Positions 1 to 40,423 of a DNA stretch of 40,423 nt are shown here, piece by piece. The notes below the pieces were generated by a model that had not been told where the DNA came from, made no database searches, and saw only the letters and a program-made list of their open reading frames with translations. Each line of letters begins with the position of its first letter. Positions within the stretch are counted from its first letter, which is position 1. Both the position numbers and the translations under genes were made by a program. The DNA is from Flavobacteriales bacterium (GTDB taxonomy: Bacteria; Bacteroidota; Bacteroidia; Flavobacteriales_E; Vicingaceae): NCBI GenBank assembly GCA_002401955.1, contig NVUQ01000027.1, forward strand, positions 491-40,913, given 5' to 3'.

Positions 1-2412
1 TACAGTTGGACAACTACTACTGGTTTAAATAACGCTTCTATAGCGAATCCTACTGCTACACCAGGCACAACAACTTCTTATGTTTTAGATGTAACCTCAG
101 CAGGTTGTACTGGGTCTACTATTGCTCAAATAAATGTGAGTCCAGATTATACACTAAGCCCAACAGCTTCCAACTTATCCATTTGTTATGGTGCATCGGT
201 TTCTCTTTTAGGAAACCCTAGTGGAGCTGTATCATCTACTGATTGGTCTCCGACTGGTGCTTTTGCTAATCCTACATCAACCAATCCTACTGTTACACCT
301 ACTGGACCAACAACCTATTACATTAACACATCTAACGGTTTCTGTAATAAACTAGATAGTATAACCATTAATGTTGCAGGCACGCCTGTTGGTGCTCAAG
401 TCTCTCAACAGACTGTTTGTCAAGGAACTTCAGTAGACCTTAACACCATTTCAGCATCAGCAACCTGTGGAATAAATTATTCAAATTGTACAGGAGCTAA
501 TGTAAGTGCAGTTAGCGCAATAGGAACTGCAGCTACTTCAACTTATGGTCCCTTTTATGGTTCAACATCTACTACATTAGTTTACACTAATAAAAAACAG
601 TACATATTTACTGCTGCAGAACTTACGGCTATGGGCTTTTCTGCTGGAATGATTACTAAATTAGAACTTGATGTTTCAACATCTACCAGTCGATCTTATG
701 ACAATATGAATATATGGATTGGATGTACATCTGAAGAGGATTACCCAACTACAACCTTTATACCTGCAGCTTCTTTAACACAAGTCTATAGTAATGCTAA
801 ATACACTACTACAACTGGATGGAATGCATTTAACATAACAGGTTATAATTGGGATGGAGCATCTAATATTGCTATACAGTTTTGTTCAAGTAATCCAGAT
901 CAAACTGGATCAGAAAATGTGCGATATACATCCACTACTCCTGTTTACAAAATGCTTTATTATAATACTTCTCTTGCTGGGGCATGTAATAATGCTACAG
1001 GTACTAGAAACTATAACCGACCAAATATGAGGTTTACGTTTTGTAGTAGTAGTTTCGGTGCTGGATCAACTTACAGTTGGTCTCCAGCAAGTGTAACAAA
1101 TCCTAGTATTTCAAATCCTAGTGCTACAATTAATAGTGATATTACTTATACTGTAACAGTTACTGATCCTGCAAACCCTGCATGTCCAACATCAGGTACA
1201 GTTAATGTTTCCGTTGATACAACAAACACTGTAGTTGCATCTGATGACACTACTTATTGTTTAGGTGATCCGTCATTCAACTTAGGTGCTCAGTTCATGC
1301 TTAACGGTATTCCTACTTTAGCAGGGCAAGGAATAGGTTGTTACGACCAAACAATATCTTATGTAAATCCTGCCCTACTAAATGGAGTAAATAATTACAA
1401 TTTTGCAGGGACACCAGCAGTGGCTACCGGAGGGACACTTACCGCTACAGCTTATGGCGATATGGATGGTGCTCTTGAGCGATGGACAATACAGGATGAA
1501 GGTGCCGTTACTCTTGGTACAGTTGGAGGTTCTCTTACGCAATGTGGTACTACTCACACTATTTCATGGCCATTAACTGCTGTACAATTAAATGCTTGGT
1601 CTGCTAATGGATCAATAGACTTTGCTGGTGTTGATGTAGATGGACAAGTTAATGCAACTCTATGTGCCGTTGGAGCAGATTTATTAACATTAAGATTAGA
1701 AATTGACTGTCCTGCAGTTGGTTCTGGTTATACATGGTCTCCAGGAACATACTTATCAAGTACAACAGTCCAAAACCCAACTATTACTCCATTAGGACCA
1801 ATGACTTATGTGGTTACAGCTACAGGTGGCGTATGTGATGCTTATGATACAGTTAATGTAATTATATGTTCTGTATTACCTATAGAGATGTTATCGTTTG
1901 ATGCAGTTTGTATGGATAATAGAGTTATTTTAGATTGGGCTACAACCACCGAAATTAACAACAGTTATTTTACAATAGAACGAAGTACTGATGCTATTAA
2001 TTTTGAAACGATTGGAACAGTTAATGGTAGTGGGAACAGTGATATAATAGTTAATTATAGTTTTAGAGATAATAACCCAGTAAAAGGAAAAAGTTACTAC
2101 CGATTAAAACAAACCGACTTTAATGGAGCGTATGAATATCATGAGGTAATAGCTGTAAAATGTAATCAAGATGATAACATTTCTATTTACCCTAACCCTT
2201 TTAAAAACAGCTTTACTGTTCAGTTATCAGAGAGCTCAAGTTATCCTTTTACAATAGAAGTGTATGATTATTTAGGTAGAACTATTTATAACAAAACAAT
2301 AGCAACTAATCTTACAGTAATAGACATAGATGAACTGTCAACGGGGACATATTTTGTAAAAGTGTTTAATGAAAAAACTCAGGTGATAGAACGAATAACT
2401 AAAATGAAGTAA
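1..2412 (+). CDS. T9SS-secreted protein with Ig/PKD-like repeats, 5' end outside window
   Basis: The frame is open from the first base, so this is the C-terminal 803 residues of a larger protein; the GTG at 136 is only an internal codon. At least three copies of an Ig/PKD-like repeat can be seen, each with a W-S-P core, an N-P-T/S-x-T-P turn and a T-Y-x-V/I-x strand (about codons 75-125, 400-450 and 620-670). Between them lie Cys-containing beta-rich stretches. The last ~75 residues are a type A T9SS sorting domain: an IYPNPF start, a YDYLGR strand, a G-T-Y-F-V-K-V strand and a basic end (ITKMK). Family knowledge: such proteins cross the inner membrane by Sec, the outer membrane by T9SS, and are anchored or released at the surface, often as adhesins. 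The exact substrate cannot be read. The signal peptide lies off the left edge. Confidence 0.9.
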   Translation, partial: YSWTTTTGLNNASIANPTATPGTTTSYVLDVTSAGCTGSTIAQINVSPDYTLSPTASNLSICYGASVSLLGNPSGAVSSTDWSPTGAFANPTSTNPTVTPTGPTTYYINTSNGFCNKLDSITINVAGTPVGAQVSQQTVCQGTSVDLNTISASATCGINYSNCTGANVSAVSAIGTAATSTYGPFYGSTSTTLVYTNKKQYIFTAAELTAMGFSAGMITKLELDVSTSTSRSYDNMNIWIGCTSEEDYPTTTFIPAASLTQVYSNAKYTTTTGWNAFNITGYNWDGASNIAIQFCSSNPDQTGSENVRYTSTTPVYKMLYYNTSLAGACNNATGTRNYNRPNMRFTFCSSSFGAGSTYSWSPASVTNPSISNPSATINSDITYTVTVTDPANPACPTSGTVNVSVDTTNTVVASDDTTYCLGDPSFNLGAQFMLNGIPTLAGQGIGCYDQTISYVNPALLNGVNNYNFAGTPAVATGGTLTATAYGDMDGALERWTIQDEGAVTLGTVGGSLTQCGTTHTISWPLTAVQLNAWSANGSIDFAGVDVDGQVNATLCAVGADLLTLRLEIDCPAVGSGYTWSPGTYLSSTTVQNPTITPLGPMTYVVTATGGVCDAYDTVNVIICSVLPIEMLSFDAVCMDNRVILDWATTTEINNSYFTIERSTDAINFETIGTVNGSGNSDIIVNYSFRDNNPVKGKSYYRLKQTDFNGAYEYHEVIAVKCNQDDNISIYPNPFKNSFTVQLSESSSYPFTIEVYDYLGRTIYNKTIATNLTVIDIDELSTGTYFVKVFNEKTQVIERITKMK

Positions 2413-2413
2413 T

Positions 2414-2518
2414 ATGGAAGAAGCTCAAGGAATGGAACAAGCTCTGGGAATAATCATTACAGCTGCTGTCATAATAGTATTATTTGTCGCATCAATCCTC
2501 CTGAAATCAAGAAGTTGA
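2414..2518 (+). CDS. candidate 34-residue single-pass membrane peptide
   Basis: An ATG one base after the stop of the T9SS gene opens a 34-codon frame. The product has an acidic start (MEEAQGMEQ), one hydrophobic span at about residues 11-30 (LGIIITAAVIIVLFVASILL) and a basic end (KSRS), the layout of a small bitopic membrane protein. The tight spacing would allow coupled translation with the upstream gene. I do not recognise the family, and a short frame like this can occur by chance, so it is a candidate only. Confidence 0.35.
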   Translation: MEEAQGMEQALGIIITAAVIIVLFVASILLKSRS

Positions 2519-2589
2519 TGTAAACTAATTATCTGATTAAGAATTAATTAAAAAGCCAAAAAAGTGATGTACTTACTACTATTAAGTGA

Positions 2590-2730
2590 ATGGAAAAAAT
2601 AATTATAATAATATACAAAGCACTTTATCAAAAAACAACGGATATAAGTTCAAGAGAACAAATAATTGTTTCAATTATAACAATAGCTTTTATTTGCTCA
2701 ATTATAACTTTATTTTTGATGGATATATAA
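2590..2730 (+). CDS. candidate 46-residue membrane peptide
   Basis: The ATG at 2590 opens a 46-codon frame with a short hydrophobic start (MEKIIIIIYKALY), a polar hinge with charged residues (KTTDISSREQ) and a clear membrane span at about residues 25-44. It ends at TAA 2728-2730, ahead of the terminator at 2788. A GTG-started frame four bases upstream is longer but Asn-rich, without a coherent membrane span, and looks like a shadow. The AT-rich sequence makes chance Ile/Leu-rich peptides likely. Function unknown. Confidence 0.3.
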   Translation: MEKIIIIIYKALYQKTTDISSREQIIVSIITIAFICSIITLFLMDI

Positions 2731-2787
2731 GTATAAATAGATTAAAATATCTTTTAAGTTTTAAATGACTGAGCTTAATAGGTAGGT

Positions 2788-2822
2788 AAATGGCTGTCCG
2801 AAATGACGGCCATTTATTTTAT
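2788..2822 (+). terminator. rho-independent terminator
   Basis: An 11-bp stem with one T-G wobble (arm AAATGGCTGTC at 2788-2798; partner 2805-2815) encloses a 6-nt loop and is followed by ATTTTATATCTTTT. It would end transcription from the T9SS gene and the two micro-ORFs. Confidence 0.7.
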
Positions 2823-2900
2823 ATCTTTTAAAAAGTTCGATAATTAAAAAATGCTCTTTTATAGAATTAATGCAATACAACTGCATTTTTTATTCGATTA

Positions 2901-3149
2901 ATGAGTAAAATACTCTTCTTTAACCCGACCTGCTCTCCCATACTCGATAAGGGGAGAACAGCCAAAGAGCTAAGTACTGAATACGACATCAATGATGGGA
3001 TAATAAGGCGTTGGAGGCGCGAATACGTAGCTAAATCTGGTGATTTTTCAAAAAAGAGAGCAATATCTTCAGAAGAATTAGAGTTAAAAGCCTTAAAGAA
3101 AGAACTTAGAGAAGTTCGGTTAGAACGTGATATATTAAAAAGGCAGTGA
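2901..3149 (+). pseudogene. IS3-family OrfA fragment (transposase HTH and coiled coil)
   Basis: An 82-codon frame. Residues ~16-44 match the IS3/IS911-type OrfA helix-turn-helix (GRTAKELSTEY, then IIRRWRREY). Residues ~55-82 form the charged leucine-zipper helix (LKALKKELREVRLERDILK) typical of the OrfA C-terminus. The first ~15 residues do not resemble an OrfA N-terminus, so the 5' part is probably replaced or frameshifted. At the 3' end an A-rich run (AAAAAGG at 3137-3143) precedes the stop, as expected for the -1 programmed frameshift that joins OrfA to OrfB in this family. Confidence 0.75.
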
Positions 3150-3303
3150 GCATCTTCTCTAAGAGCGACAAATAAGATATAACTACATTTTAACTAATGG
3201 AGATAAGTATCCAGTTGTGAAGATGTGTAAGTGTATGAAAGTTAGTAAGTATTATTATTGGATTAAATTACTCCTCTCAATACAATTTAAGGGGTTTGGT
3301 TAA
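3140..3303 (+). pseudogene. IS3-family OrfB N-terminal fragment, frameshifted
   Basis: Read in the -1 frame relative to OrfA, codons from 3140 give KAVSIFSKSDK, the usual start of IS3 OrfB, and then hit TAA at 3173. Resuming from 3172 in the other frame gives IRYNYI, then KYPVVKMCKCMKVSK and YYYWIK. This is the HTH_21-like segment that precedes the DDE domain. The break is explained by loss of one A after GAC (3167-3169). The frame ends at TAA 3301-3303, and recognisable similarity stops near 3271. The catalytic domain is absent. Confidence 0.7.
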
Positions 3304-3311
3304 GGCAGTTT

Positions 3312-3359
3312 ATTAAGTTAAACTTTTGTTATAAAAGGAGTAATTTCGTTTAACTTAAT
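3312..3359. promoter_or_regulatory. 12-bp perfect inverted repeat upstream of amidohydrolase
   Basis: ATTAAGTTAAAC (3312-3323) is repeated in perfect inverse at 3348-3359, 24 bp apart. The pair lies 32 bp before the amidohydrolase start and encloses TAATTTCG at 3341-3348, one mismatch from the TAnnTTTG promoter box. There is no following T-run, so it does not look like a terminator. It could be a two-site operator or a scar of the neighbouring IS remnant. Confidence 0.35.
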
Positions 3360-3390
3360 TTTACAAGAATCTTACACAATAATTAACGAA

Positions 3391-5106
3391 ATGAAAAACA
3401 TCCTGTTAATATTAATCACTTCCATCTTTTACTCATGTTCATACGAAACTGAAAAAAATAATCAAGAAAATTGCACCATGTATTACAATGGTACAATTTT
3501 AACCATGGAAGGGAAAGAACCCGCTTATATTGAAGCGGTAGTTGTTTTAAATGACGAAATTGTATTTATTGGTAATAAAGAAACTGCAAAAAAGGAATTC
3601 CAAAAAGCGAAACTATACGATTTAAAAGGCACTACACTTACCCCTGGTTTTATCGAGCCCCATCTCCATCCATCTTTAGGTTCTGCGATGATGAACTACG
3701 AAATAATTGCTCCATTTGATTGGGATCTACCTTCAGGTAAAAAAAAGGGTGTAAAAAACCAAGATGAATTTATTAAGCAAGTTGGTTTATCGATTAAAAA
3801 TCGATCTAAAGAGAATGAACTATTTTTTATTTGGGGGTATCATCAGTTATGGCATGGAGAAATTTCAAGAGAACTATTAAATAAGGTTGCAGGAAATCAA
3901 CCTGTCGCAATTCTTCATCGTTCATTTCATGAAATTTTTCTTAACGATGCTGCTATAGATTTAATTGGCATTAAAGAGGCTGATTTTTCAAGCAACCCAC
4001 AAGTATCGTGGAACAAAGGTCACTTTTATGAAGGAGGGTGGCTTGAGCTAGTTCCTCACATGGCACAAATACTTTTTGATCAAAAAAAATATGCTTTTGG
4101 GCTTGCAGAAATGACCAAACTTATTCAATCGAATGGTATAACCACAATAGCCGAACCTGGATTTCCAAGTACAGACTTTAATTTAGAGTATTATACGTTA
4201 AAAGATGAAATGGATAAAATGCCTTTCTACGACACCTACCTTATTGCAAATGGCACTCAGTTAAATGGAATGAAAAACGGAAATGAAAACGCATTAAACT
4301 TCATTAATGAGTTGACCAAAAACGAAGAATTCTCAAACAAAAATCTTCATTTTCTCCCTAAACAGGTTAAACTTTTCTCTGATGGTGCAATATACTCTCA
4401 GCTCATGCAAATGAAAGATGGTTATACTGATGGTCATCATGGGGAATGGATGACTCCCCTTAACTTATTCAATGAACAACTTCAACTTTATTGGAAAAAC
4501 AACTATAAAATTCATATACATGCCAATGGAGATTTAGGTATTCAAAGAGTTCTAGATTTGTTGGAAAAAGTTCAAAATGAAATTCCAAGAAAAAATCACA
4601 GACTAACAATTCATCATATGGGTTATTTTGATGAAGCAATAGCTCAAGAATGTAAAAATCTTGGAGTTGAAGCGTCAGTAAACCCTTATTACCTTTGGGC
4701 ATTATCAGACAAATACAGCGAGCATGGACTAGGACCTGAAAGAAGTGAAAATTTAGTGGCAATAAACACCTTAATCTCGAAAGATATTCCTGTATCATTT
4801 CATTCGGATTTCTCAATGGCCCCTTTAGAACCCTTAAAGCTAGTATGGACAGCTGTAAACAGGATTAGTGCCAATGGAGTTAAACACTCTCAAAAGGAAA
4901 GAATTAAGGCTTACGATGCCATGAAATGTATAACAATTAATGCTGCACGCACATTAGACTTAGAGGAAAAAATAGGCAGTATAAAAGTAGGGAAACAGGC
5001 TAACTTCACAATATTAGAAGAAAATCCAATCACCATTTCTCCAAAAAAAATAAAGGATATAAAAATTATTGGCACCATATTTAATGGAAGAATCAATAAA
5101 CTATAA
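3391..5106 (+). CDS. YtcJ-like amidohydrolase family 3 lipoprotein
   Basis: 571 residues. The N-terminus (MKNILLILITSIFYSCS) is a lipoprotein signal with a lipobox cysteine at about residue 16, placing the mature protein on the cell-envelope side. The rest is a YtcJ-like metal-dependent amidohydrolase: the HxH metal motif in GFIEPHLHPS (~residue 90), an IHANGD segment and a HHMGYF segment (~380-410) supplying further metal-site histidines, and a late HSDFSMAPLEPL motif with the catalytic Asp (~470). The C-terminal beta-sandwich follows (IGSIKVGKQANFTILE). The family hydrolyses amide-type bonds, but substrates of most members are unknown. The gene stands alone, with a strong terminator behind it. 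Family confident, substrate unknown. Confidence 0.9.
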   Translation: MKNILLILITSIFYSCSYETEKNNQENCTMYYNGTILTMEGKEPAYIEAVVVLNDEIVFIGNKETAKKEFQKAKLYDLKGTTLTPGFIEPHLHPSLGSAMMNYEIIAPFDWDLPSGKKKGVKNQDEFIKQVGLSIKNRSKENELFFIWGYHQLWHGEISRELLNKVAGNQPVAILHRSFHEIFLNDAAIDLIGIKEADFSSNPQVSWNKGHFYEGGWLELVPHMAQILFDQKKYAFGLAEMTKLIQSNGITTIAEPGFPSTDFNLEYYTLKDEMDKMPFYDTYLIANGTQLNGMKNGNENALNFINELTKNEEFSNKNLHFLPKQVKLFSDGAIYSQLMQMKDGYTDGHHGEWMTPLNLFNEQLQLYWKNNYKIHIHANGDLGIQRVLDLLEKVQNEIPRKNHRLTIHHMGYFDEAIAQECKNLGVEASVNPYYLWALSDKYSEHGLGPERSENLVAINTLISKDIPVSFHSDFSMAPLEPLKLVWTAVNRISANGVKHSQKERIKAYDAMKCITINAARTLDLEEKIGSIKVGKQANFTILEENPITISPKKIKDIKIIGTIFNGRINKL

Positions 5107-5132
5107 AACTATTCTAAAATCACAACTACAAA

Positions 5133-5168
5133 AAAAAGGCTATTAGTTGGTTAACTAATAGCCTTTTT
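5133..5168. terminator. bidirectional rho-independent terminator
   Basis: A 16-bp perfect stem (5133-5148 with 5153-5168) with a GGTT loop and A/T-runs on both sides sits between the convergent amidohydrolase and atpC genes. It can serve both strands. Confidence 0.9.
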
Positions 5169-5188
5169 CAATTTTATAAAATTTAATG

Positions 5189-5422
5189 TTATTCTGCTAA
5201 AACAATAACTTTATTATTGTTTACTTCCACTACACCGCCTTTAACTGCAAAAGTCTTTTCAGAACCATTTTCAATAATTTTAATATCTCCAGCCTTAAGC
5301 GTAGATACTAATGGTGCGTGATCGTTTAACAAACCAAAGAAACCATCAGAACCAGGTAAATTGATCATCTCAACTTCTCCTTGGTAAATGTCTTCTTCTG
5401 GTGTAATTATTTCTAATTGCAT
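5189..5422 (-). CDS. atpC: F1Fo ATP synthase subunit epsilon, short form
   Basis: 77 residues covering only the N-terminal beta-sandwich of subunit epsilon: MQLEIITPEEDIYQGEVEMI, LPGSDGFFGLLNDHAPLVS and the AVKGGVVEV strand. The usual ~130-residue protein also has a two-helix C-terminal domain that inhibits ATP hydrolysis; it is absent, as is common in Bacteroidota. The protein is part of the central stalk on the cytoplasmic side. It follows atpD on the same strand across an 91-bp spacer. Other atp genes are not in the window, so here atpDC is split from the rest of the operon. Confidence 0.95.
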   Translation of the reverse strand: MQLEIITPEEDIYQGEVEMINLPGSDGFFGLLNDHAPLVSTLKAGDIKIIENGSEKTFAVKGGVVEVNNNKVIVLAE

Positions 5423-5429
5423 AATTTTT

Positions 5430-5513
5430 AAGTTTTGAGTTTTGAGTAATGGGTGTTGGATTCAAAATTTCTGTCTAAACATCAACTCTAAATCCTAAAC
5501 CTTATCTCATAAC
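5430..5513. repeat. degenerate 7-bp repeat filling the atpD-atpC spacer
   Basis: The 84 bp divide into 12 heptads without remainder. On the plus strand the first run is GAGTTTT-like (AAGTTTT, GAGTTTT, GAGTAAT, GGGTGTT) and the second run is the complementary type (CTCTAAA, TCCTAAA, CCTTATC, TCATAAC). As a result 5443-5462 and 5491-5509 form an imperfect inverted repeat of about 19-20 bp. The tract starts 8 bp from the atpC start and ends at the atpD stop codon. Confidence 0.55.
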
Positions 5514-7040
<1,527 letters not shown>

Positions 7041-7074
7041 TTAGATTAAACTTATCTGTCTATATTTAAGGTTG

Positions 7075-7082
7075 CAAAAGTA
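7075..7082 (-). promoter_or_regulatory. candidate -7 promoter box for atpDC
   Basis: On the minus strand TACTTTTG, followed by C, matches the Bacteroidota TAnnTTTG consensus and would give a leader of about 40 nt. No clear -33 TTG at the usual spacing was seen. Confidence 0.4.
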
Positions 7083-7195
7083 CTATTAAAAATCAAATCA
7101 TTTTAACATATTTTAGATTACTTTTCTTAAAATTTTATTACTGATATTTGCAAATCAAAAACAAATACATTTAGCACAGAAATAAAGCAACTCTA

Positions 7196-8125
7196 GTGAA
7201 AATTTATAATTGTATTGAAGATTTCAAAACCACCAGTAAAACTGCGGTTACTATAGGCACTTTTGATGGCGTTCATAATGGTCATAAAGTAATTATTGAA
7301 CAGCTTAAAAATGCTGCAAAAACCATTGATGGAGAAAGTGTTATTCTTACCTTTTTTCCTCACCCACGTATGGTACTATATCCTGACAATAATGATTTAC
7401 GATTACTAAACACCATTAACGAACGAATTCTCATGCTAGAAAAATCTGGTGTTGACCATTTAATTATCCACCCTTTTTCTAAAGAATTTTCGCGTTTAAA
7501 CTCTACCGAATTTGTTAGAGATATCTTAGTTAATAAATTAAATGTAACTACCTTAGTAATTGGCTATGATCACCATTTTGGAAGAAATAGAGAGGGTTCT
7601 TTTGAACATCTTCAAGAACTAGCTCCTCTTTACGGTTTTAAAGTAGAAGAAATTGCGGCTCAAGAAATACAACAGGTTAACATTAGCTCAACCAAAGTAA
7701 GGCTATCTTTATTAAGTGGAGAAATAAATGCTGCCAATCAATTTTTGGGTTACCACTATTTTATTAAGGGTACAGTTATTGATGGAAATAAAATAGGTAA
7801 AACAATTAATTTTCCTACAGCCAACATAAAAGTTGATGAATGGTACAAGTTGATTCCCACAAAAGGTGTTTATGCTGTAAAAACAATAGTAAATGGAAAT
7901 GTATTTGATGGAATGCTAAACATTGGCAACCGACCAACCATAAATGAAAACAATAATGAAACGATTGAAGTAAATATTTTTAACTTTGATGAAGACATTT
8001 ATACTAAAGAAATTCAAATTGAGTTTTACGATAGAATTAGGGATGAACAAAAATTTGAAAATCTCGAAAGCTTAAAAAAACAACTAGAAATTGATAAAAA
8101 GAAAGCTATACAAGTGCTTAATTAG
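7196..8125 (+). CDS. ribF: bifunctional riboflavin kinase / FAD synthetase
   Basis: 309 residues, converting riboflavin to FMN and then FAD. The N-terminal adenylyltransferase domain has the GTFDGVHNGHK nucleotide motif (~22-32) and GYDHHFGRNREGSF (~122-135). The C-terminal riboflavin kinase domain has GTVIDGNKIGKTINFPTAN (~197-215) and a PTKGVYAV strand. The start is GTG at 7196; no better ATG lies nearby. It is divergent from atpD, with a near-match promoter (GATATTTG, 7143-7150) ahead of it. The last 35 bases overlap the next gene, which suggests coupling. Confidence 0.96.
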   Translation: MKIYNCIEDFKTTSKTAVTIGTFDGVHNGHKVIIEQLKNAAKTIDGESVILTFFPHPRMVLYPDNNDLRLLNTINERILMLEKSGVDHLIIHPFSKEFSRLNSTEFVRDILVNKLNVTTLVIGYDHHFGRNREGSFEHLQELAPLYGFKVEEIAAQEIQQVNISSTKVRLSLLSGEINAANQFLGYHYFIKGTVIDGNKIGKTINFPTANIKVDEWYKLIPTKGVYAVKTIVNGNVFDGMLNIGNRPTINENNNETIEVNIFNFDEDIYTKEIQIEFYDRIRDEQKFENLESLKKQLEIDKKKAIQVLN

Positions 8126-8705
8126 TCTTTTACTGATTGTATTTTCCAATCATGTAAATGCTCAATTATTAGATTCAATTGCTATTGATACAGTTCCTAC
8201 TTACACACTACAAAAAGCGTTAAAACAAGACCCCCTTAAGGTATACAAACTATCATTAAAAAAAATGAAGCTTTCTGAAATCCCTCCAGAAGTACTTCAG
8301 TTTAAGAACTTACAGGTGCTGGATCTTAAAAAAAATAAGTTTAAAACCTTCCCCAAAGAACTAAGCAATTTTATCTATTTACAAGAGTTAGATATTTCTG
8401 TTAACAAAATAGAAATCATTACCAAAGAGCTAGGAACACTTATCCATTTAAAAAGGTTTATTGCTAATTCAAATAAAATTGTTACTCTTCCGAAAGAAAT
8501 AAAAAACTTAAAGAAATTAGAGTTTATTGATATCTGGGGTAATGATATTGGATCTTTACCGTATGAAATAAAAGAGCTAAAAGATAATTTGAAAGAAATT
8601 GATATGCGTGTTATATTAATGAGCAAGGCAGAACATCAAAAAATAAAAGATTTGCTTCCTAATACAAAAATCAGGTTTTCTAAATCGTGTAATTGTGCTT
8701 TTTAA
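8091..8705 (+). CDS. secreted leucine-rich-repeat protein
   Basis: 204 residues starting at TTG 8091, inside the end of ribF. That start gives a clean signal peptide (basic MIKRK, hydrophobic LISLLLIVF, cleavage after VNA). Residues ~48-165 hold about five leucine-rich repeats of 22-24 residues (for example LQVLDLKKNKFKTFPKEL and LEFIDIWGNDIGSLPYEI), of the type seen in bacterial proteins with P-x-E-I turns. The C-terminus ends in a CNC cysteine pair. There is no T9SS sorting domain, so it is probably periplasmic or outer-membrane-associated. LRRs bind proteins; the partner is unknown. Confidence 0.8.
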   Translation: MIKRKLYKCLISLLLIVFSNHVNAQLLDSIAIDTVPTYTLQKALKQDPLKVYKLSLKKMKLSEIPPEVLQFKNLQVLDLKKNKFKTFPKELSNFIYLQELDISVNKIEIITKELGTLIHLKRFIANSNKIVTLPKEIKNLKKLEFIDIWGNDIGSLPYEIKELKDNLKEIDMRVILMSKAEHQKIKDLLPNTKIRFSKSCNCAF

Positions 8706-8813
8706 CGCTTAGATTGTAAATCTTTTCTGAATATCTAATTGCTAACTACACTTATATTTTTAATTTTGATGTTAGCAAACCATTTAATCGGGTTGTACGT
8801 TTATAAAGCTTAA

Positions 8814-9434
8814 ATGATTAAGAAGTTTAACATATTAATTTTACTTACTATTTGCTTGATTGCTTTTAGTGCAAACGCACAAGATAAAATCCTATTTTTA
8901 AATGGGAAAGTGCTAGAAGGTAGTTTGATTGAAAAAACGGATTACGAATTTACATTTAAAGATAAAAAAGATCATCAATTTATTATCGATAAATATCGTA
9001 TATTCTCTTATATCCAAAATAATAAAGAAAGTATTGTTTATGAATTCGATACACTTTCTGGTAATTTCTTAAAAGTAAAAGACATGCAAATGTTTGTTTA
9101 TGGAGAAAGAGATGCATACCAAACATTTAAGCCTCGAGCCACTAACATAGGAGGCCTTGTATTTGGAGGAGCTGTCGGTTTTATAATGCAACGAGACCAA
9201 AGTTTCTTATACATACCTGCACCTTTAGTTTATACGGCATTCACTTTATTATTTCCAACAAAAGTTAACCAAAAGAAACTAACCGACACCAAATATTTAA
9301 AAGAAGATGAATATTTAAGGGGTTATGAAAGAATAGCCCGAAGCAAAAGAACGCAAGGTGCTTTAAAAACAAGTGTTATTGGTATGGCTGCCGGTTTTCT
9401 TATTGGTGTAATTGTAAACGGAAATAAAGACTAA
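8814..9434 (+). CDS. secreted/periplasmic protein of unknown function
   Basis: 206 residues. A signal peptide is clear (MIKKFNILILLTICLIAFSANA, cleaved before QDK). The mature part opens with a strand-rich segment (ILFLNGKVLEGSLIEKTDYEFTFKDKK) like the short beta-domain at the start of many Bacteroidota exported proteins that respond to envelope signals. Two Gly/Ala-rich hydrophobic stretches follow (about 113-128 and 185-202), which could be membrane spans or glycine-zipper helices. I do not recognise the family. It lies between the LRR gene and a UbiA-like gene on the same strand, 4 bp before the latter. Confidence 0.75.
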   Translation: MIKKFNILILLTICLIAFSANAQDKILFLNGKVLEGSLIEKTDYEFTFKDKKDHQFIIDKYRIFSYIQNNKESIVYEFDTLSGNFLKVKDMQMFVYGERDAYQTFKPRATNIGGLVFGGAVGFIMQRDQSFLYIPAPLVYTAFTLLFPTKVNQKKLTDTKYLKEDEYLRGYERIARSKRTQGALKTSVIGMAAGFLIGVIVNGNKD

Positions 9435-9438
9435 AGCT

Positions 9439-10317
9439 TTGAAAGGCTTTATCGCATTTATTAAGCTCATCACCTTCTCTAATCTCTTTGTTTCTATTTG
9501 TGTTGTTGCTTTTACTCACACCATTTACATCATTTATAATTTCCCTAAAAACAATCTGCTAATAGTGCTTAGTATGATTTTTTGTTTTTCGTTTTTCACC
9601 TACAACGTACAACGATTTATCAAGTTTAAGTCAACAAATAAAGACTCATCTAAACTAGGAAAACGATTACAATGGATTAGCAAACAGAAAAACCTTCTCA
9701 CCATACTTTCTATAATTTTCGGAATTATAGGTATAGGATGTTCATTTTATGTTCATTTTCTTTCTTTTGCTGTGTTAATTCCCATGGGGGTTTTATCTTT
9801 CTTTTATGTTGTTCCTATCCTCCCTTTTTATAAAAAAAGTCTAACACTAAGAGAAATACCTTACTTTAAGATTTTTATAATCGGATTCGTTTGGAGTTTG
9901 ATTATTATTGGTTTGCCAACACTAAACACTTCGCATTTTCCTTATTTTAATATTGATTATCCAATAGCTTTACTCCAAGTATTCTTGTTTACAATTGCCA
10001 TTACCTTACCTTTTGATATTAGAGATATTGAGTATGATAAAGCCAATAATCTTAAAACTATTCCTCAGCTTTTAGGAGTTAAAAACACCATCATCCTTTC
10101 TGAATTTCTTTTAATAAGTTCCATCATACTATTGTACATTTCAGACATAAAAAACCATCACTTTTACGGATTATTAACTGGCCACATCATAGCCATGATA
10201 GTAATATCATTCACTAAAAAAGAACGTGAAGAACTATTTTTTGCGGCAATAATTGAAGGGTTAATTATTGTACTTTATCTTTGTGTACTTATTTCGGAGT
10301 ATTGTTTTTCTCTCTAA
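9439..10317 (+). CDS. UbiA-like membrane prenyltransferase homologue with degraded first Asp motif
   Basis: 292 residues with about eight or nine membrane spans, starting at TTG 9439 (MKGFIAFIKLITFSNLF), 4 bp after the preceding stop. The opening AFIKLITFSNL and a DIRDIEYDKANNLKTIP loop (~194-210) match the start and the second Asp-rich motif of UbiA-family prenyltransferases. The first motif, normally NDxxDxxxD, is replaced by YNVQRFIKFK (~54-63) and has no aspartates. Family knowledge: both motifs bind the Mg-diphosphate, so ordinary prenyl transfer is doubtful. The 3' end overlaps hemJ on the other strand by 29 bp. Confidence 0.65.
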   Translation: MKGFIAFIKLITFSNLFVSICVVAFTHTIYIIYNFPKNNLLIVLSMIFCFSFFTYNVQRFIKFKSTNKDSSKLGKRLQWISKQKNLLTILSIIFGIIGIGCSFYVHFLSFAVLIPMGVLSFFYVVPILPFYKKSLTLREIPYFKIFIIGFVWSLIIIGLPTLNTSHFPYFNIDYPIALLQVFLFTIAITLPFDIRDIEYDKANNLKTIPQLLGVKNTIILSEFLLISSIILLYISDIKNHHFYGLLTGHIIAMIVISFTKKEREELFFAAIIEGLIIVLYLCVLISEYCFSL

Positions 10318-10840
10318 TCTTTTTGTAAGTTTTTATCGCCAACATTAATAAAACTCCAAAAAGAACAATTCCAACAGCTCCCCAAACCCAACTGATAGTG
10401 TTTTTTAAAACCACCAAAAACACAATGGAAAACAATAATACTGTTGCTATTTCATTAAAAACTCTCAATTTAAATGATGAAAAAGTAAGCTTATCATTTA
10501 TTAACTGAACAAACATTCTATGACACATGAAGTGATACCCGTACAAAGCGGCAACAAAAGTTAATTTAATGTGCATCCAAGGTTGGCTCAAATAATAAGT
10601 AAAATTTGTAGATAACAGCCAAGTTGCAAATACTGCTGTTAAAATTGCCGAAGGCCATGTAATTCCATACCACAATCGCTTACTCATTAGCTTGTACTGC
10701 TTTTGCAAAATGGCTTTAGCATTCTCCTCTTCTTTTGCTGCTTCTACAAAATAAATAAAGAGCCGAACAATATAAAACAAACCTGCAAACCAAGTCACTA
10801 CAAAAATGATGTGCAACGCTTTTATGTAACCAAATTCCAT
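10289..10840 (-). CDS. hemJ: protoporphyrinogen IX oxidase HemJ
   Basis: 183 residues from the ATG at 10840, with four or five membrane spans. The start MEFGYIKALHIIFVVTWFAG and the following FYIVRLFIYF match the HemJ (former UPF0093) family, including the conserved His in the first span. A second conserved block, the SQPWMHIKLTFVAALYGYH region, follows. HemJ oxidises protoporphyrinogen IX to protoporphyrin IX in the inner membrane, the step just before ferrochelatase. The frame stays open 16 codons further upstream, but that extension lacks family character. It is divergent from hemH, whose product takes the next step. Confidence 0.9.
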   Translation of the reverse strand: MEFGYIKALHIIFVVTWFAGLFYIVRLFIYFVEAAKEEENAKAILQKQYKLMSKRLWYGITWPSAILTAVFATWLLSTNFTYYLSQPWMHIKLTFVAALYGYHFMCHRMFVQLINDKLTFSSFKLRVFNEIATVLLFSIVFLVVLKNTISWVWGAVGIVLFGVLLMLAIKTYKKIREKNNTPK

Positions 10841-10952
10841 AATGCTAAAGTAATCATTTGTTATCCGAAATAGAAAAAAGACCACCACGCTTAAAGAAAA
10901 AAGATATTAGACTTTTAGAACAGTCCCAAATAGATACAACTAAGATTATTAT

Positions 10953-10960
10953 TACCTTTG
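10953..10960 (+). promoter_or_regulatory. candidate -7 promoter box for hemH
   Basis: TACCTTTG, followed by C, matches TAnnTTTG exactly but lies only 5 nt before the hemH ATG. If used, the transcript would have almost no leader. No -33 element was found at the usual distance. Confidence 0.3.
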
Positions 10961-10965
10961 CAAGC

Positions 10966-11976
10966 ATGTTAAAAAAAGGAGTTTTATTAATTAATTTAGG
11001 TACGCCAGATAGTCCTTCTAAAAAGGATGTTAGAAAATACCTAACTGAATTTTTAAACGATAAGTATGTTATTGATATAAACTGGTTGGCCAGAACATTA
11101 TTGGTTAACCTTATCATTATTCCATTCCGAACTACTAATTCAACAGCTCTTTATAAAAAACTTTGGACAGAAAAAGGCTCTCCGTTACTTTACTACAGTA
11201 AAGAAGTACAAAAAAAACTACAAGCAACACTTAAAGAATCACACAAAATACATTTGGCAATGCGCTACCAAAACCCTAGCATGGGCAAAGTAATTGCTGA
11301 AATGAAAAAAGAAAATTATGATGAAATAACTGTTATTCCTTTATATCCTCAATACGCTACTTCGAGCACAAAAACATGTATTGAAAAAGCGAAAAGTTTA
11401 TTTAATAAATGGAATAAAACTCCTGATTTAAAATTTATAGAATATTTTTATAACTCCCCCTTATTTATTGATACAATTTCGGAACAAGCCAATCAATTTA
11501 CCTTAACGGATTACGATCAAATATTGTTTAGCTATCATGGTTTACCTATTAGACAACTGCATAAAATCCACCCTGGAAAAACTTGCGAGGAACTAAATTG
11601 TAAAACTGAAATTAACGAACACAACCAATATTGTTATCAAGCTCAATGCTATGAAACTACTCGTTTAATTGCAAAAAAGCTAAATTTACAAGAGACTGAT
11701 TATTCTGTTGGTTTTCAATCTCGGTTAGATGATAAATGGGTAAAGCCTTATTCAGATCAATTGGTAGAACAATTTGGAAAGGAAGGAAAGAAAAACCTTA
11801 TCGTTTTTAGTCCTGCTTTTGTTGCCGATTGTTTAGAGACTACCATAGAAATTAGTGACGAATACCAAGAAATATTTACCGAAAATGGTGGTGATAAATT
11901 ACAATTAGTTCCAAGTTTAAATAGCCATCCTAAATGGATTGCAACATTAAAAGAAATCATCTTAACCAATGAATAA
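10966..11976 (+). CDS. hemH: ferrochelatase
   Basis: 336 residues from ATG 10966 (MLKKGVLLINLGTPDSP), the normal N-terminus of the family; an upstream in-frame TTG at 10858 would add 36 unrelated residues. It inserts Fe2+ into protoporphyrin IX. Visible: the catalytic His in SYHGLP (H191) and the conserved Glu in DCLETTIEI (E291), plus the VGFQSRL segment. Four cysteines (C207, C212, C223, C228) lie in a spaced cluster after the His motif; internal Cys clusters binding [2Fe-2S] are known in some bacterial ferrochelatases, so one is possible here. Its stop overlaps the next start (TAATG). Confidence 0.96.
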   Translation: MLKKGVLLINLGTPDSPSKKDVRKYLTEFLNDKYVIDINWLARTLLVNLIIIPFRTTNSTALYKKLWTEKGSPLLYYSKEVQKKLQATLKESHKIHLAMRYQNPSMGKVIAEMKKENYDEITVIPLYPQYATSSTKTCIEKAKSLFNKWNKTPDLKFIEYFYNSPLFIDTISEQANQFTLTDYDQILFSYHGLPIRQLHKIHPGKTCEELNCKTEINEHNQYCYQAQCYETTRLIAKKLNLQETDYSVGFQSRLDDKWVKPYSDQLVEQFGKEGKKNLIVFSPAFVADCLETTIEISDEYQEIFTENGGDKLQLVPSLNSHPKWIATLKEIILTNE

Positions 11977-12740
11977 TGTTTTTTATTCTTTCTAAAATCC
12001 TACTTTTTATAATTAACCCACTAGTTTGGATTTTAACACTATTGGTTTGGGGAATACTCGCAAAAAAACCTCTCCGTAAAAAAAGATTATTATGGATTAC
12101 AGTTGTTGTTTTTTACTTTTTTTCTAATCCTTTTATTGTTGATGAATTTGTAAGACTTTATGAGGAACGAAACCAAACCTACTCCGAATTAACAAACAGC
12201 TATGATGTTGCCATAGTTCTGGGTGGATTTTCTAGCTATGACACTCAACAAGAAATGGTTTCATTTCATACCGCTACAGACAGATTAATGGCAGGAATAA
12301 AGCTTTACAAAATCGGGAAAGCAAAAAAAATAATGATTGTTAGCGGTTCTGGCAGCATTCTAAAACCGGATGAAAAAGAAGCTTTATTTATTGAAAAATA
12401 CTTATTAGAGATTGGTATTCCCTCAGAAGACCTGATTATAGAATCTGAATCTAAAAATACTCGAGAAAATGCTATAAATACTACAGAAATATTAAATGAA
12501 TCACATCCTAAGGGGAAGTTTCTTTTAGTCACTTCTGCTACCCACATGCCAAGAGCTAAAAGGTGCTATCAAAAAGCAGGGCTAACTGTTACTCCTTTTA
12601 GTGTTGATCAACAATCTGGACCTAGAAAATATGATCCTGAACATCTATTCGTACCAAACGTTGAAAGTTTTAAATCTTGGAATCACCTAATCAAAGAATG
12701 GACAGGTTTTATTACTTATAAACTTTTAGGGTATATATGA
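11976..12740 (+). CDS. YdcF/ElyC/SanA-family (DUF218) envelope protein
   Basis: 254 residues. Two N-terminal membrane spans (~4-24 and 34-52) are followed by a DUF218 domain: YDVAIVLGGFSSYD (~73-86), RLMAGIKLYKIGKAKKIMIVSG (~100-121), a SKNTRENA motif (~160-167) and LLVTSATHMPRAKRCY (~184-199). Family members (ElyC, SanA, YdcF) act in the cell envelope, some linked to peptidoglycan or polysaccharide synthesis, but the reaction is not established. The start overlaps the hemH stop by one base, so translation is probably coupled. Confidence 0.85.
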   Translation: MFFILSKILLFIINPLVWILTLLVWGILAKKPLRKKRLLWITVVVFYFFSNPFIVDEFVRLYEERNQTYSELTNSYDVAIVLGGFSSYDTQQEMVSFHTATDRLMAGIKLYKIGKAKKIMIVSGSGSILKPDEKEALFIEKYLLEIGIPSEDLIIESESKNTRENAINTTEILNESHPKGKFLLVTSATHMPRAKRCYQKAGLTVTPFSVDQQSGPRKYDPEHLFVPNVESFKSWNHLIKEWTGFITYKLLGYI

Positions 12741-12751
12741 AATGAATTAAT

Positions 12752-14194
12752 TTGTCAAATAACAATAAAATAAAAGTGATTAAAATTCTAAACCATAATT
12801 TAAGTGACATTCGTTTTTGGATTATTTTATTCTTTGCGATTAGATTGATTGGCATTACTAATCCTCCACTAGAAGTTTCACATAACTGGCGGCAAACTAC
12901 GGTAACAATGGTTGCTCGTAACTTTTTAGAAATTGATAATAACATTCTTTATCCAAGAGTAGATTTTGCTGGAGAAAAAACAGGGATTACAGGAATGGAA
13001 TTCCCTATTTTTAACTATTTCATTTATCTACTCTCTAAAGTTTTTGGCTACGCACACTGGTATGGAAGACTCATCAACTTATTCTTTTCTAGCTTTGGTT
13101 TATGGTTCTTTTTTAAACTAATCAAAAAATATTTTAAACCCAAAATAGCTTTTAATGCTACTCTCATTTTATTATTCTCTATTTGGTTTTCTTTTTCAAG
13201 AAAAATAATGCCAGATACTTTTTCGATGTCTTTTATAATTGCCAGTATCTATTTTGGTAGTAATTATTTAGAGAAAAAAGGACCCTTAAATCAATACTTT
13301 TCTATATTTCTCTATGTACTATTGTTAACTATAGGAACATTATCAAAACTCCCCTCAGCCTACATTTTAATCGTGTTTGTTATCTTTTTTATACACAAAG
13401 AAATCGATTTTAAACGTAAAATATTTTTCTCACTAGCATCAATCATAGCTCTTACCCCTTCTGTTGTGTGGTATTTTTATTGGTTTCCTTTTTTAGTTAA
13501 CTCTTATGAGTTTTGGCATTTTTCTATGGGACGAAGTTTAAGCCAAGGGGCTAGTGAAATTATTAAATATTTTCCGTTAGCATTAAACCGTTTCTACAAT
13601 AATGCCATAAAATATATTGGCTTTATCATCTTTATTATTGGATTATTATATAGTATTAAAAACAAGGAAAAGGTCTTAATCTCTATTCTTGGCTTGGGCT
13701 TTTTTGCTTATGCTATTATCATTCTAAAAGCAGGATACATTTTTACAAACCACAACTATTACATCATTCCTTTTGTTCCTGTTATGGCATTAGTAGCAAG
13801 TTATGGACTCTCACAAATCAAACAAAAAAAAATTGCTTTAGCCCTCATAATTCTAATTGGTACAGAAGGAGTCTTAAATCAACAACATGATTTTATAGTA
13901 CATGATAAAGCAATGGCTTTAACAGAATTAGAAAATGCTTTAGATAAAATATCGGAGCGAAAAGATTTGATTCTTATTAATAGTGATGAGTGTCCTACCC
14001 CTATGTATTTTTCTCATCATAAAGGATGGGTTTTAGGTAATGAAAAAATTACTGACAAAAATCAAATTCAAACACTTAAAGAAAAAGGGTTGAAATTTAT
14101 CGTGATTTTAAAACGAAAGTTCGGAACTGAAATTACCTTAGATTATCCTATTGCTTTTAACAATGATGACTTCCGAATTTACCAACTTAATTAG
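12752..14194 (+). CDS. GT39-like integral membrane glycosyltransferase
   Basis: 480 residues starting at TTG 12752, 11 bp after the preceding gene. About ten membrane spans are seen. Right after the first span comes a periplasmic loop with SHNWRQTTVTMVARNF and the acidic context typical of the GT39/ArnT/PMT superfamily (GT-C fold), followed by the PRVDFAGEKTGITGMEFP loop. The C-terminal ~80 residues are a soluble periplasmic tail. The family transfers sugars from polyprenyl-phosphate carriers on the outer face of the inner membrane. The acceptor is unknown. Its 3' end overlaps the convergent GH16 gene by 8 bp. Confidence 0.7.
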   Translation: MSNNNKIKVIKILNHNLSDIRFWIILFFAIRLIGITNPPLEVSHNWRQTTVTMVARNFLEIDNNILYPRVDFAGEKTGITGMEFPIFNYFIYLLSKVFGYAHWYGRLINLFFSSFGLWFFFKLIKKYFKPKIAFNATLILLFSIWFSFSRKIMPDTFSMSFIIASIYFGSNYLEKKGPLNQYFSIFLYVLLLTIGTLSKLPSAYILIVFVIFFIHKEIDFKRKIFFSLASIIALTPSVVWYFYWFPFLVNSYEFWHFSMGRSLSQGASEIIKYFPLALNRFYNNAIKYIGFIIFIIGLLYSIKNKEKVLISILGLGFFAYAIIILKAGYIFTNHNYYIIPFVPVMALVASYGLSQIKQKKIALALIILIGTEGVLNQQHDFIVHDKAMALTELENALDKISERKDLILINSDECPTPMYFSHHKGWVLGNEKITDKNQIQTLKEKGLKFIVILKRKFGTEITLDYPIAFNNDDFRIYQLN

Positions 14195-14948
14195 TTTGCT
14201 TTTTCTTATAAACCCTAACGTAATCTATCTCATAATAGTTAGGAAAAACACCTTCACTTAAATTCATTTCATTATCATCACTTAGCTGGCTATTGATAAT
14301 CATGTGCATTTTATATGTAAAATATTTAACCCCTTTTCGAGATGTCTTAATTTTTTTATTGTCGTAAAACCATCTAATTTTTCTTTTAGACCACTCTATA
14401 GCATAGATATGAAAATCTTCAGCACCATCAGTCTTTGTATTGTAACGTTTTGGTTGCATTCGTTTTTTCTTATTCTTAGTTAACCAATGTTGGTTCGTTT
14501 TAATAATATTTCTTTCGTTGGTATAAATTTCATAAATATCAATTTCTGGCGGCCACATTTCAGTAGAAACCAACCAAAATGCTGGGAGCAACCCTATACT
14601 ATTCGGTAGTTTAGAGCGAATTTCAAAGTAACCATATTGCTGCTTAAAAGATTTATTACAATCAATCAGTCCAGAGGTATAATCCATCCCATTCTTAGCT
14701 TTCTTTTTTTCTGCTACGATAATTAAACTAGAATCAGAAAATTGAAATTGATCAGTTCCATAATAATTTAAACCCCCTTCATTAAACCTACCTCCCCAAT
14801 AATAATTGCTTTGCCATTTAGTATAATCTAATTCATGAGCATTAAACTCATCATTAAATGTTAACTCCCAACCTTCTTTTTCTATTGGATTTTGAGCCTT
14901 AAGAATTGTAATAAAAAGTATTGATATTAGTAGTAATAACAGTTTCAT
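14187..14948 (-). CDS. glycoside hydrolase family 16 protein
   Basis: 253 residues with a signal peptide (MKLLLLLISILFITILKA). The GH16 beta-jelly-roll is visible: WELTFNDEFNAHELDYTKW near the start, the catalytic signature EIDIYE at ~140 with both glutamates and the central Asp intact, and HIYAIEWSKRKIRWFYDNKKI with the conserved Trp. GH16 enzymes hydrolyse beta-1,3/1,4-glucans, agarose, carrageenan or related polymers; specificity cannot be read. No carbohydrate-binding module or T9SS tail is present, so it is probably periplasmic. It lies 4 bp after maf in the ubiA-maf-GH16 cluster. Confidence 0.88.
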   Translation of the reverse strand: MKLLLLLISILFITILKAQNPIEKEGWELTFNDEFNAHELDYTKWQSNYYWGGRFNEGGLNYYGTDQFQFSDSSLIIVAEKKKAKNGMDYTSGLIDCNKSFKQQYGYFEIRSKLPNSIGLLPAFWLVSTEMWPPEIDIYEIYTNERNIIKTNQHWLTKNKKKRMQPKRYNTKTDGAEDFHIYAIEWSKRKIRWFYDNKKIKTSRKGVKYFTYKMHMIINSQLSDDNEMNLSEGVFPNYYEIDYVRVYKKKQTN

Positions 14949-14952
14949 AAAA

Positions 14953-15531
14953 TTAGAATTGAATTAGCTCATCATAAACTCTTTTTACTGGCAAACCCAT
15001 CACATTAAAATAAGAACCAATTATTTTTTCGATACCAACATAACCAATCCATTCTTGAATTCCATAACTACCCGCCTTATCAAATGGTTTATATTTATCA
15101 ATATAATATTCAATTTCTTTTGAACTTAACTCCTTAAAATAAACTTCAGTTACTTCATAAAATGTATGTTGTTTTTCTTTGGAAAGTAAAGTTACTGCTG
15201 TAATTACTTCATGTTTATTTCCAGATAATTTCCCTAACATTTTAATAGCATCTTCTCTATCGATTGGCTTGCCAATAATTTCATCACCCAAACAAACTAT
15301 AGTATCAGAAGTAATTACTAAATCTTTTGTATTTAAACCTTCTACAAAAGCACTTGCTTTTAACTCGCTTAAAAAAACAGCTACTTGCTCGCGTTGTAGT
15401 TCAGGTGGGTAAATTTCTTCTATCTCTTTGGTTCTAATTTCAAAATCAAAACCCAACTCTTTTAAAAGATTTTGTCGTCTTGGCGATTTTGAAGCCAAGA
15501 TAAGGTTCCAAGAAATAATGTTAAAAGCCAT
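14953..15531 (-). CDS. maf: Maf-family nucleoside triphosphate pyrophosphatase
   Basis: 192 residues. The N-terminal LASKSPRRQNLLKELGF (~12-28) and TSDTIVCLGDEIIGKP (~70-85) motifs and the GSYGIQEW segment define the Maf/HAM1-like fold, which hydrolyses non-canonical or modified nucleotides such as dTTP/UTP/m5-derivatives to monophosphates. It is cytoplasmic. Its ATG overlaps the ubiA stop (TAATG), so the two are translationally coupled. Confidence 0.95.
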   Translation of the reverse strand: MAFNIISWNLILASKSPRRQNLLKELGFDFEIRTKEIEEIYPPELQREQVAVFLSELKASAFVEGLNTKDLVITSDTIVCLGDEIIGKPIDREDAIKMLGKLSGNKHEVITAVTLLSKEKQHTFYEVTEVYFKELSSKEIEYYIDKYKPFDKAGSYGIQEWIGYVGIEKIIGSYFNVMGLPVKRVYDELIQF

Positions 15532-16565
15532 TAAAAATGAATAGTAGAATAATAAAAGAATGCAGTATATAAGATTCCCATTAACATAATTAATTTCATA
15601 TTCATACTCAATTTAGCATAATCTGCTTTTTCTTGAGCAGCTTGTAGTTTTACAATTACATAAATTAATGGCAGTTGTATTGTAAATAAAAAATACATAA
15701 ATGAAGCCATATCTTTTCCTTGTAGTTGAAAATATTGCAAATACCCAACTAAAGCAAGCATCACAAGTGCAACTCCTTGGGCAGCTATTTTTGCTTTTAC
15801 TTTTCCATGAACAACAGCTAATGTATTGCTAAAATATTTTTTATCTCCTTCATAATCTTCTATGTCTTTTATTATTTCCCTTATCATTGTGCTAACAAAA
15901 GCAAAAAGTGAAAAACCCAATACCCAATACATTACGTTGCTAAGAATTTCAATTAATAAATATTCTACTTCCTCAAAAGGTGTGTATTGTTCCAACCTAA
16001 ATAACAGCGTATTTACAGTATCATCAGAAAAAGCATGTTGTAAAATCAACTCATATAAACCGGCAACAAAAGGAACCATTGCAGCTAATAACGCAACAAC
16101 AACATTTCCTACAATTACTTGTTTTTTAAACATGGTAGAATAATACCACAATGCTCCCGCACAAAACAATTGAATAAAAATAAGTTTCCAATTACCCAAG
16201 GTATAGGCTAGATATCCTCCTATTAATATTGCTATCGTATTGATAACAACATGAGATCCCATAGCCATTCTTCGTTTAATGTATTTTCCTACAATAATTT
16301 TATCTGGTCGGTTTACACGGTCAACTTTTACATCAAAATAATCGTTAATAATATAACCTGCTGCTGCAATCATTACAGTAGATAAGCTCAGTAAAAAGAA
16401 ATCTAAATTGGTCATTTTTAAACCAACACCATCAATATCCTGACCTCCAGAAAACGTATAAATAATAGGGTAAATAACTCCGAAACGTATTGCATACTGC
16501 GTTAAAGCAATAATGAGTAAATTCGGTAAACGAATTAATTTTATAAATGCGATTATCGGGTTCAT
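15531..16565 (-). CDS. UbiA-family prenyltransferase
   Basis: 344 residues from ATG 16565 (MNPIIAFIKLIRLPNLLIIALTQY), which matches the usual start in relatives; an upstream TTG at 16577 is a less likely alternative. About nine membrane spans. Both Asp-rich motifs are intact: NDYFDVKVDRVNRPDK (~82-97) and DIEDYEGDKKYFSNT (~234-248). The protein transfers a prenyl chain inside the membrane. Close homologues in Bacteroidota are often labelled geranylgeranylglycerol-phosphate geranylgeranyltransferase, but the acceptor (quinone precursor, heme or lipid) is not shown by sequence. First gene of ubiA-maf-GH16. Confidence 0.88.
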   Translation of the reverse strand: MNPIIAFIKLIRLPNLLIIALTQYAIRFGVIYPIIYTFSGGQDIDGVGLKMTNLDFFLLSLSTVMIAAAGYIINDYFDVKVDRVNRPDKIIVGKYIKRRMAMGSHVVINTIAILIGGYLAYTLGNWKLIFIQLFCAGALWYYSTMFKKQVIVGNVVVALLAAMVPFVAGLYELILQHAFSDDTVNTLLFRLEQYTPFEEVEYLLIEILSNVMYWVLGFSLFAFVSTMIREIIKDIEDYEGDKKYFSNTLAVVHGKVKAKIAAQGVALVMLALVGYLQYFQLQGKDMASFMYFLFTIQLPLIYVIVKLQAAQEKADYAKLSMNMKLIMLMGILYTAFFYYSTIHF

Positions 16566-16657
16566 TCCTTTTCTCAATTCACGTAAAAATAGAATTTATC
16601 GTTTTAATTGACTAATGATTATTGATTATTTTATCAGACCTCTTATGTATTTGAAAT

Positions 16658-16766
16658 TGTCAGTTCGAATAGAATTCTGAAAAGATTTTTATATCGAGAA
16701 CCCAATTTCAGTTCAAAAAGTGATTCTCGACACTATTCGCTTCTCAGCGAATCACTCGAATTGACA
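16658..16766. repeat. nested palindromic intergenic element
   Basis: The outer arms TGTCAGTTCGA (16658-16668) and TCGAATTGACA (16756-16766) are inverted with one mismatch. Inside lie ATCGAGAA and TTCTCGAC as a second inverted pair, and a short hairpin ATTCGCT-TCTC-AGCGAAT. It occupies the divergent ubiA-recQ spacer (16566-16816). The layout resembles the dispersed palindromes common in Bacteroidota spacers. Confidence 0.6.
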
Positions 16767-16781
16767 CTTTTTCCATTAAAA

Positions 16782-16816
16782 ACTTTTACCTTTAAACTTT
16801 AAACTCAGACCTAAAG
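16782..16816 (+). repeat. five 7-bp units directly before recQ
   Basis: ACTTTTA, CCTTTAA, ACTTTAA, ACTCAGA and CCTAAAG follow one another and end exactly at the TTG start of recQ. They resemble the pyrimidine-rich half of the heptad spacer at atpD-atpC. Confidence 0.45.
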
Positions 16817-18721
16817 TTGGACATTCATCAAATACTATTAAAATATTGGGGGCATAACAGCTTTCGATCTTTGCAAGAAGATATTATTAATGATACACTA
16901 GCAGGTAAAGACACACTAGCCTTGTTGCCTACCGGTGGTGGAAAATCTATTTGTTTTCAAATACCTGCTTTAGCAAAAGAAGGGGTTTGTATTGTTGTTT
17001 CTCCGCTTATCGCTTTAATGAAAGATCAAGTGCAGAATTTGGTAAAACGCAATATTAAAGCAGTTGCCATTTATTCGGGCATGACTAAACGAGAAATTGA
17101 CATTACACTAGATAATTGTGTGTATGGAAATATCAAATTTTTATATATTTCTCCTGAGAGAATAGAAACAGAAATTTTTAAGGAACGTTACAAAAAAATG
17201 AACGTGAACCTAATCGCTATTGATGAATCGCACTGTATTTCTCAATGGGGTTATGATTTTAGACCATCTTACTTAAACATTGCAAGCTTGCGTGAAGAAA
17301 AACCTGATGTGCCTTTTTTAGCACTAACAGCAACGGCAACAAAAGAAGTGGTTATCGACATTCAAAAGCAATTAAAATTTAAAACAGAAAATGCTTTACA
17401 AAAAAGTTTTGAGCGTAAAAATTTAGCTTATGCTGTTTTAAACGAGGATGATAAAAAGAACCGCCTGCTAAAAATTTTAAAATCGGTACCAGGCACTTCT
17501 GTTGTGTATGTTAGAAGCAGAAAAAAAACCAAAGAAATTGCACTCTTCTTATTAAAAAATGGCATTGCGGCAGATTTTTACCATGCAGGATTGAGTAATG
17601 AGGAACGAACACTCAAACAAAGCAATTGGATAAACAATATTACAAGGGTTATTGTTTCTACCAATGCTTTTGGAATGGGAATAGACAAACCTGATGTTCG
17701 ATCTGTTATCCATATTGATTTGCCAGATTCTTTAGAGGCTTATTTTCAAGAAGCAGGAAGGGCAGGAAGAGATGAAGAAAAAGCCTATGCCATTTTATTG
17801 TTTGAAGAAGCTGATAGAATAGATTTAGAAAAAAGAATCGTAAACAGTTTTCCTGAAATTGATGTGATTAAACGGGTGTATCAATCATTAGCCAATTTTT
17901 TTCAAATACCAATTGGCTCAGCTTTAAACGAGAGTTACTCATTAAACATGATGGAATTTAGCAGACAATACAACTTGCAGGTTTACACTGTTTATAATTG
18001 TTTGAAATTTTTAGAAAAAGAAGGTTATTTAATTTTATCAGAATCTAACTACAATGCTTCTCGTATTAAAATTGAAGTAAATAAAGATGAGCTTTACGAG
18101 TTTCAGGTAAAAAACAATAAATTCGATTTATTCATCAAAACCATTTTAAGATCTTACACTGGGTTATTCGAAAATTTTGCTAAAATTGACGAATTTGAAA
18201 TTTCAAAAAGAATAAAAAGCAGTAAAGAGAAAGTGATTAAAGCGTTACAATACTTAAGCCATTTAGAGATTATTAGTTATTTAGAACAAACTAACGAACC
18301 TCAACTTACTTACTTAACTGAAAGATTAAATGTTAAAGACATTTCCATTTCTGCCAAACATTACCACGAAAGAAAAGAAATTACCATTAAAAAAATGGAA
18401 AGTGTTATTTACTTTGCAACTGCAAAACATAAATGTAGAAGCGAAATTCTTTTAAATTATTTTGGCGAAAAAGATGTTTATCGTTGTGGCGTTTGCGATG
18501 TTTGCTTAGAAAGAAATAAATTGGAATTAAGTGATGTTGAATTCAGCTCTGTTTCTGATCAGGTAAAAAAAATAGTACAGGAAGAAACGCTACCAATTAC
18601 CCAAATCATTAATAAAATTAGTGGTGTAAGAGATGATAAAATCATTAAAGTAATACAGTGGTTAATGGAGAATGACAAATTAATAAGTAATGAAGAAAAT
18701 CTATTAGAATGGAGAAAATGA
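16817..18721 (+). CDS. recQ: ATP-dependent DNA helicase RecQ
   Basis: 634 residues starting at TTG 16817 (MDIHQILLKYWGHNSFRSLQ), the family's normal N-terminus. Superfamily 2 helicase motifs: LLPTGGGKS (Walker A, 37-44), DESHCISQWGYDFRPSY (motif II and aromatic-rich loop, 136-152), TATAT, FGMGIDKPDVR (285-295) and QEAGRAGRD (311-319). The RecQ-C-terminal zinc region has C...CGVCDVC near residue 560, followed by a winged-helix-like tail. RecQ unwinds recombination and replication intermediates. The protein has an extended C-terminus and no obvious HRDC domain. Confidence 0.95.
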   Translation: MDIHQILLKYWGHNSFRSLQEDIINDTLAGKDTLALLPTGGGKSICFQIPALAKEGVCIVVSPLIALMKDQVQNLVKRNIKAVAIYSGMTKREIDITLDNCVYGNIKFLYISPERIETEIFKERYKKMNVNLIAIDESHCISQWGYDFRPSYLNIASLREEKPDVPFLALTATATKEVVIDIQKQLKFKTENALQKSFERKNLAYAVLNEDDKKNRLLKILKSVPGTSVVYVRSRKKTKEIALFLLKNGIAADFYHAGLSNEERTLKQSNWINNITRVIVSTNAFGMGIDKPDVRSVIHIDLPDSLEAYFQEAGRAGRDEEKAYAILLFEEADRIDLEKRIVNSFPEIDVIKRVYQSLANFFQIPIGSALNESYSLNMMEFSRQYNLQVYTVYNCLKFLEKEGYLILSESNYNASRIKIEVNKDELYEFQVKNNKFDLFIKTILRSYTGLFENFAKIDEFEISKRIKSSKEKVIKALQYLSHLEIISYLEQTNEPQLTYLTERLNVKDISISAKHYHERKEITIKKMESVIYFATAKHKCRSEILLNYFGEKDVYRCGVCDVCLERNKLELSDVEFSSVSDQVKKIVQEETLPITQIINKISGVRDDKIIKVIQWLMENDKLISNEENLLEWRK

Positions 18722-18746
18722 AGTTCTCAAAAAACAATATTTGAAC

Positions 18747-18773
18747 TTCATCCTGAACTTGATTCAGGATCCA
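18747..18773. repeat. ATCCTGAA hairpin repeat
   Basis: ATCCTGAA (18750-18757) and TTCAGGAT (18763-18770) form an 8-bp perfect hairpin with a 5-nt loop between recQ and the acetyltransferase gene. The sequence (TCATCCTGAAC...TTCAGGATCC) is a widely seen dispersed intergenic repeat in bacteria. Confidence 0.6.
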
Positions 18774-18796
18774 TTTTAAAAATATCAAATTTAACT

Positions 18797-19249
18797 ATGA
18801 CAAAAATTACATGGACAACAAAAGCATTTAAAGATTTAAGTGTAGATGAGTATTTTGAAATTCTTCATCTAAGAACAGCCGTTTTTGTGGTGGAGCAAGA
18901 TTGTCCGTACCAAGAAGTAGATGAAAAAGATAGGCAATCATTTCATTTATTTGGAAGGGCTGAAAAAGGAGAAGTAATAGCTGTTACCAGAATTTTACCA
19001 CAAGGGGTTTCTTACGATGAAGTTTCTATTGGAAGAGTTGCATTAAAAAAGACATATAGAGGTAAAGGAATTGCTGATACTTTAATGCTAGAAACTTTAA
19101 AATTTATTGAACAAGAATTTGGAAAGCAAGCTATACGAATTTCTGCTCAAGAATACCTTTTAAAATATTATACGAAGCACGGTTTTAAACAAGTAGGAAA
19201 AATGTATTTAGAAGATGATATTCCTCATATTGAAATGCTCATTCAATAA
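18797..19249 (+). CDS. ElaA-type GNAT N-acetyltransferase
   Basis: 150 residues. The ElaA signature is visible (LHLRTAVFVVEQDCPYQEVDEKD, ~24-46), followed by the acetyl-CoA-binding GNAT motif A (VALKKTYRGKGIADTLM, ~80-96) and the final HIEMLIQ strand. Cytoplasmic. The physiological acceptor of ElaA proteins is unknown. It is downstream of recQ on the same strand, 75 bp away across a repeat, and its stop lies inside the left arm of a terminal-inverted-repeat element. Confidence 0.9.
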   Translation: MTKITWTTKAFKDLSVDEYFEILHLRTAVFVVEQDCPYQEVDEKDRQSFHLFGRAEKGEVIAVTRILPQGVSYDEVSIGRVALKKTYRGKGIADTLMLETLKFIEQEFGKQAIRISAQEYLLKYYTKHGFKQVGKMYLEDDIPHIEMLIQ

Positions 19250-19363
19250 TACCGATTTGTAATCAAAATGCCCTATAATTTCGTTACTCTCATTCTTTGG
19301 CTTTGATTATCTATCGGCATTATACAAAAACCATTGTTGGGTATTTTGAAATTAAATTGGTAT
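19249..19363. repeat. 115-bp MITE-like element with terminal inverted repeats
   Basis: ATACCGATTT (19249-19258) and AAATTGGTAT (19354-19363) are terminal inverted repeats matching at 9 of 10 positions. Inside, 19252-19267 and 19302-19317 pair at 13 of 16 positions. The ends overlap the stop codons of both convergent neighbours. No coding frame is present. It may act as a transcription terminator for both genes. Confidence 0.55.
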
Positions 19364-19816
19364 AACAATTTTTAATTTCTTGATTCTGCCAATTGGCCCA
19401 GGACAAAAACTCTGGTGACAATCGATACATCGAGCTACTAAAGCATTAAACCCTGATATTTTATCATTTCCATCTTCTTGAGCTGCTATTGCCGTTGTTA
19501 TTAAAAGCTTATTGAAAGCTTCAAACTCTGGTGTTTTTACACTTAAATCTGTTGGGATAGCCGAATGTACTTGTTCTAATTTTGCAATAAATTCATCTGT
19601 TATATTCCCTTCATTTTTTAAAATGTGTTGCTTAATTGTATCCGCATCCAAATACATTTGGCGCATTAATAAAGCTAATTCACTATCGCCATTTGGATTT
19701 ATAGCAGAAACCTTCGGATCAGTACAAGCCTCTTCTTGTTCATTATCTGAACAAGAATAAAAAAAGGGTGTCATAAGACACCCTAATAATATTACAAATA
19801 GAAAATTATTCTTCAA
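19352..19816 (-). CDS. cytochrome c-like lipoprotein
   Basis: 154 residues with a lipoprotein signal (MKNNFLFVILLGCLMTPFFYSCS; lipobox cysteine ~22). The mature part is mostly helical, and a single heme c attachment motif, CIDCH, comes near the C-terminus (~132-136) followed by QSFCPGP and a basic end. This is the arrangement of cytochrome c'/c556-like four-helix proteins, so heme binding in the periplasm is inferred. A Met ligand cannot be assigned. It overlaps the upstream DUF4920 gene by 11 bp, suggesting a shared function, and its stop lies in the terminal repeat of the 19249 element. Confidence 0.75.
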   Translation of the reverse strand: MKNNFLFVILLGCLMTPFFYSCSDNEQEEACTDPKVSAINPNGDSELALLMRQMYLDADTIKQHILKNEGNITDEFIAKLEQVHSAIPTDLSVKTPEFEAFNKLLITTAIAAQEDGNDKISGFNALVARCIDCHQSFCPGPIGRIKKLKIVIPI

Positions 19817-20333
19817 GTGTGTTTACTTCTTTAATAATTACTCCTGTAGCTTCAAATGCATAATTGTATTCTGGTTCTGTAATCGCATCAATTTCTTCTT
19901 GAGATGCATTTGCATCCTCTGCATAATGCTGTAAAGTAGCTACATCTGTTGTATCCATTTTTGCAATTCCTTTTACTGTCACCAATTTTCCAGCAGCATC
20001 TTTAGGTACAAAAAAGCCATAATCTTTAAAGGTAACTCTCATCGTTTGTTCATTGTCTAATTCCAGTACCATCCAGCAACCTTTCTTAGCACATACTTCA
20101 GTAGCGTATGCTGTTAACTTCAATTCTGAGGATCCATTGCTATCAAATTTATCTAAAAATTCAACCGTAGTTAATGCTCCGTCATCAGTAATTTCTTCTC
20201 CATGCATTGTTTCAGTAATAGTAACTTCTTCTGTAGCTTCTTCTGTAGTTTCTGCTACTTCTACAACTGGATCTTCGGTGTTACCACAGGCAAAAAGCAA
20301 TGTAGTACATGCTATAAATAATATTTTTTTCAT
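19806..20333 (-). CDS. DUF4920 lipoprotein
   Basis: 175 residues with a lipoprotein signal (MKKILFIACTTLLFACG; lipobox cysteine ~16) and an acidic, Thr/Glu-rich linker to ~45. The remainder is a DUF4920 domain: MHGEEITDDGALTTVEFL, TEVCAKKGCWMVLEL (two cysteines, a KKGCWM motif) and MRVTFKDYGFFVPKDAAGK. The function is unknown; the conserved Cys pair could bind metal or heme. It is translated with the cytochrome-like gene behind it (11-bp overlap) and has a promoter box (20358-20365) ahead. Confidence 0.88.
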   Translation of the reverse strand: MKKILFIACTTLLFACGNTEDPVVEVAETTEEATEEVTITETMHGEEITDDGALTTVEFLDKFDSNGSSELKLTAYATEVCAKKGCWMVLELDNEQTMRVTFKDYGFFVPKDAAGKLVTVKGIAKMDTTDVATLQHYAEDANASQEEIDAITEPEYNYAFEATGVIIKEVNTLEE

Positions 20334-20357
20334 CTCTTTTTAAATTTTAGTTAGTAG

Positions 20358-20365
20358 CAAATTTA
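20358..20365 (-). promoter_or_regulatory. candidate promoter for the DUF4920-cytochrome pair
   Basis: The minus strand reads TAAATTTG followed by C, an exact TAnnTTTG match. A TTTG lies 23 bp further upstream, within the reported spacing for Bacteroidota -33 elements. The leader would be ~18 nt. Confidence 0.5.
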
Positions 20366-20425
20366 ACTTTTTATTCAACGCTATGTAACAAATTAGTAAT
20401 TTGGAATCCTTATATAATTCAAATT

Positions 20426-21589
20426 ATGAATCAGTTTCCTCAAAAAGAAAAATTTAATTTAGAACAAGGTATAACTTATTTAAACACAGCCTTCTCTGCT
20501 CCACTCTCAAAAAAAGCAGAAGAAATAGGTATAGCTGCATTAAAAGAAAAAAGCAGACCTTATAACAGTACTGGTGCAGATTTTTTTGAGCCTACAGAAA
20601 AATTAAAATCACTTTTTTCAGAATTAATAGATGCTCCAAATCCTGAACACATTGCTATTATTCCTTCGGTATCTTATGGTATTTCTATTGTTGCTAAAAA
20701 TGTATGCTTAAAAGAAGGTGATGAAATTATTATTGTTGGTGAACAATTCCCAAGTAATTTCTACGCCTGGAAAAGAGTTGCTAATAAATATAAAGCAATC
20801 ATCAAAACTGTATCAGCTCCAAATACAGAAGAAAATAGAGGGCAAAAATGGAACCAAAACATTTTAGCTGCTATTACCGAAAAAACGGCTGTAATAACGA
20901 TACCAAATATTCATTGGGCAGATGGAACCATATTTAATTTAAAAGAAATACGTGAGAAAGCTACAGCAAATAATGCTTTACTCATTATTGATGGAACACA
21001 ATCAATTGGAGCATTGCCTTTTTCGGTAAATGAAATAAAACCCGATGCTGTAATTTGTGCAGGATACAAATGGTTAATGGGGCCTTATTCTCTAGGTTTA
21101 GCTTATTTTGGAGAACATTTTAACAATGGAATTCCTTTAGAAGAAAATTGGATTAATAGAAAAAATAGTGAAGATTTTTCTGGCTTAGTAAATTATGAAG
21201 ATGAATACAAAGAGGGGGCTTACCGCTTTAACATGGGAGAAATGAGCAATTTTAATTTGGTGCCTATTCTTACCCAAACGATAGGGCAACTCATTGAATG
21301 GACTCCAAAAAATATTCAAAATTATTGTAATGAAATTACCCAAGATGCCATTGAAGAATTAAGAATGATGCATTGTTATATTGAAGAAGATAAATACAGG
21401 GCTAAACATTTATTTGGTATTAAACTGGCAGACAACATGGATATAAATCGTTTACAAGAAGAGTTTAAGGCTAACAATGTTTATGTCTCTATTAGAGGGG
21501 AGTACATTAGAGTCTCTACACATGTTTTTAACACCAAAGAAGACCTACAAGTTCTAGTTAACTGCTTTAGGTTAAGTGTTAGTTTTTAA
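20426..21589 (+). CDS. class V PLP-dependent aminotransferase
   Basis: 387 residues. The PLP Lys is in GYKWLMGPYSLGL (~213-225), the ring-stacking region in SVSYGISIVAKN (~80-91), and the Asp binding the pyridine N in IIDGTQSIGALPF (~185-197). The fold type I class V family includes cysteine desulfurases, kynureninases and isopenicillin-epimerase-like enzymes. None of the defining residues of SufS/IscS or Kyn could be assigned, so the substrate is open. It stands alone, divergent from the DUF4920 gene. Confidence 0.85.
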   Translation: MNQFPQKEKFNLEQGITYLNTAFSAPLSKKAEEIGIAALKEKSRPYNSTGADFFEPTEKLKSLFSELIDAPNPEHIAIIPSVSYGISIVAKNVCLKEGDEIIIVGEQFPSNFYAWKRVANKYKAIIKTVSAPNTEENRGQKWNQNILAAITEKTAVITIPNIHWADGTIFNLKEIREKATANNALLIIDGTQSIGALPFSVNEIKPDAVICAGYKWLMGPYSLGLAYFGEHFNNGIPLEENWINRKNSEDFSGLVNYEDEYKEGAYRFNMGEMSNFNLVPILTQTIGQLIEWTPKNIQNYCNEITQDAIEELRMMHCYIEEDKYRAKHLFGIKLADNMDINRLQEEFKANNVYVSIRGEYIRVSTHVFNTKEDLQVLVNCFRLSVSF

Positions 21590-21640
21590 CGGTTTAACTT
21601 TCTTCTTAGAAAAAACTAAATTCGTTTATTTTGCCTTACC

Positions 21641-21714
21641 CAAAACTTTTACAAAGTTTTGACCTCTCCGAAAGGAAAGGTATATTTGGAAACCCCGAAG
21701 CAGAGCTTTCGAGG
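21641..21714. repeat. cluster of three hairpins in the 21590-21855 spacer
   Basis: Three stem-loops follow one another: CAAAACTTT/AAAGTTTTG (21641-21661), CCTCTCC/GGAAAGG with a GAAA loop and one mismatch (21663-21680), and CCCCGAAGC paired imperfectly with the end of the 21693-21714 segment. The second resembles the CCTCCCC/GGGGAGG palindrome found within ileS. The rest of the 266-bp spacer holds nothing else recognisable. Confidence 0.5.
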
Positions 21715-21855
21715 AATTCTCTTGATTAAAACGTGATAAACAAGTGGGTTAAGCGAAACAATCTGTTATTAACTTACAATTTAAAAAGTACTAATTTCGT
21801 TCATGTTTTCTTGTAGACAAGATAACACTTATTAAAATTATTTAAAGAAAAACGC

Positions 21856-23106
21856 ATGAATATTCAATCAACAAAATGGCTTACCGACTGGTTAATTGGT
21901 CTTGGAATTGGAGAGTTTTCCGCCTTATATTTGAAATTAGCATTATTAGTTTTTACTCTTTTTATTGTTTGTTTTATCATTAATCTTATTGTAAAAAAAT
22001 TAATTCTCCATTCTATCGAGCTAATAATCAAAAAAACTAAAAATGCTTGGGATGATGCTTTGGTAGAAAATAAAGTTTTCACTACCCTTTCTCATATTGT
22101 GCCAGCTCTTGTTATTAATATAGCAACGCCTTATATTTTTGATGATTTTGTTGGTGCGATTCCTTTTATTTTAAGGCTGGTAAATGCTTATATCAGTGCC
22201 ATTATAATTATTGTTATTATCAATTTCTTAAAGACTCTTCAATATTATTTCGAAAGCAAAAAATTATTTAAAGACAATCCTTTAGACAGTTATTTCCAGT
22301 TAGCTAAGATTACTATTTACATTATAGGTGGTATCATTATTCTATCGTTTCTCCTCAATAAATCCCCGTTATATTTCTTTAGTGCTTTGGGTGCGATGAC
22401 AGTTGTTTTGTTGTTGGTATTTAAAGATACTATTATGGGTTTTGTGGCAAGCATACAACTTGCAGTAAATGATATGGTACGGATTGGTGATTGGGTAGCA
22501 ATGCCGAAATATGGTGCAGATGGTGATGTTGTTGAGATGAACCTAACAACCATAAAGATACAGAACTGGGATAAAACCATTACTACGATTCCAACTTATG
22601 CATTTATTTCAGATTCTTTCACGAACTGGCGGGGAATGTCAGAATCTGGAGGTAGGAGGATAAAACGATCTTTAAACATTACAATCAGTAGCATAAAGTT
22701 CTGCACGCCCGAATTGCTGGAACGATTTAAAAAGTTTCACCTGATAAAGGAATACATCGAAGAAAAAAGCGATAAAATTGAAGTCTATAACAAAGAAAAT
22801 AAAATAGATAAATCCAATTTAATCAACGGAAGAAACATGACTAACATTGGTATATTCAGGGTATATGCAGAGGCTTATGTAAAAAACAACCCGGATATTA
22901 ATCCTAATATGACCTGTATGGTAAGGCAATTACTTCCTACAGAAAAAGGTCTTCCAATAGAAATATACACCTTTAGCAATCAACAGGAATGGGTGATATA
23001 CGAAGAAATAATGTCAGACATGTTCGACCATCTAATTGCAGCAGTCCCTGAATTTGAACTGGAAATATTTCAAAATCCTACTGGGACTGATTTTAAAAGA
23101 CTGTAA
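21856..23106 (+). CDS. MscS-family mechanosensitive channel (YbdG-like)
   Basis: 416 residues with about five membrane spans in the first half and the MscS pore-helix region (FSALGAMTVVLLLVFKDTIMGFVASIQLAVNDMVRIGDWVAM, ~178-220) containing the conserved D-x-x-x-G-F and beta-domain start V-R-I-G-D-W. The cytoplasmic beta-domain includes TTIPTYAFISDSFTNW. Architecture and length fit the YbdG/MscM miniconductance type. It lets ions leave during osmotic downshock. The start MNIQSTKWLTDW is an ATG at 21856. Its stop is 5 bp from the ligA stop. Confidence 0.92.
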   Translation: MNIQSTKWLTDWLIGLGIGEFSALYLKLALLVFTLFIVCFIINLIVKKLILHSIELIIKKTKNAWDDALVENKVFTTLSHIVPALVINIATPYIFDDFVGAIPFILRLVNAYISAIIIIVIINFLKTLQYYFESKKLFKDNPLDSYFQLAKITIYIIGGIIILSFLLNKSPLYFFSALGAMTVVLLLVFKDTIMGFVASIQLAVNDMVRIGDWVAMPKYGADGDVVEMNLTTIKIQNWDKTITTIPTYAFISDSFTNWRGMSESGGRRIKRSLNITISSIKFCTPELLERFKKFHLIKEYIEEKSDKIEVYNKENKIDKSNLINGRNMTNIGIFRVYAEAYVKNNPDINPNMTCMVRQLLPTEKGLPIEIYTFSNQQEWVIYEEIMSDMFDHLIAAVPEFELEIFQNPTGTDFKRL

Positions 23107-23111
23107 TAGAA

Positions 23112-25142
<2,031 letters not shown>

Positions 25143-25195
25143 TTAAATATTTCAATTATTACTTCATACTTTTACATCATAAAATCATTAACAAA

Positions 25196-25879
25196 ATGAC
25201 TGGATTAGAAAAAGGGAAATTATTATTCGAAAAACAAGAGTTTGATAAGGCCATTGAAGTATTAAATTCTTTTTTAAACGAAAATGAAAATAATGCTGAT
25301 GCACTTTACACTAGAGCTATTTGTTATCGTAAAATTGAAGATTACGAAAGTTCTATTAACGATTTCACTTCTATTCTAAAACGCTTACCTAACGAGCCTA
25401 CTTTATTGTGTGATAGAGGGATTTCTCATTTTCATAATAAGGACATAGAATCTGCTATGAAAGATATGGATAAGGCTGTTGAATTAGATCCAAACAATCC
25501 TTATCGCTATTCTAGTAGAGCCTACATTAGATCAAGATCTGATGTTGATGGGGCAATTTTAGATTATGAAAAAGCTGTTGAATTAGATCCAAAGGATGAA
25601 ATTGCATTAAACAACTTAGGATTACTACAGGAGAATGCTGGCAGAATGAAAGCAGCTCAAAAAAATTACAAAAAATCAAATTCTATTATTGGATATGATC
25701 CTGATAAGAGAAACGATAATAAAGAGAAGATTGAAGATATTGACAAACAAAATACAGATTTGGAAACTACAGAAATTCAAACTACAGACTCTTTATTCAA
25801 AATAATGTTAAGTGTTTTTACTTCTAAAAAAGGGAGAGAAGAATACTTTAATTACTTAAAATCACTTTTTAAGAAATAA
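25196..25879 (+). CDS. tetratricopeptide-repeat protein
   Basis: 227 residues, no signal peptide. Residues ~8-160 contain about four TPR units (for example the block with ADALYTRAICYRKIEDYESS and the AMKDMDKAVELDPNNP / DYEKAVELDPKDEIALNNLGL units). The C-terminal ~65 residues are charged and low in complexity. TPRs form protein-protein interaction scaffolds; the partner is unknown. The 3' end overlaps the convergent glycosyltransferase gene by 18 bp. Confidence 0.88.
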   Translation: MTGLEKGKLLFEKQEFDKAIEVLNSFLNENENNADALYTRAICYRKIEDYESSINDFTSILKRLPNEPTLLCDRGISHFHNKDIESAMKDMDKAVELDPNNPYRYSSRAYIRSRSDVDGAILDYEKAVELDPKDEIALNNLGLLQENAGRMKAAQKNYKKSNSIIGYDPDKRNDNKEKIEDIDKQNTDLETTEIQTTDSLFKIMLSVFTSKKGREEYFNYLKSLFKK

Positions 25880-27763
25880 ATAGAGGTAACCGTCATTGTT
25901 TATAGTGACATTATAAAACACCTCGCCCCCATACCTAATGAGATTAGTATTTTTAGTTGATACAATACAATCAACTCGTCTACTCACAGGAATAAAAGAA
26001 CAAGATTTGTAAGAATTAATATGAATTGGTTTCACCTCATTTCTGTATGAATTTAAAAACAATTGATATTCCATTCCGTAACTTCCATACATTAACCCAA
26101 TGTTCTTTAAGTTTTCTGAAACTATTAAGTCATTCACTACCTTAAAATCTGAATGATATTTATAAAATCGACTAAAATACTTTTTATACCTATCATCAGT
26201 TATTTTAATTTCTGATGTAAATGGAGTTAACGTAATAAAGGGTCGACTATAATTAAATAAAAGAATTAAGCTTGCATTTATTATAAAGCCAAAAATTACA
26301 ACACACCTAAAAACTTTAGACTTAAATACAGTAATTATAAAATGAGATAAAACAATAGAATAAAAAATAAAAAACGGGACATGAAGTTTGGCCCATGGCT
26401 GCCACTTGAGGTAAAAACAAAACACCAAAAATGAAATAACAACAGCTACACTATAAATTACAACATATTTTTTTTGATTTTTTATAGTTATAAAAAGCCA
26501 TATTATACTCAACCACATTAAAACCATATGAAGTGTATTAGCACCATTATTTTCATGGGTGGCTAAAGGATCTACAGTATATTCATGAGAAGTGATTTTC
26601 GGGTCATTTAAATCAACATCAATTAATTCGTGAACATTTTTAGTTAAGCGATAAGCTATAGGAGCAACCTTTGGAATACCAAACTGACTAGATAAATTCC
26701 TAGTTACATTTGAAATCATCATTTTAACTGAATGTGTTTCATTCACATAATATTTTGTAGTCTCCTCATCCGAACCAAAAATGCTTGAAGTTAATTCATA
26801 ATTACGACTATAATGCCCCGAATTAATTACAACAAAACTTCCTATCAACAATAAATAAGATAAATAGTGTACTTTCTGTTTCTTGAAATACAGTTTATGC
26901 AACTGTAGCAATATCCAAATAACAATAAAAGGAGCAATATAAATGTAGGCAGTATGCTTAGTAGTTGTTGCCAATCCTAAGCAACATCCTAAAAACAAAA
27001 AATTAATTGAATCCTGTTGTTTTAAAGTTTTTATTAAAAAATAAATTCCAACAACCAGAAAAAAGCTAAGTACTATCTCGTTATGGGTAGAAGAACTCAA
27101 AAGAATAACTTCTGGAACACATATTAAGATGAAAGAAGATAATATTTGTCCGAATCTATTCAATCGTAATTGTTTAGCGACTAAAGTAATCGCTATTCCT
27201 AATCCCGTTAAATAAAACAATTGGACTGCATTTGAAAATAAGTCATTACCAAACAATAGGTTAACGGTAAGAATCATTTGCTCTGAAAATGGTGCTGATG
27301 TTAACTGTGGATAAATAGCTGTCCTGAAATGTGCTAAACTTTCATTTTGAATCCAATGAATAATTCTTGCCATGTGATACGACATAGAATCCCAATTATT
27401 GGTAGGGTAAATTAGTCCTTGAACGAAAACTCCAGCAATAATTAAAACAGAAAACCCAATTAAGAACTTCTCAAATATCGTAAGGCTTTTGAGTGTTTTT
27501 TTAAGCTTAATTCTTACATCAGAAAGTGTTTTGTAAGATTCTTTTTTATAGATGAGATAGATTATAGCAATATCGATAGCCCCCCAACTTAATACCAAGC
27601 TAAAATAATTTAAAGAGGTAAAAAAGCTTAAAAATTCTGTTACACCTAATACTAAAACTGAGAATAGTACTACTGATTTTAATAATGACAATCTCGTATT
27701 ATCTACAGATAAAAAGAGCAAGATCAATCCTAACAAACATATCAATAGTAAAACAATTGCCAT
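25862..27763 (-). CDS. GT39-like large membrane glycosyltransferase
   Basis: 633 residues with roughly 12-14 membrane spans. After three N-terminal spans a periplasmic loop carries the family signature NNWDSMSYHMARIIHWIQN (~122-140), found in GT-C-type dolichyl/polyprenyl-phosphate sugar transferases, and a STHNEIVLSFFLVVGIYFL segment (~225-243). The C-terminal ~100 residues are periplasmic. It probably transfers a sugar from a lipid carrier during surface-polysaccharide or glycoprotein synthesis; the acceptor is not known. It is isolated, not in a polysaccharide cluster. Confidence 0.75.
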   Translation of the reverse strand: MAIVLLLICLLGLILLFLSVDNTRLSLLKSVVLFSVLVLGVTEFLSFFTSLNYFSLVLSWGAIDIAIIYLIYKKESYKTLSDVRIKLKKTLKSLTIFEKFLIGFSVLIIAGVFVQGLIYPTNNWDSMSYHMARIIHWIQNESLAHFRTAIYPQLTSAPFSEQMILTVNLLFGNDLFSNAVQLFYLTGLGIAITLVAKQLRLNRFGQILSSFILICVPEVILLSSSTHNEIVLSFFLVVGIYFLIKTLKQQDSINFLFLGCCLGLATTTKHTAYIYIAPFIVIWILLQLHKLYFKKQKVHYLSYLLLIGSFVVINSGHYSRNYELTSSIFGSDEETTKYYVNETHSVKMMISNVTRNLSSQFGIPKVAPIAYRLTKNVHELIDVDLNDPKITSHEYTVDPLATHENNGANTLHMVLMWLSIIWLFITIKNQKKYVVIYSVAVVISFLVFCFYLKWQPWAKLHVPFFIFYSIVLSHFIITVFKSKVFRCVVIFGFIINASLILLFNYSRPFITLTPFTSEIKITDDRYKKYFSRFYKYHSDFKVVNDLIVSENLKNIGLMYGSYGMEYQLFLNSYRNEVKPIHINSYKSCSFIPVSRRVDCIVSTKNTNLIRYGGEVFYNVTINNDGYLYLFLKK

Positions 27764-27806
27764 AGATTAAAAGTAGCCAGATTAATCTAAAGGAAGATTA
27801 TTATTG

Positions 27807-28274
27807 TCAAAAATAGTTCTCAAGAGTATGTTGGTCAGAACACCTGAAATAAGAAAATACTTTATCGTAAACAACATTATCAATCTCATCAGATAAATAT
27901 ACAGAACCATTTGAAACGGAAAGTATCGCTTCTTGATATTTCGAAGCATTTTCTCCTTTCGTTATAAATCCGAATGCTCCTGCATTAAGTATTTGAAAAA
28001 CATACTCAGCATTTACGAAAAATGAATTTCCTAAAATTTTAATTTTTGGATTTATCTTTAATATTTTCTTTGTAGCTTCAATACCATTCATATTAGGCAT
28101 GTTAATATCCATAAGCACTACGTCATAATCATGTCTTTTAACCATTTCTATAGCCTCATAACCATCAGAGGCCTCTCCTATAATTTTAATTGTTTTTGAT
28201 CTTAATAAACTTAATCTAATGCTATCTCTAATTACATCTCGATCTTCAACAATAAGTACTTTTATTTCTTTCAT
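27807..28274 (-). CDS. receiver-only response regulator
   Basis: 155 residues from the ATG at 28274 (MKEIKVLIVEDRDVIRDSI). The receiver domain is complete: acidic pocket in VEDRD (~9-13), phospho-Asp in VVLMDINMPNMNG (~53), the switch Ser in LGNSFF and the conserved Lys in FITKG (~106). This is the NarL/FixJ receiver type, but after ~125 only a short tail follows (DQHTLENYF) and no helix-turn-helix is coded before the next gene. Either it is a single-domain regulator or its output domain was lost. A nine-codon upstream extension is unlikely. Confidence 0.9.
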   Translation of the reverse strand: MKEIKVLIVEDRDVIRDSIRLSLLRSKTIKIIGEASDGYEAIEMVKRHDYDVVLMDINMPNMNGIEATKKILKINPKIKILGNSFFVNAEYVFQILNAGAFGFITKGENASKYQEAILSVSNGSVYLSDEIDNVVYDKVFSYFRCSDQHTLENYF

Positions 28275-28385
28275 AAAACAACATTTTAAAGTGTTATACA
28301 AAGAATAAAAAATATTTGTCCAGTTAAAAGAGTTTTAAAACCGATTTTTATATGGTATAACTTATGAATTAATGCTTAAGTCGTT

Positions 28386-28589
28386 TTACTTGTTTTTAGA
28401 GTATTTTGATAACTGTTTTATGCATTTTTCACAAAGACAATCGGTATAATTACCTTTTAAATTATCTAAAAATTCAGTTGACAACTTATAGTTATTACAC
28501 CAACAAGATTCACCAGAATTATAACAACGAAATTCTTCTTTACAATTTGAACATTTTTTTTGAATGATAGTTCTAATCTTATCTTTCAT
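28386..28589 (-). CDS. cysteine-rich CWC family protein
   Basis: 67 residues with nine cysteines spaced as in the CWC family: KKCSNCKEEFRCYN, the defining SCWC at ~28-31 and CLCEKCIKQL near the end. It is likely a small metal-binding (probably Zn) protein. Its function is not known. The start overlaps the end of folB by 11 bp, so it is transcribed with it. Confidence 0.85.
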   Translation of the reverse strand: MKDKIRTIIQKKCSNCKEEFRCYNSGESCWCNNYKLSTEFLDNLKGNYTDCLCEKCIKQLSKYSKNK

Positions 28590-28935
28590 GTTCTATTTGA
28601 ACTGCAACATTTTCAATATGTCCACCCAGAGGAACATTTAATTTTGAAACCTTTAATTTGATTTTTTCTACTGCGTCAAATTCTTCAAACAAAGCATCCA
28701 TAATTCGCTTAGAAACGTGCTCTAACAAATGAGACGGAATAGCCATCTGCTCATTAATTACAGTAAATACAGCTTGATAATTTACTGCATCTTCAATATT
28801 ATCGGATAAAGATGGCTTTGTAAAATCAGTATCTAATTCAACATCTACTTGAAAATTAGTGCCAATGGCTGTTTCTTCTTTAAAACAACCATGATAAGCA
28901 TAGATCTTTATTCCTTCTACAAATATTTTACCCAT
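28579..28935 (-). CDS. folB: dihydroneopterin aldolase
   Basis: 118 residues from ATG 28935 (MGKIFVEGIKIYAYHGCFKEE); a further 21 codons upstream are in frame but look like repeat sequence. Folate biosynthesis: cleaves 7,8-dihydroneopterin to the hydroxymethyl compound. The YAYHGC active-site start, the conserved Glu in the substrate pocket (ETAIGTNFQVDVEL), the NYQAVF and LLEHVSKRI segments and the C-terminal GGHIENVAVQI strand fit FolB. Normal length. Followed by the CWC gene. Confidence 0.95.
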   Translation of the reverse strand: MGKIFVEGIKIYAYHGCFKEETAIGTNFQVDVELDTDFTKPSLSDNIEDAVNYQAVFTVINEQMAIPSHLLEHVSKRIMDALFEEFDAVEKIKLKVSKLNVPLGGHIENVAVQIEHER

Positions 28936-28942
28936 AATACTT

Positions 28943-29027
28943 AGTTTATAAAGTAACAAGTTTATAAAGTTAAAAGAGTAAGTAATCATAAAGAGCATTA
29001 CTTTTTACTTTCGACTTTACAAACTTT
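28943..29027. repeat. strand-switching heptad repeat, inverted, glnS-folB spacer
   Basis: AGTTTATAAAGT occurs twice (28943-28954, 28959-28970). The arm 28958-28986 is matched inversely, at about 24 of 29 positions, by 28997-29026, where ACTTT cores recur at 29000, 29007, 29014 and 29023 (7, 7 and 9 bp apart). The loop is 10 nt. Confidence 0.6.
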
Positions 29028-29032
29028 CTAAC

Positions 29033-30718
29033 TCACTTCTTCTTAGCCCAAAAATCTTTTAAAGTAGCGGTTCTGTTAAAAATTAAGTTCTCCGAAGTAG
29101 AATCATCATCTACACAAAAATAACCCAAACGTTGAAATTGATAACGCTCTTGTGGTTTTGCATCTTTCAGAACCATCTCTATTTTACAATCTTTTAAAAC
29201 AGAAAGAGAATCTTTATTAATAAATTCTTTAAAGTCTACTTCTTTATCTCCATCAGGGTTTTCAACTGTAAACAACCTATCGTAAACATTTACTTGTGCC
29301 GAAATATTGTGAGAAGCCGAAACCCAATGTAATGTTCCTTTTACTTTTCGTTTACTTTCTTCTGATCCACTTCCACTCTTACTTTTTTTATCATAAGTAC
29401 ATCTTACCTCAACAATATTCCCTTCAGCATCTTTTACAACTTCTTCACCATTAATAATATAACCGTGCTTTAATCTAACTTCTTTTCCTATTCCTAATTT
29501 AAAAACCTTTCTAGGGCACTCTTCTAAGAAATCTCCTCTTTCGATGTAAATTTCTCTTGAAAAAATCATTTCTCTTTTTCCTGCATTTTCATCTTCAGGA
29601 TTATTATCGGCCATTACAACTTCTGTTTCTCCTTCTGGATAATTGGTAATTACCAATTTTAAAGGTTCTAAAACAGCCATTATTCGATTAGTTGTCTTGT
29701 TTAAATCTGTGCGAATACAAGATTCCAACAACGCAAAATCAATCATTTGCTCTCTTTTAGAAACTCCTACTGTATCTATAAATTTTCTAATGGCTCCAGG
29801 AGTGTAGCCTCTTCTTCTTAATCCAGAAATGGTAGGCATTCGTGGATCATCCCAACCATTTACCAAATTCTCTTCTACCAACTGCATAAGTTTTCGCTTA
29901 CTCATTACAGTATAGTTCAGGTTTAATCGAGAAAACTCTCTTTGTTTAGGTCTCAAATTCTCACTATGAACTTGATCTAAAAACCAATCATACAATTCTC
30001 TATGTGGTTTAAACTCTAATGAGCACAACGAATGGGAAATTTGTTCTACATAATCCGATTCACCATGTGTCCAATCATACATTGGGTAAACACACCAATC
30101 ATCTCCAGTTCTATGATGAGCTTTATGCATAACACGATACATAATAGGATCCCTCATTAGCATATTGGTATGAGTCATATCAATTTTGGCTCTTAAAATA
30201 TGCTCCCCTTCTTTAAATTCACCTTGTTTCATTTTATTGAACAAGTCTAAATTTTCTTCTACACTTCTATTTCTAAATGGGCTATTTACTCCTGGTTTTG
30301 TTGGGGTTCCTTTTTGTGTAGCCATATCCTCAGACGATTGAGAATCGATATAAGCTTTTCCATTTTCAATTAACAAAACAGCCCAATTATACAATTGTTG
30401 AAAATAATCTGAAGAGTAACATTCCTCATCCCATTTATAACCCAACCAAGTTACATCATGCTTAATAGCATCTACATATTCTTGTTCTTCTTTTGAAGGG
30501 TTGGTATCATCAAATCTCAAATTAACAGGAGCATTATACCTTTCTCCTAATCCAAAGTTTAAACAAATTGCTTTTGCATGACCAATATGTAAATATCCGT
30601 TTGGTTCTGGGGGAAATCTAAACTTTAAGCTATCTGATAAATAACCTTCTTTTAAATCCTCTTCAACTATTTGTTCAATAAAATTGAGTGCTTTTTTTTC
30701 TTCTTCTACGTTTTCCAT
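29033..30718 (-). CDS. glnS: glutaminyl-tRNA synthetase
   Basis: 561 residues from ATG 30718 (MENVEEEKKALNFIEQIVEEDLKEG). The frame is open 28 codons further, but that extension is repeat sequence. Class I motifs are intact: PNGYLHIGHAK (~40-50) and VMSKRKL (~270); two beta-barrel anticodon domains follow. It charges tRNA-Gln directly, so this organism probably does not need the Glu-tRNA amidotransferase route for Gln. It lies downstream of gltX. Confidence 0.97.
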   Translation of the reverse strand: MENVEEEKKALNFIEQIVEEDLKEGYLSDSLKFRFPPEPNGYLHIGHAKAICLNFGLGERYNAPVNLRFDDTNPSKEEQEYVDAIKHDVTWLGYKWDEECYSSDYFQQLYNWAVLLIENGKAYIDSQSSEDMATQKGTPTKPGVNSPFRNRSVEENLDLFNKMKQGEFKEGEHILRAKIDMTHTNMLMRDPIMYRVMHKAHHRTGDDWCVYPMYDWTHGESDYVEQISHSLCSLEFKPHRELYDWFLDQVHSENLRPKQREFSRLNLNYTVMSKRKLMQLVEENLVNGWDDPRMPTISGLRRRGYTPGAIRKFIDTVGVSKREQMIDFALLESCIRTDLNKTTNRIMAVLEPLKLVITNYPEGETEVVMADNNPEDENAGKREMIFSREIYIERGDFLEECPRKVFKLGIGKEVRLKHGYIINGEEVVKDAEGNIVEVRCTYDKKSKSGSGSEESKRKVKGTLHWVSASHNISAQVNVYDRLFTVENPDGDKEVDFKEFINKDSLSVLKDCKIEMVLKDAKPQERYQFQRLGYFCVDDDSTSENLIFNRTATLKDFWAKKK

Positions 30719-30745
30719 TTCTATACCTAATGTTATAACTAAAAA

Positions 30746-30860
30746 TTTAACCGCAGAGATAACAAAGTTTACGCTAAGAACGCTAAAACTTATTTTCTTC
30801 AAAAATTCAAGAAAGGAAGCTTCTTTTCTTTGCGAATTTCTTGAAATTCTTTGCGGTTAG
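30746..30860. repeat. inverted-repeat element between gltX and glnS
   Basis: AACCGCAGAG (30749-30758) and CTTTGCGGTT (30849-30858) match inversely at 9 of 10 positions. Between them are segments such as CGCTAAGAACGCT (30773-30785) and CTTTGCGAATTTC, typical of the dispersed CTTTGCG/CGCTAAG repeats of many bacterial genomes. It spans most of the 30719-30865 spacer. Confidence 0.6.
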
Positions 30861-30865
30861 ATTTC

Positions 30866-32395
30866 TTAAACCACTTCTTCTTTTTTAATGTTTTTTATCC
30901 CGGCATTCAATCTTGCAATAGATTCCTCTTTTCCAATCAATTCCATAATATCAAACAAAGAAGGACCTCCCCCTTCTCCGGTAATTGATAATCGAATTGC
31001 AATCATAGGTTTTCCGAAACCTAATTCTTTTTCTTCAACAAAAGTTTTAAAAGCAATTTCTAATGCTTCACTTTTAAACTCAGTATTCGAAAAAACAGTA
31101 ATTAACTCTTCTACTATTTGAGCAGAATCATCTTTCCATTTTTTCTTTACCATTTTAGCATCGTAAGTTGTTGGTGCTTCAAAAAAGTATTTTCCTTTTA
31201 CTAAAATTTCATTTGTAAATGATACTCTTTCTTTCATTAACCCACAAACTCCAGCTAATAAACCATCAGAAACATCTCCTGCTAAAGGCTTAATTAATCC
31301 AGCTAATTCTTCGTTTGATTTCGCTCTTAAGTATTGCTCGTTAAACCACTTTGTTTTGTCAGGATCAAACTTTGCTCCTGATTTACCAACACGTTCTAAA
31401 GAGAATTCTTGAACTAATTCTTCTAAAGAAAAAAGTTCTTGTTCTGTTCCAGGGTTCCACCCCAAAAAAGCTAACATATTAATATGTGCTTCTGAAAAAT
31501 AATCACTTTCTCTATATCCTGATGCAACTTCTCCTTCTGGAGATTTCCATTCAATCGGGAAAACTGGAAATCCCCCAGCATCGCCATCTCTTTTACTCAA
31601 TTTTCCGTTTCCGTTTGGTTTTAAGATTAATGGTAAATGTGCAAATTCTGGCATTTCATTTTCCCAACCTAAATATTGATACAACAACACATGTAAAGGT
31701 CCGGATGGCAACCACTCTTCACCTCTAATTACATGGGTGATTTTCATCAAATAATCATCTACCACATTTGCCATATGATAAGTTGGCATTCCATCAGATT
31801 TAAACAATACTTTATCATCTAAATTAGATGAATCTACAGTTACCCAACCTCTAATAATATCTTTAAACTTAACTTCTTCGTTAGCCTGAATCTTAACACG
31901 TACAACATAAGGTTCTCCAGTATCTATTTTTTGCTGAACTTCTTCTGCTGATAAAGTCAAAGAGTTTATCATTGATTTACGTGAAGCAGCATCATATTGT
32001 TGAGAATGACCTCCAGCAGCTTTTAATCTTTCGCGCATTTCATCCAACTCTTCTGGTGTATCGAAAGCGTAATAAGCTTTTCCTGCCTCCAATAATTGAT
32101 CAACATACTTTTTATACGTTCCTTCAGCTTTTCTTTCTGATTGTCGGTAAGGACCAAAATCACCACCAACTCCAACACCTTCTGTAGGAGTTATTCCACA
32201 CCATTTTAGAGCTTCTAAAATATATTCCTCAGCACCTTTAACATATCTTGTTTGATCAGTATCTTCTACACGCAATAAAAAATCACCTCCATTCTTTTTC
32301 GCAAACAAATAATTATATAATGCTGTTCTTACTCCACCTATATGTAATGGTCCTGTCGGACTCGGTGCAAATCGTACTCTAACTTTTCTTTCCAT
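30866..32395 (-). CDS. gltX: glutamyl-tRNA synthetase
   Basis: 509 residues. Class I motifs: PSPTGPLHIGGVRTALYNYL (~12-31, HIGH equivalent) and KLSKRDG (~265-271, KMSKS). The RGEEWLPSGPLHVLLYQ tRNA/ATP segment and an alpha-helical anticodon domain follow. It charges tRNA-Glu, and Glu-tRNA is also the precursor of heme through the C5 route, linking it to the hem genes of this window. A promoter box and two leader hairpins lie upstream. Confidence 0.98.
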   Translation of the reverse strand: MERKVRVRFAPSPTGPLHIGGVRTALYNYLFAKKNGGDFLLRVEDTDQTRYVKGAEEYILEALKWCGITPTEGVGVGGDFGPYRQSERKAEGTYKKYVDQLLEAGKAYYAFDTPEELDEMRERLKAAGGHSQQYDAASRKSMINSLTLSAEEVQQKIDTGEPYVVRVKIQANEEVKFKDIIRGWVTVDSSNLDDKVLFKSDGMPTYHMANVVDDYLMKITHVIRGEEWLPSGPLHVLLYQYLGWENEMPEFAHLPLILKPNGNGKLSKRDGDAGGFPVFPIEWKSPEGEVASGYRESDYFSEAHINMLAFLGWNPGTEQELFSLEELVQEFSLERVGKSGAKFDPDKTKWFNEQYLRAKSNEELAGLIKPLAGDVSDGLLAGVCGLMKERVSFTNEILVKGKYFFEAPTTYDAKMVKKKWKDDSAQIVEELITVFSNTEFKSEALEIAFKTFVEEKELGFGKPMIAIRLSITGEGGGPSLFDIMELIGKEESIARLNAGIKNIKKEEVV

Positions 32396-32408
32396 GTTAT
32401 TTCTTTAG

Positions 32409-32456
32409 ATCCCGTTTTTCAATGGGATTAGTTCAATTTGCTATATCAAGATATAG
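32409..32456 (-). promoter_or_regulatory. two hairpins in the gltX leader
   Basis: CTATATC-AA-GATATAG (32441-32456) and ATCCC paired with GGGAT (32409-32428) lie between the candidate promoter and the gltX start. They could be folded leader structures; no T-box-like or riboswitch core was recognised. Confidence 0.3.
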
Positions 32457-32476
32457 AATTTCACTAAATTAGTTTG

Positions 32477-32484
32477 CAAAGGTA
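32477..32484 (-). promoter_or_regulatory. candidate -7 box for gltX
   Basis: The minus strand has TACCTTTG followed by C, an exact match to TAnnTTTG. It would give a ~75-nt leader. Confidence 0.4.
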
Positions 32485-32501
32485 ATTTATTCAAAGCCAA
32501 A

Positions 32502-32537
32502 AAAAAAGCTTCTTAAATTTCTCTAAGAAGCTTTTTT
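32502..32537 (-). terminator. rho-independent terminator of the PKD/T9SS gene
   Basis: 14-bp perfect stem (32502-32515 with 32524-32537), 8-nt loop and a T-run read from the minus strand, 18 bp beyond the stop of the upstream minus-strand gene. Confidence 0.85.
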
Positions 32538-32554
32538 AATATTATTAAATATAG

Positions 32555-34009
32555 TTATTTATTCACTACTATTCTTTTGGTAAAAACTCGTTCTCCTTTA
32601 AAATCTATAGACACAAAATAAATACCTGACTCCATTTCTTCTGTAGATACTTTTACTTTATCTTGATGCTCTACTTCAACTGATTTTAGTTCTTGTCCAA
32701 CCACATCTGTTATAACAATTTCTCCTCCGTAATAGTTATTAGGAACTGTAATATTAAAATATTTAGTTGCCGGAATAGGATAAATTTTAACATAATCAGC
32801 TGCATCAAAATCATCCACATCTAACACAAACGAAACCACCTTACAAACTGAATCAACATTACACCCATTAGAATCTGTAACGGTTAAGCATACTGTAAAA
32901 TTATTAGATGACACATATGTGTGGGTTGGGTTTTGATTAATATCTAAAGGTGAAGTATCTCCAAAATCCCAAGAATAAGTATTTGCAGCTGTTGAAGTAC
33001 TAGTAAACTGATAATTACCTCCACCTAAATGAACAAATGAAAAATCTGCAATAGCTGTATCGTTAACAAGCACCACTTCTTGAGCAGAATCAACACAGTT
33101 AGCCGTATACCCATAACGTGTTGCCATTACTTGGGTATTATACAAAAATTCTGTTGAATATGTATGTGTATAATTTGTATCGAAAGGAGTAACAATATTC
33201 ATATTATCTAAATCTAATGAATAAGAATTAGAGGCAGTATAAAACATAGTATCAATACTCGCTAAAGTTGTATTTGTAAATTTTACAGACTCACCCAAAC
33301 AAATTGTATCTGTATCTACAGTATAAGCTGTAGTAAAAGTTTCTTCAAAAATTGGTGACAACAACATGTCAGAATCCCATGCTCCTCCCCAATCATAATA
33401 ACAATTATACCAAATTCCTAAATAGTTTGCCCAAGACAAGCTTTCTCCAAGACCATCTGCATAACCATTATAACCATAATAGGGAAGAGTTGGGGGTAAT
33501 GCTGTTGTATCCAATTCCAAAACAAGTACAAAAGAATCTGTAACGGCTACTGGAGATGAAAACATTAATGGTTGATCCCGAAAAGAAACATCAAACACAT
33601 CCACGGTATCAGTATGTATTAGCAAATCAGGAGCATTTGGATAATTTGTGTTTATATTAAAAAGTTGATGTACACTTGCTATTAAACGTATAGGGTTTGT
33701 ATTTCCTGCTGTATTATCAAAATCCAACAAAATATAAGCATTAAACCCGTGTATTATTCCGCTTCCAGAAAAATGATATGCTTGAGAATAAGCAGAAATC
33801 CCATTAAAACTTAAACTATCTAACTCTACTAAATTGGTTAATTTTGAATCAGGATAACGAATGGTATCAATACATGTTGATGTTTTAAAACTACTTATAG
33901 CATTATTATATGGAACAGCTATTGAAGCTCTTTGAGACAAACTCCCTTGCCCACTAACAAATAACATCCCGATAAAAAATGATAAAATAACAGTACATGT
34001 TTTTTTCAT
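32555..34009 (-). CDS. T9SS-secreted PKD-domain protein
   Basis: 484 residues from ATG 34009, giving a signal peptide (MKKTCTVILSFFIGMLFVSG); an in-frame extension of 19 codons is less likely. The N-terminal ~200 residues are beta-rich with a repeat of Asp/Thr-rich strands. A PKD domain covers ~315-390 (ADFSFVHLGGGNYQFTS, YSWDFGD, HTY). The last ~75 residues are a type A T9SS sorting domain (VKIYPIPATKYFNI, DVVGQELKSVEV, GIYFVSIDFKG). Probably a cell-surface adhesin or enzyme without a recognised catalytic part. Confidence 0.88.
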   Translation of the reverse strand: MKKTCTVILSFFIGMLFVSGQGSLSQRASIAVPYNNAISSFKTSTCIDTIRYPDSKLTNLVELDSLSFNGISAYSQAYHFSGSGIIHGFNAYILLDFDNTAGNTNPIRLIASVHQLFNINTNYPNAPDLLIHTDTVDVFDVSFRDQPLMFSSPVAVTDSFVLVLELDTTALPPTLPYYGYNGYADGLGESLSWANYLGIWYNCYYDWGGAWDSDMLLSPIFEETFTTAYTVDTDTICLGESVKFTNTTLASIDTMFYTASNSYSLDLDNMNIVTPFDTNYTHTYSTEFLYNTQVMATRYGYTANCVDSAQEVVLVNDTAIADFSFVHLGGGNYQFTSTSTAANTYSWDFGDTSPLDINQNPTHTYVSSNNFTVCLTVTDSNGCNVDSVCKVVSFVLDVDDFDAADYVKIYPIPATKYFNITVPNNYYGGEIVITDVVGQELKSVEVEHQDKVKVSTEEMESGIYFVSIDFKGERVFTKRIVVNK

Positions 34010-34080
34010 ACTTGATTGTTTTTTAATTAAAAATAATAATACGTTAAAAAATGAAAAAAGTTTCAAAAAAGGCTATTTCA

Positions 34081-34716
34081 TTAAGTTGTTAGATCCTCTT
34101 TCTCTTTAGGGAAAAACTTTTTATTGAATAAAAAGACGATTCCTATTCCAAATGAAATAGACATGTCTGCGATGTTAAAAACAGGAGGAAAAACTTCTCC
34201 TCCTCCAATAGAAGGAACCCATTCTGGCCAATATGCCCTAAAATACAACATATCTACAACTTTGCCTTGAAGAAAAGGTGCATATCCACCTTCGTCAGGC
34301 ATAAAGCTAGCTATTTGGCTATAACTTTCATTAAATATTACTCCATAAAAAGCACTGTCTAAAATATTACCAATTGCTCCTGCAAAAATTAATGCTACAC
34401 TAACTTTTAAGCCTTTATGGGCATTTTTAGGAAGCACTTTAAACAAGTAATAACCTATTCCTGTTATAGCAACAATACGAAATAAACTTAAAATAATTTT
34501 TGCCGTTTCAGGAGAGAGGAAGGGGATTTGCCATCCAAAAGCCATCCCTGGATTTTCTATAAAATGAAGAAAAAACCAATCTCCAATAATTGGGATTCCT
34601 GCTTCTTTTGAAAATACCATATTGGTTTTTACCCAAATCTTAAGCCATTGATCGGCCAATAGAACAAGGAATGTTACAACTATTGGTTTAGAAATTATCG
34701 AAAGAAATTTATTCAT
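34081..34716 (-). CDS. lspA: lipoprotein signal peptidase (signal peptidase II)
   Basis: 211 residues with four membrane spans. Motifs: ADQWLKIWVKTNM near the N-terminus, NPGMAFGW (~55-62), the catalytic Asp in GNILDSAFYG (D120) and the second in PVFNIADMSISFGI (D184). It cleaves prolipoproteins such as the DUF4920 and amidohydrolase proteins here. A longer periplasmic loop (~130-178) than in E. coli is usual for Bacteroidota. Downstream of ileS and the DksA-like gene. Confidence 0.96.
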   Translation of the reverse strand: MNKFLSIISKPIVVTFLVLLADQWLKIWVKTNMVFSKEAGIPIIGDWFFLHFIENPGMAFGWQIPFLSPETAKIILSLFRIVAITGIGYYLFKVLPKNAHKGLKVSVALIFAGAIGNILDSAFYGVIFNESYSQIASFMPDEGGYAPFLQGKVVDMLYFRAYWPEWVPSIGGGEVFPPVFNIADMSISFGIGIVFLFNKKFFPKEKEDLTT

Positions 34717-34722
34717 TGAAAT

Positions 34723-34785
34723 GATTACAAATTAAAAATTGGAGATTAAATCAATTCTTAATCTCCAATTTCTAATCAATTTTAT
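34723..34785. repeat. heptad-built inverted repeat, DksA-like-lspA spacer
   Basis: Heptads GATTACA, AATTAAA, AATTGGA, GATTAAA, then TCAATTC, TTAATCT, CCAATTT, CTAATCA: the units switch strand in the middle. The 14-bp arms 34736-34749 and 34758-34771 pair perfectly around an 8-nt loop, so it could also act as a terminator or attenuator. Confidence 0.6.
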
Positions 34786-34795
34786 ACTGAAAAAC

Positions 34796-35170
34796 TTAGT
34801 TCTGAGCTTGCTTCGCTTCAATACTTAATGTTGCATGAGGTACAGCCATTAACCTTTCTTTTTGGATTAATTTTCCTGTTATTCTACACACTCCATAAGA
34901 TTTGTTAGAAATTCTAATCAACGCATTTTCTAAATGTTTTAAGAATTTTTCTTGTCTTCCTGCCAATTGAGCAACTTCTTCTCTAGAAAGTGTTGCTGCA
35001 CCCTCTTCCATCATTTTAAATGAATGTGCTGTATCATCAGTTCCGTTATCATCTGCATGAGACAATGAACCTCTTAGCCCATCTAAATCTTTTTGCGCCA
35101 TTTCTATTTTACCATCGATAATTGCTTTAAACTCTGCTAAATCATTATCTGAATATCTTGTATCTGCCAT
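34796..35170 (-). CDS. TraR/DksA-family protein lacking zinc cysteines
   Basis: 124 residues. A coiled-coil-like N-terminal helix pair (ADTRYSDNDLAEFKAIIDGKIEMAQKDLDGL, EEGAATLSREEVAQLAGRQEKFLKHLENAL) is followed by ISNKSYGVCRITGKLIQKERLMAVPHATLSIEAK, which matches the DksA/TraR zinc-finger segment but keeps only one of the four cysteines. Family members bind the secondary channel of RNA polymerase and, with ppGpp, adjust transcription. This Bacteroidota form may not bind zinc. Between ileS and lspA. Confidence 0.88.
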   Translation of the reverse strand: MADTRYSDNDLAEFKAIIDGKIEMAQKDLDGLRGSLSHADDNGTDDTAHSFKMMEEGAATLSREEVAQLAGRQEKFLKHLENALIRISNKSYGVCRITGKLIQKERLMAVPHATLSIEAKQAQN

Positions 35171-35182
35171 TTTTCTTATATT

Positions 35183-38100
35183 TTAATTCAATTTTTCTAT
35201 CGAAATCTTAGTCCTTACCTTGTCTTCTAGTTCTACTGTTATTCCGTTATTTTGTTTCATTTCATCCACTAAATCAAGTTTCCCTGCTAAAGTTTCCGAG
35301 CAAATATAATTTTTATTTTTATTAATTGCTTCATTTATTTGCTCGTGTTTTAATATTTTAAGATGTATCTTATCTGTTACCTCTAAACCACTATCTTTCC
35401 TTAGGTTTTGGATACGATTTACAAATTCTCTCGCCATCCCTTCTTCTCTTAATTCATCTGACAAGATAATATCTAAAGCAACGGTAATTCCTCCTTCAGA
35501 TTGCACTAACCAACCTGGAATATCTTGTGTAGATATCTCTACATCAGCCAACTCTAAAAGCACTTCTTGTCCTTCAATTGTTAAATTTTTAGAGTCTTTA
35601 GATTCTAACTCTGCAATTTCATCGGCACCAAACTGATTAACAGCTGCTGCAATTTGTTTCATTATTTTACCATATTTTGGTCCTAAGGTTTTAAAATTAG
35701 GTTTTATACTTTTTACCAAAACACCTGTAGTATCAACTAAATATTCTAACTCTTTTACATTTGTTTCTGAAAGAATTAAATCTTCAACATCTTGGAGCTG
35801 ACGCTTAAATTTATCGTCTAATATTGGTACCATTATTTTTTGTAATGGTTGTCTAACTTTAATACTCTCTTTCTTTCTCAAGCTTAGCACCATTGAAGAA
35901 ACTTTTTGGGCAATAGACATTCTTTCTTCTAAATCAGTATCGATTACGGTTTTATCTGAAACTGGAAAATCAGATAAATGAACTGAAGTCTTATTTCCTT
36001 TTCCGCTAACTGCAATCAAATCAGAATACAACTGATCCATGTAAAATGGAGCAATAGATGAAGATAATTGAGCAACTACTTCTAAACATTTGTATAATGT
36101 CTGATAGGCAGCAATTTTATCTTGAGAATATTCTCCTTTCCAAAAACGTCTTCTACACAAACGTACATACCAGTTACTTAACTCATCATTAACAAAATCT
36201 TGAATTGCTCGTCCAGCTTTTGTCGGTTCTAAATTCTCAAAACAATCATCTACGACAGTAATTAAAGAATTTAATTTAGAAATAATCCATCTATCAATTT
36301 CTGGTCTTTCATTTACTGAAACTTCTTCTTCGGCATAAGTAAAGCCATCTAAATTAGCATACAATGCGAAAAACCCATAGGTATTATAAAGGGTTCCGAA
36401 AAACTTTCGTTGAACTTCTGTTACACCATCTAAATCAAATTTCAGATTATCCCAAGGTGATGCATTGGTTACCATATACCATCTTGTTGCATCTGCACCG
36501 TATTTTTCTAGCGTATCAAATGGATCAACAGTATTTCCTAATCGCTTAGACATTTTAACTCCACTCTTATCTAAAACTAATCCGTTAGAAATTACATTTT
36601 TATACGCTACAGAATCAAAAACCATAGTTGCAATGGCATGTAATGTAAAAAACCAACCTCTTGTCTGATCTACTCCCTCGGCAATAAAATTAGCTGGGAA
36701 AAACTTATTATCGTCAATTGCTTCTTTATTTTCAAAAGGATAATGTTGTTGAGCATAAGGCATAGAACCAGAATCAAACCAAACATCAATTAAGTCTGAT
36801 TCTCTTTTCATTGGCTTACCTGAAGCAGAAACCAAGGTAATTTCATCTACATAATTTTTATGTAAATCAAAAGTTTTATAATTCTCCTCAGACATATCAC
36901 CAACTACAAAATCAGCTAATGGATTTTCAGTCATTAAACCAGCAGCAATAGCTTTATCCACTTCTTCTTTTAATTGCTCTACTGACGAAATACAAATTTC
37001 TTCATCACCTTCTTCAGTTCTCCAAATAGGAATTGGAATACCCCAATAACGTGAACGAGATAAATTCCAATCGTTTAAGTTTTCTAACCAATTACCAAAA
37101 CGACCTGTTCCAGTACTTTCTGGTTGCCAGTTTATCGTTTTGTTTAATGCTATCATTCTGTCTTTTACGGCAGTAGATTTTATAAACCAAGAATCTAACG
37201 GATAATACAATATGGGCTTATCTGTTCTCCAACAATGTGGGTAACTGTGCTCGTATTTAGAAACGTTAAACGCCTTATTTTCTTCTTTTAATTTGATACA
37301 AAGTTGAACATCAACAGATTTATCTGGAGCTTCTCCATCTTTATAATATTCATTTTTCACATACATCCCAGCAAATTCACCCATTTCTGGTCTAAACCTA
37401 CCTTGTAAATCAACTAAAGGAACTTTATTTCCATTATCATCTAATACCAACATGGCAGGTACTCCCGAATCTTTTGCTACCTGAGCATCATCTTGACCAA
37501 AAGTTGGTGCTATGTGAACGATTCCTGTTCCATCTTCAGTAGTTACAAAATCACCTGCAATTACTTGAAAAGGAGCCCCTCCCAACCTCCCCGAAGGGGA
37601 GGCATATGCTTCCTCACACGGTTGTGCGTAAGGAAGTAGTTGCTCATATTGAATCCCAACTAAATCAGCACCTTTAAATTCTTTAACAACTTTAAAAGGA
37701 ATCTTTTTATCTCCTTCAGAATAATTCAATTCTTCTGACTCAAAATACTTACCTGAAAATTGTTTTCCGATTAATGGTTTAGCTAAAACAACATTTATTG
37801 GTTGGTGTGTATATTGATTAAATGATTTTACCAATACATATTCAATTTTTGGACCTACGGCCAACGCAGTGTTTGATGGTAAAGTCCAAGGAGTTGTTGT
37901 CCAAGCCAAAAAGTGAACATCCCCCTGCCCCCCTTCAAAGGGGGAATCCTGTTGTGGTTTAATCTTAAATTGAGCAACAGCAGTTGTATCTTTTACATCT
38001 TTATAACATCCTGGCTGGTTAATTTCATGAGAACTTAACCCGGTTCCTGCTGCTGGAGAATAAGGCTGAATCGTATACCCTTTATACATCAATCCTTTAG

Positions 38101-38605
38101 CATAAAGCTGCCCCAACAACCACCAAACGGTTTCCATGTATTTATTTTCATAGGTAACATAGGGTTCATCCATATCTACCCAATAACCCATTTTTTGAGT
38201 TAAATCATTCCAAACATCAGTGTATTGCATTACTGTTTCTCTACACTCTTTGTTGTATTGGTCAACAGAAATTTTAGTTCCAATATCCTCTTTAGTAATA
38301 CCTAATTTTTTCTCTACACTTAACTCTACTGGTAAACCATGAGTATCCCAACCTGCTTTACGCTTTACCTGAAATCCTTTTAAGGTTTTATAACGACAAA
38401 ATATATCTTTAATCGCTCTTCCCATTACATGGTGAATACCAGGTAATCCATTTGCAGAAGGTGGTCCTTCATAAAATACGAAAGGATCCTTCCCTTCTCT
38501 TGTTGAGATACTTTTCTCAAAGACTTTATTTGCTTCCCATTTATCTAACACCTCTTTGGCAACATTAGGTAAATCTAGCTTTGGATATGTTTTATATTGG
38601 CTCAT
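35183..38605 (-). CDS. ileS: isoleucyl-tRNA synthetase with repeat-derived insertions
   Basis: 1140 residues. Class I motifs: GIHH (56-59, HIGH equivalent) and KMSKRLGNT (KMSKS). The CP1 editing domain includes FLAWTTTPWTLPSNTAL (232-248) and GDFVTTEDGTGIVHIAPTFG (351-370). Two segments, 220-230 and ~330-345, look like translated palindromic intergenic repeats rather than the family sequence. The C-terminal anticodon region and a long tail follow. The frame is intact and uninterrupted across both, so the protein is presumed functional. It charges tRNA-Ile and edits valine. First gene of ileS-DksA-lspA. Confidence 0.97.
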   Translation of the reverse strand: MSQYKTYPKLDLPNVAKEVLDKWEANKVFEKSISTREGKDPFVFYEGPPSANGLPGIHHVMGRAIKDIFCRYKTLKGFQVKRKAGWDTHGLPVELSVEKKLGITKEDIGTKISVDQYNKECRETVMQYTDVWNDLTQKMGYWVDMDEPYVTYENKYMETVWWLLGQLYAKGLMYKGYTIQPYSPAAGTGLSSHEINQPGCYKDVKDTTAVAQFKIKPQQDSPFEGGQGDVHFLAWTTTPWTLPSNTALAVGPKIEYVLVKSFNQYTHQPINVVLAKPLIGKQFSGKYFESEELNYSEGDKKIPFKVVKEFKGADLVGIQYEQLLPYAQPCEEAYASPSGRLGGAPFQVIAGDFVTTEDGTGIVHIAPTFGQDDAQVAKDSGVPAMLVLDDNGNKVPLVDLQGRFRPEMGEFAGMYVKNEYYKDGEAPDKSVDVQLCIKLKEENKAFNVSKYEHSYPHCWRTDKPILYYPLDSWFIKSTAVKDRMIALNKTINWQPESTGTGRFGNWLENLNDWNLSRSRYWGIPIPIWRTEEGDEEICISSVEQLKEEVDKAIAAGLMTENPLADFVVGDMSEENYKTFDLHKNYVDEITLVSASGKPMKRESDLIDVWFDSGSMPYAQQHYPFENKEAIDDNKFFPANFIAEGVDQTRGWFFTLHAIATMVFDSVAYKNVISNGLVLDKSGVKMSKRLGNTVDPFDTLEKYGADATRWYMVTNASPWDNLKFDLDGVTEVQRKFFGTLYNTYGFFALYANLDGFTYAEEEVSVNERPEIDRWIISKLNSLITVVDDCFENLEPTKAGRAIQDFVNDELSNWYVRLCRRRFWKGEYSQDKIAAYQTLYKCLEVVAQLSSSIAPFYMDQLYSDLIAVSGKGNKTSVHLSDFPVSDKTVIDTDLEERMSIAQKVSSMVLSLRKKESIKVRQPLQKIMVPILDDKFKRQLQDVEDLILSETNVKELEYLVDTTGVLVKSIKPNFKTLGPKYGKIMKQIAAAVNQFGADEIAELESKDSKNLTIEGQEVLLELADVEISTQDIPGWLVQSEGGITVALDIILSDELREEGMAREFVNRIQNLRKDSGLEVTDKIHLKILKHEQINEAINKNKNYICSETLAGKLDLVDEMKQNNGITVELEDKVRTKISIEKLN
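37571..37603. repeat. palindromic repeat inside ileS, type 2
   Basis: CCTCCCC-GAA-GGGGAGG (37586-37602) preceded by AGCCCCTCCCAA. It encodes ASPSGRLGGAP (residues 335-345) in frame. The neighbouring stretch to ~37630 contains another inverted pair (CTTCCT/AGGAAG). Confidence 0.7.
37916..37948. repeat. palindromic repeat inside ileS, type 1
   Basis: CCCCCTT-CA-AAGGGGG (37929-37944) with ATCCCCCTGCCC beside it. It encodes DSPFEGGQGDV (residues 220-230) in frame. A very similar element is in the spacer at 38640-38670. Confidence 0.75.
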
Positions 38606-38639
38606 GTCAATTTTTAAGAGTTGCGAATTTAATGAAAAG

Positions 38640-38670
38640 TCTCCCTTTGAAGGGAGATTTAGAGGGATGT
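38640..38670. repeat. intergenic relative of the type 1 element
   Basis: TCTCCCTTTGAAGGGAGA (38640-38657) followed by GAGGGATGT (38662-38670): the same palindrome-plus-tail layout as the ileS type 1 element read on its coding strand. It lies 35 bp upstream of the ileS start. Confidence 0.65.
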
Positions 38671-38756
38671 TTTTTTATTTTGGTTTTAATTTGATGTGAG
38701 ATATAAATATACCCCGAGAAAATTACAAATTCTGATACTCAGAATTTCATTTTCTT

Positions 38757-38773
38757 CCCCCTTTCAAAAGGGG
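38757..38773. repeat. short CCCCTTT/AAAGGGG palindrome
   Basis: CCCCTTT-CA-AAAGGGG (38758-38773) ends three bases from the ridA stop codon. It is probably a trimmed copy of the type 1 element. Confidence 0.5.
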
Positions 38774-38775
38774 AT

Positions 38776-39201
38776 TTAAATAGTAGCAATACATTTTAAT
38801 TCAATACAAATCGGTGAAGGCAAGGCATTTACCTCAACGGTAGTTCTACATGGCTGATTATCTTTAAAATACTCAGCATATACACGGTTATATGTTTTAA
38901 AATCACGTTTCATATCCGTTAAAAAAGTAGTTACATCTACTAAATTATCTAAACTAGAACCCGATTCTTCTAATATCGTTTTTACATTATCTAACACCGA
39001 ACGACATTGAGCTTCAAAATCAAAGTTTTCGTAATTACCATTTTTATCATACTTCAAGCCTGGTATATTTGCTTCTTCACTTCCTGAACCTGCTGCTCTA
39101 GGTCCAACACCCGATAAAAATAATAAATTACCCACTCTACGGGCATGAGGATATAAACCCATTGGTTTTGGTGCTTTATCTGTACTGATGTTATCGCTCA
39201 T
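38776..39201 (-). CDS. RidA-family protein
   Basis: 141 residues from ATG 39201 (MSDNISTDKAPKPMGLYPHARRVGNLLFLSGVGPRAAG). The start at 39222 is upstream of the promoter box, so 39201 is preferred. The RidA/YjgF fold includes the Arg in CRTTVEVNALPSPICIELKCIA near the C-terminus. The length and N-terminal segment are closer to 2-aminomuconate deaminase-type members than to RidA itself. Members hydrolyse reactive imines/enamines or deaminate aromatic intermediates; the function here is open. Confidence 0.85.
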   Translation of the reverse strand: MSDNISTDKAPKPMGLYPHARRVGNLLFLSGVGPRAAGSGSEEANIPGLKYDKNGNYENFDFEAQCRSVLDNVKTILEESGSSLDNLVDVTTFLTDMKRDFKTYNRVYAEYFKDNQPCRTTVEVNALPSPICIELKCIATI

Positions 39202-39219
39202 AGTTATTTTTTTGTAGGG

Positions 39220-39227
39220 CAAAAGTA
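39220..39227 (-). promoter_or_regulatory. candidate -7 box for the ridA-family gene
   Basis: Minus strand TACTTTTG followed by C, an exact TAnnTTTG match. The leader to the ATG at 39201 would be about 12 nt, which supports that start. Confidence 0.45.
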
Positions 39228-39242
39228 ATGAAATTAAGATAA

Positions 39243-40121
39243 TTAAAATTTATTAAGAATACTCTTTACTTGCTCCAAATAACCACCTCCAAAAAGGTTA
39301 ACATGCACCATTAATGGATAAAGGTTGCAAATATCCACACGTTGTTCCCATCCTTTTTCTAATGGAAAGTGTTCGTTATATGATTGATAAAGTTGTTGGT
39401 TAAAACCGCCAAATAATTTAGTCATGGCAATATCCATTTCACGATGTCCAAAATAAACTGCTGGGTCGATAATAACTGGACCACCTTTTTCATCTACCAT
39501 AAAATTTCCACTCCATAAATCTCCATGCAATAATGCGGGTGGTTCTTCAGGGAAAATCTCATCTAACTTAGTATAAAGCCTTTCAAATTTTGTGATGGTG
39601 GATAAATCAATCTTACCATTATCTCTAGCTAACTTTATTTGAGGTTTTAAACGCTCATGGATGAAAAAATCAATCCAATTATTATGTAAATTATTTTGTT
39701 GAGGCAATGACCCTATATAATTAGACTCTTCTAATCCGAAAGAAGTATTAGTGTTTTGATGTAATTGAGCCAATTGTTTTCCGAATAAAGACCAAAAATC
39801 AGGAAGAGGAGTTGAGTTCTCTATTAATTCTAAAATTAGAAATGAAGTATCTTCAAACTTATTACTCAAAACAACTTTAGGAATTCTAATTGCATCTGTA
39901 TTTCGTAACAAATCCAATCCTGTTGCTTCTTTATCAAACATAAAAGGATAACGATTAGCTTGGTTTGTTTTAATAAAATACATCCCCTGATTTGTTGTTA
40001 AACAGTAGGCATCATTAATACTACCACCAGAAACTGAAGCTACTTTTAAAATAGACACTTCCTCATCAATATTTTTAGACAAGGCTTTTGCTATTTCATT
40101 TTGAAAGTTTAGTGCTATCAT
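39243..40121 (-). CDS. fructosamine-3-kinase family protein
   Basis: 292 residues from ATG 40121 (MIALNFQNEIAKALSK). The family's aminoglycoside-kinase-like fold shows SVSGGSINDAY (~32-42), the ATP Lys in FIKTN, the catalytic loop LLHGDLWSGNFMVDE (~197-211) and IIDPAVYFGHREMDIAM (~218-234). The FN3K family phosphorylates fructosamines or ribulosamines to reverse protein glycation. Frame continues 12 codons upstream but overlaps the tRNA promoter, so the internal Met is preferred. Confidence 0.92.
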   Translation of the reverse strand: MIALNFQNEIAKALSKNIDEEVSILKVASVSGGSINDAYCLTTNQGMYFIKTNQANRYPFMFDKEATGLDLLRNTDAIRIPKVVLSNKFEDTSFLILELIENSTPLPDFWSLFGKQLAQLHQNTNTSFGLEESNYIGSLPQQNNLHNNWIDFFIHERLKPQIKLARDNGKIDLSTITKFERLYTKLDEIFPEEPPALLHGDLWSGNFMVDEKGGPVIIDPAVYFGHREMDIAMTKLFGGFNQQLYQSYNEHFPLEKGWEQRVDICNLYPLMVHVNLFGGGYLEQVKSILNKF

Positions 40122-40122
40122 A

Positions 40123-40152
40123 TTGCTTAAAAGTATAAAAATTATACCTTTA
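40123..40152 (+). promoter_or_regulatory. promoter of the tRNA-Ala gene
   Basis: TTG (40123-40125), a 19-bp spacer and TACCTTTA (40145-40152), one mismatch from TAnnTTTG, ending 9 bp before the tRNA. The spacing fits the Bacteroidota consensus. Confidence 0.5.
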
Positions 40153-40161
40153 CCCAAACTT

Positions 40162-40238
40162 GGGGGATTAGCTCAGTTGGCTAGAGCGCTTCGCTGGCAG
40201 TGAAGAGGTCATCGGTTCGACTCCGATATTCTCCACCA
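40162..40238 (+). tRNA. tRNA-Ala (anticodon GGC)
   Basis: The full cloverleaf can be drawn: acceptor 40162-40168 with 40228-40234, U8-A9, D-stem GCTC/GAGC, anticodon stem CTTCG/TGAAG with loop CTGGCAG (GGC at 40196-40198), T-stem ATCGG/CCGAT with TTCGACT loop. The G3-U70 pair that identifies alanine tRNAs is present. CCA is encoded (40236-40238). Confidence 0.97.
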
Positions 40239-40246
40239 ATAACACC

Positions 40247-40280
40247 AAGCCTTGCAGTAAAATTACTGCAAGGCTTTTTT
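40247..40280 (+). terminator. rho-independent terminator behind tRNA-Ala
   Basis: 14-bp stem AAGCCTTGCAGTAA (40247-40260) with its complement at 40263-40276, very short loop, and six T (40275-40280). It begins 9 bp after the tRNA CCA. Confidence 0.9.
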
Positions 40281-40390
40281 AATACGGTAGGGTAATACCT
40301 AGAGAGGGTATTTTATAATGATTGTGGATCAAGACAAAAAGTTGGGGAGTAATCTTTAAAAAGTGTGAACTTTGTACTTAAAAAAAGATT

Positions 40391-40423
40391 ATGGATAGTG
40401 CCTCATTTTTAGAGATAGCCAAA
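40391..40423 (+). CDS. start of a gene running off the right edge
   Basis: ATG at 40391 opens an 11-codon frame to the window edge (MDSASFLEIAK). GAACTTTG, one mismatch from TAnnTTTG, lies about 20 bp upstream (about 40367-40374). Too little is present to assign a family. The stretch 40281-40390 contains nothing else recognisable. Confidence 0.4.
   Translation, partial: MDSASFLEIAK

Follow-up and report, generated by a model that had tools for sequence, protein, structure and literature searches.

The isoleucyl-tRNA synthetase gene (ileS) of a Flavobacteriales bacterium raises the question of how palindromic DNA, of a kind also found in the spacers of the same genome, comes to be translated in frame within an essential enzyme. 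The gene lies in a stretch of 40,423 nucleotides (40.4 kb, henceforth the window) of a 4.19 Mb draft genome in 150 contigs. The original prediction, made from the letters alone, was that a palindrome followed by a tail is read as an eleven-residue peptide directly before FLAWTTTPWTLP, and it was borne out: the coding strand reads ATTCCCCCTTTGAAGGGGGGCAGGGGGATGT, encoding D220 to V230, and then continues into FLAWTTTPWTLP, with the hairpin proper at 37929–37944 (site 1, Table 1). The same layout had been claimed for the spacer preceding the gene, and a hairpin with a tail was confirmed there as well. A second in-frame block, absent from the original prediction, was found further along the gene (site 2). 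At the threshold applied to the window (stem of at least 6, at least 5 G/C pairs, loop of at most 8), the hairpins of these two sites are two of only four in the whole 40.4 kb.

Table 1. Features of the ileS region; positions count from the first base of the window.
Feature	Position	Strand	Remarks
ileS (isoleucyl-tRNA synthetase, host gene)	35183–38605	-	1140 aa; top solved-structure match by sequence 8c8w (E 5e-235)
ileS site 1: hairpin and G-rich tail	37917–37947	-	In frame as DSPFEGGQGDV, residues 220–230; gap opposite 220–228 in 8c8w
ileS site 2: second unit	37574–37603	-	Coding strand GCCTCCCCTTCGGGGAGGTTGGGAGGGGCT, peptide ASPSGRLGGA; from hairpin scan and translation
ileS site 3, empty in the window	36695–36730	-	About residues 626–637, between HYPFE and FPADF; elsewhere a palindrome alone (G002, G091) or a DUF559 element (G045, G213)
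Spacer copy, hairpin and tail layout	38640–38670	+	TCTCCCTTTGAAGGGAGATTTAGAGGGATGT; upstream of ileS; from sequence reading
Imperfect spacer hairpin, perhaps decayed	38755–38775		TTCCCCCTTTCAAAAGGGGAT; read by eye

In a predicted model of the protein (mean pLDDT 80.5, pTM 0.65) site 1 falls between the strands 201–215 and 230–236, and pLDDT drops below 50 at residues 336–342 (site 2) and 636–638 (site 3), while the alignment with 8c8w has gaps around site 2 too. From model and alignment together we read all three sites as probable surface loops. No spacer copy was visible in the 260 bases that precede ileS in the same-genus genome G010 (L016), a stretch that includes the end of what is apparently the same neighbouring gene. 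Elsewhere in the window (40247–40276) the inverted repeat AAGCCTTGCAGTAAAATTACTGCAAGGCTT, followed by T residues, comes after a tRNA-like sequence and resembles an ordinary terminator.

Copies in many spacers of the genome had also been anticipated, and this expectation holds for the palindrome family and fails for the exact sequence. The exact 17-mer of site 1 occurs once in the 4.19 Mb assembly and CCCTTTGAAGGG seven times. Since a search for exact copies of the sequence given in the original prediction returned only the self-match, degenerate patterns were used. The pattern CTCCCN{2,7}GGGAG is present at 32 places in the window's genome, against 2 for the reversed control, and a G-rich tail accompanies it at 21 of the 32. 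Nineteen of these tailed copies lie outside the deep interior of open frames (at least 200 aa), the two deep ones being ileS site 2 and a copy in recG; four untailed places also lie deep in frames and are chance-like. The CTCCC/GGGAG palindrome is a dispersed, mostly intergenic repeat. Its unit of about 30 nt consists of a C-run/G-run hairpin and then a G-rich tail, and in seven examples three to six of the six reading frames are open. In-frame palindromes were also observed in genes for DNA polymerase X (polX, L331:5244–6878), allantoinase (L328:3513–4874) and LpxK (lpxK, L309:813–1886).

When IleRS was aligned with those of close relatives, the extra block proved to be limited to the lineage, and sister species are without it. 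The same-genus sequences compared have no such blocks at sites 1 and 2, with three exceptions: in G009 site 2 is occupied by decayed DNA (CEEAYASPSGRLEGTPY) whose residues are mostly kept, in G012 site 1 has two inverted units of other sequence, and in G007 site 1 has an apparent decayed unit (MKSLLEEGVREV). Another palindrome occupies site 2 of G048, and two inverted units separated by a short spacer stand at site 1 of the loci L038 and L098.

A broader survey of ileS covered 284 loci (L012 to L295), of which 276 had the AWTT motif, 275 could be anchored and 253 were distinct. These segments are a mixture of top matches in one collection and sequences drawn from the family and the class, many of them from draft genomes, and the family-level and order-level surveys draw on the same 46 genomes. 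A strong hairpin is present in the 90 nt before AWTT in 16 of the 253 distinct genes, compared with 13 of 5812 control windows in the same frames (odds ratio 30, p = 2e-15, the p value being a guide only for sequences related by descent). The criterion (perfect stems of at least 7) lets decayed copies such as that of G007 escape. Furthermore, the contrast is conservative, because insertions of this kind account for no fewer than four of the 13 control hits: L012 and L139 (G048) lie at site 2, L017 (G002) lies at site 3, and L136 (G045) marks the left boundary of a DUF559 element inserted at site 3. Among the other control hits, L173 has a different hairpin near site 2 and L280 has one at a fourth place in the gene. 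By eye, the 16 hairpins at site 1 differ widely from one another (CCCCCTTTGRAGGGGG, CCCTCCCCTTTGGGGAGGG, GTAGGGACGTATTGCC, AAACCTTCAAGG and others); we therefore consider that one loop of the editing domain has been invaded repeatedly. Both orientations of the palindrome are found there. The cultured species Brumimicrobium salinarum is among the carriers, with a palindrome at site 1 of its ileS (L050). Site 1 also contains in-frame palindromes of another build, GTAGGGACGTATTGC in L049 and a similar one in L051.

These data bear on an account without any mobile element, in which a G/C-rich hairpin arose by drift in a variable loop, perhaps as an mRNA structure with a regulatory role for ileS. 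Between the anchors the length does vary, from 26 to 76 aa (survey minus one row with a fallback anchor), as drift would allow. Synonymous resampling, however, produced a mean of 0.1 hairpins and a maximum of 1 against the 16 observed, kindred DNA occupies spacers, and differing sequences in both orientations share a single site. The resampling control rules drift out for the ileS hairpin, and as a general account we find it most improbable.

Other genes connect the palindromes with a protein-coding sequence. In the window's genome, recG has an in-frame insertion of about 150 residues between the RecG helicase domains that matches DUF559 (PF04480, E 8e-30), and the right end of this insertion is a palindromic unit of the ileS kind. 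A standalone DUF559 gene (G000:C40:12373–12690, L444) is found some 3 kb away from the copy within recG (C40:15455–15766, L431). We found DUF559 in 15 of 17 chosen genomes, for a total of 46 matches, of which 24 fell in open frames of more than 200 aa; the genomes of this search, like those of the Y1 and related searches, were selected for elements or long frames, and the rates are not population rates. The 30 matches with loci were examined, 19 in frames of more than 200 aa and 11 standalone, and L136, L319 and L434, which duplicate other loci, were dropped before flanks, inverted repeats and tails were counted. By NCBIfam, the hosts of the 19 in-frame copies are metH (6, two in one gene), leuS (4), recG (3), ileS (2), and mutS, recJ, the end of hutG and the start of queG (1 each); one metH copy (L430) is truncated on the left. 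The metH gene with two insertions, at two different sites, is that of L421 (G223). Pfam domains of the host span the insert, MutS_III (290–734) around DUF559 at 437–543 in MutS and the RecJ DHH domain (82–394) around 141–244 in RecJ. DUF559 was rare in plasmid records (28 of 72,556) and phage records (1 of 50,697), all below 60% identity.

The ends of the DUF559 copies are palindromic far more often than expected. Hairpins were found in 37 of 60 flanks (150 nt each, 30 copies) and in 7 of 394 control windows (p = 2e-31). Among in-frame copies, the strict scan detected a flanking hairpin on at least one side in 15 of 19, on both sides in 9 and on neither in 4; for standalone copies the figures are 9 of 11 on at least one side and 4 on both. 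A G tail accompanies 27 of the 40 flank hairpins, and at least one tailed hairpin is present in 20 of the 30 copies. Judged by eye, as were the palindrome families, the tails point outward in the clear in-frame cases (e.g. mutS, left AGCCCATCC, right GGATGGGCT) and inward in the clear standalone cases (L440, L442, L445). Standalone genes, with frames of about 125–171 aa, often sit between two inverted palindromes, an arrangement reminiscent of a REP-RAYT unit in which the gene is nuclease-like. When the two ends of each in-frame copy were aligned as inverted repeats, 14 of the 19 scored above the 95% shuffle null, which was not passed by L420, L430, L431 (the recG copy of the window's genome), L438 and L443; both recG copies of this genus score below it (28 vs 31). 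This result adds less than it seems, because palindromic ends of one family match in inverted orientation by their nature. Such units bound an in-frame DUF559 insertion of about 150 codons in IleRS, LeuRS, RecG, MutS, RecJ and MetH.

The related synthetases show the short and the long form in corresponding loops. We scanned leuS and valS in 18 genomes, selected for ileS elements or long frames and so giving no population rates. A hairpin precedes the FTTRPDT motif of leuS in 7 of the 18: the loop contains DUF559 in G012, G098 and G223, a palindrome without DUF559 in G048, G218 and G221, and a weak hairpin in G175. In G213, DUF559 is at another leuS site. Palindromes precede TTRPET of valS in three of the 18 genomes (G200, G175 and, with two units, G223), with none of this kind in G000 or G012; DUF559 was found in none of the 18 valS genes scanned, in which a few other hairpins lie elsewhere. 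The leuS and valS motifs correspond to AWTT of ileS. We take the palindrome-bearing editing-domain loops of IleRS, LeuRS and ValRS to be equivalent positions in class Ia enzymes, and this common loop may be a recurrent landing place, a point that belongs to the wider reading given below. Across various Bacteroidia, in-frame palindromes of this build recur in the same loops of LeuRS, ValRS and (at three sites) IleRS, and the loops of sister species are without them. At ileS site 3, and likewise in the leuS loop, one and the same site carries the full element in some species and a solo palindrome in others.

It could be argued that the palindromes spread alone, like those of Rickettsia, by an unknown mechanism, and that the DUF559 domains are separate passengers that settled in the same tolerant loops or acquired palindromic ends. 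Most tailed copies in the window's genome do look solo, and a DUF559 search of an earlier set of loci matched only L136 (ileS site 3) and L319 (recG), with none at ileS sites 1 or 2. Nevertheless, palindromes flank DUF559 far above background, their tails are oriented consistently within the clear copies of each class, and they share sites with full DUF559 elements, all of which speaks against separate passengers; we regard this account as unlikely, though worth keeping in view.

Another candidate for the mover is a Y1 (RAYT) transposase acting on REP-like elements. The build is suggestive, a palindrome with a one-sided tag being REP-like, and Y1_Tnp matches were present in all nine genomes searched. 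Hairpins near 30 Y1 loci had a G tail in 4 of 22 cases, and at L368 (G091) three copies of GCGTGCCTAAAGGCACGC lie in or near one Y1_Tnp frame, two of them followed by a G-rich run ending GGGGGCTCTT. Yet none of these 22 hairpins (30 loci of 39 Y1 matches, judged by eye) is a unit of the ileS type, and the nearest in build, CCCCAGCTTAAAAGCTGGGG at L388, is without such a tail. On these 30 loci, transposition by Y1 appears improbable. In G213 (L375), the distance between a Y1_Tnp frame and a palindrome with GTAGGGGCGATGCC is 6 nt.

The nature of the inserted domain can be approached through its residues and predicted fold. T43, E46, W50, D74, F75, E85, D87 and H91 are invariant in all 30 copies, and the conserved D, E and H residues are presumably catalytic. 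The predicted DUF559 fold (pLDDT 85) has as its top match 3hrl, a putative endonuclease-like protein, followed in the Foldseek search by I-Bth0305I (3r3p, E 6e-05) and weakly by Vsr (1vsr, E 0.014); the model suggests that the insert adopts a Vsr/EDxHD-type nuclease fold. In a midpoint-rooted tree of the domain, one side holds 10 of the 11 standalone copies with the copy at the start of queG, and the other (100/99) holds the in-frame copies with the G200 standalone gene and the copy at the end of hutG. Copies in recG (98/91) and in ileS (88/78) cluster by host gene; those in metH and leuS have no clear grouping by site, one leuS copy falling among metH and mutS copies. The ileS copies of G045 and G213, which belong to different families, are 68% identical in the core and 59% with the ends included, and their host proteins 65–66%.

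Might these domains be fusions retained because they serve the host, rather than selfish DNA? Purifying selection on the recG-borne copy (dN 0.14 and dS 2.6 between G000 and G002, with dS saturated) and the invariant nuclease residues would fit such a function. Their scatter over unrelated housekeeping genes, their palindromic ends and the presence of two copies in one metH gene fit it poorly, and we consider it improbable at best.

The explanation we favour, with a probability of roughly 0.58 for the whole, is that the block in the window's ileS is a short mobile palindromic unit, copied into the gene and translated with it, and itself a solo end or deletion form of a DUF559 element. The putative nuclease would cut or nick empty alleles, and repair would copy the element in; the element would persist by keeping the frame and occupying a tolerant loop, so that the enzyme would bear the extra peptide or domain unspliced. 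On this view both palindromes of the window's ileS would derive from such an element, as solo ends or through deletion; the link for sites 1 and 2 is argued from the parallel cases of site 3 and the leuS loop.

At about even odds we place the wider reading, that the Bacteroidia harbour a class of mobile element distinct from introns, inteins and REPs: a palindrome-bounded, Vsr-like homing endonuclease domain that enters surface loops of essential enzymes in frame and is then translated and retained in the protein, the short palindromes being its remnants or non-autonomous kin. If so, a selfish nuclease can inhabit essential enzymes without splicing, through tolerant loops, and this would account for the additional peptides, and for the DUF559 domains, that these bacteria have in aminoacyl-tRNA synthetases, MetH and repair proteins, which is relevant to annotation and structural work. 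Coding palindromes of Rickettsia were reported in 2000, and to our knowledge their mover is still unknown. A domain with a homing-endonuclease fold, lying between like palindromes at the same gene sites, offers a candidate mover and turns the question of mobility into a testable one. Among the literature matches listed, all open access, the accessible parts mention neither in-frame DUF559 elements nor coding palindromes of Bacteroidota; those of PMC10969869, PMC3733652 and PMC12306157 contain no description of a palindrome-bounded DUF559 element.

How do these elements compare with known systems? Like inteins, they place a nuclease-like domain in frame in conserved genes; unlike inteins, they have no Hint or intein family among the Pfam matches (E up to 0.05) of the 18 host proteins, several of which are cut at locus ends. 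They recall MITEs in their two-unit short forms (ileS of L038 and L098, valS of G223), which resemble deletions between inverted ends, but the blocks in the window's ileS are single units and no transposase was identified. In the ileS and valS relatives compared, host loops differ too much for an exact empty site or target duplication to be defined.

The resemblance to REP/RAYT systems lies in the short palindrome with a one-sided tag, and a standalone DUF559 gene flanked by an inverted pair of palindromes is similar to what has been termed a REPtron in the accessible part of PMC3733652. The associated gene here, however, is DUF559 and nuclease-like, and the tails in the units we read are G-rich (e.g. 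GAGGGGCT or AGGGGGATGT) rather than GTAG or CGTC, although one standalone end (L437, GGGGGTAGGGGG) contains GTAG. According to the parts of the published accounts available to us, some GTAG and CGTC REPs lie within genes, many of these being replication or repair genes (PMC3733652), and Flavobacterium genomes have many REPs (PMC12306157). With the EDxHD/Vsr homing endonucleases, exemplified by I-Bth0305I, the DUF559 elements share a predicted catalytic-domain fold, conserved acidic and histidine residues and a location in conserved host genes; they differ in that the domain resides within the host protein, between palindromic ends and with no intein domain found in the 18 host proteins, and their homing is putative.

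The closest parallel drawn by the original prediction was with the palindromic elements of Rickettsia, and it stands in part. As in Rickettsia, palindromic DNA is found in frame in unrelated genes and is translated (here ileS, leuS, valS, polX, allantoinase and lpxK, with several palindrome sequences), and the ileS block is a palindrome with a tail that is limited to its lineage, has kin in spacers and is missing from sister species. The parallel breaks down at the unit itself, a hairpin with a G tail of about 30 nt, against about 150 bp for the Rickettsia elements in the accessible part of PMC10969869, which does not mention a DUF559-type endonuclease element. It breaks down also at the presence of unlike palindromes in one and the same loop, and at the existence of a long, nuclease-bearing form, the DUF559 element bounded by palindromes of like build.
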